Shown in pieces: positions 1 through 64,000 of a DNA stretch of 64,000 nucleotides. Origin of the DNA: an uncultured Bacteroidales bacterium (GTDB lineage: Bacteria; Bacteroidota; Bacteroidia; Bacteroidales; FEN-979); assembly GCA_903945175.1 (NCBI GenBank), contig CAJAUM010000052.1, positions 85,859 to 149,858 on the forward strand, written 5' to 3'. The stretch's first letter is position 1; the number at the start of each line of letters is the position of its first letter. The position numbers and the translations under genes were made by a program. Below the pieces are notes generated by a model that searched no databases, was not told the origin of the DNA, and worked only from the letters and a program-made list of their open reading frames with translations.

Positions 1-998
1 ATATGGAGGTTGCTTCAACGACAGCATTGAGGTCAGAAAAATTCATCCTGGATGAGGCTGTGATCATCCCGGTTGGTGGGGGCAAAGATTCAGCCGTTAC
101 ACTTGAGTTATTGGGTAACAGGCCCGGAAGCATCCCATTGATCATGAATCCAAGGGGAGCAAGTCTCGCAACCATCGCAGCCAAAGGATTTTCTCAAAAT
201 CAGTTTTTTGAAATCCAACGAACGATCGACCCAACCTTGCTGAGGTTGAATGAACAGGGTTTTCTCAACGGTCATACCCCTTTTTCTGCACTTCTGGCAT
301 TTATAACGGCTCTTTCAGCCATTGTGACAGGTCACCGGCATGTTGCCCTGTCGAATGAATCGAGCGCCAATGAAGCAACCATCGAAGGAACCGAGATCAA
401 CCATCAATATTCAAAATCATTTAAATTTGAATCGGATTTTCGGGATTATGTGAGCAGGTGGATCAGTGAAGATATCAATTATTTTAGTTTCCTCCGACCG
501 CTGAATGAATTGCAAATCGCATTTTTGTTTTCCCGTCTTTCGCAGTATCACAAGGTGTTCAAAAGCTGCAATGCAGGAAGCAAGACTGATTCGTGGTGCG
601 GCCATTGCCCAAAATGCCTGTTCACCTGCATCATTTTATCTCCGTTTATTGAAGAGGAGCAGTTGACGGGAATCTTTGGAAAAGATCTTTTTGCCGATGT
701 ATCACTGAAACCGATCTTTGACCAACTCACCGGCATGGCCGAAGAAAAACCGTTCGATTGTGTAGGCACAGTCAATGAGGTGAATGTGGCTCTTTGCGAA
801 ACCATCAGGCATCGCGAAGCGGCGGAATTGCCATTTTTGTTGAAATATTACCTGAATTCATCCGCATTCATGCAGTATAGTCAGGTTGATTTCACCAGTG
901 AACTTTTTCAGTTTTCATCAGAACATCATTTGTCGCCGGAGTTCTCCGTGATCATTGGGGAGTTGTTTGACAGAGGAAATAGCGAATTCAATGGTTGA
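1..998 (+). CDS. murL: MurL-type UDP-MurNAc-L-Ala-L-Glu epimerase, 5'-truncated by the window
   Basis: MurL epimerises the terminal L-glutamate of UDP-MurNAc-L-Ala-L-Glu to D-glutamate, an ATP-dependent cytoplasmic step known from Xanthomonas. The visible 331 residues carry the family landmarks: a PP-loop-like GGGKDS at 25-30, NGHTPFSA, an SNESSANEAT block, INHQYSKS, RPLNELQIA, KSCN, the cysteine cluster WCGHCPKC and a later PFDCVG. There is no stop upstream in frame and full-length relatives are roughly 450 residues, so about 100-120 N-terminal residues probably lie before base 1. The ATG at 3 is unlikely to be the real start. The stop overlaps the start of the MurD gene by 8 bases, which implies translational coupling and matches the MurL-MurD2 pairing known in Xanthomonas. 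The family call rests on remembered motifs, without an alignment. Confidence 0.82.
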   Translation, partial: MEVASTTALRSEKFILDEAVIIPVGGGKDSAVTLELLGNRPGSIPLIMNPRGASLATIAAKGFSQNQFFEIQRTIDPTLLRLNEQGFLNGHTPFSALLAFITALSAIVTGHRHVALSNESSANEATIEGTEINHQYSKSFKFESDFRDYVSRWISEDINYFSFLRPLNELQIAFLFSRLSQYHKVFKSCNAGSKTDSWCGHCPKCLFTCIILSPFIEEEQLTGIFGKDLFADVSLKPIFDQLTGMAEEKPFDCVGTVNEVNVALCETIRHREAAELPFLLKYYLNSSAFMQYSQVDFTSELFQFSSEHHLSPEFSVIIGELFDRGNSEFNG

Positions 999-2370
999 TC
1001 TTATCAGAAACAGGTTCACCGGATCATCCATCGTACTTCTGGGATTCGGCAGGGAGGGACAGGCGAGTTATGCGTTGCTGAGAAAAGCATTCCCTGACAA
1101 ACAGCTGTTCATAGCCGATGCCAATGAGAACATAAATGAAAATCCGCTGATTAAAGAGGATCCCCACCTGCGTTTAATTACCGGTCAGGAATACCTTTCA
1201 GAATTGAATGGCTTCGATGTGATTTTCAGGTCGCCAGGGATTCCCATCTGGAATTTGAACATTCCCCGGGAAAAAATTACTTCTCAAACAGATTTATTCT
1301 TGCAGTGTTATGCGAAACAGGTTATCGGCATTACTGGAACAAAGGGTAAAAGCACAACTTCGAGCCTGATTCATCATATCCTTCAGACTTCCGGCTTTGA
1401 TACGCTCCTGGCCGGCAACATCGGCAACCCTGTGTTTCATTTCATCGACCTGATCACTCCGGATACCAAAATCGTTTTTGAACTCTCGTCCCATCAGCTC
1501 GAATACATTCAGACTGCACCGCATATATCGGTTTTGCTGAATCTTTTCCAGGAGCATCTCGATGCCTATTCCAGTTATGAAGATTATCAATCGGCCAAGG
1601 TGAACATCACGAAATATCAGCATGCTGATGATTTCATCATTTTTAATTGTGATGATGCCCTCGTTGACCGGCAAGTTAAGCCATACGAGCGTGTTCGTAA
1701 CAGTTTTCCTTTTTCAACGGAGCGATGTGTGAACCAGGGGGGCTTTATCCGGGATGGCTGGATTTGCTTTTCAAATGGAAAGGATGTTATCCCTGTATGG
1801 AAAATTCATCAGGACAGGTTCCTTCGCGGCGAACATAATCTGAAGAATATCCTGGCTGCAGTGAATGTGGCGATGATATGCCATATTGCTCCTGAAATGA
1901 TCGAAGAGGGCATTGCTACCTTTAAAGGTCTTGAACACCGGATGGAATATGTTGGAACCTTCAGGAAAATCCATTTTTACAATGATTCCATTGCAACGAT
2001 TCCTGAAGCATGCATCGCGGCAGTAAAGGCGATTCCTGGTGTGGACACGCTCATTGCAGGCGGGTTTGACCGTGGTATCGACTATGCCGGATTGGCTGTT
2101 TTTTTATTTGGTTCAGATGTGCGGAACCTGATTTTACTCGGGGCTGCCGGAAAACGCATTGGCGAACACCTTGCGCTGATGGGAAGCAGCGGAAAGAAGA
2201 TTTTTTACATTAACAGGTTTGACGATTTCGCCTCCATTGCCTTCCGTGAAACCCGGGAGGGTGGCGTTTGCCTGTTATCACCGGCTGCAGCAAGTTATGA
2301 TGAATTTAAAAACTTCGAAGAGCGGGGAAAACGGTTCAGGGATTGCGTAAAGAATGATGTAGCAAAATAA
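991..2370 (+). CDS. murD: UDP-N-acetylmuramoyl-L-alanine--glutamate ligase (MurD, likely the L-Glu-adding MurD2 type)
   Basis: This ATP-dependent Mur ligase adds glutamate to UDP-MurNAc-L-Ala in the cytoplasm. From the ATG at 991 it has 459 residues. It shows an N-terminal Rossmann-like UDP-binding segment (VLLGFGREGQAS near 13-25), the P-loop GTKGKST near 116-122, the central ELSSHQLE block, the EHLDAY segment, LEHRME, and the DSIATIP and GGFDRG motifs of the C-terminal domain. I chose the ATG at 991 over an in-frame TTG at 955 because it gives a normal MurD N terminus and an 8-base overlap with the upstream MurL gene. Coupling to MurL suggests L-Glu as substrate in place of D-Glu; this is inferred from context, since the sequence alone does not show stereospecificity. 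Confidence 0.88.
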   Translation: MVDLIRNRFTGSSIVLLGFGREGQASYALLRKAFPDKQLFIADANENINENPLIKEDPHLRLITGQEYLSELNGFDVIFRSPGIPIWNLNIPREKITSQTDLFLQCYAKQVIGITGTKGKSTTSSLIHHILQTSGFDTLLAGNIGNPVFHFIDLITPDTKIVFELSSHQLEYIQTAPHISVLLNLFQEHLDAYSSYEDYQSAKVNITKYQHADDFIIFNCDDALVDRQVKPYERVRNSFPFSTERCVNQGGFIRDGWICFSNGKDVIPVWKIHQDRFLRGEHNLKNILAAVNVAMICHIAPEMIEEGIATFKGLEHRMEYVGTFRKIHFYNDSIATIPEACIAAVKAIPGVDTLIAGGFDRGIDYAGLAVFLFGSDVRNLILLGAAGKRIGEHLALMGSSGKKIFYINRFDDFASIAFRETREGGVCLLSPAAASYDEFKNFEERGKRFRDCVKNDVAK

Positions 2371-2385
2371 CGAAATCGCGAAACG

Positions 2386-3336
2386 ATGAAGAGAAGATTT
2401 TTTGGCTTTATAGGTTGTTTGATTGTTATATCGGGACAGGTAGTGGCCCAGCAAGTTGACTATAATTCATTGGTTAACAGGTATATTCAAACGTATAAGG
2501 ACATTGCGATAAAGGAGATGATGGTTTACCGGGTGCCGGCAAGCATCACACTCGCCCAGGGGATACTCGAATCGAATGTGGGCCGAAGCAAACTCGCAAC
2601 GCAGGCCAACAATCACTTTGGGATCAAATGCCACAAAGAATGGTTTGGCAAGACCTTTTACCAGGATGATGACATGCCCAATGAATGTTTCAGGAAGTAT
2701 GACAATGCGATTGAGTCGTTTCGCGACCATTCTTATTTTCTTACGCAGCGGGACCGTTACAAAGGGCTGTTCGAACTCGATGTAAATGATTACAAGGGAT
2801 GGGCCAATGGCGTGCAGTCAGCAGGGTATGCCACAGATCCCCGCTATGCTGAAAAACTGATTCAAACAATCGAAAATTTTTCTTTGTTCAGGTTTGACAA
2901 TGCCAATTTTGCGACAGCCTTTGGCGACAGTCTGATGGATTTGGATAATCCTGCAAAACTGGCGTGGCTTTGCAGATTCATTGTGATACAAAAGGGTCCG
3001 AACAATCGGAATATTTTTGAAAATAACCGGTTACAAATGACCATTGCCCGCAAGGATGATAACGTATATATCCTGGCCCGCGATTTTGACATTTCGGTAA
3101 CCCATTTATTATCGTACAATGATCTTCATTATGCCACTGCGCTAAGGCCCGGGCAGATTGTGTATCTAGAAAGCAAGCGCCGCAAGGGTGCTGCCGCAAA
3201 ACATTTGGTAGAGCGGGGTGAGACACTTTACACCATTTCGCAGCTATATGGGATCAAACTTAAAATGCTCTATAAGCGGAACGACCTTCAGGAAGGAGTT
3301 GAACCTGCTGCCGGCATGGTGCTGGAATTAAGGTAG
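2386..3336 (+). CDS. Secreted glucosaminidase with two C-terminal LysM domains
   Basis: A 316-residue exported peptidoglycan hydrolase. It has a signal peptide at residues 1-21 (hydrophobic GFIGCLIVISG, then VVAQQ). A glucosaminidase domain follows (Pfam PF01832 type, FlgJ/AcmA-like), with the signature LAQGILESNVGRSKLA containing the catalytic-type Glu, NNHFGIKC and FRKYDNAIESFRDHS. The C-terminal third carries two LysM-like segments, DNVYILARDFDIS...NDL and HLVERGETLYTISQLYGI...RND, for binding peptidoglycan. It starts 15 bases after murD and is probably co-transcribed with the precursor genes, which suits a cell-wall remodelling role. The 3' end overlaps the convergent next gene by 9 bases. 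Confidence 0.88.
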   Translation: MKRRFFGFIGCLIVISGQVVAQQVDYNSLVNRYIQTYKDIAIKEMMVYRVPASITLAQGILESNVGRSKLATQANNHFGIKCHKEWFGKTFYQDDDMPNECFRKYDNAIESFRDHSYFLTQRDRYKGLFELDVNDYKGWANGVQSAGYATDPRYAEKLIQTIENFSLFRFDNANFATAFGDSLMDLDNPAKLAWLCRFIVIQKGPNNRNIFENNRLQMTIARKDDNVYILARDFDISVTHLLSYNDLHYATALRPGQIVYLESKRRKGAAAKHLVERGETLYTISQLYGIKLKMLYKRNDLQEGVEPAAGMVLELR

Positions 3337-6060
3337 GCGATAGTTTTTAAGAAATTTTCCAGCCCCAACTACCAAGTTTATTTGTTCTGAATTTTCAAGA
3401 GATCCGACGTCAAATGGAGTATTCCCCCGGATGCCCGACTCAAGTTCCCTGTTTCCCTGGTTGTCGAATAAAAACAGTTCATTGGTTTCAGGAACTACAA
3501 ACCCAATGAGTGCTTTATTGTTACGGCCATGCAACAGGAATGGCGGATTGCTGATATCCCGGCGGAAGGCATAGGAGTAAATCAGTTTGTAGTTCCGGTC
3601 ATAATAAAAGATCTTATTCCGGTCGGTAAAAATAAATTCAGGCTGGATATTGCCGATGATATCTTCATAAAAGAAATGGTGTGCCGGTGAGAACAGGTTG
3701 AGTGTCACCTCACTCGTCCGGCCATTTCCCTGGATATATATTACTTTACCTGAAGGATCGGTCGTAAGCAGCAATCCTTTTTTATTGTTTTTGGTTGAAT
3801 AGAACCCTGAGGCAGGCGCGTGCAGGAAATTGGCTCCCGGTGTGATAATTTGATTGCCGCCTGCGTCAACAATCATGGTTGTGCCTGTGATACCGGAGAT
3901 CACAATGAAATTTTTCATTCCTGACTTATGGATGGCCACCGGTTTGAGAATCTCTTCATTCAGCCTGGGGCGCTTCCAGTTGATGTCTGATTTGCCATCA
4001 AGGGTAAAACTATAAATCCTGTTGTCCTGAAATGCCACGAGAATGCTGTAGTTATGATTCTTTTTCCAGTCAGTAACCGTAAGCCCGTTTGTGGCATTTA
4101 GAGGGAAACGCATAGGGAATTTATCCGCAAACTGTCCGTTCGCGCGCAGCAGATAGAGATGGGTGTCGGTATTAAAAAGCAGAAACAATGAATCGCTTCC
4201 TTTCATACGTATGGGATGGATCTCGCTCATCAGTTTCCCCATGATATGCAGTTTCCAGGCAATATTCCCATCGGAGGTTACCATATACAGGTTATTTGCA
4301 ATATCAAAAGCAACCACAGCATGATCTCCGGAGGCAGAGGTCGGGATGATCTTCGGTTGTCCGATGATTGTGGTGTCCAGCTTTGCCTGCCATTGCATCG
4401 GGCCCTCCTTGTCAATATTGGGGTTGTAACGCAGAAAAATGCTGGAATAAAACATGTTCCCCTGGCTGCTGTATTGAAATGCAACAGATTCGAATTTTCT
4501 CAAACTGTCTGTCACAGGGTTTATCTGATCTGAGAGATCCTTGTTTAACATTTCTTTCAGGGAATGTATCGCATCGCGTGTATTGAAATAACAGAAAACA
4601 TTGAATTTTTCGGAGAGGGTGGCTTCGAAATCGACATAGGTTTTGTCTTTGTTGAGGGTCTCATTATTTGAAACGGCCTTGATAACCATTTCCAGATCAC
4701 TGGGTTGCCTTGCAAAAATCACATATCCCTTAAGAAAGGTAAAGCAATTCACATTGACCTTGCCAAAAAGTTCACCAAACAGGGCCGGTAAAAAGGCCGG
4801 AAGCGCGATCTTGTAAATTTTATGCCCTTTAAGCAGCACTGAATCGGTTTTGATCCCGATGGTATCTGCCAGGGCAAAAAGTGAGGATGCCGTACGCAGT
4901 GTATCAAGCGATTTGAAAGCCAGGAATGATACTTCGGCATTTAATTTCGGATCTTTCACGACAAACATGCATGCTTCATTGCCGATCCACGGGAGAAAAT
5001 ATTCGCCTACATTCAGCTGGTATTGGTCGATGAGGGATAAGACCGTATTTTGTTCGCCGGTAAAATTGTCTTCACGCTGGGTTCGGTTTTGAAATCGCTG
5101 GCAGAAGCGGGATGGATCGCTCCATCCGTAGGCTGTAAAATAGAGCGCGTTTGAGGGAATAATAGAAGCGATCTCTTTTTTCTGTGGTTTCTGGTCGGCA
5201 AAAAGAGCCAAAAATTGTTGGCTGCTGTCGGAAGCCACAGTAATGCCATTGAACAGCAGTTCATCTTTCTTAATAATGAGGTCAAATCCGCTCCAGTCGG
5301 CAAAGTTCGAAAATTTCAACAAGTCAGGGAGGATTTCATCACGGGTTATTTTTGAGAGCACGAGTGAGAAAAAGCGGTAGTTTACATAAATATTGGCATC
5401 TACTTTCTTCCCTGTTGTGGCTTCCACTTTTCTGAATCCTGAGGAGGTGGCCAGCGGGGTATTCAGGGAGAGCCTGTCAACGGCTCGTTTTACCAGGTCG
5501 GCATGAAAACTTCCGATAAAAACCCCTTTGAGTACTGCAAAATAAAAGGCATCGCGGCTGCCTTTGGCCTGAATCCGGTGCAGGTTGGTGGTGAAATAGG
5601 GTGTTTCAGAAAGAACAGCTTTCCCTGCACCTATTTCGTTGATGAAATCAAGAATGTACGATTCGGGATCGGAGCCTCCGACCTTGGCGAGGTAGAGTGC
5701 CCCGAAATTGGTCCGGCCACTGAGTGTGATGGATACCAATACGTTATATTGCTGGAAAATTTTGCTGATCTTTTCATTTTTCAGGCTGGCCGAATCAACG
5801 TAATTAAGTTCATTCCGAACAGAGTTGATTCCCGGGAAGCGTGACAGTGCTTTCCAGAGTAAATTAGATCGGTTGAGCTCTTCAAGCAGGTTGCCTGCTT
5901 TATTGAGCTGGATAATCAGGGCTGTATTGCCCGGGATGGCATTGAAGGGTGATTCGGCAGGACGCTGAAATTTCCAGTAAAGCGAATAGCCAAGCCAGGA
6001 AAATCCTGTCAAGGCTAACAAAACTGCGAGGGTGATCAGAATGATTCGAAATTTTCTCAT
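3328..6060 (-). CDS. Large membrane-anchored DUF3352-like protein with a C-terminal beta-propeller-like region
   Basis: A 910-residue protein of unknown function. A single N-terminal membrane segment lies at about residues 7-29, and the rest is predicted to be periplasmic or extracellular. Residues 30-550 resemble the DUF3352-type proteins of Bacteroidales, beginning with the 'IPGNTALIIQLN' strand after the anchor. From about 560 onward, repeated short beta motifs (VAFDIANNLYMVTSDGNIAWK, then LFNTDTHLYLLRANG, then VAFQDNRIYSFTLDGK) look like PQQ/WD-type propeller blades. A TACCTTTG -7 element lies 29 bases upstream of the start, so it seems to have its own promoter. No catalytic motif is visible. 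The DUF3352 assignment is from memory of family architecture. Confidence 0.7.
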   Translation of the reverse strand: MRKFRIILITLAVLLALTGFSWLGYSLYWKFQRPAESPFNAIPGNTALIIQLNKAGNLLEELNRSNLLWKALSRFPGINSVRNELNYVDSASLKNEKISKIFQQYNVLVSITLSGRTNFGALYLAKVGGSDPESYILDFINEIGAGKAVLSETPYFTTNLHRIQAKGSRDAFYFAVLKGVFIGSFHADLVKRAVDRLSLNTPLATSSGFRKVEATTGKKVDANIYVNYRFFSLVLSKITRDEILPDLLKFSNFADWSGFDLIIKKDELLFNGITVASDSSQQFLALFADQKPQKKEIASIIPSNALYFTAYGWSDPSRFCQRFQNRTQREDNFTGEQNTVLSLIDQYQLNVGEYFLPWIGNEACMFVVKDPKLNAEVSFLAFKSLDTLRTASSLFALADTIGIKTDSVLLKGHKIYKIALPAFLPALFGELFGKVNVNCFTFLKGYVIFARQPSDLEMVIKAVSNNETLNKDKTYVDFEATLSEKFNVFCYFNTRDAIHSLKEMLNKDLSDQINPVTDSLRKFESVAFQYSSQGNMFYSSIFLRYNPNIDKEGPMQWQAKLDTTIIGQPKIIPTSASGDHAVVAFDIANNLYMVTSDGNIAWKLHIMGKLMSEIHPIRMKGSDSLFLLFNTDTHLYLLRANGQFADKFPMRFPLNATNGLTVTDWKKNHNYSILVAFQDNRIYSFTLDGKSDINWKRPRLNEEILKPVAIHKSGMKNFIVISGITGTTMIVDAGGNQIITPGANFLHAPASGFYSTKNNKKGLLLTTDPSGKVIYIQGNGRTSEVTLNLFSPAHHFFYEDIIGNIQPEFIFTDRNKIFYYDRNYKLIYSYAFRRDISNPPFLLHGRNNKALIGFVVPETNELFLFDNQGNRELESGIRGNTPFDVGSLENSEQINLVVGAGKFLKNYRLP

Positions 6061-6088
6061 GAATGGTTTTCCTTGGAAAAAACCGGCG

Positions 6089-6096
6089 CAAAGGTA
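6089..6096 (-). promoter_or_regulatory. -7 element TACCTTTG upstream of the DUF3352-like gene
   Basis: On the minus strand this octamer matches the Bacteroidota -7 consensus TAnnTTTG and lies 29 bases before the start codon at 6060. No clear TTTG -33 element is seen. The same octamer occurs before feoAB at 42387. Confidence 0.5.
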
Positions 6097-6104
6097 GATA
6101 AAAA

Positions 6105-6701
6105 TCAGAGCTGTTCCGCCATTCTGAAACTTTTACGGTGATGTAAGGTTATGCCGATCCGGGCGATGGTATCACGATGGTGTTTTGATGGATAACCCTT
6201 GTTGTTTTTCCATCCATATTCAGGGTACGCCTCATGAATCCCAACCATATATTCATCCCGGTAAGTTTTGGCCAGCACGGATGCAGCAGCAATGGAGAGG
6301 TATTTTTCATCTCCTTTTACGATACATTGGTGAGGAGTGTTTGGATAAGGCTTGAAGCGGTTGCCATCGATCAGGAGCAGCTGGGGCAGCTGACTGAGTT
6401 TTTGTATCGCACGGTGCATGGCAAGAATGGAGGCATTCAGGATGTTTATTTCGTCGATGGTTGTGGCATCAACAGAGGCTACTGCCCATGCAATGGCTTT
6501 GCGTTCTATCATGGGGCGGAGGGTATTCCGCTGTTTTTCGGAAAGTTGCTTTGAATCGGTGAGGATATCATCGGTGAAACCGCGTGGAAGAATAACGGCC
6601 GCTGCAAAAACCGGTCCTGCCAAACATCCGCGTCCTGCCTCGTCACAACCTGCTTCCATGAGCAATTTCGAATAATGGCTTAATAGCCGCGCATGGTTCA
6701 T
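6105..6701 (-). CDS. rnhB: Ribonuclease HII
   Basis: RNase HII cleaves the RNA strand of RNA-DNA hybrids and removes misincorporated ribonucleotides. The 198-residue protein has the N-terminal signature [16 protein letters not shown] with the metal-binding Asp-Glu pair, then [19 protein letters not shown], and the [21 protein letters not shown] block with the later catalytic acidic residues. The length is normal. It starts 4 bases after the stop of the DUF6427 gene, so the two are co-transcribed. A shorter start at the Met before [10 protein letters not shown] is possible, but the upstream ATG fits the spacing. Confidence 0.95.
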
Positions 6702-6705
6702 GGAA

Positions 6706-7701
6706 TTAAGGATATACCAGGTTATGGATAAACAGGTTGTTGAGCAAAATTCCTAAGAAATAGATCAACAGGATGATTTCCGCAACCCGTGTTTTTTTTA
6801 GATTGGTGAGCATCCCTGTGATAACCATGGTGACAGCCGGCATCGCCAGGGCCGGGTGAAAAATGGCAAAAGATCTGGTATAGGTGAAGGAGATGATCGT
6901 AAATACAATTGTCCAAAGAAGTATGTTGGTTTTAGCCCGGAGTTCAACTGTTTTTTCCGGCCCACTTGAAAAATAGAAGATCCCCCAAACAGCAAGAATT
7001 AGCGTGTATCCCGAAAGAATCCAAAAGTCAGGGTGGAATGGATTCGGAAAAATAAGAATCTGACGGAAAAATGCTGGATATTCATACATCCTCAGTAAAA
7101 ATTGATCCTGCCAGAAGTACCATACAGCCAGATAAATGAATGGGGTTGACAATCCAACCACTGCAGCTATCCATGATCTCCAGTTCAATGCACGAAATAA
7201 CAGAAAACTGATAACTACAAAAAAGAACCAAAACAGAAAAGGGAGGTAAAACAGGCTGGCCAGGGAGGTGAATAGTCCGGTAGCAAATATACGGTCAAGG
7301 TGTTCAGGTTTGTTGTAGGAGATAAGCAGGTGATATAAAATTAACATCATGAACACCATCGATATGTTGATCGGATTAAGGGTAAGCTGTTCTGGCAGAA
7401 AACTCATAAGAACCAGGAACACCAGGGCAGATAGAGAAGAATTTTTCAAAACCAGTTCATGCTTGCTAAGAATGCGTGTAAGCCAGTATGTTTCGGCTAA
7501 AACAATGATGAAGCCTGAGATGGAAGCCAGGACAGGCTTATCAGATAAAAGAAAATATAACAATGAATAAAGTGGTATCGGCCCTTCCGGTGCGGGCATT
7601 CCGGGCGGGTTTATAAAGGCATTGAGCCAAAGGCAAGTTCCGATGATGCCAATTACCAGATACTGGCTGAAGAAGCTCGATTTGAAAAATTTTATAAACA
7701 C
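6706..7701 (-). CDS. DUF6427-family polytopic membrane protein
   Basis: A 331-residue integral membrane protein with about eight hydrophobic segments spread over its length. The N terminus ([14 protein letters not shown]) and the early NPPG and PLYSLLY features match the DUF6427 family found in Bacteroidota. The function is unknown. It lies directly upstream of rnhB (4-base gap). Its 5' side faces an octamer tandem repeat that separates it from purD. The family name comes from recall, not a search. Confidence 0.65.
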
Positions 7702-7728
7702 GTTGGCAGGTAAAGGGTTTGATTATTT

Positions 7729-7800
7729 GGTAACAAGGTAAAAAGGTGACAAGGTGACAAGGTAACAAGGTGACAAGGTGACAAGGTAACAAGGTAACAA
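7729..7800. repeat. Octamer tandem repeat GGTRACAA, nine units
   Basis: Nine consecutive 8-bp units, GGTAACAA or GGTGACAA, with one degenerate GGTAAAAA at 7737. They fill the gap between the purD stop (7819) and the DUF6427 start (7701). The A/G alternation at position 4 is irregular. Open frames across it (repeats of VTLSPCHL type) are artefacts of the repeat. This resembles the short tandemly repeated repetitive (STRR) class known from cyanobacteria. Confidence 0.95.
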
Positions 7801-7818
7801 GGAAAAGGGTTACAGGTT

Positions 7819-9096
7819 TTATAGATCGAAACCGATGTCTTTCCTGTAATGTTTTCCCTTAAAATCGATTTTTGCTGCATTTTCATATGATTTAGCCAGG
7901 GCTTCATGCATGGTTTTCCCAAATGAAGTCACAGCCATTACCCTGCCTCCATTGGCTACAGTCTCTCCGGTAACAGGGTTCAACTTGGTCCCTGCGTGGA
8001 ATACAAGACTGCCAACAACCTGTTCCTGGCCTGTGATGACCATTCCTTTTTCATATGCGTTGGGATATCCTTCGGCGACCAGCATCACTGTTGCAGTTGT
8101 CAAAGGGCTGACAGAGATGATTTCTGTTTCCAGGGATTGATTGGCCACAGCGTTGAATAATCTGACCAGGTCATTCTGAATCCGGGGAATTACTGACTCG
8201 GTCTCAGGATCTCCCATCCGGCAGTTATATTCAATGACAAATGGATGATCGTTGACCTTGATCAGTCCAAAAAAGATAAATCCTTTGTAATCAATGCCTT
8301 CGGCACGAAGTCCATGCATGGTTGGCTTGATGACCTGCTGTTCGACTTTGTCCATAAAAAGTGTATCGGCAAAGGGAACGGGAGAAACAGATCCCATCCC
8401 ACCGGTATTGGGGCCGGTATCGCCCTCTCCGATCTTTTTATAATCTTTGGCTTCAGGAAGAAGCAGGTAGTTTTTTCCATCGGTCAGTATGAATACAGAA
8501 AGTTCGATCCCTGCCAGGAACTCCTCGATCACTACCTTTTGCGAGGCTGGCCCAAACCGCTCTTCCTCGAGCATTCCGGTGAATTCACGTGTTGCCTCTT
8601 CAAGGGTTTTGCATATGAGTACCCCTTTGCCGGCAGCGAGTCCATCAGCTTTCAGAACATACGGCGGGCTGAGTGATTTCAGAAAATGATGACCCTCATG
8701 GATGTTGGTGCGATCAAAGGTTTGGTATCTGGCAGTTGGAATTCCATGCCGATGCATGAATTGTTTTGCGAAATCCTTGCTCCCTTCAAGCATGGCAGCC
8801 TGTTTTACAGGGCCAATGACGGGAACGTGCTGAATGTCGGGATCGGCTTTGAAAAAATCATGAATTCCATTTACAAGAGGGTCTTCAGGCCCCACAATGA
8901 CCATATTGATCTTTAGGTTCAGTACCGTGGCTTTTACTGCTGGAAAATCGTTGACCGAAACCGGAATATTTTTTCCAAACAGAGCAGTCCCGGCATTTCC
9001 GGGGGCAATGTATAAGTTTGTCAGGAGAGGGCTTTGAGAAAGTTTCCAAGCCAGTGCATGCTCCCGGCCGCCTGATCCAAGCAACAGAATATTCAT
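7819..9096 (-). CDS. purD: Phosphoribosylamine--glycine ligase
   Basis: PurD ligates glycine to 5-phosphoribosylamine with ATP in purine biosynthesis. The 425-residue product has the N-terminal domain signature NILLLGSGGREHALAWK, the GPEDPLVNG motif, the ATP-grasp segment VLKADGLAAGKGV, NTGGMGSVSP, and the FIEYNCRMGDPE metal-site motif. I chose the ATG at 9096 over a TTG at 9102 because it starts exactly at the conserved MNILLLGSGG. It begins 6 bases after the glycosyltransferase stop, suggesting co-transcription. Its stop lies just before the octamer repeat. Confidence 0.97.
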   Translation of the reverse strand: MNILLLGSGGREHALAWKLSQSPLLTNLYIAPGNAGTALFGKNIPVSVNDFPAVKATVLNLKINMVIVGPEDPLVNGIHDFFKADPDIQHVPVIGPVKQAAMLEGSKDFAKQFMHRHGIPTARYQTFDRTNIHEGHHFLKSLSPPYVLKADGLAAGKGVLICKTLEEATREFTGMLEEERFGPASQKVVIEEFLAGIELSVFILTDGKNYLLLPEAKDYKKIGEGDTGPNTGGMGSVSPVPFADTLFMDKVEQQVIKPTMHGLRAEGIDYKGFIFFGLIKVNDHPFVIEYNCRMGDPETESVIPRIQNDLVRLFNAVANQSLETEIISVSPLTTATVMLVAEGYPNAYEKGMVITGQEQVVGSLVFHAGTKLNPVTGETVANGGRVMAVTSFGKTMHEALAKSYENAAKIDFKGKHYRKDIGFDL

Positions 9097-9102
9097 AAAC
9101 AA

Positions 9103-10230
9103 TCAGGATTTAACTGCTTTTTCAATCGATTCCCATAAACGGTCGGCAGTTTGCTGCCAGGAGAACATATCTTTACGGCGGCGGCCGCGGACGATCAGCT
9201 CTTCGCGGATACTTTCGTACTGGTAGGCCTTGTACAGGGCCTCGGCAATGGATTCCGGATCAAAGGGGTCAACCAGCATGGCTGCATCGCCAGCCACTTC
9301 GGGCATGGAGGTCACATTGGAGGTGATAACCGGCACGTCACTCCGGAAGGCTTCAACAATGGGAATTCCAAATCCTTCAAAATAGGAGACATAGGTGAGG
9401 GCCAAAGCAGAACCCAGCACCCGGGCAAGTTCCTCGACATTTAATCGTCCGGTAAAAATTACATCATCGGAAAAGATCATGCGGGTAAAGGCAAAATCGA
9501 TGTCGCGGGTCCACCATTTTTTTGCTCCGACAATTACCAGTTTGACTTCTGAAGGATTGGATTTCTTGAAGAGATCAAAGGCGCGGAACAGATTGACCAG
9601 GTTTTTACGCGGATGAAGTGATCCGATGAATATGAAATAAGGAAGGCCTTCCGTATACTCATTGCGGACCTGTTCCTTTTCCTTTGTGGTAAGGGTGTGG
9701 TAGGCATCGTGTGCACCGTCGAACACAACATCCACTTTGTCGGGCGAAACATGGTATTGTTTTACAATGTCCTCCTTTGAAAACTCAGAAACAGTTGCAA
9801 TCCGTACAGCTTTTGCTGCATATTTGGGAAAATACTGGCGGTAATAGCGACGGGTCCAGAAGGGGATATCCTGAGGATAGTGTTCGAAATTAAGGTCATG
9901 GAACACAGTCATCGATTTTACCGGTGTTTTCAGAGATAAAAACCCATCAGGCGAAAGAAAAAGATCAGGCTGGATCTGTTTAAGCAGCTTTGGGATCGCC
10001 ATTTCGAACCAGGTGTAATAAAGTACCGGATGTCGGGCATGCGGGTATTGGATGATGGGGGTTATATTATCGGAAAACAAAAATTCAGGATCATATTCCC
10101 TGTCGAATATGAAATAGAAGTGATGCTCAGGATGTTGCGTAGTAATTCGTTTCAGCGATTCGTATGTAAACCAACCGATTCCTTCAAGCCTGTTCTGGAT
10201 GAGCAGGCGGGTGTTAACAGCAATGTTCAT
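9103..10230 (-). CDS. GT4-family glycosyltransferase
   Basis: A 375-residue retaining glycosyltransferase of the GT-B fold, likely acting on the cytoplasmic face in surface polysaccharide synthesis. The N-terminal domain contains GIGWFTYESLKR and TVFHDLNFEHYP. The C-terminal domain has FIGSLHPRKNLVNLFRAF, VIFTGRLNVEELARVLGSA, and the nucleotide-sugar binding block YFEGFGIPIVEAFRSDVPVITSNVTSMPEVAGDAA with the E-x7-E pattern. I chose the start at 10230 because the conserved N terminus begins at MNIAVNTRLL; the upstream 21 codons look non-coding. It is divergent from the flippase gene, and the shared 88-base region holds a TAACTTTG element for the other strand. Confidence 0.9.
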   Translation of the reverse strand: MNIAVNTRLLIQNRLEGIGWFTYESLKRITTQHPEHHFYFIFDREYDPEFLFSDNITPIIQYPHARHPVLYYTWFEMAIPKLLKQIQPDLFLSPDGFLSLKTPVKSMTVFHDLNFEHYPQDIPFWTRRYYRQYFPKYAAKAVRIATVSEFSKEDIVKQYHVSPDKVDVVFDGAHDAYHTLTTKEKEQVRNEYTEGLPYFIFIGSLHPRKNLVNLFRAFDLFKKSNPSEVKLVIVGAKKWWTRDIDFAFTRMIFSDDVIFTGRLNVEELARVLGSALALTYVSYFEGFGIPIVEAFRSDVPVITSNVTSMPEVAGDAAMLVDPFDPESIAEALYKAYQYESIREELIVRGRRRKDMFSWQQTADRLWESIEKAVKS

Positions 10231-10239
10231 TAATTTATT

Positions 10240-10247
10240 TAACTTTG
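10240..10247 (+). promoter_or_regulatory. -7 element TAACTTTG for the flippase operon
   Basis: Matches TAnnTTTG. It lies 71 bases before the flippase ATG. The identical octamer occurs before the first Wzz gene (11845). No convincing -33 motif was seen. Confidence 0.45.
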
Positions 10248-10318
10248 TAGCAAATATCTGAATATTTTTTGAGTTATAATAAAAAGTTCCCAATCCCGGA
10301 AACTTTTATTCTTTTTTC

Positions 10319-11794
10319 ATGCGGCGAAAGTTTCTCACAAACCTGGGCTTGCTCCTCTTTCTTAACCTACTGATAAAGCCGGTTTGGATTTTTGGAATTG
10401 ACCTGAATGTACAGCGTATTGTTGGGGTTGGTGATTACGGTTTTTATTTTGTGATCCTGAATTTTTCGTTCCTGTTCAATATCATCCTTGACCTGGGCAT
10501 CACCAATTTTAACAATCGTAATATTGCCCAGCACAATCATCTTCTGAACAAGCATTTTTCAGGGATACTGGTCGTGAAACTACTGCTTGGCCTGGCTTAT
10601 GTCTTGATTGCCTTTATCATGGCCCTGATCCTGCGCTACAGTGCCGATCAGTTCAGGTTGCTGGGATGGCTTGCCCTCAACCAATTTCTTCTCTCCTTCA
10701 TTCTTTACCTCCGGTCGAATATTTCCGGATTTATGATGTTCAAGACAGACAGTTTTCTATCAGTACTTGACCGGCTCCTGATGATCCTTTTTTGTGGCAT
10801 GCTGCTTTGGGGACATGTTATTTCGACTCCATTCAGGATCGAATGGTTTGTCTATTCTCAAACAGCCGCCTATTCGATCACGGCGCTGCTTGCCTTTTTT
10901 ATTGTGGTGAAGAAGTCTCGTTTTCGCAAATTGAACTGGAATTTTCCTTTTTTTCTCATGATCATGAAGCAGAGTTTGCCCTTTGCCCTGCTGGTACTCC
11001 TGATGACCTTTTACAATCGCCTTGATCCCGTGATGCTTGAAAGTCTTCTTCCCGATAAAATGGGCAATGAGCAGGCCGGCATTTATGCCTCAGGATTCCG
11101 ACTTCTTGATGCAGCCAATATGATCGCCTATCTTTTTTCGGTGTTACTGATCCCGATATTCTCGAAGATGATCAAGAAAAAGCAGCCCATAGAGCACATG
11201 CTGAAACTTTCATTTACCATCGTGATCACACTGGCCATAATCGTTGCATTTGGATCCTTCTTCTATAGTTATGAATTGATAAACTTACTCTATGATTCCC
11301 ATATTGAAGCTTCGACGCAGGTATTTCAGATCCTGATTCTGGGTTTTATTGCAGTTTCTACCACATACATCTTCGGCACATTGCTTACTGCCAACGGCAA
11401 CTTAAAGCAGTTGAATTACATTGCACTGATTGGGTTGTTGATCAACTTTGGACTGAATTATCTGCTCATTCCGCACATGTTGGCCCCGGGTTCTGCAATT
11501 TCAAGCCTTGTAACACAGTTTACCATGGCTTTTCTGCAAGTCGTTATGGTTCAGCGAATTTTCAGGTTTAAAGTAAACTACCATTACCTGCTAACCCTCT
11601 TTCTGTTCCTAATTGGGGTGATTTGTTTCAATATGTTGTCAAAGATGTATATCATCCACTGGTCATTTTTACCGGCCCAGAAAGCGTGGCTTGGCAACTT
11701 TGCACTTATGCTGATTGCCTCTGTTTTCCTGGCTGCCTTTTTGCGGCTATGGAGCTTGCGGTCATTGATGAATATCCTGCGCGAAGGCCGTTGA
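10319..11794 (+). CDS. Lipopolysaccharide/polysaccharide flippase (Wzx-like, MOP superfamily)
   Basis: A 491-residue integral membrane protein with about 12-14 hydrophobic helices, typical of polysaccharide flippases that move lipid-linked oligosaccharide units across the inner membrane. Family-like features are the N-terminal KFLTNLGLLLFLNLLIKPVW, GVGDYGFYFVILNFSFLF, and DLGITNFNNRNIAQH, the equivalent of the usual D-x-G-x2 block in loop 1. It heads a same-strand run with two Wzz proteins and an O-antigen ligase, which supports a role in surface-glycan export. The substrate cannot be told from the sequence. Confidence 0.87.
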   Translation: MRRKFLTNLGLLLFLNLLIKPVWIFGIDLNVQRIVGVGDYGFYFVILNFSFLFNIILDLGITNFNNRNIAQHNHLLNKHFSGILVVKLLLGLAYVLIAFIMALILRYSADQFRLLGWLALNQFLLSFILYLRSNISGFMMFKTDSFLSVLDRLLMILFCGMLLWGHVISTPFRIEWFVYSQTAAYSITALLAFFIVVKKSRFRKLNWNFPFFLMIMKQSLPFALLVLLMTFYNRLDPVMLESLLPDKMGNEQAGIYASGFRLLDAANMIAYLFSVLLIPIFSKMIKKKQPIEHMLKLSFTIVITLAIIVAFGSFFYSYELINLLYDSHIEASTQVFQILILGFIAVSTTYIFGTLLTANGNLKQLNYIALIGLLINFGLNYLLIPHMLAPGSAISSLVTQFTMAFLQVVMVQRIFRFKVNYHYLLTLFLFLIGVICFNMLSKMYIIHWSFLPAQKAWLGNFALMLIASVFLAAFLRLWSLRSLMNILREGR

Positions 11795-11844
11795 ATATTT
11801 AGGGTTCCCCTGTAACTTCCTGTCGGAGTTTCCGTATAATTGCC

Positions 11845-11852
11845 TAACTTTG
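11845..11852 (+). promoter_or_regulatory. -7 element TAACTTTG before the first Wzz gene
   Basis: Matches TAnnTTTG and lies 23 bases before the ATG at 11876, in the 81-base gap after the flippase. It suggests that the Wzz-Wzz-ligase set may have its own promoter. Confidence 0.45.
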
Positions 11853-11875
11853 GCAACAATAATGATATTTCTCCT

Positions 11876-12919
11876 ATGACCAATGAAATTAAAAAAGCAG
11901 AAGATTTCGACTCCTCAAATCTCGTAATCTTCCTCTACAGATGGCGCAAACCCTTGTTTATTGTGTTGTTGGTGGCGCTTGTGGGTTCTTGGTTTTTTTC
12001 ATCCCCATGGTTCATAACACCCAAATACAAATCAACAGTCATTATGTTCCCGGCAGGCAGCAGTTCCATATCCAAGTCTTTGTTAAATGAACAATCGGTT
12101 AAAGGGCAGGATATAACCGCTTTCGGAGAGGATGGTCAGGCTGAACAGCTTCTTCAGATACTGAATTCAAATAAGATACGTGACCGCATCATGCGCAAAT
12201 TTAATCTGATGCAACATTATGAGATTGACAGCACCTCAAATTCTAAGTACTCCTTCCTCTTTAAAGAGTATGATAACAACATTACGTTCAGGAGAACTGA
12301 GTTCATGGCTGTGGAGATATCCGTATACGATAAAGATCCTCAGTTTGCCGCTGATATTGCGAATACCATTGCTTCGTTGCTTGATTCTGTGAAAAACGAT
12401 ATGATGCGACAACGTTCAGTTAAGGGATATGAGGTGGTGGCAGCTGAATATAATTCGATGAAATCGGAGAAGGACCAGATTGTAGATTCACTGATTAAGT
12501 TGGGAAGCCTTGGTGTAAATGATGTAGAATACCAGTCGCAGGTACTCAACCAGCAAAATGCCATTGCCATCATGAACGGGAACAGAACAGCGCAGGCAGC
12601 CCTTCAGAAGAAACTTGATATCCTTGGAAAATATGGCGGGATCTATATGGCATTGAAAAATGCGCTTGAATTTAAAACAGAGCAGCTCATCCTGTTGGAA
12701 ACCAAATACAAACAGGCAAAGGTCGATGCAGAGGAGAATCTCCCTCAAAAATTTGTCGTAAGTGATGCATTTAAAGCAGAACGAAAATCATATCCCATCC
12801 GGTGGCTTATTATTTCAGTTTCAATGGTTTCTGCGCTTTTTATGTCGATCATCATCATCATGATTATTGAAAAAATCTCTGCGTATAATTCACATAAAAA
12901 ATTTCAACTCGGACAATAA
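11876..12919 (+). CDS. Wzz-type chain-length determinant protein (first copy)
   Basis: A 347-residue polysaccharide co-polymerase of the Wzz/PCP class that sets polymer length. It has a membrane segment near residues 24-45 (KPLFIVLLVALVGSWFFSSPWFI), a large periplasmic region with a helical stretch rich in Lys/Glu/Gln, and a second membrane segment near the C terminus (WLIISVSMVSALFMSIIIIMII), preceded by the PIR motif usual for this family. There is no C-terminal tyrosine-kinase domain. The start was set at the ATG encoding MTNEIKKAED; a TTG 12 codons upstream is less likely. It is followed after 14 bases by a paralogue of the same architecture. Confidence 0.85.
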   Translation: MTNEIKKAEDFDSSNLVIFLYRWRKPLFIVLLVALVGSWFFSSPWFITPKYKSTVIMFPAGSSSISKSLLNEQSVKGQDITAFGEDGQAEQLLQILNSNKIRDRIMRKFNLMQHYEIDSTSNSKYSFLFKEYDNNITFRRTEFMAVEISVYDKDPQFAADIANTIASLLDSVKNDMMRQRSVKGYEVVAAEYNSMKSEKDQIVDSLIKLGSLGVNDVEYQSQVLNQQNAIAIMNGNRTAQAALQKKLDILGKYGGIYMALKNALEFKTEQLILLETKYKQAKVDAEENLPQKFVVSDAFKAERKSYPIRWLIISVSMVSALFMSIIIIMIIEKISAYNSHKKFQLGQ

Positions 12920-12933
12920 TAAAAATCCAAGGT

Positions 12934-13899
12934 ATGGACAATTTTTTCAACAGTAAAAATATTATTGAAATAGTACTTAAATGGAGGTTGCAGCTTGCTG
13001 TGGTTGTCGTGGCAGCGATATTGCTGTCCGTATTGTTTTCAAGCCCGATATTTATCACGCCCTTGTACAAATCGACCTGTCTGCTATATCCTTCCAATAT
13101 TTCCCCCTATTCCGATGAAAGTGAGACAGAGCAGAGCCTTCAGATTTTCCAGTCGAGAGACATACGCGATTCATTGGTTAAAAAGTTTAACCTTGCAAAA
13201 CACTGGGGAATCGATTCCAGCTACACCCATTTCGAGAGCACCTTGGTTTGGGAATACAGCCAACGGGTTCATGTCAACAAGACCCCTTTTGAGGCCGTTG
13301 AAATTGAAATATGGGATCAGGATCCCATCATGGCAAGGGATCTGATCAATGCCATGATTGAAGCCTACAACAAGAAGATCAGGGCCATGCATAAAGAAAA
13401 GTTTGGGGAGGTGGTTTTCAACTATAATTACATCATGGGTGTGAAGAGGGGTTTTTTGGATTCACTGAAAACACGGGCGGAGGAGTTGGGAATCAAGTAC
13501 GGAATCTTACAGTATGAGGCGCAAACACGAGAGGTTCTGCGTGCCTATTTGAGTACCGGGGGTGGCTCTGTGCGCTCGGCTGAGGCGAAGGCGATGAAGA
13601 AAAACCTGGAGGAAAAGGGTGGTGAGATGCTCCTGCTTTCAGAAATGATGCGTTCCGAAGCGGGCGCATTCAGTGCCATGAAGATGGATGCCGACCGGGC
13701 CCTGCTTGATTACAACCGTGATTACACCTATGTGAATGTACTAAGCAAACCTTTTGTGGCTGATAGAAAGGCCTATCCCATCCGGTGGATCATTGTGGTA
13801 TTTAGCACGTTGGCTGCTTTTTTCATGGCCATACTGATCATTGGTGCAATAGAACGAAGCAAATTCCGCAGCTTCTCAACTGAGAGGAATGAAGGATAA
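12934..13899 (+). CDS. Wzz-type chain-length determinant protein (second copy)
   Basis: A 321-residue paralogue of the preceding gene. Both share a membrane segment followed by SPxFITPxYKST, an 'EQxLQIxxSxxIRDxxxxKFNLxxHxxID' block, and a C-terminal AYPIRWxI plus membrane helix. The central coiled portion is different. It overlaps the ligase gene by 11 bases, so translation is coupled. Two adjacent non-kinase Wzz proteins could set two modal lengths or act as a hetero-oligomer; this is inference. Confidence 0.83.
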   Translation: MDNFFNSKNIIEIVLKWRLQLAVVVVAAILLSVLFSSPIFITPLYKSTCLLYPSNISPYSDESETEQSLQIFQSRDIRDSLVKKFNLAKHWGIDSSYTHFESTLVWEYSQRVHVNKTPFEAVEIEIWDQDPIMARDLINAMIEAYNKKIRAMHKEKFGEVVFNYNYIMGVKRGFLDSLKTRAEELGIKYGILQYEAQTREVLRAYLSTGGGSVRSAEAKAMKKNLEEKGGEMLLLSEMMRSEAGAFSAMKMDADRALLDYNRDYTYVNVLSKPFVADRKAYPIRWIIVVFSTLAAFFMAILIIGAIERSKFRSFSTERNEG

Positions 13900-15358
13900 A
13901 CTGGCAGCGATACGGAGTTACCTAACTGGCGGCAATCAAAGGATTACCATCCTTTATTTCCTGAGTGCGATATTCATCGGACTGAACTGTTATTTCGTTT
14001 CCCGCGAGGTTTATTGGTTGTTCTTCATGCCTTTGTTTCTGGGGGTTATCTACCTCTATTTTTATTCGTTGGATAGAATTCTGCTCCTGATCACGTTATT
14101 GACTCCGGTGGCCATTAATATTACCCAGTTTGATTTTAACGTAGGCGTGTCGCTCCCTTCTGAGCCAATGATGCTTGGGGTCTTATTGTTATTCATCATC
14201 AAGATTATTTATGCAAATGATTTTGACAAAAGGATATGGACGCACCCATTGACGATTGTAATCGGATTGCAGCTGGTGTGGATGCTCATTACCAGTATTA
14301 CCAGTGATATTCCGCTGGTTTCGTTCAAACATTTGCTTGCCCGCTTATGGTTTGTGATTCCATTTTACATTCTGGGGATCCAACTTTTCAGGAAACGTTC
14401 CAATATCAACCTTTTTGTCTGGTTTTATGCCATTTCCCTTATCGGAGTAATTTTTTACACCACATACAACCACTCGCTGTGGGGATTTGATGAAAAGGCA
14501 GGCCACTGGGTGATGGAACCATTTTATAACGATCACACAGCCTATGGAGCGATTCTCGCCCTTTATATCCCGCTTTTTTGTGGGTTTACATTCAGCAATG
14601 TATATTCAAAGACGATCCGTTTCTTCTCAGTACTTGTGTTGGTGATCCTGTTTACGGCGCTGGTTCTTTCGTTTTGCCGGGCAGCCTGGCTCAGCCTTGC
14701 GTTTGCCTTCGGGATTCTGTTCATCATCCTCCTCCGGATCAAATTCAAATGGATTTTATTTGTTTCCGTCATTTTTGGGATCACCTTTTATCTGTTTTCT
14801 TTTCAAATACTCGATCGGCTTGAAAAGAACCGGCAAGGGCCTTCAGCCAATTTTGTGGAGCATATTCGATCCATCTCCAATATTTCTACCGATAATTCGA
14901 ATCTTGAGCGGATCAATCGCTGGCAATCGGCATTACGTATGTTTGCAGAGAGGCCTGTATTCGGGTTTGGGCCAGGAACATACCAGTTTGAGTATGCTCC
15001 ATTTCAGCGGTCTGAAGAAAAGACGCTGATAAGTACCAATGCGGGAGATAAGGGAAATGCCCACAGTGAATATATTGGTCCGTTGGCTGAACAGGGATTC
15101 CCGGGAATGATCATTGTGTTTGTCTTGATATGGTCTTTTATTCATACCGCCATGCGTGTTTACCGACGTTCGGATGAGCCGGAGGTAAAGATGCTTACTT
15201 TATCGCTCATGCTGGCGCTTATGACCTATTTTTTCCACGGAATCATGAATAATTTCCTTGATACGGATAAAGCCTCGGTTCCAGTCTGGGGATTTATGGC
15301 AGCTATTGTTGCCCTCGATTTGTACACAAGGGGGAGGGAAGTGACCAATGACCAATGA
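13889..15358 (+). CDS. O-antigen ligase/polymerase family membrane protein
   Basis: A 489-residue protein with about 11-12 membrane helices and the large periplasmic loop of the Wzy/WaaL family (PF04932 type). The loop contains the hallmark NAHSEYIGPLAEQG near residues 390-403 and the upstream RWQSALRMFAERPVFGFGPGTY segment. It either polymerises repeat units or ligates glycan to an acceptor; sequence alone does not tell which. It ends the flippase-Wzz-Wzz block. Its last five codons and TGA stop are supplied by a TGACCAA tandem repeat, so the native C terminus may have been altered by the repeat. Confidence 0.87.
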   Translation: MKDKLAAIRSYLTGGNQRITILYFLSAIFIGLNCYFVSREVYWLFFMPLFLGVIYLYFYSLDRILLLITLLTPVAINITQFDFNVGVSLPSEPMMLGVLLLFIIKIIYANDFDKRIWTHPLTIVIGLQLVWMLITSITSDIPLVSFKHLLARLWFVIPFYILGIQLFRKRSNINLFVWFYAISLIGVIFYTTYNHSLWGFDEKAGHWVMEPFYNDHTAYGAILALYIPLFCGFTFSNVYSKTIRFFSVLVLVILFTALVLSFCRAAWLSLAFAFGILFIILLRIKFKWILFVSVIFGITFYLFSFQILDRLEKNRQGPSANFVEHIRSISNISTDNSNLERINRWQSALRMFAERPVFGFGPGTYQFEYAPFQRSEEKTLISTNAGDKGNAHSEYIGPLAEQGFPGMIIVFVLIWSFIHTAMRVYRRSDEPEVKMLTLSLMLALMTYFFHGIMNNFLDTDKASVPVWGFMAAIVALDLYTRGREVTNDQ

Positions 15359-15387
15359 CCAATGACCAATGACCAATGACCAATGAC
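15342..15387. repeat. Heptamer tandem repeat TGACCAA, about 6.6 units
   Basis: Six perfect TGACCAA units from 15342 plus a partial TGAC. The first units encode the last residues and stop of the O-antigen ligase gene. It is followed at about 15399-15418 by two degenerate CTGTTAYC octamers that run up to the stop of the convergent LpxD gene. The same heptamer recurs at 24685. Confidence 0.95.
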
Positions 15388-15414
15388 TTGTTAGGTGGTC
15401 ATCCTGTTATCCTG

Positions 15415-16338
15415 TTACTTTTTCCGATTTTCTGCCAGTTGCCTCAGGATAGCCAATTCCCGCCACTTTTTCCGGGGATCATCAGCGGGTATACCCCAAT
15501 AGGTTTTACCACCTTCGAGCGATTTATCGACTCCTGACAAGGCGAGGACTACGGCTTTTTTGCCAATAACAAGATCTTTATTTACCGAAACACGCGCCCA
15601 TAGGATAACATCGTCTTCGATGCGCGTAACACCTGCAATTGCACAGTGTGCCCCAATCAGGCAATTTCGTCCAACATAGGTGTCGTGTCCGATCTGGATA
15701 TGGTTGTCGAGTTTACTTCCTTCTGAAATAATTGTGTCGCCCGAAACGCCTTTATCAATGGTAGTAGCGGCTCCGATTTCCACCCTGTCTTCAATGACAA
15801 CACGACCGCATGATTCCAATTTTTTCCAACCTTCAGGACGACGCTGAAAATAAAATGCATCCGCTCCGAGAACAGCACCGGAATGAATAATAACATCATC
15901 TCCAATCACAGTGTGATCATAAATGGTCGCATTGGCATGAATAATACAGTTTTTGCCGATCTTTACATGGTGCCCAACAAAAGCACCTGGTTGGATGGTG
16001 GTTCCTTCCCCAATATATGCGGTGGCGCTGACAGATGACGAAGCCTTTTCGAATGGCCTGAAGCGCATGGCCAATGAAACATAGTCGTCGAAAGGATTCT
16101 CGCTGATAAGCAGCGCTTTCCCTGCCGGACACTCCACCTCCTTGTTGATGATAATCGTTGTTGCGTTCGAGTTGAGCGCCTTTGTATAGTACTTGGGATG
16201 ATCGACAAAAGTCAGATCTCCGGCTTCCACCATGTGGATTTCGTTCATCCCGGTTACCAGGAATCCAGGATCGCCTATCGGTTTCGCATTCAGTGAAGCC
16301 GCAAGTTCGGCAAGGGTTATTGGCTTGGGAAATTTCAT
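15415..16338 (-). CDS. LpxD-like UDP-3-O-acylglucosamine N-acyltransferase, second copy
   Basis: A 307-residue left-handed beta-helix acyltransferase. It has an N-terminal LpxD uridine-binding domain (residues 1-100, [25 protein letters not shown]), then hexapeptide repeats, and the [16 protein letters not shown] block with the conserved His. The C-terminal tail is short and helical. It is shorter than the main LpxD at 20670 (344 residues), and the two have diverged clearly. Its ATG overlaps the EF-P stop (ATGA), so it is translated from the efp transcript. It may acylate a different position or substrate; that is not determinable here. Confidence 0.82.
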
Positions 16339-16901
16339 ACTTTCACCCGCTCCGAATAATCCCCTGTGCGGGTATCGACTTTGATCGTCTCGCCTTCTCC
16401 AATAAAGAGAGGAACCTTAACAATGGCACCGGTTTCAACGGTACAATCCTTGAGCGTATTGGTAGCCGTGTTGCCACGCATACCTGGTTCAGTATAGGTG
16501 ATTTTCAGGACTACGAATGGGGGAAGTTCGCAGGTAAGTGCTGTTTCAGTATCAACGTGAAAAAGAATTTCAACCTCCTGGCCCTCCTTTAAAAACTGCG
16601 GGGCATTTATAAGGCTATCCGGTACATAGATTTGTTCGAAGGTTTCTGTATGCATGAAATGGTAATCCGTATTTTCCTTGAAAAGGTACTGGTATTTTCT
16701 GCGCTCAACACGTGCAATTTCAAGTTTGGCGCCTGAATCAAAGGTGTTGGAAATCACGCGGCCGTGCTTAAGACTTTTTAATTTTGTCCGAATGAAAGCT
16801 GGTCCTTTACCGGGTTTCACATGCTGAAATTCCACAATGCTGTAAAGGTCGTTGTTAAATTCGATGACCAGCCCATTTCTGATATCTGCTGTTGTAGCCA
16901 T
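16335..16901 (-). CDS. efp: Elongation factor P
   Basis: EF-P relieves ribosome stalling at polyproline stretches. The 188-residue protein has the KOW-like N-terminal domain with the tip loop KPGKGPAF, whose Lys32 is at the position of the modified lysine of E. coli EF-P. OB domains follow, ending in the [19 protein letters not shown] signature. I chose the ATG at 16901 because [10 protein letters not shown] is the usual Bacteroidota N terminus; the extra 12 codons upstream are not needed. A minus-strand TAATTTTG element lies 34 bases upstream. The downstream LpxD-like gene overlaps the stop. Confidence 0.97.
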
Positions 16902-16934
16902 ATATAAATATTGATGTATGATTTTAAGGGGCTG

Positions 16935-16942
16935 CAAAATTA
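16935..16942 (-). promoter_or_regulatory. efp: -7 element TAATTTTG for efp
   Basis: A minus-strand match to TAnnTTTG, 34 bases before the efp ATG. It forms one arm of a 9-bp inverted repeat (GCAAAATTA ... TAATTTTGC) with the divergent element at 16967. Confidence 0.5.
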
Positions 16943-16966
16943 GTTAAAAATCTTGATTAAATATGT

Positions 16967-16974
16967 TAATTTTG
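16967..16974 (+). promoter_or_regulatory. -7 element TAATTTTG for the FkbM gene
   Basis: Plus-strand TAnnTTTG match, 35 bases before the ATG at 17009. It is the mirror image of the efp element, so the two divergent promoters look alike. Confidence 0.5.
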
Positions 16975-17008
16975 CGGCTGTTTTGAAAAACGTGGTCTGC
17001 TCCGGTTG

Positions 17009-17731
17009 ATGAAAAATCTACTAAAACGAATTCTTGGCGTGCTGCATATATCTGTAACCCGCAATCAGAGATACGATGCATACACTCTGAAAATTATACA
17101 ACGAACACTGAAACCGGATTCGAATTGTATAGATATTGGTTGTCATAAGGGGGAGATCCTCGACCTGATGATCAAAGGAGCGCCAATGGGAAGAAAATTT
17201 GGTTTTGAACCCATCCCTATGCTTTATCACTTTTTGTCTTCAAAATATCAGGGAGATCCAACCGTGACAATCAGTGCTGTTGCGCTCTACGATAAATCAG
17301 GAACGACCACCTTCCAGCATGTGCTGAACGCCCCGGCATACAGCGGAATCAAAAAGCGAAAGTACGATGGTAAGCACGTTGAAATCGAACAGATTTCGGT
17401 GGCGACAGACCTTCTTGATCATATCATTCCCCCGGATGTTTTTATCAACCTGATGAAAATTGACGTTGAGGGGGCTGAATTCCAGGTGATGAAAGGCGGG
17501 GCTGCTACCCTCAAACGATGCAGACCAGTGATCATTTTTGAATTCGGTATGGGCGCTGCTGATTTTTACAATTCAAAACCAAATGAATTGTTTACCTTTT
17601 TAACAAGGGAGTGCGGCATGAAAATTTCTACCCTGAAGGCTTTCCTTGAACATTCGCCTGAATTATCTGAAGCACAGTTCAGCCACATGTTCGAACAAGG
17701 AAGCGAATATTATTTTGTGGGACACCCTTAA
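17009..17731 (+). CDS. FkbM-family SAM-dependent methyltransferase
   Basis: A 240-residue class I methyltransferase. The SAM-binding motif I is CIDIGCHKGEI (near 42-52). The FkbM signature INLMKIDVEGAEFQVMKGG lies near 150-168, followed by RPVIIFEFG. FkbM proteins O-methylate sugars or secondary metabolites; beside glycan and lipid A genes, sugar methylation is a fair guess. The start is the ATG at 17009; a TTG codon just before it is less likely. It is monocistronic, followed by an octamer repeat. Confidence 0.86.
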   Translation: MKNLLKRILGVLHISVTRNQRYDAYTLKIIQRTLKPDSNCIDIGCHKGEILDLMIKGAPMGRKFGFEPIPMLYHFLSSKYQGDPTVTISAVALYDKSGTTTFQHVLNAPAYSGIKKRKYDGKHVEIEQISVATDLLDHIIPPDVFINLMKIDVEGAEFQVMKGGAATLKRCRPVIIFEFGMGAADFYNSKPNELFTFLTRECGMKISTLKAFLEHSPELSEAQFSHMFEQGSEYYFVGHP

Positions 17732-17754
17732 TGCGTGACGCGTAACAGATAAAA

Positions 17755-17818
17755 GTCACCCTGTTACCCTGTTACCCTGTCACCCTGTCACCCTGTTACC
17801 CTGTTACCCTGTCACCTT
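17755..17818. repeat. Octamer tandem repeat GTYACCCT, eight units
   Basis: Eight consecutive octamers, GTCACCCT or GTTACCCT, the last degenerate (GTCACCTT). The final unit contains the stop codon of the ABC transporter gene on the minus strand. Just upstream, 17733-17748 holds a GCGTGAC/GCGTAAC pair of the GTCACGC type. On the complementary strand the unit is AGGGTRAC, close to the GGTRACAA array at 7729. Confidence 0.95.
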
Positions 17819-18435
17819 TTATAATCCTCTATCTGCAAAGATTTTGTGGCAAACGCAGATTCTGTATGATGCAGATTGGAGCAAATGATCATGGTACGTT
17901 TCCCGGCAAATTTCCTGATCAGTTCAAGGTACCAGCTGATTCCTGCATTATCAAGGTTCATGGTGGGTTCATCAAGCAGAATCAGCGGCACATCACTCAG
18001 GATGGCCAATACAAGTTTTACACGTTGCTTCATCCCCGATGAGAACTGGCGGATCTGTTTATGTTTCATCGCTGGAAATTCCAGCAACTCGATGACCGAG
18101 GCCAAATCGTAGCCCGGCAAATAGTGTTTAAACGAAAAATGAAATTCCAGCATCTCCTTCAGGGTGAAATCCTCAATCAATTCCATGTATGGTGCAACCA
18201 GCGTTAGATGCTTAAATAGGTCATCACTGGCTATCTGATTGCCATTGCAGCGGTAGGTTACTGTGCCGGAAGTAGGGTGAAGGTTGCCGGCGATGACTTG
18301 TAACAGGGTTGATTTGCCGGATCCATTGCGCCCTAGAATCGAAGATGCCGTACGTTCCTCAAACGAAAAAGAAAGATCCCGGAAGATCCATTCCGTATTG
18401 AACTTCTTCCCGATATTTTCAAGATGAATATTCAT
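17812..18435 (-). CDS. ABC transporter ATP-binding protein
   Basis: A 207-residue stand-alone ABC ATPase. It has Walker A GRNGSGKST (near 35-43), signature FSSGMKQRVKL, Walker B PLILLDEPT, and a D-loop NLDN. The size and the short signature are CcmA/heme-exporter-like, but no permease partner is adjacent and the substrate is unknown. It follows lpxA by 48 bases in the same direction and is probably in the lipid A operon. Its stop codon lies inside the octamer repeat at 17755, so the last residue or two could derive from repeat sequence. Confidence 0.88.
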   Translation of the reverse strand: MNIHLENIGKKFNTEWIFRDLSFSFEERTASSILGRNGSGKSTLLQVIAGNLHPTSGTVTYRCNGNQIASDDLFKHLTLVAPYMELIEDFTLKEMLEFHFSFKHYLPGYDLASVIELLEFPAMKHKQIRQFSSGMKQRVKLVLAILSDVPLILLDEPTMNLDNAGISWYLELIRKFAGKRTMIICSNLHHTESAFATKSLQIEDYKR

Positions 18436-18483
18436 AGTAACCGGTTTTCGGCATTGCAGTTCAAACCAATCCTGCTTTGGGTT

Positions 18484-19275
18484 TTATTTATCCCTGAGTT
18501 TGGAATAACCTTTCATGATTCCGCGGCTTGAATTGGCAATAAACGAGAGGATTTCATCACGTTCGGGTGTAGCCTCCACCCGGGCCTCTATGATTTCAAC
18601 CGCCTGGGAAACATTATAGCCCTTGATAAAAATGATCCGGTAGATCTCCTGGATTTTACTGATCACCTCAGGAGAAAATCCCCTTCTGCGCAAACCGATT
18701 GAATTAACGCCAACATAGGAGAGCGGCTCTCTGGCTGCTTTTGTATAGGGGGGGACATCCTTCCCCACACCTGTTCCCCCGGCAATAATGGAATGTGTTC
18801 CAATGTGACAAAACTGGTGCACAGGAACCATCCCTCCGATGATTGCCCAGTCATCAACAATCACATGGCCGGCGAGCATGGCTGCATTCGCCATGATAAC
18901 GTTGTTGCCAACCACACAGTCATGCGCCACATGCACATAGGCCATCAATAACGTGTTATCCCCGATCACTGTTTCATAACTGGCCTTGGTTCCACGGTTG
19001 ATTGTGGCAAACTCGCGGATGACGACATTGTTGCCAATCTTCACGATGGTATCTTCACCGGCAAATTTCAGGTCCTGGGGAATGGCAGAGATGACTGCTC
19101 CCGGAAAAATTTTACAGTTTTTACCAATTCGTGCCCCCTCCATGATGGTTGCATTGGAACCGATCCAGGTACCCTCTTCAATAATGACATTCTTGTCGAT
19201 GGAAACAAAGGGTTCGATGACCACGTTGGCAGCCACTTTAGCCTGTGGATTTACATATGCTAATGGTTGATTCAT
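18484..19275 (-). CDS. lpxA: Acyl-ACP--UDP-N-acetylglucosamine O-acyltransferase
   Basis: LpxA performs the first step of lipid A synthesis, 3-O-acylation of UDP-GlcNAc. The 263-residue protein is a run of hexapeptide repeats (e.g. NVVIEPFVSIDKNVIIEEGT) forming a left-handed beta-helix. It has the catalytic-type His in MAYVHVAHDCVVGNN, then a C-terminal helical domain (GLRRRGFSPEVISKIQEIYRI). It starts 10 bases after lpxC-fabZ, in the order lpxD, lpxC-fabZ, lpxA usual for Bacteroidota. Confidence 0.97.
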   Translation of the reverse strand: MNQPLAYVNPQAKVAANVVIEPFVSIDKNVIIEEGTWIGSNATIMEGARIGKNCKIFPGAVISAIPQDLKFAGEDTIVKIGNNVVIREFATINRGTKASYETVIGDNTLLMAYVHVAHDCVVGNNVIMANAAMLAGHVIVDDWAIIGGMVPVHQFCHIGTHSIIAGGTGVGKDVPPYTKAAREPLSYVGVNSIGLRRRGFSPEVISKIQEIYRIIFIKGYNVSQAVEIIEARVEATPERDEILSFIANSSRGIMKGYSKLRDK

Positions 19276-19285
19276 AGTGTTTTGC

Positions 19286-20677
19286 TTATTTTCGCTGAAT
19301 TTGTGCCATCATTTCGGCTTCCATGACAATTTTGTTTCCAACATAGGCCACCCCTTTCATACAGATCAAACCACGACGCATCGGAGCTGTGAGCTGGTTA
19401 AAGAAAACAACCGTATCGCCGGGCACGACTTTATGCCTGAATTTAACACTGTCGATCTTAACAAAGAGGGTGTTGTAATTCTGGGGATCCTCAACCATGT
19501 TAAGGGCAAGAATTCCGCCTGTTTGTGCCATGGCCTCAATCTGAATGACCCCTGGCAATACCGGCTCATCAGGGAAATGACCTACGAAAAAGGCTTCGTT
19601 GATCGTAACATTTTTTACGCCAACCACATAATCCTTTCCCATTTCCAGGATTTTATCAATGAAAAGAAATGGCGGTCGATGCGGGAGGATGTTCTTGATT
19701 TGATTGATGTTATAAAGGGGTGTTTGCGTCAGGTCGAACTTTGGACCCTCTTCATGCCGGAGCTCTTTTTTTAACTGCTTCTTGATCAGCTTGGCAAACT
19801 GGACATTGGAATAGTGCCCCGGACGTGTAGCAATGATATGTCCTTTGATAGGCATGCCGACCAGTGCGAGGTCGCCAATGATATCGAGCAGTTTGTGGCG
19901 TGCCGGTTCGTTGGGGTATTGCAATTCAAGGTTGTTCAGAATGCCCTCTTTCAATACCTCTACCTTGGGTTTGTTGAACAAATGGGCCAGATGGTCCAGC
20001 TCCTGGCGTGACATGTCCCGATCAACGAACACGATGGCATTGCTCAGATCGCCACCTTTGATCAGGTTATTGTTTACCAGGTATTCGAGTTCATGCAGAA
20101 AAACGAAGGTGCGGCAGGTGGCAAAATCATCTTTAAACTGGCTGATCTGGTTCAGGGTGGCATTTTGTGACTGGAGTACCTTGGATTCATAATCAATCAT
20201 CACCGAAACCCTGAAATCATTCGAGGGAATGGCAATCATTTCAACCTTTTTCTCGGCATTAATATAGGTGATATTTGAAGTGATTTCATAATATTGGCGA
20301 AGCGCTTTTTGTTCAACGATCCCAACAGACAATAGCGCCTCTACGTAATACCTTGAACTGCCATCCAGAATCGGCGTCTCCGACTGGTTTAATTCAATGA
20401 GGGCGTTGTCGATTTCCAGTCCTGCAAGCGCGGCCAAGACATGCTCGATGGTGTCGATGCGCACTCCATCCTGCTCAATACTGGTTCCCCTCGAAGTATC
20501 AACTACATGTTCAACATCAGCATCCACCAGGGTTCCTGTGTTGAGATCTATCCTGCGGAATTTGTATCCGTAGTTTTCAGGCGCTGGTTTGAACGTGATC
20601 ACGACTTCATTGCCGGTATGCAGACCGACTCCGGAAATACTTACGGGAGACTTTAATGTTCTCTGTTTTTCACTCAT
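19286..20677 (-). CDS. lpxC-fabZ: LpxC-FabZ fusion: UDP-3-O-acyl-GlcNAc deacetylase / 3-hydroxyacyl-ACP dehydratase
   Basis: A 463-residue bifunctional protein. Residues 1-305 are LpxC, the zinc deacetylase that commits the cell to lipid A, with [28 protein letters not shown], and the zinc motif [15 protein letters not shown]. Residues 320-463 are FabZ, the hot-dog dehydratase of fatty-acid synthesis, with [14 protein letters not shown] and [24 protein letters not shown] carrying the catalytic His and Glu. The fusion is characteristic of Bacteroidota. Its start overlaps the lpxD stop by 8 bases. Coupling the two activities links precursor supply for membrane lipid and lipid A. Confidence 0.97.
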
Positions 20678-21704
20678 GCGATTTCTTCAATTGTTTTTCT
20701 ATGGAGTAGACCTTCCTTACGATTTCATCAAGGTTACGCCAATGTATAAAATTACGTCTTGCTTTGCTTATATCAATGGCCGGTGCGCCAAGCATCATGG
20801 CTCCATCCTTTGTTATGCTTGCTTCGATACCGGATCCGGCCCCGATTTTAACATTGTCGGCAATGGTAATATGGCCTACAATGCCAACCTGCCCGCCTAT
20901 CATACAATTCTTGCCGATTTTCGTTGACCCACTGATCCCTGTCTGTGCAGCAATAACTGTATTTTCACCAATTTCAGCATTGTGCCCCACCTGGATGAGA
21001 TTGTCAAGTTTTACCCCTCTGCGAATGATGGTTGAACCCAGGGTGGCCCGGTCGATGGTTGTATTGGATCCGATTTCAACCTGGTCTTCAAGGATCACAT
21101 TTCCCAATTGAGGTATTTTCTGATAATTGTTATCGGCAACAGGGGCAAAGCCGAATCCATCAGAACCGATAACTACGCCTGAATGGAGGGTGCAATGATT
21201 CCCGATTATACAGTCCCTGTAAATCCTCACGCCAGGATATACCAGCGCATGATCGCCGATAATCACATCGTCGCCAATGAAAACCTGCGGATGAATCACT
21301 GAATTTTTTCCGATAACTACATTTTTTCCGATTACGGAAAAGTCCCCCACCGATACATGTTCGCCCATTTTGGCGGTGGTGGCGATGGATGCCTGTTTTG
21401 AGATGCCTGATTGGCTGGATTTAGACTGGTCGAACATCTCAAGAAGTGTTGCAAAGGCAGAGTAAGCATCTGCTACACGAATGAGGGTCCGGGTGACGGG
21501 TTGTGTTGCGATAAAATCGGAATTGACCACGATCACAGCGGCCGCGGTCGTATAAATAAATGAGGTATATTTTGGATTGGCCAGAAATGACAGGGTCCCA
21601 GGCTTGCCCTCATCAATCTTTGAGAGATTGAATACCTTAATTTTGGGATCTCCTTCGACAGTCCCTTTAAGAAATTCGGCAATTTGGGCGGCAGTAAATT
21701 CCAT
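20670..21704 (-). CDS. lpxD: UDP-3-O-(3-hydroxyacyl)glucosamine N-acyltransferase
   Basis: LpxD adds the second hydroxyacyl chain to the lipid A precursor. The 344-residue protein has the N-terminal uridine-binding domain ([29 protein letters not shown]), the hexapeptide helix, and the catalytic block [32 protein letters not shown]. The C-terminal tail is helical. It is the full-length housekeeping copy; a shorter paralogue lies at 15415. It overlaps lpxC-fabZ downstream by 8 bases and follows the HD hydrolase by 79 bases. Confidence 0.96.
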
Positions 21705-21783
21705 TCAGTTGTTTTCGTGAATTTTTGTGGTTCAAAAATGCGCCGCAAGTTACCAAAAATTTCTTTAGGTAGCCCGTTAATTT

Positions 21784-23019
21784 TCACCGGATCTCCTTAG
21801 GATAGCAAAGCAGGTACTTGCTCACCGTGGTTGGCATCACTGCATTGTTGAGCTCTTCGGAAGCTTCAGAAATATCGGTCAGCTCGTTTTTTTTACCTTT
21901 GATCATGATCCGGTCATGCCGTGGATTGTAAGCTTTATTTTCGACCCTGTCACTGGTGAAATAGTAATCAATTTCATCCGGTGCCAGGTGAAGCTGATTG
22001 ATTGTTTTTTGCCTGATCTGATCCACATAGACCGGATCAAAGGGTTTGGTCTGCATTTCCACCCGGAAGAGCTGACGGTTTACCAGGTTTGTGCACAAGT
22101 TTGACAAAATTGGATCAGGATGGGTCGCCCATACCTTTACAGATGCAAATACATCAAAATCATCAAGCTTCGCAAAGTTATCCAACCATTTCCTTTCTGT
22201 TTCAAAATCCTTTTGCGTAGGATTATACTTCAGGAATGATTCAAATGCCGGAGTTGCAAAGAGCGAAGTCCCATTTTCTGCTAAGTATTTGGCTCTTTTT
22301 AACAGGTTAACCAATAACTGGTCAGCTGCAATAACGGTTTTATGCAAGTATACCTGCCAATACATCAGGCGGCGTGAGATCAGGAATTTTTCAATGGAGT
22401 AAATCCCCTTCCCTTCAACCACCAGTTCATCATCATATACCGTGAGCATCTTGATAATACGGTCGTAACTGATCACCCCTTCTGCGACTCCGGTAAAAAA
22501 GCTGTCGCGTGCAAGGTAATCTAACCTGTCCATATCAAGCTGGCTCGATACCAACTGATGAAGAAATTTCTTTGGATACTGATCTGTAAATATGGCATAA
22601 GCCATATCAAGCACTCCGCCCAGCTGACGGTTAAGTTCAGCCATGAACAGTTTTGAAAGTTCTTCGTGCGTAAGATCCCGCACAATGGTTCGCTCCAGTG
22701 TATGCGAAAATGGCCCGTGGCCGATGTCGTGCAAGAGTATAGCCAGATTCAGCCCCCGTGCTTCCGCTGCAGTAATTTCAATGTCTTTAAGGCGTAAAAC
22801 CCCGATGGCCAGCCCCATCAGGTGCATGGCACCCAGGGCATGCTGAAAGCGGGTGTGCTGGGCCGATGGATAGGTGTAGTGTGTGAGTCCGAGTTGCTTG
22901 ATCCTGCGCATTCGCTGAAAGAATGGATGCTCAATTACATCAAATACGGCTGCATCGGGGATTGTAATAAACCCATACACCGGATCGTTGATATTCTTCT
23001 GCTTATTGGTAGTGAACAA
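21784..23019 (-). CDS. HD-domain phosphohydrolase (dNTPase/SAMHD1-like)
   Basis: A 411-residue HD-superfamily metal phosphohydrolase. The N terminus has FQRMRRIKQLGLTHYTYPSAQHTRFQHALGAMHLM, then AILLHDIGHGPFSHTLE, giving the H...HD...D metal ligands, and DMDRLDYLARDSFFTGV. This arrangement is that of the widespread HD family annotated as dGTPase-like. The likely start is TTG at 23019, because translation upstream stops six codons earlier and the conserved N terminus INDPVYGFITIPD begins just inside it. A minus-strand TAAGTTTG element at 23075 fits as its promoter. It is divergent from porX. Confidence 0.85.
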   Translation of the reverse strand: MFTTNKQKNINDPVYGFITIPDAAVFDVIEHPFFQRMRRIKQLGLTHYTYPSAQHTRFQHALGAMHLMGLAIGVLRLKDIEITAAEARGLNLAILLHDIGHGPFSHTLERTIVRDLTHEELSKLFMAELNRQLGGVLDMAYAIFTDQYPKKFLHQLVSSQLDMDRLDYLARDSFFTGVAEGVISYDRIIKMLTVYDDELVVEGKGIYSIEKFLISRRLMYWQVYLHKTVIAADQLLVNLLKRAKYLAENGTSLFATPAFESFLKYNPTQKDFETERKWLDNFAKLDDFDVFASVKVWATHPDPILSNLCTNLVNRQLFRVEMQTKPFDPVYVDQIRQKTINQLHLAPDEIDYYFTSDRVENKAYNPRHDRIMIKGKKNELTDISEASEELNNAVMPTTVSKYLLCYPKEIR

Positions 23020-23026
23020 AATCGCG

Positions 23027-23034
23027 TAAATTTG
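23027..23034 (+). promoter_or_regulatory. porX: -7 element TAAATTTG for porX
   Basis: Plus-strand TAnnTTTG match, 76 bases before the porX ATG, inside the 90-base divergent region shared with the HD gene. Confidence 0.4.
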
Positions 23035-23074
23035 TTAAATAAATATAAAACAGCGCTGCCCGGCACAATAAAAG

Positions 23075-23082
23075 CAAACTTA
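23075..23082 (-). promoter_or_regulatory. -7 element TAAGTTTG for the HD hydrolase gene
   Basis: Minus-strand TAnnTTTG match, 56 bases upstream of the TTG start at 23019. A second CAAACTTA copy at 23098-23105 offers a TTTG that might act as -33 (spacing 15, which is short). Confidence 0.45.
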
Positions 23083-23109
23083 CGACATTTATTAAATCAA
23101 ACTTAAACT

Positions 23110-24666
23110 ATGGATAAGATATCAATTTTGTGGGTAGATGATGAAATCGATTTGTTGAAACCCCACATTATTTTTTTAAAAGAGAAGGGATACGATGTTT
23201 CCTCAGCGAATAACGGGCACGATGCAATTGACCTTATAAAGTCCAAACCATTCGATATCATTTTTCTGGATGAGCAAATGCCGGGGCTGTCGGGTATTGA
23301 AACCCTGTTGCGAATTAAAGAAATTCAAGCCTCCCTGCCTGTGGTCATGATCACCAAAAGTGAAGAGGAGAGCATCATGGAAGATGCCATTGGTTCAAAT
23401 ATAGCAGATTACCTGATCAAACCGGTAAACCCCAACCAGATCTTGCTTTGCCTGAAGAAAAATCTGGAAAACAGAAAACTGGTAAGTGAAAAAACCACCC
23501 ACCAGTATCAGCAGGAGTTCAGGAATATCGGCATGGAAATATCCAACCGCCTGAATTTCAATGAATGGGTGGAGGTTTATAAAAAAATCACCTATTGGGA
23601 ACTCAAACTGAGCCAATCCATTGATGACGGAATGAACCAGGTGCTCAAGATGCAGAAGGATGAGGCGAACCAGGTGTTCTGCAAATTTATCGAACGAAAT
23701 TACCTGGATTGGGTAAATGGAAAGGGTCAGGAGCGGCCGGTTCAGTCGCACAACCTGATCAAGGAGAAGGTTTTTCCCCTGATGAATGACAACAAACCGA
23801 CCTTTGTCATCCTCATCGATAACCTTAGGTTTGATCAATGGAAGGTACTTCAGCCCATCCTGGAGGATTATTTCAGGGTGGAGAAGGAGGATGTTTATTA
23901 CAGCATCCTGCCAACGGTGACGCAATTTGCAAGAAATTCCCTGTTTGCAGGACTCCTTCCGACAGAGATCGAAAAAAAATACCCTAAATATTGGGTCAAT
24001 GAAGACGAGGAGGGTCCGAAGAATAATTTCGAAAGTGAATTATTGGGGGAATTACTCAAGCGGTATGGAAGGGATGTGAAGTATTCCTATTATAAAGTGC
24101 TGAATCAGACTTACGGCAAAAAGCTGGTTGAACTCATGCCCAATCTGATGATCAACAAACTCAACTTTATCGTTTATAATTTTGTGGATATGCTCTCGCA
24201 CGCCCGCACCGAAATGGAGATCATCCGCGAGTTGGCCGATGATGAGAAGGCCTATCGTTCGCTTACAATAAGCTGGTTTCTCCATTCGCCCCTGTTTGAA
24301 ATCCTGAAATACCTCGCCGAAAAAGATGTGAATGTAGCCATCACAACAGATCATGGGTCGATTCGTGTTGACAATCCCGTGAAGGTCTTGGGCGATAGAA
24401 ACACCAATACCAACCTGCGGTACAAAACCGGCAGGGCCTTGAAATATGAGCGCAACGAAGTATTTGAAGTGCGTAACCCAGCCGATATCTTCCTGCCGAA
24501 AACAAGCGTCAGTTCGTCATTTGCCTTTTGCCGCAGCAACGATTTCTTCGCCTATCCCAACAACTATAACTACTATGTGAATTACTACAAAAACACATTT
24601 CAGCATGGCGGGATTTCAATGGAGGAGGTGTTGATCCCCTTCGTGGCGTTGAAACCGAAGGGATAA
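23110..24666 (+). CDS. porX: PorX: response regulator with PglZ effector domain (type IX secretion control)
   Basis: A 518-residue two-domain protein. The receiver domain spans 1-120, with the acidic pair D10-D11, phospho-acceptor D54 (FLDEQMPG), and a K in LIKPVNP. From about 200 a PglZ-type alkaline-phosphatase-superfamily domain follows, with FVILIDNLRFDQW (metal ligand Asp), YNFVDMLSH, and ITTDHGSI (Asp-His ligands). PorX with its sensor PorY controls type IX secretion in Bacteroidota, and its PglZ domain has been reported to hydrolyse cyclic and linear oligonucleotides. No porY is present here. A TGACCAA array follows the stop. Confidence 0.95.
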   Translation: MDKISILWVDDEIDLLKPHIIFLKEKGYDVSSANNGHDAIDLIKSKPFDIIFLDEQMPGLSGIETLLRIKEIQASLPVVMITKSEEESIMEDAIGSNIADYLIKPVNPNQILLCLKKNLENRKLVSEKTTHQYQQEFRNIGMEISNRLNFNEWVEVYKKITYWELKLSQSIDDGMNQVLKMQKDEANQVFCKFIERNYLDWVNGKGQERPVQSHNLIKEKVFPLMNDNKPTFVILIDNLRFDQWKVLQPILEDYFRVEKEDVYYSILPTVTQFARNSLFAGLLPTEIEKKYPKYWVNEDEEGPKNNFESELLGELLKRYGRDVKYSYYKVLNQTYGKKLVELMPNLMINKLNFIVYNFVDMLSHARTEMEIIRELADDEKAYRSLTISWFLHSPLFEILKYLAEKDVNVAITTDHGSIRVDNPVKVLGDRNTNTNLRYKTGRALKYERNEVFEVRNPADIFLPKTSVSSSFAFCRSNDFFAYPNNYNYYVNYYKNTFQHGGISMEEVLIPFVALKPKG

Positions 24667-24677
24667 GAGGTAATGAA

Positions 24678-24761
24678 TGACGAATGACCAATGACCAATG
24701 ACCAATGACCAATGACCAATGACCAATGACCAATGACCAATGACCAATGACCAATGACCAA
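24678..24761. repeat. Heptamer tandem repeat TGACCAA, eleven units plus a degenerate unit
   Basis: Eleven perfect TGACCAA units at 24685-24761, preceded by TGACGAA at 24678. It fills most of the gap between porX (stop 24666) and tsaE (start 24796). Long frames of the VIGHWSL type across it come from the repeat and are not genes. Confidence 0.96.
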
Positions 24762-24795
24762 TGATTTTCGGAGGGATAACAAAAAATCAGAATTG

Positions 24796-25209
24796 ATGAA
24801 GATCATTGTCAGATCAGAGGCGGAACTTTTACCGGCGGCAAAGGAGCTCCTTGCGCAATATCCTGATTCCAGGGTGTTTGCCTTTTACGGCAACATGGGT
24901 GCCGGAAAAACAACTTTTATTAAAGTCATTTGTCATGCATTGGGCGTTACGGATATTGTTCAAAGCCCCACCTTTTCCATCATCAATGAATATAAAACCA
25001 GCACAGGGGAATCGATTTTTCATTTCGATTTTTACAGGATCAAAAAACTGGAGGAGGTTTTCGACATCGGGTACGAGGATTACATCTATTCCGGGGACTA
25101 TTGTTTCGTTGAGTGGCCCGAACTGATTGAATCCCTGCTCCCTGACGATGCCATCCGCATCCGCATCAGCGGGGATTCAGAACGGACGATTGAATCACTC
25201 ACCCCCTGA
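24796..25209 (+). CDS. tsaE: tRNA threonylcarbamoyladenosine biosynthesis ATPase
   Basis: TsaE (YjeE) is the P-loop ATPase that works with TsaB and TsaD to make t6A on tRNAs reading ANN codons. The 137-residue product has Walker A YGNMGAGKTTFIK, VQSPTFSIINEY, HFDFYRI, and the C-terminal CFVEWPE. I set the start at the ATG encoding MKIIVRSEAE. An in-frame ATG at 24754 falls inside the TGACCAA array and would add 14 artefactual residues. The 3' end overlaps the convergent DUF2339 gene by 15 bases. Confidence 0.94.
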   Translation: MKIIVRSEAELLPAAKELLAQYPDSRVFAFYGNMGAGKTTFIKVICHALGVTDIVQSPTFSIINEYKTSTGESIFHFDFYRIKKLEEVFDIGYEDYIYSGDYCFVEWPELIESLLPDDAIRIRISGDSERTIESLTP

Positions 25210-26868
25210 ATGCATTTTTTTCCGTACTTTTTTTGTGAAATAGAGGGATGCTCCAATAGAAATAACCGCAAGAAACAGGAAGGCCAGAACACGGTATCCT
25301 GTTTCGAGATTTGAAAAATCCACGAAAAAAAGATAAAAGCCTGTAAACATGACTGTTGCGATAGCCATCCATCGGTATTTTATATTTTTCAGAATCAGGC
25401 TCATCACGAAATACAATACCGCCGCACACGTCCATGAAAGGGTTACATATTGCTTTGGAACCACATGATAGAGTGCAAATAACATCGTAAAGAACAAGGT
25501 TATCAGATAGGTATTCCTGATCACATCGGTTTTCAGGGTCAGCCGCTCTTTTTTCCAGTTGATTATGCGGGCACTTATAAATGCCGTAATAACAAAGGCA
25601 AAATTAACTTTATCAACAGGCGGATAAAATGCCATATAGAACATGATGATTACGATAAACAGCAAGGTATTCATTACAACGATGATCTTGGAACGGAACC
25701 AAAGCGCCCATGAAACTACCAGGAGGCTTTGGAGGGCGAGGAGCCACAGCGCATCAGGAAGTTTCGAATAGCCGTATACTGCGACGCTCAGTGCCATGAA
25801 ACTGTAAATGGCGTAAAATGACGGGTCGAATATCCGGGTTGTCCTGTACTTCAGAAAAATTGAATAAAAAAGACACAATCCTGAGATCATGGAAAATATC
25901 CAGACGTAATTATCAGCGTAGAAGGAGGCCACCACAAATAGTATCACAGCAGAAAAACTCATGCCATTGAGCAGGATGGTGGCAGGGAAAATACCATCAG
26001 GAACCTTGTTATCTTGCCTGATCATTGGAACGATCGAGAAGATAGTTCCATAAATCAACAGGCTTAAAAGGTTAAAGGGATGGGTGCCGAATGCGCCCAT
26101 GGGATTTCCCATCACCGGGTTGTTCAACAGCCAAATGGTTTGTGCAATATAGACTAAAATCAGTGAAGCCACCAACACCCTCCACCAGTTGAAACGTATA
26201 AAAAGGAACAATGTAAAACCGGCTGACAGCATGATCAATGGCAGGGTTATCCAGGTTGTATCTGCGAAGATTGCCGTGGCCAGTGACAATATCAATGTGA
26301 TGCCGGCAAGTAATTCAGAGTTTTTCCGCATGGCGACATAACACTGGATGCATATTATTGCAAACAACAGGAACAATACAACGCCCTTTACAGGGATTAC
26401 GGGTTGGTCGACAAAGAAAAACAGGCGCAGTGTAATATAATAGACCAGCAGATGTGCGCTGAGATTCAACATAAACGACAGATGGGTGAATGATTTGCGG
26501 AGATACCAGGCCAGGAAAAAGACTCCCCCGACAGCTATGTATCCGACGAGGCTGGCCAGTGGGCCATTCAGGTAATTTCTGGCGAAGTTCGTCAGAAATG
26601 CGATGCCAAAGAGCAAAACCAGGCTGCCAAACCAGGCGAGGCCGTATTCAAATATATTTGATTCGATTAATCCCTTGTCAACAACCAGTTCCTGGTTAGC
26701 CGGGTCATCGAATTGTTCAGGTTGGAATCGGGCCGACTGAGCCGATTCCATTTTCTGAACTTCAATGTCAAGTTGTACTTCTATCCTGCCAATCCTCACT
26801 TCAAGTGCATTGATTTTTTCAAGCAATTCATTGATGCCGGTCGATTGATCATGATGTTCATGCAACAT
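25195..26868 (-). CDS. DUF2339-type multi-pass membrane protein
   Basis: A 557-residue protein with an N-terminal coiled-coil segment (residues 10-45, INELLEKINALEVRIGRIEVQL) and then about fifteen closely packed hydrophobic helices, the architecture of DUF2339 predicted membrane proteins. The function is unknown. It starts 11 bases after the cytochrome c gene and so sits last in the Fe-S/NrfD/cytochrome operon, but nothing in it shows a redox role; co-transcription may be incidental. Confidence 0.72.
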   Translation of the reverse strand: MLHEHHDQSTGINELLEKINALEVRIGRIEVQLDIEVQKMESAQSARFQPEQFDDPANQELVVDKGLIESNIFEYGLAWFGSLVLLFGIAFLTNFARNYLNGPLASLVGYIAVGGVFFLAWYLRKSFTHLSFMLNLSAHLLVYYITLRLFFFVDQPVIPVKGVVLFLLFAIICIQCYVAMRKNSELLAGITLILSLATAIFADTTWITLPLIMLSAGFTLFLFIRFNWWRVLVASLILVYIAQTIWLLNNPVMGNPMGAFGTHPFNLLSLLIYGTIFSIVPMIRQDNKVPDGIFPATILLNGMSFSAVILFVVASFYADNYVWIFSMISGLCLFYSIFLKYRTTRIFDPSFYAIYSFMALSVAVYGYSKLPDALWLLALQSLLVVSWALWFRSKIIVVMNTLLFIVIIMFYMAFYPPVDKVNFAFVITAFISARIINWKKERLTLKTDVIRNTYLITLFFTMLFALYHVVPKQYVTLSWTCAAVLYFVMSLILKNIKYRWMAIATVMFTGFYLFFVDFSNLETGYRVLAFLFLAVISIGASLYFTKKVRKKMHSGGE

Positions 26869-26879
26869 ATGGTATCTCC

Positions 26880-27299
26880 TTATTTTACTGCCAGCGTTCT
26901 GAGATAATTTACAATAGCCCAGCGTCCGTTATCTTCTGGTACGTTTTTCTTGAATGCGGGCATTTTTCCTTTTCCTTCTGATATCTGAAAGAAAATTTCC
27001 CCGTCTGTCAGGGCCTGGAATTTTTTTGTAGAAAAATCGCTGCAGGAAACATCGAGTGTTGCAGCCTTAGCTCCATCACCCAGGCCTTTTGCACCATGGC
27101 ACGACTTGCAATGTTTTCCGTACAGATCTTTACCATCTGCGACACTTTCCTTACTAACTGCCACCGGATTTTTTGTGGTTTTGAATTTTGCCGGGATATT
27201 CCAAACCCCAGCTGTTTGTGCCTGTGACATGCTGCTGAAAGAATAAATCAGGAACATCCCCAGGGAAACTGCAATTAATTTGATTCGAACTGTTTTCAT
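26880..27299 (-). CDS. Exported monohaem cytochrome c
   Basis: A 139-residue periplasmic electron carrier. It has a signal peptide at residues 1-28 (VSLGMFLIYSFSSMSQAQ), one CxxCH haem-binding motif HCKSCHG near 68-74, and a probable axial Met in GKGKMPAF. Class I cytochrome c of the cbb3/CccA type. It follows the NrfD-fusion gene by 30 bases, so it probably exchanges electrons with that membrane complex. Confidence 0.92.
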   Translation of the reverse strand: MKTVRIKLIAVSLGMFLIYSFSSMSQAQTAGVWNIPAKFKTTKNPVAVSKESVADGKDLYGKHCKSCHGAKGLGDGAKAATLDVSCSDFSTKKFQALTDGEIFFQISEGKGKMPAFKKNVPEDNGRWAIVNYLRTLAVK

Positions 27300-27329
27300 A
27301 AAACCTCAATTTTTAAATGTTTATAATAA

Positions 27330-29549
27330 TTATGATTTGCCTAAATGCCTTATCCTGAAAACTGTAAAAATAACATACATGTAATGAAACCAGACCAATG
27401 AAAGCAATACAATGAGGGTATATACCATCCAGAGCGGTGCATTGGTATCTCCCAATCCGCGTTTAATGATCTTTGTCACAGGCAATGGTTTTCCCCAGTT
27501 TATGGTGCCGTTTACCTCCACATTCCCATACGTTTCATTTTCTTCGACCTTGGCAACCAGGGTAACATAACCCAGGCGATTACCGGGGACGGTAGTAGGG
27601 AACTCCAGGCTGGCCGAACCGTTGGCCAATGTTGCCTGTCCTACCTTTAACAGACTGAAGGTCCTGGGGACATAAAACAGAACATCCAGGTTTTCCACCG
27701 GAACCCATTGGTTATCTTTTCCCAGTTCAAATGCTCTTAAATTCACCATTTTTTCCTCTTCCTTTTGAAAGAATGACATTTCCATGCGCAATGGTTTCAT
27801 GGTCGTTGCCGCCGAGGCTTTCTCCCAGTTACCCTTCCCGGCAAAGAATGCTTCAAATGAAAATAGTCCGTTATCTCCTCCTGTTGCGATGATATCATCG
27901 GGAATAGGTAACGTGATTTTACCCTTTTCATTGGTGAGCACAGTGCCCAGAGATTTTTCGGAACCGCCCTGCGTGAATTTGAAATCAATCTCCATTCCCT
28001 CCAGGGGTGTAAACCGTCCTTCAACTTTGGCACGCAGCGTGGCTGTGAGGTTATGGATTGAGTCGACATGGAAATAATCCAGTTTAAGCAATGGCTGTAT
28101 TTTGTTTTCGTCCTGCGCCAATACCCCCGGTGCCGAAAAAATCATCAACAGGATGATCATCCCGGTTATAACCCTGTCACTCTTCTTGTTCTGCCTGATC
28201 ACCTTTTTCATCTGTTTTTCAAAAACGATCTTTCTAAGTCTTGAATAGTCTTTTTCTTCCCCGCTTCTCACCACAGGAATGATCGGTATAAATTTCGAAA
28301 AGAGATAGAACAATAAAATAAAGAGGGCAATGCCGGCGAAGGTCAGGGCCCATTCAATCCAGGTAGCTGAATAATGCGCATATTCGGGCCTTAGGTCATG
28401 GATAGGCAGGAGGGGCGTTTCAAGGGTGGGTATGATAATAAGGTAACGTTTCACCCACAGAGCCAATACTGCGATGGTGGCAGCAGCCGCGATTGAATTG
28501 ACATTGCGGAACTTCGGGACGGTCACAATAATAATGGGGACCAATACCCCGACGAAGACGGCAAAAACAAACAGGGGCCAGTATTCAGTCGGGTCAAACA
28601 GACGGTACAAAACCTCCATATCCCATTTGATTGATCCATACCAGCTGGTAAGATATTCGCTGAAGGTAAAATAACCGTACAATGCCCCCAGCACAATCAT
28701 AATGATACCAAGATAATTGAAGTGAATTTTGGTAATTTGTGCCTCCAGGTGGTATATTTTCCTGAAAATCCACATCACCATGATCAATACACCCGTTCCG
28801 GAATAAACGGCAGCAATAACGAAATAGGGAGCAAAAATGGTACTGTGCCATCCCGGCCGAAGCGTCATGCCGAAGATCCATGCGAGCACGGAGTGAACTA
28901 AAATAGCCAGGGGGATGATCACGATCGACAGAAGGTCGGTAGATACATTCAGCAACTCTTTTTGTTTGGTGGTATCCTTATATCGAACCGAAAGAAACCG
29001 GTAAATGGGATTTCTCCATCTGGCATTTTTTACCGGGTTGTCCCTAAGGATAGCCAGGTCGCGGATCATGGCAAGATAGAGAAAGATGATGCTGCCCGAC
29101 AGATACGTTGTGATGGCGATGACATCCCAGATGATCGGTGACTGGATCCTCCCGAACAGGATCAGATTTGGTAAACGGTCAAGTCGCCCGATACAAAGCA
29201 AGATATATGCGGGACCGATCATGGTGGAGATCACGGTAATCATCTCGGCCATGCGGATGATGGGTGTTCGCCATGGAACCCTCAGAAGGTGAAGGATGCC
29301 GGATATGAGCGCCCCGGCATAGCTTATGCCGATGAAAAAGATAAAATTGACAATGTATAATCCCCATACTACATTGTCGCGCATGCCAGTCACTGCATGT
29401 CCGTCCACGATCTGGATGTATAAAGCATACACCCCAACACCGATCACCAGTAATAGAAAGACAATGAGGGCAACCCCCATTTTATTCATTTTCTCCAGCT
29501 GAGGCTTAAATGCGTACAGATTTTGTTGTGTTTTTTCGTCCTCGTACAT
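27330..29549 (-). CDS. NrfD/PsrC-like quinone-interacting membrane subunit fused to an exported Ig-like domain
   Basis: A 739-residue protein. Residues 1-446 form the polytopic NrfD/PsrC-type membrane subunit, with roughly nine or ten helices and the early VVWGLYIVNFIFFIGISYAGALISG segment, which passes electrons between menaquinol and Fe-S proteins. From M447 the sequence looks like a separate exported protein: MKKVIRQNKKSDR, a hydrophobic stretch and a VLAQDE cleavage-like site (479-484), then about 220 residues of beta-rich Ig-like repeats, and a final membrane helix near 705-725. This looks like a gene fusion that kept an internal signal sequence as a membrane segment. It starts 8 bases after the Fe-S gene and is followed by cytochrome c. 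Confidence 0.85.
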   Translation of the reverse strand: MYEDEKTQQNLYAFKPQLEKMNKMGVALIVFLLLVIGVGVYALYIQIVDGHAVTGMRDNVVWGLYIVNFIFFIGISYAGALISGILHLLRVPWRTPIIRMAEMITVISTMIGPAYILLCIGRLDRLPNLILFGRIQSPIIWDVIAITTYLSGSIIFLYLAMIRDLAILRDNPVKNARWRNPIYRFLSVRYKDTTKQKELLNVSTDLLSIVIIPLAILVHSVLAWIFGMTLRPGWHSTIFAPYFVIAAVYSGTGVLIMVMWIFRKIYHLEAQITKIHFNYLGIIMIVLGALYGYFTFSEYLTSWYGSIKWDMEVLYRLFDPTEYWPLFVFAVFVGVLVPIIIVTVPKFRNVNSIAAAATIAVLALWVKRYLIIIPTLETPLLPIHDLRPEYAHYSATWIEWALTFAGIALFILLFYLFSKFIPIIPVVRSGEEKDYSRLRKIVFEKQMKKVIRQNKKSDRVITGMIILLMIFSAPGVLAQDENKIQPLLKLDYFHVDSIHNLTATLRAKVEGRFTPLEGMEIDFKFTQGGSEKSLGTVLTNEKGKITLPIPDDIIATGGDNGLFSFEAFFAGKGNWEKASAATTMKPLRMEMSFFQKEEEKMVNLRAFELGKDNQWVPVENLDVLFYVPRTFSLLKVGQATLANGSASLEFPTTVPGNRLGYVTLVAKVEENETYGNVEVNGTINWGKPLPVTKIIKRGLGDTNAPLWMVYTLIVLLSLVWFHYMYVIFTVFRIRHLGKS

Positions 29550-29557
29550 AATTTCTT

Positions 29558-30505
29558 TTATTCAGTGATGTTAGCTTCAGTTTTATAAAGAGCAATTTCC
29601 TCCTCGGTCAATCCTTCAAAGCCCTCCTTGTAATCGAAGGCACGGTCAACGGCCGGTAAATAGTACACGCTGGGTTCAGTTCCCAACTCCTCCATGAACC
29701 GGTATGCCGCCCGCGAATTAATCAACTCACTGAACCTGACGGTATCGGTTCCATTGGTTACTGCATCCTCGTTTTTATCACCATAATAGAACACGCCGTT
29801 GGGGCAGGATTTTACACAGTTTGGCAACTCTCCTTTTCTGACCATGTCGGGGCAGAAATCGCATTTACTCACCGTTCCCATTTTAGGTGGCGAGCTGGTT
29901 TCGGGCGAATAGGCAGCCTGGTTTGGATTCTGGTCCACCTTCGGTTCCTCCCAGTTGAATACACGGGATGAATAGGGACATGCAGCCATGCAGAATTTGC
30001 AGCCGATACACCGGTCATTGTCAATCAGGACGATTCCATCGGTACGTTTGAAGGTGGCGCCCACGGGACAAACCTTAACGCAAGGCGGGTTGTTGCAATG
30101 AAGGCAGGGCTTTGGAAACCAGTAGGGAGTCATGTCTTCAGAATCGCGCATCAGGTAAAACTTGATCCACTCCATGTGTGGTGGAAGGTGATGCATCTTC
30201 TGGCATCCTTCCAGGCATTTTCTTGCATTCCGGCATTTTGCAAGATCGATCACCATCACCATTTTTTTATCTGGCAACCCTTCGCGGGCTTCGAGATTTC
30301 CAGCCGGTTGACAGCATATATGTCCCTTGTCAACCTCCACAAGTTTTCCTTCAGGGGTGAGTAATTTTATCTTTTCACCGGTCTCTTTGTTTTCGCTGGC
30401 GGTGAAGGCTGATAAGACATTGCCGCCGCTGGCAATGAGGGCTGTGGCACCGGTTGCAATTCCCAGTTTCAGGAAATTTCTGCGGTTCGATGAACGACTT
30501 TTCAT
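29558..30505 (-). CDS. Tat-targeted four-cluster ferredoxin-like electron-transfer subunit (DmsB/PsrB-type)
   Basis: A 315-residue Fe-S protein. From the ATG at 30505 the N terminus is a Tat signal, SNRRNFLKLGIATGATALIASGG, giving export to the periplasmic side. The cysteine pattern fits four [4Fe-4S] clusters: C-x4-C-x3-C in RNARKCLEGCQ, CLHCNNPPCVKVCP, CIGCKFCMAACP, and CDFCPDMVRKGELPNCVKSCP. It is the usual partner of NrfD subunits. No molybdopterin catalytic subunit follows in the operon or is found elsewhere in the window. The longer open frame upstream (50 codons) lacks coding character. Confidence 0.9.
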   Translation of the reverse strand: MKSRSSNRRNFLKLGIATGATALIASGGNVLSAFTASENKETGEKIKLLTPEGKLVEVDKGHICCQPAGNLEAREGLPDKKMVMVIDLAKCRNARKCLEGCQKMHHLPPHMEWIKFYLMRDSEDMTPYWFPKPCLHCNNPPCVKVCPVGATFKRTDGIVLIDNDRCIGCKFCMAACPYSSRVFNWEEPKVDQNPNQAAYSPETSSPPKMGTVSKCDFCPDMVRKGELPNCVKSCPNGVFYYGDKNEDAVTNGTDTVRFSELINSRAAYRFMEELGTEPSVYYLPAVDRAFDYKEGFEGLTEEEIALYKTEANITE

Positions 30506-30554
30506 AAGGGGAGGGGTTCGTAGTTTTTGATCGCCAAAGCTACCCTTATATATA

Positions 30555-30567
30555 TTCAATATTTGAA
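30555..30567. promoter_or_regulatory. Palindrome TTCAA-TAT-TTGAA in the divergent Fe-S operon/FNR region
   Basis: A perfect 5-3-5 inverted repeat 50 bases upstream of the Fe-S gene start, in the 196-base region between that gene and the FNR-like regulator. It could be the regulator's operator, but it differs from the classical TTGAT-N4-ATCAA site. The rest of this region is AT-rich and shows no gene. Confidence 0.3.
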
Positions 30568-30701
30568 ATATGAGATGGTTGTTTTGCTGATTTGAAAAGG
30601 AAATAAATTGCCTTTGAAGTAGAATTAAAATGGAAAAAAACATGATATATGTCAATTTTCAATTACTTTTATGCACTGATTTTGTCTGATTCAACCTTGT
30701 T

Positions 30702-31403
30702 ATGTCTGAATATTTTGATAAGTCTCAAAAAAATTGTGTTGGATGCCAATGCATGTCAAATTTGTTTAGTTTTTTGGATCCCGAAGAGTTGAAGTTTGTT
30801 GATGCAAATAAAATACACGTCAATTTTAAAGCCGGGGAGATGATCAAGAAACAGGGCACATTCATGTCGCATGTACTCTCAATAAATAGCGGGCTAGCCA
30901 AGTTGTACCTTGAAGGAATCGAAGGCCGCTCAGCCATTCTGCGCATTGTGAAACCCACCAGTTTCATCGGTGGTCCGGGGATTTACCATGACCAGCGGCA
31001 TCATTTTTCAATAACGGCTTTGCTTGATTCGTCGGTGTGTTTTATTGATCTTCAGGTGTTTAAAAAAGTGCTCAGCGGCAATCAACGGTTTGCGGAGGAG
31101 TTCCTTAAGGATTTCAGCCGGGATGTGCTGCATGTTTACAATCGCCTCATTTATCTTACGCAAAAGCAAATGCCGGGGAGAATGGCCGATGCGCTGCTTT
31201 ATCTGCATGAGGAAATTTTTCAGCAACCAAAATTCCCCATGGTCCTATCGCGTTTTGAACTGGCGGAACTCTCCGCGATGTCGCGTGAAAGTGCTGTAAA
31301 GGTGTTGCGTGATTTTCAGAAAGAGGGATTTCTAAGGATATCGGATCACGAAATGGAAATTCTCGATCTGGAAGCGCTGCAAAATATCAGCCGTATCGGC
31401 TAA
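30702..31403 (+). CDS. Crp/Fnr-family regulator with FNR-like cysteines
   Basis: A 233-residue transcription factor with a cyclic-nucleotide-type sensor domain (residues 25-145) and a C-terminal winged helix (ELAELSAMSRESAVKVLRDFQKEG near 190-213). Cys12, Cys15 and Cys17 at the N terminus plus Cys113 in the sensor domain give four cysteines in roughly the layout of the oxygen-sensing [4Fe-4S] ligands of E. coli FNR (20, 23, 29, 122), though the N-terminal spacing is C-x2-C-x-C. It is divergent from the Fe-S/NrfD/cytochrome operon, so redox or oxygen control of that operon is plausible. The cluster itself is inference. Confidence 0.86.
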   Translation: MSEYFDKSQKNCVGCQCMSNLFSFLDPEELKFVDANKIHVNFKAGEMIKKQGTFMSHVLSINSGLAKLYLEGIEGRSAILRIVKPTSFIGGPGIYHDQRHHFSITALLDSSVCFIDLQVFKKVLSGNQRFAEEFLKDFSRDVLHVYNRLIYLTQKQMPGRMADALLYLHEEIFQQPKFPMVLSRFELAELSAMSRESAVKVLRDFQKEGFLRISDHEMEILDLEALQNISRIG

Positions 31404-31411
31404 GTTTTTTT

Positions 31412-31452
31412 GTCACGCGTCACGCGTCACGTTTTTTTGTCACGCGTCACCT
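31412..31452. repeat. GTCACGC heptamer repeats separated by poly-T
   Basis: Three units at 31412-31432, seven Ts, two units at 31439-31452, then another T run. It fills the gap between the FNR-like gene and alanine dehydrogenase. The same composite layout is at 50534 and 54546. Confidence 0.9.
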
Positions 31453-31484
31453 TTTTTTGTATTTTCGTTTAAATTTTCTGAGCC

Positions 31485-32708
31485 ATGCAAGAACCACGTC
31501 CGGATTATATCCGTATGTCGCCGGTTGAGCGGTTGATGCCCCAGGAAGAGATGCTGGAAGTAGCCCGTCAGAAAAGCAGTCTCTTGATTGGTGTTCCCAA
31601 AGAAATTTCAACTCAGGAGAATCGGGTGTCGCTGGTTCCCGATGGAGTCGCGCTTCTTTGCCGCAATGGTCACCAGGTAATGGTGGAGGCGGGAGCCGGT
31701 ATTACGGCGCATTTCAGCGACCATGAATACAGTGAGGCCGGAGCACAAATCGCATATTCACCACAGGAGGTTTATAAAGCTGATATCATCCTGAAAGTCG
31801 GACCTGTGACCCGCGAAGAGATGGAGTGGCTTCATCCGAAACAAACGCTGATCTCCGCCATCCAGGCTGCAATGCAATGTGAAGAGTATTTCAGGGCGCT
31901 GCTTTCGAAGAAGATAACAGCATTGGCATTTGAAACCATCCGTGACAGAACCAAGCAGCTGGCAGTGATCCGGGCAATGAGTGAGATAGCCGGGAGTACC
32001 TCCATTTTTATTGCAGCTGAATATCTGGCCAGTCCTGATTTTGGCCGCGGGAAAATGTTTGGTGGATTTACAGGCATAACCCCCTCCGAAGTGGTCATTA
32101 TTGGAGCCGGCACGGTGGGCGAATTTGCAGCGCGTTCCGCGATAGGGTTGGGGGCACTGGTTAAAGTGTTTGATAATTCGGTTTATCGGTTGCGCCGCCT
32201 CCAGGGGAACCTGGGGATGCGTGTTTTCACATCGATATTGCACCCAAAAGTATTGCTTGAAGCGCTAAAAACCGCCGATGTGCTTATCGGCGCCATTCAT
32301 GCGCACGAAGGAAAAACACCCTGCATCATCAGCGAAGAGATGATCAAGCAGATGAAAGATGGCAGCGTGGCCATCGATGTGAGCATCGACCAGGGTGGTT
32401 GTTTCGAAACATCGAGGCCGACATCCCATAAATCACCTGTTTACAAAGTACATGGGGTTACGCATTATGCCGTACCCAACATTCCATCCAAGGTGCCCCA
32501 CACAGCAAGCCAGGCATTAAACAACATCATCGTGCCGATTATCCTCGACATCGGTTCTGAAGGGGGCATCGAAAATTTGCTCAAGCGTGATTTTGGCGTC
32601 CGGCAGGGCGTTTACATCTATAATGGAATCCTGACGAACCAGTTCATCAGCAAATCATATAATCTGCCATTCCAGGACATCAGCCTTCTGATGGCTGCTT
32701 TTCACTGA
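31485..32708 (+). CDS. ald: Alanine dehydrogenase
   Basis: A 407-residue NAD-dependent enzyme interconverting L-alanine and pyruvate plus ammonium. It has the N-terminal signature IGVPKEISTQENRVSLVPDGV, the pair LKVGPV, the Rossmann motif VVIIGAGTVGEFAARSAIGLGA near 206-227, and the DVSIDQGGCFETSRPTSH and THYAVPNIPSKVPHTAS active-site blocks. Its N terminus is about 30 residues longer than the bacterial norm, as seen in Bacteroidota copies. aroB starts 17 bases after its stop. Confidence 0.95.
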   Translation: MQEPRPDYIRMSPVERLMPQEEMLEVARQKSSLLIGVPKEISTQENRVSLVPDGVALLCRNGHQVMVEAGAGITAHFSDHEYSEAGAQIAYSPQEVYKADIILKVGPVTREEMEWLHPKQTLISAIQAAMQCEEYFRALLSKKITALAFETIRDRTKQLAVIRAMSEIAGSTSIFIAAEYLASPDFGRGKMFGGFTGITPSEVVIIGAGTVGEFAARSAIGLGALVKVFDNSVYRLRRLQGNLGMRVFTSILHPKVLLEALKTADVLIGAIHAHEGKTPCIISEEMIKQMKDGSVAIDVSIDQGGCFETSRPTSHKSPVYKVHGVTHYAVPNIPSKVPHTASQALNNIIVPIILDIGSEGGIENLLKRDFGVRQGVYIYNGILTNQFISKSYNLPFQDISLLMAAFH

Positions 32709-32725
32709 TCCATTTGGACCCCAGC

Positions 32726-33898
32726 ATGATGAAATTATCTAACAGGATCATTACCATCGACCGCACCCCGCTATTCTTTGGAAATGATGCCTTGTCATCC
32801 ATCGACCGTTTCCTGCGCTTAACGCATCATGACATGCATGGCATAACAGAATCGGGCCTCGACGATCATTCTGCCAACTGCGGTAAGGAGATTTTTATCC
32901 TGGTTGATCCAAATACCCGTAAGTATTGTCTCCCTTTATTACAGGAGAAATCGGGGATCCTTGCTAAAGCTGCTGTTGTTGAAATTGAAGGGGGAGAGAA
33001 CTCAAAATCTCTTGCTACAGCCGAAAAAATATGGAACAGGCTGTTGGAAGCCGGGGCAGGCCGAAACAGTTTATTGGTAAACCTGGGAGGTGGAGTTGTA
33101 AGCGACCTGGGTGGTTTTGTGGCAGCAGGATACAAGCGGGGAATTGATTATATTAACGTCCCTACTTCACTTATGGGGCAGGCCGACGCCGCCATCGGAG
33201 GGAAGACGGCCGTCAATCTTGGTCACATTAAAAACCAGGTTGGATTTTTTCATGCAGCAAAGGCTGTTTTTATTTTCCCCGGATTCCTGAAAACCTTACC
33301 CAGGGAACATCTTCGTTCAGGGCTGGCTGAAATAATCAAAAGTGTTCTTATCAGCGATGGGGCGCTCTGGCGCCGGCTTTTGAAGCATCCTGTTGAGGAA
33401 CTCCTTCGTCAGCCGGCTGACAGCAGGCTATGGCTGAATCTGATTTCCGGCACAGTGAAATTTAAGAACAGGGTGGTAATGAATGATTATCGGGAAAGGA
33501 AACTCCGAAAGGTGTTGAATTTTGGTCATACGGTAGGCCATGCCCTGGAGGGTTTTTCCATAATGCGATCAGGTAATCCTGTGCTCCATGGCGATGCCGT
33601 GGCAGCCGGGATGGTATGTGCAGCCTACCTCTCATACAAAAAGGCCGGTCTTGCCCTTGCCGACCTGGAAACGATAACAACCTATCTGGCCGATGGGTTT
33701 CCTGCTTTTCCGGTTGATGTGTTGCACAAACAGGCCATCATGCAACTGATGATGCATGATAAAAAAAGGCACGATGGCCATCTTCAATTTACCTTGATTA
33801 CCAAACCAGGTTCTCCGGTCATTAACATCTCTTGTGAAGAGGATGAAATCATGGAAGCCCTCACCAGCCTGACAGGGTGGGGGACCCTGTCAGGGTAG
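32726..33898 (+). CDS. aroB: 3-dehydroquinate synthase
   Basis: AroB converts DAHP to 3-dehydroquinate in the shikimate pathway. The 390-residue protein has the NAD-binding block NLGGGVVSDLGGFVAAGYKRGI, VPTSLMGQADAAIGGKTAVN, LPREHLRSGLAEIIK, and the zinc ligands in NFGHTVGHALE and VLHGDAVAAGM. Start: ATG at 32726 in preference to a TTG four codons upstream. The last codons (about residues 381-390) and the region before the stop are made of an 11-bp inverted repeat, so the C-terminal tail appears to derive from an inserted hairpin. aroA follows 23 bases later. Confidence 0.95.
   Translation: MMKLSNRIITIDRTPLFFGNDALSSIDRFLRLTHHDMHGITESGLDDHSANCGKEIFILVDPNTRKYCLPLLQEKSGILAKAAVVEIEGGENSKSLATAEKIWNRLLEAGAGRNSLLVNLGGGVVSDLGGFVAAGYKRGIDYINVPTSLMGQADAAIGGKTAVNLGHIKNQVGFFHAAKAVFIFPGFLKTLPREHLRSGLAEIIKSVLISDGALWRRLLKHPVEELLRQPADSRLWLNLISGTVKFKNRVVMNDYRERKLRKVLNFGHTVGHALEGFSIMRSGNPVLHGDAVAAGMVCAAYLSYKKAGLALADLETITTYLADGFPAFPVDVLHKQAIMQLMMHDKKRHDGHLQFTLITKPGSPVINISCEEDEIMEALTSLTGWGTLSG
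33868..33894. repeat. Perfect 11-bp hairpin at the 3' end of aroB
   Basis: Arms CCTGACAGGGT (33868-33878) and ACCCTGTCAGG (33884-33894) enclose a GGGGG loop. The element is inside the aroB frame and ends 1 base before the stop codon. It looks like a small mobile palindrome of REP type and could also act as an RNA hairpin between aroB and aroA. Confidence 0.9.
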
Positions 33899-33921
33899 TA
33901 TGTCGCTCTAACTTACGATCA

Positions 33922-35181
33922 ATGAAATCAATCGTCATCAGCAAACCGGATAAAATTTTGAAAGGGGTTATTGCACTGCCCGCTTCAAAAAGCATCAGCA
34001 ACAGGCTGTTGATGATCAGGGCATTGAGTGGAAAGGATTTTAAAATCAATAACCTGTCTGAAGCCGATGATACCTGTTTGCTGCAAAAACTGATTGAGCT
34101 AATTTCAGATGGGCCGGGACGGAAAAATGTGTTGGAGCTTGATACTGCCAATGCCGGAACCGTTATGCGTTTTCTTACTGCATGGTTAGCAATACGACCG
34201 GGGAAGTGGGTTCTCACCGGCTCCGAGCGAATGAAGCAGCGCCCCATCGGGGATCTGGCTGAAGCGTTGAAGCACCTGGGTGCCTCCATTGAATATCTTG
34301 CAAAACCAAGCTATCCTCCATTGCTGATCAAGGGCACAGAATTGCCTGGACAAGAGGTGACCATCGATGCCGGGGTGAGCAGTCAGTTTATAACTGCGTT
34401 GTTGCTCATTGCACCCTGTCTTTCGCAGGGACTCATCCTCCATTTAAAGGGAGAAAAGGTCTCAACTCCCTATGTGAATATGACCATTCAAATGATGCAG
34501 GCTTTCGGGGCCAGGGTAAAGGCAGGGATGACAAGGATTCATGTGAAGCCGGGTTCCTTTGTTCCGATGGATTTCACAGTGGAATCTGATTGGTCAGCTG
34601 CTGCCTTCTGGTATGAAGCAGCCGTATTTGCCGATGAAGTTGATCTTGAACTGGAAGGTTTGAAATTCGAGAGCATCCAGGGAGACGCCATTTTGCCGGT
34701 TATCTATCAAAATTTTGGAGTCAGGACTGAATTTACCGCAAACGGGGTGAGGCTGACCAAAGTCCAGAAAAAAATTGATGGGTTCTATTATGACTTCACC
34801 GATTATCCTGACATTGCTCAATCTGTGATTGTTACTTGCGCAGGACTTGGCATCAGGGGCCGTTTCGAAGGTTTAAAGAGCTTACAGATTAAGGAAACCG
34901 ACCGTTTGCGTGCCCTGAAAAACGAGATTGAAAAGCTGGGGGTTCATGTAACAACCTATGGGAAAAGCGACGAAGCCGCAGCATTGGAAATCAGTGCTTA
35001 TAAACCTGTATCCCGCCCGGGGCTTGCATTTGAGACTTACGGAGATCACCGGATGGCCATGTCACTTGCTCCACTCGTGCTGAAAAGGGGTCCTTTGAAA
35101 ATTCTCAATCCCGATGTGGTCGTAAAATCATACCCTCATTTCTGGGAACATCTGAAAATGGCAGGATTCGAAATTAAATAA
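33922..35181 (+). CDS. aroA: 3-phosphoshikimate 1-carboxyvinyltransferase (EPSP synthase)
   Basis: AroA joins PEP to shikimate-3-phosphate. The 419-residue protein contains PASKSISNRLLMIRALS (phosphoshikimate site), NAGTVMRFLTAW, LTGSERMKQRPIGDL, QFITALLLIAPCL, the catalytic-type Asp in DFTDYPDIAQ, and LKIKETDR-like LQIKETDRLRALKNEIEKLG with YGDHRMAMSLAPL near the end. I chose the ATG at 33922; an upstream in-frame codon at 33877 falls in the aroB hairpin. It is in an operon with aroB. Confidence 0.96.
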   Translation: MKSIVISKPDKILKGVIALPASKSISNRLLMIRALSGKDFKINNLSEADDTCLLQKLIELISDGPGRKNVLELDTANAGTVMRFLTAWLAIRPGKWVLTGSERMKQRPIGDLAEALKHLGASIEYLAKPSYPPLLIKGTELPGQEVTIDAGVSSQFITALLLIAPCLSQGLILHLKGEKVSTPYVNMTIQMMQAFGARVKAGMTRIHVKPGSFVPMDFTVESDWSAAAFWYEAAVFADEVDLELEGLKFESIQGDAILPVIYQNFGVRTEFTANGVRLTKVQKKIDGFYYDFTDYPDIAQSVIVTCAGLGIRGRFEGLKSLQIKETDRLRALKNEIEKLGVHVTTYGKSDEAAALEISAYKPVSRPGLAFETYGDHRMAMSLAPLVLKRGPLKILNPDVVVKSYPHFWEHLKMAGFEIK

Positions 35182-35238
35182 ACATTCAAATATTTCTGTC
35201 AGATAGAAAAATCAGGATGTCGGCAAACCAAAATATGC

Positions 35239-35246
35239 TAATTTTG
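35239..35246 (+). promoter_or_regulatory. -7 element TAATTTTG for the CCG-domain gene
   Basis: TAnnTTTG match, 40 bases before the GTG start at 35279, in the 97-base gap after aroA. This gap holds no gene. Confidence 0.45.
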
Positions 35247-35278
35247 CTTGTCTAACTTTTTATTTATAACTTTTATTT

Positions 35279-35998
35279 GTGTTAGTAGATATTTTCATAC
35301 CCTGTTTTGTTGACCAGGTATACCCGGATACGGGATTAAACATGGTGAAAATTCTGGAAAAACTGGATGTCAGTGTCAATTACAATGGCAATCAGACCTG
35401 TTGCGGCCAGATGGCTTTTAACAGTGGCGCCTGGGACGAGGCAAAACTAATGGGAGAGAAATTCCTGAAAGATTTTCCGAACGATCGGCCCATTGTGGGT
35501 CCGTCAGCCTCCTGCATCGGATTTGTGCGCAACTATTATGGCCTGCTTTTTCATAATACGGCGTTTCATCTCGAGTATAAACAATTGAAGAAAAATTTTT
35601 TCGAATTTACCGATTTCATGGTCAATGAGTTGAAAGTGGAAGACGTCGGCGCTTCATTTCCTCATGTAGTGACATACCACGACTCATGTGCTGCTTTGCG
35701 TGAATATCAACTTAAGGACGAGCCCCGGCGGTTGCTGGCCAAAGTAAAAGGCCTTGAACTGCGGGAAATGAAAGAGAATGAAGTCTGCTGCGGATTTGGT
35801 GGTACCTTTTCAGCAAAATTTGAACCCATATCGTCTGCCATGGCCGAGCAAAAGGTTAACCGGGCGCTTGAAACGGGCGCTGAATACATCGTTTCAACAG
35901 ACTCTTCCTGTCTGATGAACCAGCAGGCTTATATAGATAAGCACAACCTCCCTATACAAACCATCCATATCATTGATCTTCTTGCCTCAGGATGGTAA
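35279..35998 (+). CDS. CCG-domain (LutA/YkgE-type) Fe-S oxidoreductase subunit
   Basis: A 239-residue protein with two cysteine-rich CCG domains: QTCCGQMAFNSG and GPSASCIGF in the first half, YHDSCAALREY, EVCCGFGGTFS and STDSSCLMNQ in the second. This is the LutA/YkgE family of L-lactate utilisation and related complexes. The usual LutB and LutC partners are not next to it here. The start is GTG at 35279, which gives the conserved VDIFIPCFVDQVYPDTG start of the family. Substrate is unproven. Confidence 0.88.
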   Translation: MLVDIFIPCFVDQVYPDTGLNMVKILEKLDVSVNYNGNQTCCGQMAFNSGAWDEAKLMGEKFLKDFPNDRPIVGPSASCIGFVRNYYGLLFHNTAFHLEYKQLKKNFFEFTDFMVNELKVEDVGASFPHVVTYHDSCAALREYQLKDEPRRLLAKVKGLELREMKENEVCCGFGGTFSAKFEPISSAMAEQKVNRALETGAEYIVSTDSSCLMNQQAYIDKHNLPIQTIHIIDLLASGW

Positions 35999-36034
35999 AT
36001 AAGGTACTTTTATGGGTACAGTGATCCCAATACG

Positions 36035-38188
36035 ATGATCAACGATAAATATACTAAACTCATTGCTGTTGAGCTTAATCTGGGCGAGGGGTTTGTTCAG
36101 AACACCATCAATCTTCTGGAGGGAGGCGCCACCATCCCCTTTATCGCACGTTACCGCAAGGAGATGACAGGTTCAATGGATGAGGTGGCTATTGCCCAGG
36201 TCAGGGACCGTTTATCGCAACTCAAGGATCTGGATTCACGCCGTATCGCCATCATTAAATCACTCACCGAACAGGAGAAACTAACGCCTGAACTTGAATC
36301 TGCCGTTGCCAATGCGGTCAGCATGGCTGAGCTGGAGGATATATACCTGCCTTACAAACCCAAACGAAAAACACGCGCAAGCATCGCCAGGGAAAAAGGG
36401 TTGGGGCCCCTCGCTGATTTGATCTTTTCGCAGCGGCATGATGATGTTGAAAACAGGGCGGAAAAGTTCATTGATCCTGAAAAAGGGGTAAATACGGCCG
36501 TTGAGGCCATTCAGGGTGCCTGCGATATCATTGCAGAAACCATCAATGAGGATGCTTATGCCCGCAAACGGATCCGCCACCTGTTTGAAAAAGAGTCTCA
36601 GATATCATCCAGGGTGGTGAAGGGAAAAGACCAGGATGGAATCAATTTTGAAATGTATTTTGATTATCACGAGCACCTGCACCGTGCGCCCTCACACCGC
36701 GTGCTGGCCATGTTCCGTGGCGAAAATGAAGGATTTCTTCGGATATCTGTTGAGGTAAACGATGAACAGGCCCATGAAATCCTTGAAAGAATGTTTGTAA
36801 AGGGGAATAATGCTGCTTCTAAGCTGGTGAAAGAGGCGATTAAAGACAGTTCCAAACGGTTGCTTTTTCCTTCTATCGAAACGGAAATGCGCCAGTGGGC
36901 CAAACTAAAAGCCGACAGGGAGGCCATCAGGGTGTTTGCTGAAAATATGCGCCAGTTGCTTTTGGCTCCGCCACTCGGACAAAAAAATGTGCTTGCCATC
37001 GATCCTGGGTTCCGCACCGGCTGCAAGATTGTGTGCCTGGATAAGCAAGGTAAACTGTTACACAATGAAACCATCTATCCCCATCCTCCTCAGAATGAGG
37101 TGAAGGAGGCCATACATAAGATTAAAAGCCTCGTAAATGCGTATAAAATCGAAGCCATTGCCATCGGCAACGGTACCGCAGGCCGCGAAACGGAACGTCT
37201 GATCAGGGCCATCGGCTTTGACCGCGAAGTGATTGCCCTGGCTGTCAACGAAAGTGGCGCTTCGGTTTACTCTGCTTCGGCGGTGGCGCGCAAGGAGTTT
37301 CCGGATTATGACATCACGGTGCGTGGATCTGTTTCCATAGGCCGCCGCCTGATGGACCCGCTGGCGGAGTTGGTGAAAATTGAGCCAAAATCAATCGGCG
37401 TGGGTCAATATCAGCATGATGTGGACCAATCAGCCTTGATGCAGAGCCTGGAAGATACAGTCGTAAGTTGCGTCAATAGGGTGGGTGTCGAGGTCAATAC
37501 AGCCAGCGAAGAGTTGCTGACCTACGTTTCAGGATTGGGGCCCAATCTTGCGAAGAACATCATCAGCTATCGCAATGAACAGGGACCATTCAAATCCAGA
37601 TCTGAATTCAGGAAGGTACCCCGCTTTGGTGAAAAGGCCTTCGAGCAGTCAGCCGGGTTCCTTCGCATCCGTGATGCAAAAAATCCGCTTGACCGGAGTT
37701 CAGTTCACCCCGAAAGCTACGCGGTTGTTGATCAGATGGCCAAAAAGATGAAATGTACGATCGATGATCTGATGTCGAAGTCTGAACTTCGTTTACAGAT
37801 AAGGCTGGATGAGTTTGTTTCTGAAAAGGCCGGTATGCCTACACTCCAGGATATCATGCTGGAGTTGGCCAAACCTGGCCGAGATCCGCGTCAGCAATTC
37901 GAAATGTTTGAGTTTGATAAACATATTCATGCGATTGGTGATTTGAGAAAAGGGATGAAATTATCAGGAATAGTTACAAACATTACAAACTTTGGCATCT
38001 TTGTCGACCTGGGGGTTCACCAGGATGGGCTGGTACATATCAGCCAGCTTGCAGATCGGTTTGTGAAAGATCCGAATGAGGTGGTAAAACTGAATCAAAA
38101 AGTGAAGGTCGAAGTATTGGAGGTGGATATGGAACGCAAACGAATCCAGCTGACCATGAAGGGACAGGATACTAAGACGGAGGTTTAG
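36035..38188 (+). CDS. tex: Tex-family RNA-binding S1 protein
   Basis: A 717-residue homologue of the transcription accessory protein Tex. It has the N-terminal helical region (GGATIPFIARYRKEMTGSMDE), the YqgF-like RNase H-fold core (VLAIDPGFRTGCKI), the helix-hairpin-helix part (NTASEELLTYVSGLGPNLAKNI), and a C-terminal S1 domain (LSGIVTNITNFGIFVDLGVHQDGLVHISQL near 645-675). Length and order are normal. It follows the CCG-domain gene by 36 bases. Confidence 0.96.
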   Translation: MINDKYTKLIAVELNLGEGFVQNTINLLEGGATIPFIARYRKEMTGSMDEVAIAQVRDRLSQLKDLDSRRIAIIKSLTEQEKLTPELESAVANAVSMAELEDIYLPYKPKRKTRASIAREKGLGPLADLIFSQRHDDVENRAEKFIDPEKGVNTAVEAIQGACDIIAETINEDAYARKRIRHLFEKESQISSRVVKGKDQDGINFEMYFDYHEHLHRAPSHRVLAMFRGENEGFLRISVEVNDEQAHEILERMFVKGNNAASKLVKEAIKDSSKRLLFPSIETEMRQWAKLKADREAIRVFAENMRQLLLAPPLGQKNVLAIDPGFRTGCKIVCLDKQGKLLHNETIYPHPPQNEVKEAIHKIKSLVNAYKIEAIAIGNGTAGRETERLIRAIGFDREVIALAVNESGASVYSASAVARKEFPDYDITVRGSVSIGRRLMDPLAELVKIEPKSIGVGQYQHDVDQSALMQSLEDTVVSCVNRVGVEVNTASEELLTYVSGLGPNLAKNIISYRNEQGPFKSRSEFRKVPRFGEKAFEQSAGFLRIRDAKNPLDRSSVHPESYAVVDQMAKKMKCTIDDLMSKSELRLQIRLDEFVSEKAGMPTLQDIMLELAKPGRDPRQQFEMFEFDKHIHAIGDLRKGMKLSGIVTNITNFGIFVDLGVHQDGLVHISQLADRFVKDPNEVVKLNQKVKVEVLEVDMERKRIQLTMKGQDTKTEV

Positions 38189-38202
38189 ACGTTTATTAAA
38201 GA

Positions 38203-38216
38203 ATTTACGATTTACG
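38203..38216. repeat. Two ATTTACG heptamers between tex and the beta-barrel gene
   Basis: Two perfect ATTTACG units followed by ATTATTG, 12 bases before the ATG at 38228. A minimal array of the same heptamer style as the longer ones in the window. Confidence 0.6.
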
Positions 38217-38227
38217 ATTATTGTCCA

Positions 38228-38905
38228 ATGATTAAACGAGTTGCTTCTGTTTTATTTCTGTTGATCATGATCCTGTTTTGCGCATCAGCGGTGAAGGCTC
38301 AGCGAATTCTGGGTGCGGTAAGCATTGGCATGAACCTGACCCAGGTTGATGGGGATGAGTTTTTCGGGTTTAATAAATTCGGGCTGAATGTGGGCCCGAT
38401 GGTCATTGTTCCTTTCGGCAAAAATCAAAACTGGTCGGTCAGTATGGAGCTATTATACAGTCAGAAAGGAAGTATCCATAATGGATCGACTGATTCAACC
38501 ACCTTCCGGCTGCAGCAGGATTATGCCGAGATACCTGTTCTGATCCATTTTACCGACAAGAAGCTGATTTCAGGGGGCGTCGGATTTTCGTATGGACAGT
38601 TGGTCAACTACAAGGAGACGAAAAACAATGTCTTTGATTCACTTTTTCAATATCAAACGGGACTTGCCAACAATGATATATCTGTGATTGCAGATTTGCA
38701 GATCCGCCTTTGGAGTAAACTTTGGGCCAATGTGCGGTATCAGTATTCAGTCAGAAGCAACCGGACGGTAATGGTGGTCGATCCGAATGTTTATCCAAGG
38801 AGTCCGGTTTATCGGGATCAATATAACAATGTGATCACTGTAAGGCTGACCTGGGTATTTAACCAGCCGAAGATCGTCAAAATTCCAAAGCAACAGGCGG
38901 AATAA
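38228..38905 (+). CDS. Outer-membrane beta-barrel protein (PorT/OmpW-like, Bacteroidota family)
   Basis: A 225-residue exported protein. The signal peptide is residues 1-24 (VLFLLIMILFCASAVKAQ). Alternating amphipathic strands follow with many aromatic residues at strand ends (FGLNVGPMVIVPF, WSVSMELLYSQKG, AEIPVLIHFTD, VGFSYGQLVNY, LWANVRYQYSV, VITVRLTWVFN). This fits the PF13568 beta-barrel class. The function is unknown. Confidence 0.84.
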   Translation: MIKRVASVLFLLIMILFCASAVKAQRILGAVSIGMNLTQVDGDEFFGFNKFGLNVGPMVIVPFGKNQNWSVSMELLYSQKGSIHNGSTDSTTFRLQQDYAEIPVLIHFTDKKLISGGVGFSYGQLVNYKETKNNVFDSLFQYQTGLANNDISVIADLQIRLWSKLWANVRYQYSVRSNRTVMVVDPNVYPRSPVYRDQYNNVITVRLTWVFNQPKIVKIPKQQAE

Positions 38906-38915
38906 AGCGTATCAC

Positions 38916-38936
38916 GTGACGCGTGACGCGTGACGG
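38916..38936. repeat. GTGACGC heptamer repeat, three units
   Basis: GTGACGC, GTGACGC, GTGACGG in tandem in the convergent gap between the beta-barrel gene and the NlpC/P60 gene. The unit is the reverse complement of the GTCACGC type at 31412. Confidence 0.85.
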
Positions 38937-38952
38937 GAAAATTGGTCATTCT

Positions 38953-39792
38953 TTAAACTATTCTCCGTATCAGCCTCAGTTTGTGGGTGTATTTCTGTAC
39001 CGCTTCATTGTAGATACCTTCATGGTCGAGAACATCGATGCGCACTTTTCCTGAGCAATGGATGATGTGTGACCGATCGATGAGCAGCCCCACGTGGGTG
39101 ATTTTTCCCTCCGCATCATCAAAAAAAGCAAGATCGCCGGGCTCGGCCTCGCCCAAAAGACTGATCACTTCACCTTGCGATGCCTGCTGAGATGCATCAC
39201 GGAGAAGTTTGATTTTTTTCATTTTATAAACCATCTGGACAAAGCCGGAGCAATCGATCCCAAAGGGGGTGCGGCCTCCCCACACGTATGGTGCATTGAG
39301 ATACAGCAAGGCATCATTCACGAGATGCCTCCTGGTTTTCGATGCCTCCTCCCTGCCCTGAACCTCCTTAGCCAGGGATTGATCAGATGCTAATTGATCA
39401 CATGCCGATTGATCAGATACTGATCCATCTATATGAAATTCGTCCTGACCAATACAGAACCTTCCTCCCTTGCAACCCGGTAACGAGCTGCCCAAAACAA
39501 TTGGAATCATGGTCCCGTTCGATTCATGCGTAAGGATTTGCACCAGATCACGGGTGACCAAAGTTTCAGAACCGGCCAACCGAAGAAACTCCTGCTCTGT
39601 GATGAATTGATTCTGAAGCGTATGAATCCAACCCTCATAATTGTCATAGAGGAGCTGAACCCTGAGCCAGTTGTTCTCCTTTGCAACAACCCGGTACAGT
39701 TCGCCGAATAGAACCTGCGTGACCATCTCCGCAGTATGCAACGGTTCCAGCCTCACGGGGATCACACTGTGAAGAGAAATGCCAAATTCCAT
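38953..39792 (-). CDS. NlpC/P60 peptidoglycan hydrolase with an SH3-like domain
   Basis: A 279-residue cysteine peptidase. The C-terminal NlpC/P60 domain has PYVWGGRTPFGIDCSGFVQMVYK with the catalytic Cys, and KITHVGLLIDRSHIIHCSGKV with the His. An SH3b-like segment occupies residues 1-80 (VVAKENNWLRVQLLYDNYEGWI). Between them, residues about 124-138 are three 5-residue repeats (SDQSA, CDQLA, SDQSL) from a 15-bp DNA tandem. No signal peptide is evident, as is common for this family in Bacteroidota. It starts 1 base after the FeoB-associated small gene and is in the feo operon. Confidence 0.9.
   Translation of the reverse strand: MEFGISLHSVIPVRLEPLHTAEMVTQVLFGELYRVVAKENNWLRVQLLYDNYEGWIHTLQNQFITEQEFLRLAGSETLVTRDLVQILTHESNGTMIPIVLGSSLPGCKGGRFCIGQDEFHIDGSVSDQSACDQLASDQSLAKEVQGREEASKTRRHLVNDALLYLNAPYVWGGRTPFGIDCSGFVQMVYKMKKIKLLRDASQQASQGEVISLLGEAEPGDLAFFDDAEGKITHVGLLIDRSHIIHCSGKVRIDVLDHEGIYNEAVQKYTHKLRLIRRIV
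39378..39422. repeat. Three 15-bp tandem repeats in the NlpC/P60 linker
   Basis: Units start ATTGATCAGATGCTA (39378), ATTGATCACATGCCG (39393) and ATTGATCAGATACTG (39408). The 15-bp period keeps the frame and adds five residues per unit to the linker. Confidence 0.9.
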
Positions 39793-39793
39793 T

Positions 39794-39958
39794 TTATTTC
39801 AGATTAGTTGGAGGTAAAGGTAGGGAAAAAGGTGACTTGCAACCGCTGCATCCGTTGCATTTAGAAGCAGGGGCTTTAAAAAACCGGAAGATCCTTATGG
39901 CTGTTAAGGAAGAGGCTGCAAACACAATTATACCAACAATCAGGTTTTGAATGATCAT
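39794..39958 (-). CDS. FeoB-associated Cys-rich small membrane protein
   Basis: A 54-residue protein found by reading the gap after feoAB. One membrane helix covers residues 2-21 (NLIVGIIVFAASSLTA), then a basic stretch RIFRFFK and a cysteine motif C-N-G-C-S-G-C at residues 34-40. This fits the FeoB-associated Cys-rich membrane protein family (PF12669). Its ATG comes 1 base after the feoAB stop and its stop is 1 base before the NlpC/P60 start, so all three are translated from one message. Probably aids ferrous-iron transport. Confidence 0.85.
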   Translation of the reverse strand: MIIQNLIVGIIVFAASSLTAIRIFRFFKAPASKCNGCSGCKSPFSLPLPPTNLK

Positions 39959-39959
39959 C

Positions 39960-42365
39960 TCAGGATAGGATTAGTGTGCCAATCTGAAAAACAGCGAAGG
40001 ATACGATCCAGGCGAGCACGGTGGTGTAGGTAATGAGAAAAAGAGCCCATTTCCAGCTGCCAGATTCCCGGTTCACAGTAGCAACTACCGCCACGCAAGG
40101 CATATAGATGAGGATAAAAAGCAGGTAAGATATCCCAACGAGGGGTGTAAAGAGTTTTTCCCCTGCTGATGGTCCGTCCTGGCGGGTGGCTTGCTGCAAC
40201 CGCACGCCCAAGGTCTCCCTTGCTGTTGTTTCATGATAATGGCCGGATCCGAACAAAACGCCCATGGTGCTTACCACCACCTCTTTTGCCGCTGCACCCG
40301 TGATCAGGCTGACGCCCATGCGCCAGTCAAATCCGAGCGGGGCAATCGCTGGCTCAATGGCTTTCCCGATTTTGGCAATGTAAGATTGTTTCAGTCTTTC
40401 GCCGGAACTGGCTGAACTGCCCGCCGGGAAATATTCAAGCGCCCAGATCAGGATCACGGCGATCAAAATCACGCCACCCATTTTGCGGAGGTATTGTTGC
40501 CCTTTTTCCCACATATGCCGCATGATCACCCGAAAAGTTGGAAGGCGGTAGGGAGGGAGTTCCATTACAAAAGGCGCCTCTTTGCTTTTAAAAAGTGTTC
40601 GTTTGAACACGAGTGAAATCAATACAGCGAGGATAACCCCGGTCATGTAAAGCCCGAAAATCACACTTCCCGCATGATCGGGGAATACCGCACCCGCAAT
40701 CAGGATGTACACCGGCAGTCGTGCGCTGCATGACATGAAGGGATTTATAAGCATGGTCAGCAAACGGTCATTCCGGTCTTTCAGGGTGCGTGTTACCATA
40801 ATAGCCGGTACATTGCAACCGAAGCCCATGATAAGCGGGATAAATGACTGACCGTGGAGCCCCATTTTATGCATCAGCTTATCCATGATGAACGCTGCCC
40901 TTGCCATGTATCCGCTATCTTCCATCAGGGAAATAAAGAAGAACAGGATCAGGATGTTCGGGAGAAAAACGATGATGCTGCCCACTCCGTTGATGATCCC
41001 ATCAACCAGCAGATCTCTGACTGGTCCGGTTGGAAGGAGCATGCTTGTCCGGCTGCCAATCCACGCCACACACAAGTCAATCCAATGCTTCGGATATGCT
41101 CCGACAGTGAAGGTAGACTGAAACATAACCCAGAGAAAAAGGATAAAGGCCGGGAATCCAAACCATTTATCGGTTAGCACATGGTCGATACGTTCACTAA
41201 CGGTCTTGATTTTATAATCACGGGGGGATGATGTCAGTGTCTCCCTGAGTGCCCCGGCGATAAACCCATATTTTGCATCGGTAATCAATGTCGCTGAATC
41301 CTCCTTGAAATTGGTCTCAAGCCGCAGGACCTCCTGATCCGCAATTTTCGTGATGGGTTTAAATTGCAGTGAGGATTGCAGTGAGGAAAGAACCTCACCA
41401 TCCTTTTCCAATAATTTAATTCCGTAAAACCTTGATGAGATCCGGTCGGTCAGTGATTTGTCCAACCAGATTGCATCCTGAATCTTCAGGATTGACCGCT
41501 CAAGTTCCTGCCCGTAGTTGATATGCACATGCCGCATGACGGGGTCACGGTCTTCGAATACATCAATAATCCGGTTGAATAATTCGGGAATACCCGTCCC
41601 TTTTAAGCTGACGGTCGGAATCACCGGGATGCCCAATAGCTTTCCAAGCGACAGGTAATCAAGTTGATTTCCCTGCTTTCCGAATTCATCGAACATATTC
41701 AGTGCAATCACCACCCTGATATCCATGTCGATCAGCTGGGTTGTAAGAAAAAGATTGCGCTCCAGGTTAGAGGCATCTATCACGTTTACAACAACATCCG
41801 GAATGTTTTCGGTGATATGCCGGCGCACAAAGAGTTCCTCGGGGGAGTAGGCAGTAAGGGAATAGGTTCCCGGAAGGTCGGTGATGTTGAATATATACCC
41901 ATCCTGTTTGAATCTCCCCTCTTTTGAATCTACAGTCACACCGCTGAAATTCCCGACCCGTTCATGTGATCCGGAGGCAAAGTTGAAGAGCGTTGTTTTA
42001 CCACAATTCGGGTTGCCAACCAGGGCAATATCGATCACTTTGCCTCTATCTCCGGTCCCATTTCGAAGTGAAGTTTCCTCGATGGTTCTGTGATATTCAC
42101 CGGAATCAGCCACGGCATGCATCGCACTGATTTGTTCTGAAGTGGATTGTATCCCGATCAGCACGGCCTCGCTTTGCCTGAGCGATACATGATATCCCAT
42201 GATCCTGTATTCAATTGGATCTTGCAGGGGCGCTGCTTTTACCACAGTGACCTCTTTCCCTTTCACAAAACCCATCTCGGTAATTCGTTTACGGAAAGCG
42301 CCGCGACCTCTCACTTTGGAGATGCGCCCTGAATCACCTTGATGTAAATCGAGAAGGGTTGCCAA
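39960..42365 (-). CDS. feoAB: FeoA-FeoB fusion, ferrous iron transporter
   Basis: An 801-residue protein. FeoA SH3-like domain is at residues 1-75 (RGAFRKRITEMGFVKGKEVTVVKAAPL). The FeoB G domain follows from about 110, with G1 GNPNCGKTTLF, a TVDSKEG switch, G3 DLPGTYSL and G4 NMFDEFG. The membrane part has Gate motifs (FIPLIMGFGCNVPAIM, SCSARLPVYI). It imports Fe2+ with GTP hydrolysis. A TACCTTTG -7 element lies 22 bases before the start, giving a very short leader; no Fur-like site was recognised. Confidence 0.96.
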   Translation of the reverse strand: MATLLDLHQGDSGRISKVRGRGAFRKRITEMGFVKGKEVTVVKAAPLQDPIEYRIMGYHVSLRQSEAVLIGIQSTSEQISAMHAVADSGEYHRTIEETSLRNGTGDRGKVIDIALVGNPNCGKTTLFNFASGSHERVGNFSGVTVDSKEGRFKQDGYIFNITDLPGTYSLTAYSPEELFVRRHITENIPDVVVNVIDASNLERNLFLTTQLIDMDIRVVIALNMFDEFGKQGNQLDYLSLGKLLGIPVIPTVSLKGTGIPELFNRIIDVFEDRDPVMRHVHINYGQELERSILKIQDAIWLDKSLTDRISSRFYGIKLLEKDGEVLSSLQSSLQFKPITKIADQEVLRLETNFKEDSATLITDAKYGFIAGALRETLTSSPRDYKIKTVSERIDHVLTDKWFGFPAFILFLWVMFQSTFTVGAYPKHWIDLCVAWIGSRTSMLLPTGPVRDLLVDGIINGVGSIIVFLPNILILFFFISLMEDSGYMARAAFIMDKLMHKMGLHGQSFIPLIMGFGCNVPAIMVTRTLKDRNDRLLTMLINPFMSCSARLPVYILIAGAVFPDHAGSVIFGLYMTGVILAVLISLVFKRTLFKSKEAPFVMELPPYRLPTFRVIMRHMWEKGQQYLRKMGGVILIAVILIWALEYFPAGSSASSGERLKQSYIAKIGKAIEPAIAPLGFDWRMGVSLITGAAAKEVVVSTMGVLFGSGHYHETTARETLGVRLQQATRQDGPSAGEKLFTPLVGISYLLFILIYMPCVAVVATVNRESGSWKWALFLITYTTVLAWIVSFAVFQIGTLILS

Positions 42366-42386
42366 TTAATTTAGATTAAATTAAGG

Positions 42387-42394
42387 CAAAGGTA
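42387..42394 (-). promoter_or_regulatory. feoAB: -7 element TACCTTTG for feoAB
   Basis: Minus-strand TAnnTTTG match 22 bases before the ATG at 42365. Identical to the element at 6089. Confidence 0.5.
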
Positions 42395-42432
42395 CGAAAT
42401 CTTCGGAACAGGAGGTAGTTGGAGGACGATTT

Positions 42433-42888
42433 TTAAGGTTGAATGGAAATTCTTCCTTTTCGTACCTGGACATTTATTTTAACCATCGAATTTACGGGGG
42501 TCTCGTTTTGCAGGGCCGGTGACCAAACAATGAGCGTATTCAATAATTTTAAAACCCTGGTCGCCAAACCCATGGTTCCTTCATAGGTTTCAAGCACGGA
42601 AGCTACAAACCGTCCCTGGCAATCGACATAGAAGTTGAAATGATAGTAGGCCGTTGACTCTTTGTCTCCAGCCTGACGCACAATGGCTGCATTCATCGTT
42701 GAATCAAGCACATGTATATCATTCCTGATACGCGCGTCCTGGGTAGGCAGCGTGGCAATGGCAAATGAATCGCAAGGCGTGGTAAAAAAAATATTCTGTA
42801 TGGTTTGTCCCGAACCAATTACAGGGAAGAGTAAACAGACAGTGAGAATAACCAATAATCTGCTTAACAGTGTTGAGGATTGTTTCAT
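42433..42888 (-). CDS. Small exported protein with a TonB C-terminal-like domain
   Basis: A 151-residue protein with a signal peptide at residues 1-28 (LLVILTVCLLFPVIGSGQ). The C-terminal portion (VLKLLNTLIVWSPALQNETPVNSMVKINVQVRKGRI) resembles the TonB C-terminal fold as seen in stand-alone 'W-x-PA...N-x-PV' proteins of Bacteroidota. It has no N-terminal membrane anchor beyond the signal peptide and no proline-rich spacer. Two cysteines (in TTPCDSF and YVDCQG) could form a disulfide. Function unknown. Confidence 0.65.
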   Translation of the reverse strand: MKQSSTLLSRLLVILTVCLLFPVIGSGQTIQNIFFTTPCDSFAIATLPTQDARIRNDIHVLDSTMNAAIVRQAGDKESTAYYHFNFYVDCQGRFVASVLETYEGTMGLATRVLKLLNTLIVWSPALQNETPVNSMVKINVQVRKGRISIQP

Positions 42889-42928
42889 ATCGATTTCTGA
42901 TCTAAAATGTGTTTTTTAATTTTGAAAT

Positions 42929-43537
42929 TCAACTACAAATATAATCTTTTGATTCTGGTCCAAGGTTGAAAATCACATCCAAAACGCTTAATCCCGGGAT
43001 GAAGCCATGGCTGGATTCAAAAACCTGGATATAACGGGGATGTTGCCCGGACTGTTCCGTTCTTTTTTGAACCAGGATCCCTCTCAGGTCCCTTATCCCT
43101 GAAGGTGATTTAACATATTCAACACTTGTACGGATGATCCTGTTAAGTTTCATGATCCTGAGAAGAAGATGGAGCAACTCCAGGTTGAAATCTATCAGAA
43201 AATTGAATCTCCGCTCATAATAAGGGGCAAAAAGGTCCTGGTAAAAGAGAAAAAACGGCGAATTGTTATACGCCGTTTCAATCGATCTCCAATGGGTTCT
43301 CTGCCAGGGCTGATGATCTGAAATCCGGATATCCCTGGTGAGCGTGTGATTGCCGTTCACTTTGATCACGGGGATGGTGAGGGTTTGCATCCCATTGGGC
43401 CCATATATGGTGCAATGGTTCCGGCAGGTTTGCTTCGTGTAGGTCTCAAACGCTTCAATCACAATTGAATCAGCCCCGATCACCTCCTTCATATAGTCAA
43501 TAGGAGGCATATAGGCCGTTTCGATGAGAATGGACAT
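42929..43537 (-). CDS. WbqC-family protein
   Basis: A 202-residue protein matching the WbqC-like family (PF08889) of Bacteroidota: YMPPIDYMKEV, ETYTKQTCRNHCTIYGPNGMQTLTIPV, HQPWQRTHWRSIETAYNNSPFF, YYERRFNFLIDFN. WbqC proteins occur in O-antigen loci, but the reaction is not firmly known. It starts 7 bases after the thioredoxin gene stop. Confidence 0.82.
   Translation of the reverse strand: MSILIETAYMPPIDYMKEVIGADSIVIEAFETYTKQTCRNHCTIYGPNGMQTLTIPVIKVNGNHTLTRDIRISDHQPWQRTHWRSIETAYNNSPFFLFYQDLFAPYYERRFNFLIDFNLELLHLLLRIMKLNRIIRTSVEYVKSPSGIRDLRGILVQKRTEQSGQHPRYIQVFESSHGFIPGLSVLDVIFNLGPESKDYICS
42936..42943 (-). promoter_or_regulatory. -7 element TATATTTG for the TonB-C-like gene
   Basis: Minus-strand TAnnTTTG match 48 bases before the ATG at 42888, inside the 3' end of the WbqC gene. 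Confidence 0.4.
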
Positions 43538-43544
43538 ACGATAC

Positions 43545-43910
43545 TTATTTTACCTGTTCCTTCAGCAAAATATCGTTGATGGCCTGCTTCAATGAATCTT
43601 TGGGCAGGGCGCCAACAGACATTTGTGGCTGTTCTGTCATCGGAACGAACAACATCGAAGGAATGCTGCGGATCCCAAAGGCCCCGGCGAGTTCCTGTTC
43701 TGCCTCTGTGTCAATTTTGTAAATATCTAATTTCCCGGCATACTCTGTGGCCAATTCCTCAAGAATCGGGGCCACCATTTTGCAGGGGCCACACCAGTCG
43801 GCATAAAAATCAATGATACATGGCCGCGTGCCTTCGAATTTCCATTCCTGGTTCTGTTCAAAATTGAAGACCTTCTCCAAGAAAGCCTGTTTAGTCAAAT
43901 GTTCGATCAT
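43545..43910 (-). CDS. Thioredoxin
   Basis: A 121-residue cytoplasmic thioredoxin with the active site WCGPCKM, the FYADWCGPC context, and the cis-Pro segment RSIPSMLFV. It is a paralogue of the next gene upstream (WCRPC, lipoprotein), 21 bases apart, probably co-transcribed with it and with WbqC. Confidence 0.93.
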   Translation of the reverse strand: MIEHLTKQAFLEKVFNFEQNQEWKFEGTRPCIIDFYADWCGPCKMVAPILEELATEYAGKLDIYKIDTEAEQELAGAFGIRSIPSMLFVPMTEQPQMSVGALPKDSLKQAINDILLKEQVK

Positions 43911-43931
43911 ATTGCTAATTTTAATTGTGGA

Positions 43932-44396
43932 TTATTTTATGATAAGTACTTTATTGATCATATCGATATAATCTGGCTTTTGCCTGGCGCCGACTGACAT
44001 CTGTGGTTTTCCTGTTTTCGGAATGAACAGCATGGCAGGAATCGAGTTGACCTGGAATAATCCAGCCAGTTCGCGCTGCTCATCTGTATTTACTTTGTAG
44101 ATTCTCACCTTTCCCTTGTATTCCTTTGACAGTTCATCCATGATCGGTGACACCATTTTGCACGGACGGCACCAGTCAGCATAAAAGTCGATGATAACCG
44201 GCTGATCACCAAGGAAAACCCACTCCTGCGGATTTTTCTTATAATCCCATACCAGTTTTTGAAATGATTCGGCCGTGAGTTTCACTACCTGCCCCTCGGT
44301 GTTTTCTGTTGCTTCGTTATTTTTGCCCGCAGTTGAATTACATCCATTCAAGGAAAGCGAGATAAGAGAGAGAAATATGAATGTCAGTTTTTTCAT
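43932..44396 (-). CDS. Thioredoxin-fold lipoprotein
   Basis: A 154-residue exported thioredoxin. The lipobox SLNGC gives a lipid anchor at Cys19, after a short hydrophobic signal. The active site is WCRPCKM, with NSIPAMLFI as cis-Pro segment. Arg in the second position instead of Gly differs from the standard thioredoxin. It may act on periplasmic disulfides. A minus-strand TATCTTTG element lies 23 bases before the start. Confidence 0.9.
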   Translation of the reverse strand: MKKLTFIFLSLISLSLNGCNSTAGKNNEATENTEGQVVKLTAESFQKLVWDYKKNPQEWVFLGDQPVIIDFYADWCRPCKMVSPIMDELSKEYKGKVRIYKVNTDEQRELAGLFQVNSIPAMLFIPKTGKPQMSVGARQKPDYIDMINKVLIIK

Positions 44397-44418
44397 GATG
44401 AATAATTTTAATGTGCTG

Positions 44419-44426
44419 CAAAGATA
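44419..44426 (-). promoter_or_regulatory. -7 element TATCTTTG for the thioredoxin lipoprotein gene
   Basis: Minus-strand TAnnTTTG match. The same octamer with downstream CA is mirrored at 44471 for the divergent zinc-ribbon gene. Confidence 0.5.
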
Positions 44427-44470
44427 AAAATATTTATTTACATGAATCGCATAAATATCACTATTTTTTT

Positions 44471-44478
44471 TATCTTTG
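44471..44478 (+). promoter_or_regulatory. -7 element TATCTTTG for the zinc-ribbon gene
   Basis: Plus-strand TAnnTTTG match 30 bases before the ATG at 44501. Confidence 0.5.
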
Positions 44479-44500
44479 CATTTGAAATGTATTATATTTT

Positions 44501-44917
44501 ATGGCAATGTTGTTTAAACAGCTTGATATCAAGGATCTTGAAGGTTTTTTTTCGACTGAGGAAAATTGTTTGAAATTTCTGGCCGAAAAAAAGTGGGAGG
44601 AGGGATTTATTTGTAAAACATGCGGGAATTTCAATTATTGCAAAGGAAAAACACTGTATTCGAGGCGTTGTACACGTTGCAAACACGAAGAGTCAGCTAC
44701 CGCACATACCATTTTTCATCGTTGCCACATCCCGATCACTGAGGCTTTTCGCATTGTTTATATGGTATGTCACGATCCCTCGGTTTCCACCTATGAACTT
44801 TCCCGCCAGGTTGAACTCAGGCAAATGACTTGTTGGAAGCTTAAAAGCAGGCTCATGGAATGTCTGAAAAGCCAGGGGGAAGTTGATATCCTTTTTCACG
44901 ACCAAAAGAAACCTTAA
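44501..44917 (+). CDS. Stand-alone zinc-ribbon protein related to the IS1595 transposase N terminus
   Basis: A 138-residue protein. A zinc ribbon with four Cys ligands lies at residues 38-62 (CKTCGNFNYCKG ... CTRCKHEES), followed by an HTH-like segment (ISITEAF-like IPITEAFRIVYMVC and SVSTYELSRQVELRQMTCWKLKSRLMECL). This corresponds to the DNA-binding front of IS1595 transposases (zinc-ribbon PF12760), but the ISXO2-like catalytic part is absent and the frame ends with a normal stop. No inverted repeats or second half are seen nearby. It could be a domesticated regulator or a relic. Confidence 0.7.
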   Translation: MAMLFKQLDIKDLEGFFSTEENCLKFLAEKKWEEGFICKTCGNFNYCKGKTLYSRRCTRCKHEESATAHTIFHRCHIPITEAFRIVYMVCHDPSVSTYELSRQVELRQMTCWKLKSRLMECLKSQGEVDILFHDQKKP

Positions 44918-44951
44918 AAATGGTTATTTTCGTGTTCGATAAAAAAGAACC

Positions 44952-46277
44952 ATGGCTATCCTTATAAAAAACATCAAAGAACTCATTCAGGTCGAGGAAA
45001 AACCGCAGCCAAGGGTTGCCGGGAAGGCCATGTCGAAGCTGAAGACCATTCAAAATGCGTGGTTACTGATTGAAGGAGAGCGGATCAGGGATTTTGGTAA
45101 AATGCCCCCTGGAGAATTACCAATTACTAATTACAAACCGGAGCGAAGCGGAGCTCGGCGGAGCCAATTACCAATGCAGAAGGATCATGTAGAGGAGAAT
45201 GATTCGTTGCAGGTGATTGATGCGACCGGCAAAATGGTTTTTCCAAGTTTCTGCGACAGCCACACCCATCTTGTTTATGCCGGAAGCCGTGAGATTGAAT
45301 ACATTGACAAGATCAGGGGTTTGAGTTATGAGGAGATTGCCAGGAGGGGTGGCGGGATTCTCAATTCTGCGCGCCGATTGCATGAGGCGGGCGAAGAGGA
45401 ACTTGTAGCACAGGCATTGGCCCGGCTCAATGAAATCATGATGACGGGCACCGGGGCTGTGGAGATTAAAAGCGGTTACGGATTGACCGTGGAAGATGAG
45501 CTTAAAATGTTGCGCGTAATCCAAAAATTAAAAAAAATATCTCCCGTGACCATTGTGCCCACCTTCCTGGGAGCCCATGCAGTTCCGGCGGAATTCAAGG
45601 GCCGTCAGGGTGATTTCGTCGACATGGTGATCAGCGAAATGATACCCCGGGTGGCTTCTGAAGAATTGGCTGATTTTATTGATGTTTTTTGCGATCGCGG
45701 TTTTTTCACTGTTGCGGAGACCGATCGCATCCTGAATGCAGGGATGAAATATGGCATGCGTGCCAAGATCCATGCCAATGAGCTGGATTACTCCGGAGGG
45801 ATCCAGGTGGGTGTGAAATACAATGCACTGTCAGTGGATCATCTTGAGTTTACCGGAGAGGAAGAAATAGCGTGCCTCTCTGGTACCGAAACAATGCCCA
45901 CTGTGTTGCCGGGCGCCGCATTCTTTCTTGAAATGGCCTACGCTCCTGTCCGAAAAATGATCGATGCCGGTCTGCCAGTAGCCATGGCCAGTGATTTCAA
46001 CCCCGGATCATCGCCATCGGGCAACATGCAGTTCATCCTTTCCATGGCGTGTATAAAATACCGGATGCTGCCTGAAGAGGCCATCCATGCGGTGACCATC
46101 AATGGAGCTTATGCGATGGGGTTAAGCGATGATTATGGAAGTATCGCCCGGGGGAAAATTGCCAATCTGTTTATCACACACCCAATCCCGACCTATGCAT
46201 TCATGCCGTATGCCTATGGCAGCAACAAGGTGGAATCGGTGATCCTGAATGGGAAGTTCATCGCGCGAAATCCTTAA
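44952..46277 (+). CDS. hutI: Imidazolonepropionase, carrying an in-frame repeat insertion
   Basis: HutI hydrolyses imidazolone-5-propionate to N-formimino-L-glutamate in histidine breakdown. The 441-residue amidohydrolase has FCDSHTHLVYAGSREIEY (HxH metal site), GGGILNSARRLHEAG, GTGAVEIKSGYGLT, KIHANELD and SDFNPGSSPSGNMQ. Residues about 55-75 (45115-45175) are not family sequence. They are coded by AATTACN heptamers around a 10-bp periodic CGGAG block, and lie in a surface loop before the conserved DATGKMVFPSF strand. The frame is preserved, so the enzyme may still work. hutH and hutU are absent from the window; FTCD lies nearby. Confidence 0.93.
   Translation: MAILIKNIKELIQVEEKPQPRVAGKAMSKLKTIQNAWLLIEGERIRDFGKMPPGELPITNYKPERSGARRSQLPMQKDHVEENDSLQVIDATGKMVFPSFCDSHTHLVYAGSREIEYIDKIRGLSYEEIARRGGGILNSARRLHEAGEEELVAQALARLNEIMMTGTGAVEIKSGYGLTVEDELKMLRVIQKLKKISPVTIVPTFLGAHAVPAEFKGRQGDFVDMVISEMIPRVASEELADFIDVFCDRGFFTVAETDRILNAGMKYGMRAKIHANELDYSGGIQVGVKYNALSVDHLEFTGEEEIACLSGTETMPTVLPGAAFFLEMAYAPVRKMIDAGLPVAMASDFNPGSSPSGNMQFILSMACIKYRMLPEEAIHAVTINGAYAMGLSDDYGSIARGKIANLFITHPIPTYAFMPYAYGSNKVESVILNGKFIARNP
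45115..45175. repeat. Repeat insertion within hutI
   Basis: AATTACC, AATTACT and AATTACA heptamers (45115-45135), then three CGGAG boxes spaced exactly 10 bp (45139, 45149, 45159), then a closing AATTACC at 45166. The heptamers resemble the intergenic arrays elsewhere in the window. Confidence 0.9.
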
Positions 46278-46289
46278 ATCCGATGCCGA

Positions 46290-48344
46290 TTATTTGAGCA
46301 CCTTCAGCGCGTCGTCTGTCGCGTCCAACAGTGGTTTGATGCTGATCTCAGTACCTACGGCATGTTTCATCCAGAGTTGCGGAATAAGGCGCCCGGAGGA
46401 ATAAATCCGTAAAGCCTCATCAGCAAAATTCTTACCTTTAAGGAACTGGTCCAACTGAAACTCAATCAGATGTCCGACCGGGTAATTTGAGAGATAGAGG
46501 GGGTTGTCGATCATGTGTGAATAGATGGCCAGGATGGGCGTGTCTTTTATGCCGAAAACCGGTGCATAATACTGGTTCCAGATTTCAACAGCGCTTTTAA
46601 CAACGGTCTCCTTTAGCTGTTCCTTGGTTGCAGCAGGATTTTCATACAGCCACTGCCATACCTTCATATCCAGCAGGGAGACCCCCATGATTTCGTAACT
46701 CATCCAGAAGTTGTCAATGGCAGCCAGCGCCTCTTTTTTAGGATCGTTGTCTTTGATGCCCAGCAATTCAAGATCATGCTTTTGAAAGTTGAAGGCGAAG
46801 GCCTCTGTAAATGCTGTGTTTGGAACGCCCTGCATCATATAGTTGTCGACGAAATAGAGTGAAATGGTTTGCTCCACATTGTGTCCCAGTTCATGCACGG
46901 CAATGTTATATCCTTTATAGTCCATGCCATCCTTCCCGATACGGGTGCGCAGGTGGGCCTTGTCACCTTTCATCTGCGCGCCCCATGCATGACCGCTTCC
47001 CCTGGCGGGATCAACTGTAATGTGCGATGCGATCTCTTTTGCTTTGTCGGGTTTAAACCCAAGTTTAATCAGCATGTTTGGAATGTCAGCCTCAAATGCC
47101 TGGGGATTGGGATATTTTGCACGGGTTATTTTATCAAGCAGTTCCATGTTCATGTTGCTGCGTGCCTTGAATCCGTCGTACCAGATGTCGAATGGCTGCA
47201 GCGGACGACCCAGCCTTTTGCTGATCATCTCACCGACCTGTTTTACCTGGGCCGATGAGCAGAAATCAGTAAATAACTTCTCCACCTGTTCCTGCGGAAT
47301 CTCCATACCTGCGTCGAAGGCTCGCATGATGTAGGTGGGGTACATGGGGGTATAGGGGTCCATCAGTTTATTGTTGTTGAACAGGTTGAGAAGGGTCGCG
47401 TATCTCGTATCCGGTTCAGGAGTGTTTGCAACCTCTTTTCCATCCTTAAATAATTTGTTGGAGAATGGATTCCATTGGAATGAAGGGTTGTTTATCACAC
47501 TGTCAGGAATATCCTGGTTGATGATATGGAGCATAACCTGGTAGATCATGTTTTGTTTAATCAGCCCTTCATCACCTTTGTTATAGTTGGCTTTCAACTC
47601 ATCCCGGAGATTCCAGTGCGACAAAAGCTTCATCTGCTTGTCAAAGTGGGTTTTCCCCTGTTCGTCGAGCAAATTCCCCACATAAATATTATAACCCGAG
47701 ATGTAATTATCTGCTGAGGTAAGCGCTTCTGCGATTTTGACATTGACTTCGGCCGGGACCCGTGCGGTGAATATATCGCCCATGCGGACGTGGGCCCATT
47801 CGGTGCGGCTCCATTTCGGTCCCAGTTCTTCCTTCTCTTTCAAGGTATAGAAGGGGAAGTTGAGGGCTGTGACAAATGCAAGCTTGTTGTTAAAGAAATC
47901 TTCGTTAAAATGGGATCCGGGTTCATAGGCCCCAAAAATTTCATCGACATCCAGCATCTCGCCGATTTCGAGGTGCATACCCCGCTTCAGGTCAAGACTG
48001 ATCATGTTGAAATGGCCAAACATCGACTCCCAGTTGGCAGAAAAACGGTTGAACAGGAGATCCAGTTTTCCTGGGTCACCGACAAAATGCGTAAGGCAGA
48101 ATGTTTCAAAGGCCTGGTCTGTTCCATCCTTTGCTGTCCAGAGGGTGGCACATTGTTTAACCCCTTTTTCCATGCGGGCTTTGGTGGGTTCGCCATACTG
48201 GTTGGTCAGCTTGAGTATGACCGAATCGACAGTGGCTTGGGCGATAAATTGCACGGAGCCTTGCCGGGTGGCGCTCTCTTTTGGTTTACACTGGACGAAC
48301 ATAAGCGCCATTGATACAAACATGAGGAGGATGAACTTTTTCAT
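46290..48344 (-). CDS. Putative zinc metallopeptidase lipoprotein (HELGH gluzincin)
   Basis: A 684-residue exported protein. From the ATG at 48344 it begins with a signal ending in the lipobox FVQC (Cys18). The zinc motif HELGH is at 484-488 (the two His ligands and catalytic Glu), with a likely third ligand Glu514 in NTAFTEAFAF, as in gluzincins. The surrounding sequence recalls oligopeptidases of the M3 type more than the HExxxH family M49. The exact family is not identified. It lies between hutI and ftcD on the opposite strand, with a TACATTTG promoter element just upstream. Confidence 0.75.
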   Translation of the reverse strand: MKKFILLMFVSMALMFVQCKPKESATRQGSVQFIAQATVDSVILKLTNQYGEPTKARMEKGVKQCATLWTAKDGTDQAFETFCLTHFVGDPGKLDLLFNRFSANWESMFGHFNMISLDLKRGMHLEIGEMLDVDEIFGAYEPGSHFNEDFFNNKLAFVTALNFPFYTLKEKEELGPKWSRTEWAHVRMGDIFTARVPAEVNVKIAEALTSADNYISGYNIYVGNLLDEQGKTHFDKQMKLLSHWNLRDELKANYNKGDEGLIKQNMIYQVMLHIINQDIPDSVINNPSFQWNPFSNKLFKDGKEVANTPEPDTRYATLLNLFNNNKLMDPYTPMYPTYIMRAFDAGMEIPQEQVEKLFTDFCSSAQVKQVGEMISKRLGRPLQPFDIWYDGFKARSNMNMELLDKITRAKYPNPQAFEADIPNMLIKLGFKPDKAKEIASHITVDPARGSGHAWGAQMKGDKAHLRTRIGKDGMDYKGYNIAVHELGHNVEQTISLYFVDNYMMQGVPNTAFTEAFAFNFQKHDLELLGIKDNDPKKEALAAIDNFWMSYEIMGVSLLDMKVWQWLYENPAATKEQLKETVVKSAVEIWNQYYAPVFGIKDTPILAIYSHMIDNPLYLSNYPVGHLIEFQLDQFLKGKNFADEALRIYSSGRLIPQLWMKHAVGTEISIKPLLDATDDALKVLK

Positions 48345-48370
48345 AATGATGGGGTTTGTGAATTTGTAAA

Positions 48371-48378
48371 CAAATGTA
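48371..48378 (-). promoter_or_regulatory. -7 element TACATTTG for the metallopeptidase gene
   Basis: Minus-strand TAnnTTTG match 27 bases before the ATG at 48344. Confidence 0.45.
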
Positions 48379-48387
48379 AAGAAATTA

Positions 48388-48419
48388 GAAATAGGGAAAT
48401 AGTGAAATTGCGAAAACAA
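48388..48419. repeat. Octamer repeat GAAATAGN-type, four units
   Basis: GAAATAGG, GAAATAGT, GAAATTGC, GAAAACAA in tandem, degenerating to the right. A similar GAAATCGC-like pair occurs after murD at about 2373-2385. Confidence 0.7.
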
Positions 48420-48438
48420 AACTATTGGCAGAAATATC

Positions 48439-48446
48439 TACTTTTG
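48439..48446 (+). promoter_or_regulatory. ftcD: -7 element TACTTTTG for ftcD
   Basis: Plus-strand TAnnTTTG match 89 bases before the ATG at 48528. The leader would include the NRCCTCRY octamer array. Confidence 0.4.
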
Positions 48447-48487
48447 TGAATTAAACCCGAGGACGAACAGCCTGTTGCTTTTTTTGC

Positions 48488-48519
48488 CACCTCGCTGCCT
48501 CGTCACCTCACTACCTCGT
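48488..48519. repeat. Octamer repeat NRCCTCRY, four units
   Basis: CACCTCGC, TGCCTCGT, CACCTCAC, TACCTCGT in tandem, 8 bases before the ftcD ATG. It is in the presumed 5' leader. Confidence 0.85.
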
Positions 48520-48527
48520 TTATTATT

Positions 48528-50216
48528 ATGAAACAACTCATCGAATGTGTTCCCAATTTTTCTGAAGGTCGCGACATGAGCGTGATCAAGACCATCACGG
48601 ATGAAATTGAACAAGTTGAAGGCGTAAGGCTTCTGGATGTAGATCCGGGCGCTGCCACAAACCGTACCGTAGTGACCTTGGTAGGGACGCCCGATGCCGT
48701 GATTGAAGCCGCTTTCAGAGCAATCAAAAAAGCTTCGGAGGTGATCGATATGAGCAAACACCATGGGGAACATCCGCGATTCGGGGCTACCGATGTATGT
48801 CCTTTGGTTCCCATCTCCAACATCACCATGGAGGAGACCGCTGTTTATGCACATAAGCTGGCCGAGCGCGTTGGAAAAGAATTGGAGATACCTGTTTATT
48901 GTTATGAAAGCGCCGCGTTGATCCCTGAACGCCGTAACCTGGCCAATTGCCGGTCGGGAGAGTATGAGGGATTACCTAAAAAACTGGAAGATCCGCATTG
49001 GAAACCCGATTTCGGTCCTGCACGGTTCAATCCAAGGATCGGTGCCATCGCGGTTGGAGCCCGGGATTTTCTGGTTGCTTACAATATCAATTTAAATACG
49101 ACCTCCACACGCCGCGCCAATTCTGTTGCATTCGATATCCGGGAGAAGGGCAGGCCGGTTCGCGAAGGAAACCCCATCACCGGGAAGATTAAAAAGGATG
49201 AGCAAGGCCATGAAATCTGGATTCCCGGAGCGTTGAAGGCCTGCAAAGCCATCGGTTGGTTTATCGAAGAATATGGCATCGCCCAGGTATCGATCAACCT
49301 GACCAATATCAGCATTACCCCTGTTCATGAAGCTTTTGAAGTGTCGTGCCAGAAGGCCCAGGAACGTGGGATGCGGGTTTCGGGTTCGGAACTTGTCGGC
49401 CTGGTACCCAAGAAGGCCATGATCGATGCCGGGAAGTACTTTTTGCGTAAGCAGCAGCGTTCGGTTGGGATTTCGGAAGATGAAATCATCAAAATCGCCG
49501 TTAAATCGCTTGGCTTAGATGATCTTAAACCATTCAATCCACATGAGAAGATCATCGAATATTTACTGCAAAATTCTGACGATAAAAAGTTAGTGAGCAT
49601 GACAGCCGAAGGATTTGCCAATGAAACTGCTTCCGAATCTGCTGCACCCGGCGGTGGATCGGTATCAGCCTATATGGCAGCGCTGGGCGTGTCGCTGGGG
49701 ACCATGGTTGCCAACCTTTCCTCTCACAAAGCCGGTTGGGATGAACGATGGGAAGAATTTTCAATCTGGGCGGAAAAGGGTCAGCGGCTGAAAGATGAGT
49801 TGCTGTTTTTGGTCGATGAAGATACCCGTGCCTTCAATAAGATCATGGATGCCTTTGGTTTACCAAAAGGAACTGAAGCGGAAAAAGCCATGCGCTCAGA
49901 AGCCATACAGGCCGCCACACGATATGCCATCGAAGTGCCCTTCCGCACGATGCAAAAAGCCTATGAATCGTTTGAAATAATCAGGGCGATGGTTGAGCAT
50001 GGCAATCCGAATTCAGTCACGGATGCCGGGGTGGGAGCGCTCTGCGTCCGTTCAGCTGTGATCGGCGCCTACCTGAATGTGAAGGTGAATGGCGCAGGCT
50101 TTAAGGATAAAGTCTTTCTTGATGCGATCATGAAGGAGGCCGATGAACTGGTTATGAAAGCAAAAACTACCGAAGATTCGATCCTTGCAGAGGTCAATGC
50201 GAAAATTTCAAAATAG
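48528..50216 (+). CDS. ftcD: Bifunctional glutamate formiminotransferase / formiminotetrahydrofolate cyclodeaminase
   Basis: A 562-residue enzyme that moves the formimino group of formiminoglutamate (the HutI pathway product) to tetrahydrofolate and then cyclises it to methenyl-THF. Residues 1-330 are the formiminotransferase domain (ECVPNFSEGRD, HHGEHPRFGATDVCPLVP, GPARFNPRIGAIAVGARDFLVAYNINL). Residues 350-562 are the cyclodeaminase domain (SESAAPGGGSVSAYMAALG, NPNSVTDAGVGALC). Length is as for mammalian-type FTCD. Together with hutI it forms part of a histidine degradation set split by the peptidase gene. Confidence 0.96.
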   Translation: MKQLIECVPNFSEGRDMSVIKTITDEIEQVEGVRLLDVDPGAATNRTVVTLVGTPDAVIEAAFRAIKKASEVIDMSKHHGEHPRFGATDVCPLVPISNITMEETAVYAHKLAERVGKELEIPVYCYESAALIPERRNLANCRSGEYEGLPKKLEDPHWKPDFGPARFNPRIGAIAVGARDFLVAYNINLNTTSTRRANSVAFDIREKGRPVREGNPITGKIKKDEQGHEIWIPGALKACKAIGWFIEEYGIAQVSINLTNISITPVHEAFEVSCQKAQERGMRVSGSELVGLVPKKAMIDAGKYFLRKQQRSVGISEDEIIKIAVKSLGLDDLKPFNPHEKIIEYLLQNSDDKKLVSMTAEGFANETASESAAPGGGSVSAYMAALGVSLGTMVANLSSHKAGWDERWEEFSIWAEKGQRLKDELLFLVDEDTRAFNKIMDAFGLPKGTEAEKAMRSEAIQAATRYAIEVPFRTMQKAYESFEIIRAMVEHGNPNSVTDAGVGALCVRSAVIGAYLNVKVNGAGFKDKVFLDAIMKEADELVMKAKTTEDSILAEVNAKISK

Positions 50217-50265
50217 ATAACAAAATCTTCTTGTATTTTAAGAAAATATCATTATATTTTTCTTT

Positions 50266-50433
50266 ATGAACAAGAAAGATTTGATTAATACCATGGATAA
50301 TGGTATGATCCAGGCTTTGACACCATCATACCAGGATGATTATGGGAAATTGTTTGAAAACCTTGTGTTTCTTTGGCTCAGGAGGAAAGCGCCATTCCTG
50401 AGGAGGTTGTTCCTGCCTGGAAAGAGATGTTAA
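50266..50433 (+). pseudogene. Remnant of a DUF4143-type AAA ATPase
   Basis: A 55-codon frame whose middle (NTMDNGMIQALTPSYQDDYGKLFENLVFLWLRRK) resembles the C-terminal DUF4143 region of bacterial AAA ATPases ('D-x-GL-x-NAL ... GxLLENxVxLELxRR'). The usual 350-residue upstream part is absent and the end goes out of frame, so only a fragment is left. Too short to be sure; the match is from memory. Confidence 0.5.
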
Positions 50434-50510
50434 CCGTATAAATAGCTGTCAGATAACAACCCAAGGTGACGGCGTTCTTCTCCTGGGTGGTTGATTACTT
50501 CGGGGTAATA

Positions 50511-50532
50511 ATATTCGTTTTGAAACGAATAT
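50511..50532. repeat. 22-bp palindrome ATATTCGTTT-TG-AAACGAATAT
   Basis: A perfect inverted repeat with 10-bp arms and a 2-base centre, in the 232-base gap between the ATPase remnant and the nucleotidyltransferase gene. It is followed by a GTCACGT-poly-T-GTCACGC element (50534-50555). It could be a terminator-like hairpin, an operator or a transposon scar. Confidence 0.75.
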
Positions 50533-50533
50533 C

Positions 50534-50555
50534 GTCACGTTTTTTTCCGTCACGC
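50534..50555. repeat. GTCACGT / poly-T / GTCACGC composite
   Basis: One GTCACGT unit, a T-rich spacer (TTTTTTCC) and one GTCACGC unit. A minimal form of the composite arrays at 31412 and 54546. Confidence 0.75.
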
Positions 50556-50568
50556 TTTAAAATGAAAT

Positions 50569-50599
50569 TTTGAGTTCACAAATTAGTCATGTATCTTTG
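50569..50599 (+). promoter_or_regulatory. Promoter TTTG-N19-TATCTTTG before the MntA-like gene
   Basis: TTTG at 50569-50572 and TATCTTTG at 50592-50599, spacing 19. It is the only place in the window where I see both parts of the Bacteroidota consensus with normal spacing. It drives the nucleotidyltransferase module at 50666, with a 60-70-base leader. Confidence 0.65.
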
Positions 50600-50665
50600 T
50601 TCTATGATTGATAAGGAACAAATTACCTAAGCGTTGAAAGATAACAAGCCAGACTTGGCAGCTAT

Positions 50666-50986
50666 ATGATCGGAGCCGATAAAATAACGGAAATTGTAAA
50701 CAGGATTGCCACAGGGTACAATCCCGATAAAATCATACTTTTTGGCTCCTACGCATCGGGTAAGCAAAGCGAAGACAGTGATTTGGATTTGTTTGTGATA
50801 AAGAACAGTGATTTACCACGACCTCAGAGGGCCTTGCAAGTTCGAAAAATGCTTTTTGGCATGATGATACCAATGGACCTGATCGTTTATACTCCCGAGG
50901 AGATAGCGCTATCCAGGGATAATAAATACAGTTTTGTTTATGAAATCCTGAACACCGGAAAAGTACTCTATGAGCGTACAACATGA
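50666..50986 (+). CDS. MntA-like minimal nucleotidyltransferase (partner of a decayed HEPN gene)
   Basis: A 106-residue protein of the minimal nucleotidyltransferase class. The active-site motif is ILFGSYASGKQSEDSDLDLFVI (GS...DxD). In MNT/HEPN pairs this protein is the antitoxin and can modify its HEPN partner by nucleotidylation. Here the following HEPN gene is broken. The ATG of the broken gene overlaps by 17 bases, the original coupled arrangement. Confidence 0.88.
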   Translation: MIGADKITEIVNRIATGYNPDKIILFGSYASGKQSEDSDLDLFVIKNSDLPRPQRALQVRKMLFGMMIPMDLIVYTPEEIALSRDNKYSFVYEILNTGKVLYERTT

Positions 50987-51313
50987 CGAAATAACACAGT
51001 GGATTATTAAGGGCGACCATGATCTTGGAACGGCGAAAGTTATCTTGTTTTCCTTTCTGTACCATTTAAGTTTACACATGATTTAGTTTACCTGCTTGAT
51101 TTAATTTGTCAAAAAGACGATGAATTTAAAGATCAATACAATAGGCTTGCTGAGCTTCAGAGTTATTCTGTTGAGGTAAGGTATCCCAATGAAATAATTT
51201 TCCTCAACAAGGACAAGGTGGAAAGCGCCCTAATTACATCTAAAGAAGTTCGTGATCTGATAGTTCTGAAAATAGGTATTTCTGTTAATTACCATGATGT
51301 AATTAATCAATAG
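50970..51313 (+). pseudogene. Decayed HEPN-domain gene
   Basis: Starts in frame (MSVQHDEITQWIIKGDHDLGTAKV), then stops at 51084-51086. The rest continues in another frame with FTHDLVYLLDLICQKDDEF ... SYSVEVRYPNEIIF, ending at 51313. The HEPN core around HCQQAxEK is missing, so a deletion of about 20-25 codons plus a frame change has occurred. Length 344 bases against about 390-400 for an intact gene. It would not give a working protein. Confidence 0.8.
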
Positions 51314-51408
51314 CACAGATATACAAAATCTACAAAATACAATGAACTCATTGATAAGGGTAGCCGAATAGCTGAAAGTACTATCAAATGCCAGAGATCG
51401 GACATTTC

Positions 51409-51422
51409 GTCACGTGTCACGT
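51409..51422. repeat. Two GTCACGT heptamers at the 3' end of the first FISUMP gene
   Basis: Tandem GTCACGT, GTCACGT ends 1 base before the stop codon (minus strand) of the gene at 51424. The intergenic stretch 51314-51408 shows nothing else. Confidence 0.85.
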
Positions 51423-51423
51423 T

Positions 51424-54400
51424 TTAATCCCGAGCGCACCTCACCGGGAACGCATTGGCTTTGAACGCCGGGTAATATGAAACGCTGTAATTAAAGTTAT
51501 TGAGTCCCCGGGCAACTGCAGTGCTAAGGTTTAAAGATTCAGAAGTCCAGAACATGGTGGCAGTCACCGGATCTGATCCAAAGGACCAGCTCTTATTTTG
51601 GTAGAGAATTCCTTCAAGCAGGCCGTTAAAACCATCCTGGATATTTGGATCTTTCAGGTACCCACCTGCAATGGCATTGCCTTCTAAAGCCAGAATCAAA
51701 GCATCCCACTCTGCAGAAGAGGGCAGGTGCCAACCCGGGGGACAAAGATCCTGGTTCGTGCTGATTTCCTGATATTCCATGATTTCATCCCACTGGTAAT
51801 ATCCACCCGACCGGGCACACTGGGCTTCGAGGTTGTCCTTGCAATATTTCTCAAGAATGCAGTTGTCGGTTTGCAACTGGCTCTGATTGGTATAATCACC
51901 GTAATTGAGATTGGCCGCCATCCAGCACCGGGTATTGGCCCCTGTTCCGGCAAGAAAAGTAGGATAGATCCGGTCGTCACGATAATCCTTGAGCGTTCCG
52001 GGACAGGCGGTATTGGCATTGGAGGCAAACACTGCGATCGTGATGCTTTGTTCATCGGAACATCCCTGGATGTTGGTGTAGTTGTAGGTGATGGAATAAT
52101 CATTTCCGATAACCGCACTGCCCCCTGTCACTGCACTACTGGCAGGATCAAAGATATAATTCCCCGGTGAAGTCATTGTAACCCCGGTCCCGGAATAAAC
52201 CCCTCCGTTGCCCAGCGGTTTACCCCCCTTCAGCAGGATGGGCTTTCCGTTCTTTGTCGTTTTGATGGTGTTACAAACCGGGAATTCCACCGTTGGCTTC
52301 GGTTTAACATTGATGGAAAAGGACGGTGACAGCGCTCCGCTGCCACAACTGTTCCGTCCGGAAACAGTGAGGACACCTGATGTAGCGGTGGAGGAAAAAT
52401 CGAGGAGCTGATCAGGACCGTTCACGAAGGGGGAAATGCCGGTCCCGGTGTAGGACCAGATGTAATCCGTTGCATTGGCAATGGCGTTGATGCTGTATGG
52501 CACATCGTTCTGCCGCTGGCAAATATCAGCTCCGGATGCACTTACAATTAGGGATGACGGACCTGGCAGGGGATTGATGGTGACAGGCAGGGTGGATGGA
52601 GTCCCATAGTTGCATTCCGCATTGAATCCACGCACGGTGAAGTTTCCTGAAACAGCTGTATTGGTAATGAGACACGTGATCTGGTTTGTGCCTGGACCAC
52701 TGGAAATGGTCACCCCCGACGGAACAGTCCAGTCGTAATTAGACACAAATAAAAGAGGGCTTATCGAATAAATAACCGAGGATGGTCCCTGGCAGAGGGA
52801 GACAGATCCGCTGATCGGCCCGGCTGGCTGGGGATTGGGATGAATGTTCATCGGCAATGTGGAAACGGCTCCGTCGCCGCAGTATAGGCTGTGGCCCTTC
52901 ACGGTGATATTCCCGGATGCAGCGGAGGTGGTGAAGTTAACGGTAATGGAGTTGGAGTTGCTGCTCCCTGCGATGGAGGCGCCCGTGGGTATGGTCCAGA
53001 TATATTCGTCAGCCCCTGGAATGACCGGAACCGAAAAGACCATCGCACTGGCAGGCGTGCAAATGGTTGGCTGTCCGCTGATGACACCGGCCGGTCCGGG
53101 CGTTGTGCCGACATCGATCCAGGTATTTGCCATAACTGTCTGGCCACAGGCATCGGTAACGGTAACCGAATAGGGATGATGCCCGGGACCCGGTGTGATT
53201 GTGATGGATGGGGTAATAGAACCATCACTCCAGAGGTAATGATAGGTGTTGGACGGTATAAAAACCTGTCCTCCGGTTGCTGAGGCCGTCAGGGTGGCCG
53301 AACCACCGGAACAAATGGTCTTCGAAGGCGCTGTCACCGACAAAATGTCATTGTATTTAATTGTAAATGAGCTGGAAACCTCACTTATAACAGAACAGCT
53401 TGTGACGGATGCCTTGATGATCAAGGTTTTATCCGGGCCGGGGATGGCAGCTTGAACGGCCTCAATATGCATGGGTGTGGTCTGGAGTTGTCCGGCCGCC
53501 AGGATGATCTGGGTTGGAAACGGGTTTGGCAGGATGTCGGCCTGGGTGGCTGTTCCGGAAGGATCGATGGAAAGATTAATGGTTAGATTGGATGGCTGAG
53601 CCTGGGGCACGGTATAGACCAGGTCGGTCGTGCTGCAGCCCGGAACCAAAATCTGGCCGGTCTCCGGGTTTGAAAAGTCCAGGCTGGGGGTGATGTTGGT
53701 GCTGGAAAAACTGTTTTTTTTGAGGAAAACTTTAGAATCGAATACGTGGTCTACAGCATCACCAATGGCAAATTTCATATGGTAAAGTTGCCCACATTGA
53801 ACCGGATAGCTTGCAGTAAAGACATAGGTTAAACGATTCAATGAAAAGTTGTCATATAGCTCGTTCCACCATGAATAAACACCCTTGTCATGGTTTCCGT
53901 TATCTTCAAGACATATGTTATTAATATTCACGTAGTTTGAACCTCCAGGCAATAGAGCTATATTTACAGCATTATTTTCAAATCCTAACCCGCCGGCAAT
54001 GCCCGGACCACTTAAAAATAAACCAAATGCATCGTTGATTGAATTACAATAAAAATCAAATTCAATTGAGGCAAAAACATAATTAAAGCTGACAATATTG
54101 CTTTCAGGTGTAAAGTCAAATTCAAGGACTGCTTTATCGTATATTTGGGCGCCTGCAAGAATTAAAAGGTCAGGGTCACTTAAACCGTATGTATTAGTGG
54201 AGGGATAGTTGGGAGCTGCAGCGTTTTGAACATGGCCAGAAGAAAATAACACTCCTCCCTCAATTCCCAGTTCAGTCGTGGCTGTGCCTGCAGTGGTAAA
54301 AGCACCAATCTGATCAATTGTAGCCGTGGGGCGAAAGGAAGAATTAAGTGAAGCAGGAGAACCATTGAAAGTGGCATTTGAAACCACAACCCCGCTCCCC

Positions 54401-54534
54401 ACCAGGTAGGTTTGTACAAATTGCAAAGGGGTCATGACAATTTCAGATCCGGGAATGACCGTCAACTGCGCGGAAACCCCCAGTGAAATAAAAAATGTAA
54501 GCCAGCCAATAAATAATCCTCTAACAGTATTCAT
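51424..54534 (-). CDS. Large exported choice-of-anchor L / Ig-like / FISUMP protein
   Basis: A 1036-residue secreted protein. It has a signal peptide (1-22), then an N-terminal 'choice-of-anchor L' domain (residues 30-280: GIEGGVLFSSGHVQNA, LSDPDLLILAGA, DKAVLEFDFTPES, VFASIEFDFYCNSINDAFGLFLSGPGI). A run of PKD/Ig-like repeats follows to about 830. The C-terminal about 200 residues are a FISUMP domain (Fibrobacter succinogenes major paralogous domain, PF09603): DYRDDRIYPT, CWMAANLNYG, GGYYQWDEIM, CPPGWHLPSSAEWDAL, FPVRCARD. It has no recognisable type IX sorting domain. It shares its C-terminal domain with the next two genes. Confidence 0.88.
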   Translation of the reverse strand: MNTVRGLFIGWLTFFISLGVSAQLTVIPGSEIVMTPLQFVQTYLVGSGVVVSNATFNGSPASLNSSFRPTATIDQIGAFTTAGTATTELGIEGGVLFSSGHVQNAAAPNYPSTNTYGLSDPDLLILAGAQIYDKAVLEFDFTPESNIVSFNYVFASIEFDFYCNSINDAFGLFLSGPGIAGGLGFENNAVNIALLPGGSNYVNINNICLEDNGNHDKGVYSWWNELYDNFSLNRLTYVFTASYPVQCGQLYHMKFAIGDAVDHVFDSKVFLKKNSFSSTNITPSLDFSNPETGQILVPGCSTTDLVYTVPQAQPSNLTINLSIDPSGTATQADILPNPFPTQIILAAGQLQTTPMHIEAVQAAIPGPDKTLIIKASVTSCSVISEVSSSFTIKYNDILSVTAPSKTICSGGSATLTASATGGQVFIPSNTYHYLWSDGSITPSITITPGPGHHPYSVTVTDACGQTVMANTWIDVGTTPGPAGVISGQPTICTPASAMVFSVPVIPGADEYIWTIPTGASIAGSSNSNSITVNFTTSAASGNITVKGHSLYCGDGAVSTLPMNIHPNPQPAGPISGSVSLCQGPSSVIYSISPLLFVSNYDWTVPSGVTISSGPGTNQITCLITNTAVSGNFTVRGFNAECNYGTPSTLPVTINPLPGPSSLIVSASGADICQRQNDVPYSINAIANATDYIWSYTGTGISPFVNGPDQLLDFSSTATSGVLTVSGRNSCGSGALSPSFSINVKPKPTVEFPVCNTIKTTKNGKPILLKGGKPLGNGGVYSGTGVTMTSPGNYIFDPASSAVTGGSAVIGNDYSITYNYTNIQGCSDEQSITIAVFASNANTACPGTLKDYRDDRIYPTFLAGTGANTRCWMAANLNYGDYTNQSQLQTDNCILEKYCKDNLEAQCARSGGYYQWDEIMEYQEISTNQDLCPPGWHLPSSAEWDALILALEGNAIAGGYLKDPNIQDGFNGLLEGILYQNKSWSFGSDPVTATMFWTSESLNLSTAVARGLNNFNYSVSYYPAFKANAFPVRCARD

Positions 54535-54545
54535 TTTTTCTCTTT

Positions 54546-54589
54546 GTCACGTGTCACGTGTCACGTTTTTTCCTTGTCACGCGTCACGT
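54546..54589. repeat. GTCACGT/GTCACGC composite repeat between two FISUMP genes
   Basis: Three GTCACGT units (54546-54566), a T-rich spacer, then GTCACGC and GTCACGT (54576-54589). It fills the 58-base gap and ends 3 bases before the stop of the next gene. Confidence 0.9.
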
Positions 54590-54592
54590 TTT

Positions 54593-57500
54593 TCAGTCCT
54601 TCACACACCTCACCGGAAAAGCATTCGCCTTGAACGAAGGATAATAGGAAACGCTGTAACTAATATTATTCAAACCACGGGCAACTGCATGGGATATGCC
54701 ACTCGGTGTGGAGGTCCAGAACATGGTTGCAGTTGGACTACCCGTGGTATAAGCCCACAAATTGTTCAGGTAATAAACCCCATTCAGCAAAGCATTAAAA
54801 CTGGCATAGGGATCCTTCAGCGTTCCTCCGGCCATTCCATCACCAGGGGTAACATTGGCCACGGCATTGATCATATCCTGCCATTCCTGTTGCGAAGGTA
54901 CATGCCACCCCGGCGGACAAACGCCCTGGTAACCGGGCCCGGCCGTAGCTTCATACTGGATAAGTTCATCCCACTGGTACAGGCCGCCATAGGCTGTGCA
55001 GTTTGCATCTGTTGATAAACAATATTTTTCAACAAGACAATTGTCGGTTTGGGGCTGGAGAGGAGCATTCAGCTTTGTTCCATAACGCAGGTTTTCAAGC
55101 ATCCAGCAGTTACTTAAAAGGGAGGTCCGGTAAACTTCGTCATCACGGATATCATAAAAAAGCTGACCACAAGAAAAGCCCGAATTTGACCCCATGATGG
55201 TGATGGTTTGCTGGGCTGTTGCCGAACATGCATTGGCGTTAGTGTAGGTATAAAAAATTGTATGCTGACCAATGGTCATGGCGGGATCACCAGGATTAAA
55301 AAGATTTCCGGGGACTGCCGGAGCGGTTGGATCATCAATCCGGTAGATGCCACCTGCCCCCAATGGTTCACCTCCTTTCAAGAGGAAGGGTTTAGCATTT
55401 TTTGTGGTTTTCTGATCATTGCATTGGCTTAGGGAGACCAATGGCATTGGATTTACGGTTATAAAAAAATCGGGAGACCACGTTCCATCTGCACAACTAT
55501 TGATTCCTTTTCCCTTCAGATTCCCGGAAGTCGCATCAGGTGAGAAGTCAATGGAGACTGTATTCCCGTTGTTTGTGATATTGGCGCCAGTTCCGGAATA
55601 GGTCCAGCTGTAGCCGGTGGCATTGGCAACCTCCGGCATGGAGTATATCTGATTGCTCCACGAAGAACAAACTGGTGTAGGTCCCAAAATAGTGCTGGCT
55701 GGCCCGGGAAATGGATTTATAGTAATGTTAAATAAAGGGGAAGACTGCCCCTCGCCACAACCATTCAATCCTTTTACCCTCAGATCCCCTGAGGTTGCAT
55801 TGGGAGCAAAGTCAATGAAAATGGTGTTCCCATTATTCGTGATTGTGGCGCCTGTTCCCGAATAGGTCCAGCTGTAGCCCAATGCATTAACAATAATTGG
55901 TATTGAATACATCTGATGGCTCCAGCCAGTACAAGCGTAGGATGACCCGAGAATCTGATCAGCCGGACCTGGAATTGGGTTAACATTAATAACAACTGTT
56001 TGTGCTGGTCCTGTACAATTATTGAGGGTTGGTGTGATGAAATAGTTAACACTGCCAGCCGTATAAGCATTCAGTATAAGAAGATCTGAAATCATTGTTG
56101 CATTTGAGTTCCCGGTTGGACAAGGGGGAGCAATATTTGTGCAAATTGGATTTGGGGTTGTCCAGCTGAACATCGAACCGGGGGGTGTAGATGAAAGCGA
56201 AAAATTGGTATTCTCTCCAGTGCAGATACTTTTAGTCAGGGGTGGGCTTAATTGTGGAATTGGCTTGATGGTTACTGTCTTTTCAGTGGGAGGGCTGCCT
56301 GTACAACCATTGGGATCAGTGTAGTTTACAAAAATAGTTTTGTCTCCAGGCGTTACCCATTTTAAGGAGATTGAATTGTCTGTCAGCCCCCCCCCGGATA
56401 CCCAAATGGCCCCCGAAGTGATGTATTCCCAGATGTAATTTGATTTTCCACTCTGCGTGGTGAAGGGGACCACCGTACCCGAACAGGCCTCTGGAGAAGG
56501 CGTATTTATCACTGGCACTTCAAATGCTCCTACCGATACGCTTAATGTTCCGGGAGTAATGGCTTCACATCCATTGGAATTTTCATAATTAACTGAAATT
56601 AATTTGGTTCCGGAAGCTGTCCATTTCAAGGTTATCCAATTATCATTGCTGCCTCCTCCAATAATAAGCGAGGCTCCTGTGTAAGTCCAAAGATAATTAC
56701 TACCTCCGGGTCCGGTCGTATAGGTGACTATGTCATTCTGACATGGATTAGCTTTACCATCGATTGTTGGAGTGGGGGGCCTTGGATATACGTTGACTGT
56801 GGTATTTGCAGATATATTGCTCCCATCACAAGTGCCTGCTATGGCATAATAGGTTGTTGTTGTTGCGGGCGAAACTACCAGGTTGTCTCCATAACCTACA
56901 AAAACACCTGCAGGAGGCGGGGCATCTTTATACCAGTTTACCCCGCTGGGATTAAATCTCGTACCTTCATTGGCAGTTGTCCAAACCTGGTAATTCCGAC
57001 CTGTTGCAGTATAAGCTATATTGCCTTCAAGATTGTGAACCCCTTGTGTAGCCCCTTCCGAACTATTTGTGCATTGTGGTTTTTGTTGAATGAAATTTTC
57101 GATCACACTGCTTTGCTCATTTAATACAATCATGAAAGTCCCCCTGTTTTCATTTTGATCTGTGCATTGAAATAATGGACAATCGGCCCAATAAACCACA
57201 AGTTTCCGATTGGGGGCCGTGCCAGTATTGTAATAAAAAACATTCTCTGCAACACCGGCAGCGCCTGGGTACCAATCTTGCCAGGGAGCGAATATGCAAT
57301 TTTTGGGCACATTGGAAGCCTCATTTGGAATGGTTGTAGCTGTATATGTAGTCCACCCTTTTCCTGTCGGATTGGTAAAACCCAGCCATCCATTTGACCC
57401 AACCCAAAAACGATCATACTGCTGATTGAAAAAGCAAAAGGTAAAGCCGATCGGGTAACCATTTATAAGTGATGGACCATTTGCTGGTGCAAAACAGTCG

Positions 57501-57760
57501 TCATGTCCACTGGAAGTACATCCGGTAAAATCAGGATCGATTGGTCTCCCATCCGAGAAAGGAGGATGATCGCTATAGTTAATGATCTCAAATATATAAT
57601 TTGTCGTACCATACCCGCTTCCGGTCATCGTTGCTGTCAATGTAGAAGATTCACCACTACAGAGTTCAGTATTGCCTGTAATAATTATTTGTGTAAATCC
57701 TTGGGCAGTAATGAGTGAAAAAAAAAGGGAAAAAAGCAAAAACCGGATCATAAAAGGCAT
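54593..57760 (-). CDS. Large exported Ig-like / FISUMP protein
   Basis: A 1055-residue secreted protein from the ATG at 57760 (an upstream TTG is possible). The signal peptide ends near AQGFTQ. The N-terminal 280 residues include a bacterial globular part with FWVGSNGWLGFTNPTGKGW and IFAPWQDWYPG. Ig/PKD-like repeats follow, two of which (about 600-760) are near-duplicates sharing SWTYSGTGAxITNNGNT. The C-terminal FISUMP domain runs over the last about 190 residues (DIRDDEVYRTS, CWMLENLRYG, GGLYQWDELIQY, CPPGWHVPSQQEWQDM, FPVRCVKD). Location is probably cell surface. Confidence 0.86.
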   Translation of the reverse strand: MPFMIRFLLFSLFFSLITAQGFTQIIITGNTELCSGESSTLTATMTGSGYGTTNYIFEIINYSDHPPFSDGRPIDPDFTGCTSSGHDDCFAPANGPSLINGYPIGFTFCFFNQQYDRFWVGSNGWLGFTNPTGKGWTTYTATTIPNEASNVPKNCIFAPWQDWYPGAAGVAENVFYYNTGTAPNRKLVVYWADCPLFQCTDQNENRGTFMIVLNEQSSVIENFIQQKPQCTNSSEGATQGVHNLEGNIAYTATGRNYQVWTTANEGTRFNPSGVNWYKDAPPPAGVFVGYGDNLVVSPATTTTYYAIAGTCDGSNISANTTVNVYPRPPTPTIDGKANPCQNDIVTYTTGPGGSNYLWTYTGASLIIGGGSNDNWITLKWTASGTKLISVNYENSNGCEAITPGTLSVSVGAFEVPVINTPSPEACSGTVVPFTTQSGKSNYIWEYITSGAIWVSGGGLTDNSISLKWVTPGDKTIFVNYTDPNGCTGSPPTEKTVTIKPIPQLSPPLTKSICTGENTNFSLSSTPPGSMFSWTTPNPICTNIAPPCPTGNSNATMISDLLILNAYTAGSVNYFITPTLNNCTGPAQTVVINVNPIPGPADQILGSSYACTGWSHQMYSIPIIVNALGYSWTYSGTGATITNNGNTIFIDFAPNATSGDLRVKGLNGCGEGQSSPLFNITINPFPGPASTILGPTPVCSSWSNQIYSMPEVANATGYSWTYSGTGANITNNGNTVSIDFSPDATSGNLKGKGINSCADGTWSPDFFITVNPMPLVSLSQCNDQKTTKNAKPFLLKGGEPLGAGGIYRIDDPTAPAVPGNLFNPGDPAMTIGQHTIFYTYTNANACSATAQQTITIMGSNSGFSCGQLFYDIRDDEVYRTSLLSNCWMLENLRYGTKLNAPLQPQTDNCLVEKYCLSTDANCTAYGGLYQWDELIQYEATAGPGYQGVCPPGWHVPSQQEWQDMINAVANVTPGDGMAGGTLKDPYASFNALLNGVYYLNNLWAYTTGSPTATMFWTSTPSGISHAVARGLNNISYSVSYYPSFKANAFPVRCVKD

Positions 57761-57777
57761 TCTTTCATGCAACGTGA

Positions 57778-57785
57778 CAAAAATA
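57778..57785 (-). promoter_or_regulatory. -7 element TATTTTTG for the middle FISUMP gene
   Basis: Minus-strand TAnnTTTG match 18 bases upstream of the ATG at 57760. Confidence 0.35.
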
Positions 57786-57879
57786 CAACGTGTTTTGTTT
57801 AAAACTTCTTTTTAAATTGTTATTAGGCCACGATTTGGTCATGAATCTTTCATTATTGGTAGATATTGAAACGATAAAT

Positions 57880-60800
57880 TTAATCTTTAACGCATCTTAC
57901 CGGAAATGCATTTGCCCTGGATGCGGGATAATTTGACACGCTGTAATTGATGTTGTTCACCCCCCTGGCCACCATTCGATCAGAGTAGATTGCATCCTGG
58001 GTGGAGGTCCAGAACATGGTCCCGGTGAGAGTTCCTGTGGTGTAAGCCCAAACATTGTCCAGGTAATAAATTCCGTTAACCAGGGCGTCGAAGCCATTGG
58101 TGATGTTCTGGTCTTTGAGATAGCTTCCTGCCAGCCCGTCACCGGGAACACCGGGAAGGTTTACCACTGCGTCGATCAGCTCCGTCCATTCGGCGGAGGA
58201 GGGGATATGCCATCCCGGGGGGCAAACGCCCTGATAGGCAGGCCCGGCGGTAATGCCATACTGGATCAGTTCATCCCATTGGTAAAAACCGCCAAGGTTT
58301 ACGCAAGTTGGATCAGAGGCGAGACAGTTTCGCTCGGCAATGCAGTTGTCGGTTTGGGGCGAGGTTGCTGTTGGGGGAGCATAGCCATAACGAAGATTTT
58401 CGACCATCCAGCATTTTCCAGGCACCAGTGTGGATGAAGTGCGGTAGGAGATCCCGTTGCGTGGATCGGTCATGGTTGATCCGCAGGGAGGATTGAGCCC
58501 GAGTACGGAGATGGTGACCGGGGTTGATGTGGCCGGGCATCCGTACCTGGCCGAGGAGTACTTGTAAGATATATCAAAGGACATGGGCACGCCTACCAAT
58601 GAAGGATCAAAATAGTAGTTGGTGCCATCGAAGGTGAGGGCGGAGGTGGCAGGGGAGATGAGGTACTCTCCCTGCAGGGGTGTGGCGGTAAGCAGCGGGG
58701 AGCCCCCTTTGAGCATAAATTTTTTTGCGCTGCGGCTGGTCACCAGGTCGAAACAGGAAGCCAGCTGGGTGTTGGGTTTTGGATTGATGGTGATGGTAAC
58801 AGGACTGGATGTGGCGGAGCATGCCGGAGTGGTGGCAGAGGTGGTGGCCGTCATGCTGAGCTGTGCTGTTTGAGGCGTGGTTCCGGAAAGTTTCCAGGTG
58901 ATCGCAGCGGGGTTGGCCGTGGCATCAGCAATAACGGCCATGGATGAGGGATTGACCTGCCAGAGGTAAGTTGCAGGAGCGCCCGCATCCATGGTATAAA
59001 GAGATGGGGTCGGATAATCCTGGCAAACCGGGGAGGGTGTTGAAGAGGTGAAGGTGGTAATGGGCAGGGGTTGGATGTTAACATTTGTTGGGGTAGTCCC
59101 GGGGCACCCGAGCGTGTTGGTATAGGTCACATCAATGGATGATGAAGCCGGGGATGTGCCGGATACCCAGTTGACCGAAATGGAATTGACATTGGTTGCC
59201 GGGGGGATGATCGACCCGCCCGAGGTGATGGACCAGTTGCCCTTTTCGGTTCCCTGGAGCTGGTAGGCAGAAGTTGATCCTGCGCAGACACTCCCAGAAC
59301 CTGTAACGATATAGAGCGGTGTTGGATTTACATTGACGGTATAGGATGTCGGAGCAACTGCAGTGCAGCCGTTGGCATTCACATAATTCACCCTGATCCA
59401 TTCGGCAGGGCTGATGGCATTCCAGAGAACCGTTGCAGTGTTCCCTGATGGAGTGAGGATATTGACAGTGGGATTAGATGCTTCCCATGTATATCCACCT
59501 GTCATGCCCGGCTGGGTCGTGTAAGTGTAAGACCGGTTATTGCAGACATTCACATCAGGTGTGACAAGGGAAGGCGTAGGAAGAGGATTGACCGTCACGT
59601 TTTTGGATCCGGGAGTGGTTGTACACCCGTTTGGATCGGTATAGGTTACCCCAATGGTCTTTGTTCCCGTGGTATTCCAGGTGATGGTCACCTCCCAGGG
59701 ATTGGCCCCGGCCACCTTGGTTCCATCCGGTGATACGGTCCAGACATACGATGCAGGAACCATCCCGGCATCAGTGGTAAAGGATTCGGTAACACCAATG
59801 CAGGCCGAAGCGTGTCCCAGCAGGTTGGGGGTGATGAGCGATTGCACCAGGAGGTCTTTTGCATCGGAGGCGGTGCAGCCGTTGGCATCGGTGAGAGTGT
59901 AGATGATGTGATAGGTTCCGGCCCCTGCCGTGGCGGGATTGAAGGTTGTGATGGGCGTTCCGTTCAGGGTATAGGTTCCGCCTGTGGGTGTTCCTCCCGT
60001 GAGGGTGAAAGCAGGAGTGTTGAGGCAGACCGGTGCAAACTGGGCCAGCACCACCGGGGGTAGTTGCAGCACATTGACAGTATGGGTAACAGCATCACCA
60101 AAACATCCTCCGACATTGGGTGTGATGGTATAAACCACGGAGCCCGGGCTGCTGTTGCTGATAAGGGTAAGGGGGCTTACAATGGAGGACCCGGACCCTG
60201 AGGTGGGGCATGTCACGATGTTGGTGCATCCGCCAGTTAAAACCTGCCAGTTGATGGTAGCCCCGGCCAGTCCCGACTGAAGGGTAATATTGGTGGTTTC
60301 CCCGGAACAAAGATTTTCGCTTAGCGTGGAGGGACTGGTGATGTTGGGTTTGGGATCGACGGTAACGACAAGGTTTTTGGTCACCCCGCTACATCCATTG
60401 GCAATGGGAGTAATAGGGTAGGTAACAGTTCCCTGCACTAAATTTGAAACGGATACATTTCCGGTGAGCGGGTTCCCACTGCCTGCAAGTGGCAAAGGCA
60501 ATGCGATGTTTGCCGAACAGGTCGGGGTTGTCCAGGAAAAATTGGCTCCTGGGGGAGAAGATGTTAGCGGGAAACTGAAGGCTACACCGGAACAGGTCCC
60601 ATTTCCAGTCAGACTTGTTGTAAGGTCGGGAATGGGCTGGATGGTTACGGCCAATGTCTTTGTGGGACTTGGACTTGTATTACAGTTCGTATTTGTGCCA
60701 TATACGGTAATATCTCCTGAGGTCGCGTTTGCAGCGAAACTAACCGTAACGGAAGGATCAGATGGAGTTCCCTGGATAATTGTTGCTCCGGTTCCTGTAT

Positions 60801-62298
60801 AACCCCACTGGTAAACCTCCGTGTTCACATCAGGTGTTACTGAAAATGTGAGATTGTTGGTTCCGGCGCAAAGTGTTTGGGCCGGTTGGTTAAATACCAA
60901 AGGCAAGGGGCTCCGAAATTGCACTAATGAGGGAACTGCTTCTGAATTTGTACTACTGTACCACCATGTATTCATTGTGTGCAAATTCCCATTCCCCCAC
61001 GGATGGCAACTTGAGGAAGGGGGACATGTCTGTAAAGAATTATTTGAGTTTATTAAAGTGTCGTTATAATAGATTTCAGGATTAGCGCCAGTAGGAGCAA
61101 CCAAGTCAATTTTAAACCCAGAGTTATTAGCTTCAACATCATATAGGGGTAAATTTGTTAGTCCATTTAGATATGTTAAAGAAATTGTAATGGGCACATT
61201 GTTAGGTACAGGAATTGGAGTAAGGGAATTATCGTTTCCATTCCACTCTATTGTATTCCAACCAGTGGTAACATCTTGAGGGATTTTCACAGACACATAT
61301 GGAGAAGGAAAAGATAATTTGACTTGAGCGCTTCCCGCTTTGTTAACTTTAAAGTAAAAAACTATGTGACCGTTACAATTTGGTATTCCGTAAGGTGCAT
61401 CAGGGGGAGTAGTAATGATAGCTCCTAATACTGTGGCTGGAGGAAAAAGTGCAATATCTGGATCAGGAGAATTCAAAAATATTTTGTACTGAGGGAAATA
61501 AGTGTTTTCGTTGGGATGGGACTTTTGTGTATGAATAAAATCATTACCGTCAATTGGTCCGCATCCTGAAATATTACAAAATTGGACCCAAACGCCACCG
61601 ACAAGGTTGTTAAAAGTAGCAGAAGTTATAATAGAATCGTTAGTATATATATAGTTCGGGCCTGATAAGCCGCTGTTATTACCTTGTTGTTGAAATTGCC
61701 ATGCTTGAGAATATACTCTTCCAGGCTTTATGGTGGAAGTCACTGGGTTATAAATAGTAATATCAAATAAATCTAAAGTAAAATTGCCAATACCCGAATT
61801 TAAGTTAAATTCAATAAAATAAGTTCCTGCAGAACCTGGTGAAAAAGTGATTGCATTATAACCACCAATATTACCAGGAATTTGAGTTGGACCTATTTTC
61901 GCTTTTGGTAAATTACTAATGAACCCGGCTGGTGATCCACTTGTTGGCAGACCTTGTTGCGGGAAAACAATCGGATTGCCAGTTGTGTTTTGTCTTATTC
62001 GGAATGAAATATTCGAACTACTTCCTTTAAATCCGAGATAAACTATTTCATCGCTGTTTAATGTTTCAAAATATAATCGTTCATAATTTGCACACCCATA
62101 GATTGCAAATTGAGTTCGATCTCCATTCCAAAGAGGAGGTCCATTACATTGATTTATGAAATCATTACACAAGTAAAGCCATACCTCTGGGTCATTGGAA
62201 AAAACACCTGCATTTAGTTCTTTGGAGCCCTCAGAGAACCCCACAGTACTGCAAAAGAAAAAGAGTAAAACGAGAAAAGGGGAGTAAATTAATTTCAT
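57880..62298 (-). CDS. Very large exported Ig-like / FISUMP protein
   Basis: A 1472-residue secreted protein, the longest in the window. It has a signal peptide (1-22), a unique N-terminal region to about 480 that contains several Cys, and about seven Ig/PKD-like repeats ('CxGxTxSYxxxx ... NPxxGCT'). The C-terminal FISUMP domain has DPRNGISYRTS, CWMVENLRYG, GGFYQWDELIQY, CPPGWHIPSSAEWTEL, FPVRCVKD. The N-terminal region is AT-rich compared with the rest of the gene. It lacks a recognisable sorting domain. Adhesion or matrix function is a guess. Confidence 0.86.
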   Translation of the reverse strand: MKLIYSPFLVLLFFFCSTVGFSEGSKELNAGVFSNDPEVWLYLCNDFINQCNGPPLWNGDRTQFAIYGCANYERLYFETLNSDEIVYLGFKGSSSNISFRIRQNTTGNPIVFPQQGLPTSGSPAGFISNLPKAKIGPTQIPGNIGGYNAITFSPGSAGTYFIEFNLNSGIGNFTLDLFDITIYNPVTSTIKPGRVYSQAWQFQQQGNNSGLSGPNYIYTNDSIITSATFNNLVGGVWVQFCNISGCGPIDGNDFIHTQKSHPNENTYFPQYKIFLNSPDPDIALFPPATVLGAIITTPPDAPYGIPNCNGHIVFYFKVNKAGSAQVKLSFPSPYVSVKIPQDVTTGWNTIEWNGNDNSLTPIPVPNNVPITISLTYLNGLTNLPLYDVEANNSGFKIDLVAPTGANPEIYYNDTLINSNNSLQTCPPSSSCHPWGNGNLHTMNTWWYSSTNSEAVPSLVQFRSPLPLVFNQPAQTLCAGTNNLTFSVTPDVNTEVYQWGYTGTGATIIQGTPSDPSVTVSFAANATSGDITVYGTNTNCNTSPSPTKTLAVTIQPIPDLTTSLTGNGTCSGVAFSFPLTSSPPGANFSWTTPTCSANIALPLPLAGSGNPLTGNVSVSNLVQGTVTYPITPIANGCSGVTKNLVVTVDPKPNITSPSTLSENLCSGETTNITLQSGLAGATINWQVLTGGCTNIVTCPTSGSGSSIVSPLTLISNSSPGSVVYTITPNVGGCFGDAVTHTVNVLQLPPVVLAQFAPVCLNTPAFTLTGGTPTGGTYTLNGTPITTFNPATAGAGTYHIIYTLTDANGCTASDAKDLLVQSLITPNLLGHASACIGVTESFTTDAGMVPASYVWTVSPDGTKVAGANPWEVTITWNTTGTKTIGVTYTDPNGCTTTPGSKNVTVNPLPTPSLVTPDVNVCNNRSYTYTTQPGMTGGYTWEASNPTVNILTPSGNTATVLWNAISPAEWIRVNYVNANGCTAVAPTSYTVNVNPTPLYIVTGSGSVCAGSTSAYQLQGTEKGNWSITSGGSIIPPATNVNSISVNWVSGTSPASSSIDVTYTNTLGCPGTTPTNVNIQPLPITTFTSSTPSPVCQDYPTPSLYTMDAGAPATYLWQVNPSSMAVIADATANPAAITWKLSGTTPQTAQLSMTATTSATTPACSATSSPVTITINPKPNTQLASCFDLVTSRSAKKFMLKGGSPLLTATPLQGEYLISPATSALTFDGTNYYFDPSLVGVPMSFDISYKYSSARYGCPATSTPVTISVLGLNPPCGSTMTDPRNGISYRTSSTLVPGKCWMVENLRYGYAPPTATSPQTDNCIAERNCLASDPTCVNLGGFYQWDELIQYGITAGPAYQGVCPPGWHIPSSAEWTELIDAVVNLPGVPGDGLAGSYLKDQNITNGFDALVNGIYYLDNVWAYTTGTLTGTMFWTSTQDAIYSDRMVARGVNNINYSVSNYPASRANAFPVRCVKD

Positions 62299-62517
62299 AG
62301 TTCCTTCAAAAATGAATATTGAACTCGTGTTCTGCGATTATAATTCAATCGTAATATTACAGTCCATAAAGATACAATTTTTTCGACCCTAACAAGCCAT
62401 ATCAAAAAAGTTTTCAAGTAATTTGCACCGATCATCTTATAACAGACCCCGCAAAGCCCAGAAAGGTTGCCTGTATTTAAAAAAAATCCAGGGTTTATAG
62501 TTCCAACAATTGGCTAA

Positions 62518-62859
62518 TTAAACTCCCGGGAGAACCCCATGAGAATGCGTGGCAGCATTGTATATCTCGATTCCTGTTTTGTCTATTTCAAGAATAAAAC
62601 CGGCAGGATCATGTTCTTCCTCGATCAGTACCGGTTCAATCAAGGAATCAATTTCACGTCGAAGCTGCCATAGCACTGGTACGGTCTCAAAAAAATTATC
62701 TTTAACATGCTTTACAACAATTGCAACATCAATATCGCTGTCGGGTCTTGCCGTACCGTGTGCATAAGACCCAAATAAAATGATCTTTGAAACATCAAAC
62801 CGCTTGATAACAAGGTCGGAATAACGTTTTACCTTGTCGATAGCTGTTGTTTGATCCAT
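62518..62859 (-). CDS. MntA-like nucleotidyltransferase (antitoxin of an MNT/HEPN pair)
   Basis: A 113-residue minimal nucleotidyltransferase with KIILFGSYAHGTARPDSDIDVAIVV, the GS...DxD active site intact. It overlaps the HEPN gene by 31 bases and is transcribed after it, the opposite gene order from the pair at 50666. The 219 bases between this gene and the large FISUMP gene show no gene. Confidence 0.9.
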   Translation of the reverse strand: MDQTTAIDKVKRYSDLVIKRFDVSKIILFGSYAHGTARPDSDIDVAIVVKHVKDNFFETVPVLWQLRREIDSLIEPVLIEEEHDPAGFILEIDKTGIEIYNAATHSHGVLPGV

Positions 62860-63224
62860 TGTTGAAACAAGTTTGTTTGAGCTAACATTTTTTTACATTT
62901 TATTTCAGACAATTCTTTTAACAATCGTTCTTTGTATTCAGGATATCTAGCCTGTATATTCATTGGCTCAATTTTATCCAGGAATGATTTCTGTTCTTCT
63001 GTCATCAACTCCACTATTCCTGACTTTTCTGATAAAAATGCAAGATTATGCGTATGCGGTGGAATCAATCCTGTTGTTGCTGCATAGTAGGCTTTAAGGA
63101 TTTTCTCAATTGTCTGATGACACATAAATCCCACATACAAATATCGTTTGCTGCGAAGCATTGCCTTTGCAGTGTCAATGTCATAATCTGAAAGTTCGAC
63201 CCAGTATTTTATTTTGTCATCCAT
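62829..63224 (-). CDS. HEPN-domain protein (toxin candidate)
   Basis: A 131-residue all-helical HEPN protein (PF05168 type): YWVELSDYDIDTAKAML, YVGFMCHQTIEKILKAYY, HTHNLAFL and NIQARYPEY. The start at 63224 (MDDKIKYW) is preferred over a longer frame with a hydrophobic, non-conserved extension. It is the toxin or RNase-like partner of the nucleotidyltransferase that follows. A minus-strand TATTTTTG element at 63290 may be its promoter. Confidence 0.87.
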   Translation of the reverse strand: MDDKIKYWVELSDYDIDTAKAMLRSKRYLYVGFMCHQTIEKILKAYYAATTGLIPPHTHNLAFLSEKSGIVELMTEEQKSFLDKIEPMNIQARYPEYKERLLKELSEIKCKKMLAQTNLFQQWIKQQLSTR

Positions 63225-63289
63225 GGGTGAAAATCTGAATTGCCAGAACAGTAGATTTATTTTTACGAAGGTAGTTATAAATAATAACA

Positions 63290-63297
63290 CAAAAATA
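63290..63297 (-). promoter_or_regulatory. -7 element TATTTTTG for the HEPN/MNT pair
   Basis: Minus-strand TAnnTTTG match 66 bases before the ATG at 63224. Confidence 0.35.
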
Positions 63298-63320
63298 ATT
63301 TCACCCATTTCTGAAATCAT

Positions 63321-63328
63321 TATCTTTG
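63321..63328 (+). promoter_or_regulatory. -7 element TATCTTTG just before the DUF6922 ATG
   Basis: A plus-strand TAnnTTTG match that ends 4 bases before the ATG at 63333. A start of transcription at or next to the ATG would make the message leaderless. Confidence 0.5.
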
Positions 63329-63332
63329 TCGT

Positions 63333-63635
63333 ATGGCACCAAAAGAGAAACCCCTGTTTAACAAGCGCATTTTCTGGGATGTCAATTTTGAAAAACTTGA
63401 CTACGATCTCAGGGCCAATTTTGTTATTGAACGGGTGTTTGAACGGGGTGATGTGGACGATATCCGCCAGTGTCGCAGGTATTATGGCGATGAAAAGGTG
63501 ACCATTGCTTTGTTGAAGGCAAAATTTTTACCTGAACATCGGATACATTTGGCCAGTGCAGTGATCGATAAACCATTGAATGAATTCAGATGTTACATAC
63601 TGAGACAGTTGAACCCCGGACTTTTTCCCTACTGA
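63333..63635 (+). CDS. DUF6922-family protein (antitoxin candidate)
   Basis: A 100-residue protein: LFNKRIFWDVNFEKLDYDLRANFVIERVFERGDVDDIRQCRRYYG, then a Leu-rich C-terminal half (CYILRQLNP). This matches the DUF6922 family, which is often found next to AbiEii-type nucleotidyltransferases in Bacteroidota and is taken to be their antitoxin. It overlaps the next gene by 46 bases. Confidence 0.78.
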   Translation: MAPKEKPLFNKRIFWDVNFEKLDYDLRANFVIERVFERGDVDDIRQCRRYYGDEKVTIALLKAKFLPEHRIHLASAVIDKPLNEFRCYILRQLNPGLFPY

Positions 63636-64000
63636 AACGGTTGATGACCTTGTCATCGCTTCATCCATTTTCCCTGGTAGGCGGAACGGCCATGTCGCTG
63701 CGCTACGGTCATCGCAGTTCAATAGATCTGGATTTATTCTATCATGAAAAATTTGATCATAAAAAAATTGAAGACGAGCTGAGACAAGTGTTTGGTAATG
63801 ATTTTGGTTATGAGAGCGGGCATAAACAATTTGGAATTTTCTGCTATATTGAGAAAGTAAAGGTCGATATTGTCTACTTCCCTCACCTGCCTATTTCAAC
63901 CATTGAACTGGAAGATGGTATAAGATTATACAGCAATGTAGATATTGGCGCTATGAAAATTCAAGCCATCCTGGGCAGGGGAAGGAAAAAGGACTTTTGG
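63590..64000 (+). CDS. AbiEii/AbiGii-type nucleotidyltransferase toxin, 3'-truncated by the window
   Basis: At least 137 residues, open to the end of the window. Motifs: LHPFSLVGGTAMSLRYGHRSSIDLDLF, the AbiEii core (GGTAL-like followed by R-S-x-DLDLF), then KVKVDIVYFPH and MKIQAILGRGRKKDFW, the latter typical of PF08843. It lies in a different frame from the DUF6922 gene. The C-terminal half is missing. Confidence 0.88.
   Translation, partial: MLHTETVEPRTFSLLKRLMTLSSLHPFSLVGGTAMSLRYGHRSSIDLDLFYHEKFDHKKIEDELRQVFGNDFGYESGHKQFGIFCYIEKVKVDIVYFPHLPISTIELEDGIRLYSNVDIGAMKIQAILGRGRKKDFW

Follow-up and report, generated by a model that had tools for sequence, protein, structure and literature searches.

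Bacterial peptidoglycan normally contains D-Glu, which is usually supplied by MurI. A second route, already known from Xanthomonas, depends on MurL and on the ligase MurD2. The reference pair is XOO_1319/XOO_1320 of X. oryzae, with which comparisons were made here through the genes of X. sacchari. In X. oryzae MurD2, residues E197 and R358 (D182 and K348 in E. coli MurD) set the preference for L-Glu, the double change to Asp and Lys converts the Xanthomonas enzyme to a D-Glu ligase, and K319T makes E. coli MurD accept L-Glu (PMC8788868). The same source describes MurL as having no known conserved domains, presents the route as confined to a fairly small number of proteobacterial and actinobacterial genera, and notes that it is already being pursued as a narrow-spectrum drug target (PMC8788868). 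Distant MurL orthologues are reported from a fungus, cyanobacteria and an amoeba (PMC5808125). Literature searches for MurL in Bacteroidota (with MurD2, Bacteroidetes and D-glutamate) returned no paper; in the Brachyspira study PMC2650404 the word murL refers to glutamate racemase.

The DNA analysed here, referred to as the window, is a stretch of 64,000 nucleotides from an uncultured Bacteroidales bacterium, whose genome assembly comprises 4.41 Mb in 155 contigs with 98.1% completeness and 1.9% contamination. The explanation that we consider probable is that this organism combines a MurL-MurD2 pathway with a MurD in the dcw cluster that has been reduced to a retained C-terminal domain.

The murL gene and its product

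Positions 3-998 of the window form an open frame of 331 residues which continues upstream beyond the window edge, and the complete murL, recovered from contig C52 (from base 85456; L001:11598-12998), encodes 466 aa. The initial annotation had identified this first gene from the motifs GGGKDS, INHQYSKS and WCGHCPKC, had noted an overlap of 8 bases between its stop and the start of the following murD, and had suggested from this coupling that the Xanthomonas route operates here. All three motifs were located (Table 1), and as the full protein matches the NCBIfam model for Xanthomonadales MurL, NF041275 (427 residues, E 3.3e-78, 263 bits), they are not chance motifs. The clade cut-off of this model, 700 bits, was reached neither by the window MurL nor by any of 67 matching genomes, so the protein was not filed under the Xanthomonadales clade model.

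Table 1. Positions of the murL and murD2 genes, motifs and diagnostic residues in the window.
Feature	Window position	Strand	Remarks
murL	1..998	+	3' 331 of 466 codons; first 135 codons precede the window
PP-loop motif GGGKDS	75..92	+	MurL residues 160-165; invariant in 42 aligned MurLs
INHQYSKS motif	396..419	+	MurL residues 267-274
Cys4 motif C324-x9-C334-x2-C337-x2-C340	567..617	+	predicted QueC-type metal site
WCGHCPKC	594-617	+	MurL motif, part of the Cys4 region
murD2	991..2370	+	459 aa from ATG 991; only full-length MurD found in the genome
E188	1552..1554	+	at E. coli MurD D182; Asp in 19/19 full-length dcw MurDs
I334	1990..1992	+	at E. coli MurD K319; X. sacchari MurL-linked MurD also Ile
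R361	2071..2073	+	at E. coli MurD K348

Alignment of the recovered protein with Xanthomonas MurL, a check proposed with the initial annotation, gave 32% identity to the X. sacchari enzyme over 434 positions along its length. Among 42 aligned MurLs, the window's own included, 67 positions are invariant, and 51 of these are identical in X. sacchari MurL. All four Cys are invariant in this alignment, as is the stretch N268-K273 of the INHQYSKS motif, where X. sacchari MurL has W at Y271. The gene is linked to an L-Glu-type MurD2 in a genome in which no MurI was found, and judged from its sequence the complete first gene is a MurL in the sense of the broad family. Promoter and terminator scans near the pair gave results at chance level.

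The structure predicted for MurL has a QueC-type PP-loop fold, with a structural match well above background; the assignment rests on the VIA second look. Foldseek with the MurL model gave no match at E 0.001. The profile of the QueC family, PF06508, gave no match to MurL at E 1, and MurL is therefore called QueC-like in fold only. Profile comparison with one E. coli QueC sequence returned a probability of only 12.7%, on the Cys motif, which in QueC reads C(x)8CxxCxxC (PMC13329287). The possibility that MurL is an ordinary PP-loop tRNA enzyme was considered and rejected, as its only NCBIfam match is MurL and its best PDB sequence match covers just a 44-residue PP-loop stretch (E 0.01). MurL is accordingly modelled as a predicted QueC/QatC-like PP-loop protein with a Cys4 motif, which would fit the proposed adenylation of a carboxylate. 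Such a fold for MurL was not found in the literature searched and, if true, would provide the enzyme with a concrete candidate active site.

The linked ligase

The second ORF matches the MurD model TIGR01087 with 317 bits, above the cut-off of 212. The ATG of this ORF lies at 991 and the stop of MurL at 996-998, which reproduces the 8-base overlap; an in-frame TTG at 955, if used as the start of murD2, would extend this to 44 bases. Full-length MurDs of the dcw cluster carry Asp, Lys and Lys at the positions of E. coli D182, K319 and K348 in 19/19 cases, whereas the window MurD departs from these canonical residues at all three, with Glu, Ile and Arg. The Glu/Ile/Arg set is present in 26/26 MurL-linked MurDs scored, which comprise the window's own and 25 of 26 relatives, the remaining one being cut short. 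The identical set is found in the murL-linked gene of X. sacchari, which is annotated murD and is called MurD2 here from its linkage and residues. Ile at K319 is not stated to be a mark of MurD2 in the available text of PMC8788868. In a quick tree of 42 sequences, a branch with SH-aLRT 99 separates the MurD2s, that of Xanthomonas among them, from canonical MurD, although very long branches lead to Xanthomonas and E. coli. The published residue set thus supports the window MurD as a MurD2, with a predicted preference for L-Glu.

Other potential sources of D-Glu

Searches of the genome for murI and for a second murD had also been proposed with the initial annotation. No MurI was matched by PF01177 or TIGR00067 in this 98% complete genome; as a control, PF01177 recovered members in 10/14 known genomes. 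No D-amino-acid aminotransferase scored over its cut-off (32 bits against 277). A second full-length MurD was not found in the genome either, where TIGR01087 gave eight matches: the window gene, a 185-codon frame holding the C-terminal domain in the dcw cluster, and six weak ones. A hidden second MurD was considered and rejected; three of the six weak matches were assigned, one in an 880-codon frame of contig C67 being the MurG-MurC fusion and two lying in a 495-codon ORF taken for murE by eye. DapF is encoded by one frame, and the Chlamydia DapF has glutamate racemase activity (PMC5885031). As DapF is present, it may by analogy act as a second, minor source of D-Glu in this organism.

The distribution of MurL and MurI was determined in 120 genomes, namely the source genome and 119 relatives. 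MurL was matched in 67, a count which includes a contig-end piece with one internal TGA (G389), and MurI over the cut-off in 48; none had both and five had neither. The absence of overlap has p = 3e-28 when counted without regard to kinship, which makes the true number of events behind this value far smaller. PF01177 relatives occur in 13/67 MurL genomes, 11 of these 13 also having a sub-cut-off TIGR00067 match, and matches to TIGR00067 below the cut-off only were seen in 12 genomes, 11 with MurL. Most PF01177 relatives in MurL genomes are 230-267 aa long and score high with PF01177 and low with TIGR00067. They look like relatives of aspartate racemases, and may racemise glutamate.

Two of the genomes with neither gene (G319 and G330) carry a C-terminal MurD stub in the dcw cluster, G334 is 69% complete, and G411 has a scrap in which a piece of MurL abuts a piece of MurD2. 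The fifth is G352.

Occurrence of the route in Bacteroidales

When GTDB species genomes were scanned with the MurL alignment, at least 575 confirmed stretches were obtained. Eighty of these were examined by title, and the titles name Bacteroidales, Bacteroidetes, Bacteroidota or Bacteroidia with three exceptions: Marinifilum and Lentimicrobium, with one MAG each, and one 'uncultured bacterium'. A phylum sample of 296 genomes contained three MurL matches, of which only the window's own is convincing, the other two scoring 20-21.5 bits over part of the model. Together, the scan and the sample indicate that the MurL route is common in Bacteroidales and looks rare in the phylum. A protein search with MurL gave at least 8000 scored relatives, and several of the 120 matches listed carry a JGI epimerase label. 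Databases thus already contain an epimerase label for such proteins, whereas only Proteobacteria and Actinobacteria are listed in the review (PMC8788868).

The dcw cluster and the MurD stub

On contig C67 the dcw cluster has the order mraZ, rsmH, PBP, murE, mraY, MurD tail, ftsW, murG-murC, ftsQ, ftsA and ftsZ, with MurG and MurC fused in one ORF. NCBIfam models were used for mraY, FtsW (which scored below its cut-off), MurG-MurC and the tail, and the other dcw frames were read by eye. Between mraY and ftsW, the murD slot holds only a 182-aa MurD C-terminal domain, referred to here as the stub, which matches positions 269-440 of TIGR01087 with 159 bits. The structure modelled for it (pLDDT 79) matches that of the C-terminal domain in solved MurDs (Foldseek TM 0.70 to 7u35).

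The murD slot was read in 73 fetched loci and contained 52 stubs and 19 full-length genes, with one locus cut by the contig end (G389) and one without a match (G413). By genome, the 67 with MurL have 49 stubs and 12 full-length MurDs, the remainder being G389, G413 and four whose assemblies lack a good mraY match (G296, G299, G300 and G357). The other three stubs are in genomes with neither MurL nor MurI, of which there are five. Of the 48 MurI genomes, 47 have a MurD match whose frame spans 436 codons or more, and six of these 47 were fetched and read in place. One of the MurI genomes (G343) has an additional 111-codon MurD piece, and G354, which is 70% complete, has no MurD match.

A further 35 MurL genomes comprised 15 with stub-length frames, 18 with full-length MurD, one with only MurD2 and one with none. 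Two of these repeat the first set by coordinates, so that among the 33 new genomes stub-length frames number 13 and full-length MurDs 18. Thirty further loci were fetched, of which 12 were stub loci; ftsW was downstream in 12/12 and mraY upstream in 10/12. Since full-length MurD is kept in 12/67 and 18/33 MurL genomes, loss of the ligase is no automatic consequence of the route. The 12 full-length MurDs of the first set retain all catalytic residues checked, except for Asp at N271 in G403.

Origin of the stub

On a tree of FtsW and MraY the stub label needs 8 changes (9 with G411 counted; 2 forced). Many independent truncations are nevertheless not proven, as a single origin was not rejected (AU p 0.194, after removal of six rows, the cut G389 and five that were long or odd).

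An internal Met is present at the position of the stub start in 19/19 full-length dcw MurDs. It is also present in Parabacteroides, and absent in Bernardetia, which belongs to another order, and in E. coli. The 18 bases before this Met are rich in A (0.51 compared with 0.33 at other Met codons, p 0.00013). Amino acids and codon usage alone would predict 0.46, against the 0.51 observed (p 0.0024), and this small excess implies that much of the A-richness is due to an Asn/Lys-rich linker. The pattern is a hint that translation may also initiate inside full-length murD at the conserved Met.

Conservation of the stub and its possible roles

Stub length is exactly 182 residues in 39/52 and 170-199 in 52/52, and the N-terminus is MTxE in 37/52. 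None of the stub matches listed contains an internal stop. Most residues of the fold, such as those in the HR.E, NDS, GG and LLSP motifs, are conserved, but the remainder of the substrate motif drifts. K348 is kept in 6/52 and lost in 46/52, and K319 is kept in 24/52. In contrast, D317 is retained in 52/52 and R302 in 46/52 although the D-Glu contacts drift.

This pattern of retention would suit a role in regulating MurD2 or MurL rather than that of a passive dock, with the stub acting, for instance, as a subunit that holds the dipeptide intermediate or closes the MurD2 site in trans. Further in favour of such a role, the 52 stubs occur only in genomes with MurL (49) or with neither gene (3), and all 47 MurI genomes with a match have a full-length frame. 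Nevertheless, we regard it as rather doubtful, as MurD2 has its own C-terminal domain, the stub gene of the window genome is in the dcw cluster away from murL, and 12 MurL genomes manage without a stub because their dcw MurD is full-length.

Selection on the stub was estimated as dN/dS (NG86) in 16 pairs. Twelve pairs gave values of 0.03-0.10 and one near-identical pair gave zero; in the other three dS was saturated and no value could be computed. For the neighbouring genes, where computable, the values were 0.02-0.07 (mraY) and 0.01-0.06 (ftsW), and of the 12 pairs whose stub value was above zero, 10 had a stub value higher than both. A search restricted by length found 2063 stub homologues at E 1e-10; of the 120 matches listed, 113 are exactly 182 aa long. 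Where the listed homologues carry a name, examples are hypothetical protein, cyanophycin synthetase and MurD. Seven more distant carriers, with 35-43% identity and mostly ruminant-gut MAGs by title, have the stub upstream of ftsW in 7/7 and mraY on the other side in 6/7.

The higher dN/dS relative to both neighbours, the loss of two of three domains and the erosion of K348 and K319 could be taken to mean that the remnant is a decaying, functionless pseudogene, left after murL-murD2 displaced the dcw murD. We consider this unlikely, since dN/dS is nonetheless low in 12/16 pairs, open frames, length, MTxE start, D317 and R302 have been preserved, exact length recurs among the many homologues, and even the seven distant carriers keep the place upstream of ftsW. 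The stub is a protein under purifying selection. Its largely constant length, low dN/dS, retained fold residues and eroded K348 and K319 are the reasons for describing it as a selected protein that is predicted to be non-catalytic.

The simplest reading of the stub, we infer, is a docking domain beside the MurG-MurC fusion. Other bacteria have Mur ligases that interact with MurG and with MreB (PMC6420597), and the retained domain would be a docking part of the Mur assembly in the cytoplasm, at mraY-ftsW-murG. If the C-terminal part is needed structurally, this would account for both the stubs and the 12 intact-looking D-Glu-type MurDs of MurL genomes without MurI. That the stub serves as a docking part of the Mur assembly is a guess from its location and conservation, and we hold it tentatively, at slightly less than an even chance. 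A similar, not quite even, expectation attaches to the broader proposal that the Bacteroidales stub is a selected, stand-alone, non-catalytic wall component which full-length murD may also yield by an internal start.

The proposed pathway

In the MurL-MurD2 pathway MurD2 would add L-Glu to the wall precursor, after which MurL would epimerise it to D-Glu. With its predicted QueC/QatC-like PP-loop fold and its Cys4 motif, MurL would activate the L-Glu residue by adenylation of its alpha-carboxylate, with AMP and PPi as products; this scheme is a published hypothesis (PMC8788868). Adenylation would acidify the alpha-proton, allowing a one-way inversion followed by hydrolysis. With D-Glu made on the precursor, the canonical dcw MurD would lose its substrate, and its UDP- and ATP-binding domains would be deleted while the C-terminal domain was retained.

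It is very probable, from the gene content and residues described, that this pathway makes cell-wall D-Glu directly on the wall precursor. The suggestion drawn earlier from the coupled genes is supported by the MurD2 residues, the lack of a detected MurI and the mutual exclusion of MurL and MurI, with the stereochemistry inferred. That the window MurD is instead an ordinary D-Glu ligase, supplied by DapF, an aminotransferase or the environment while MurL acts elsewhere, is very improbable: DapF is present and racemises glutamate in Chlamydia (PMC5885031), and TIGR01087 names the protein MurD above its cut-off, but E188 and R361 occupy the L-Glu-preference sites (PMC8788868), as in 26/26 MurL-linked MurDs, MurL and over-cut-off MurI exclude each other in 120 genomes, and no Dat was found over its cut-off.

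On this view MurI appears to have given way to epimerisation of the wall precursor across a large section of Bacteroidales that is mostly uncultured, and the paired presence and absence of the genes in relatives makes this replacement testable. The tail suggests a Mur ligase domain with a non-catalytic role, which would bear on how the cytoplasmic wall enzymes hold together; if true, MurD has a second, structural job that is separable from its ligase activity. Neither the scale of the MurL route in Bacteroidales nor the orphan MurD tail was found in the literature searched, and the new element is this tail, linked to the MurL route.

Comparison with known systems

The stub resembles the C-terminal domain 3 of canonical MurD (E. 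coli, P. aeruginosa). Unlike canonical MurD, it lacks the UDP-binding and ATPase domains and stands alone, mostly at 182 aa. The product of the first gene differs from the QueC family (PF06508), of which QatC and Cap9 of phage defence are the nearest comparison, in gene context and, judging from its homology to MurL, also in substrate.

The closest described system is that of Xanthomonas, and the comparison with it covers the murL-murD pair only, the window genome having in addition a MurD C-terminal stub in its dcw cluster. In X. sacchari the gene order is likewise murL-murD with overlapping ends, by 20 bases compared with 8 in the window. The MurL motifs are common to both, as are the MurD2 residues Glu and Arg and the Ile at the position of E. 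coli K319. X. oryzae has no D-Glu-forming gene according to the available text of PMC8788868, and the window genome has no detected MurI. The organisms belong to different phyla, and identity between the window and X. sacchari is 32% for MurL and 29% for MurD; at E. coli positions 414 and 416 Xanthomonas has Pro and Phe, whereas the window MurD2 has Ala and Tyr. These comparisons support the pair as what would be a new occurrence of the route already known from Xanthomonas.

The dcw MurD in relatives of the window's genome

The dcw MurD is full-length in 12 MurL-positive genomes (G377, G349, G385, G388, G363, G383, G403, G412, G382, G387, G350 and G364), with canonical residues at the checked active-site positions except in G403, which has Asp at N271, and no glutamate racemase (MurI) match over the TIGR00067 cut-off was found in any of the 12. 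The dcw MurD of a further relative, G411, is also full-length, and the search of that genome gave no MurI match over the cut-off. Here MurL residues ~313-348 adjoin the MurD2 C-terminal residues 427-449, which may be either the scar of a lost murL-murD2 pair or an assembly fault.

In the 98% complete genome of the relative G352 (stretch L200), searches with the MurL family model and with a MurL alignment found no MurL, and the MurI search likewise gave nothing; a diverged MurD tail of 170 aa is flanked by mraY and ftsW.

Locations of the features described
Feature	Location	Strand	Remark
Adjoining MurL and MurD2 pieces	L207, genome G411, C54:16980-17087		
MurL-like protein	L210:3764-5164, Pseudonocardia alni plasmid		annotated hypothetical
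FlgJ/GsmA-type glucosaminidase-like protein	window 2386-3336	+	profile match E 2e-34, below model's cut-off
MurG-MurC single ORF, 855 aa	L013:4732-7299, contig C67	-	NCBIfam profile matches

Gene neighbourhoods and plasmid homologs

The glucosaminidase-like gene lies directly 3' of murD2, so that the murL-murD2 pair may have a wall hydrolase as its neighbour.

No murD is annotated in the 9-kb stretch around the MurL-like gene of the P. alni plasmid, as listed in the incomplete PLSDB gene table. This plasmid is mobilizable, and MurL-like proteins are encoded on two further Pseudonocardia plasmids.

In the dcw cluster of the window's own genome, MurG and MurC are fused, and the two halves score 284 and 366 bits, above the respective NCBIfam cut-offs of 250 and 335.
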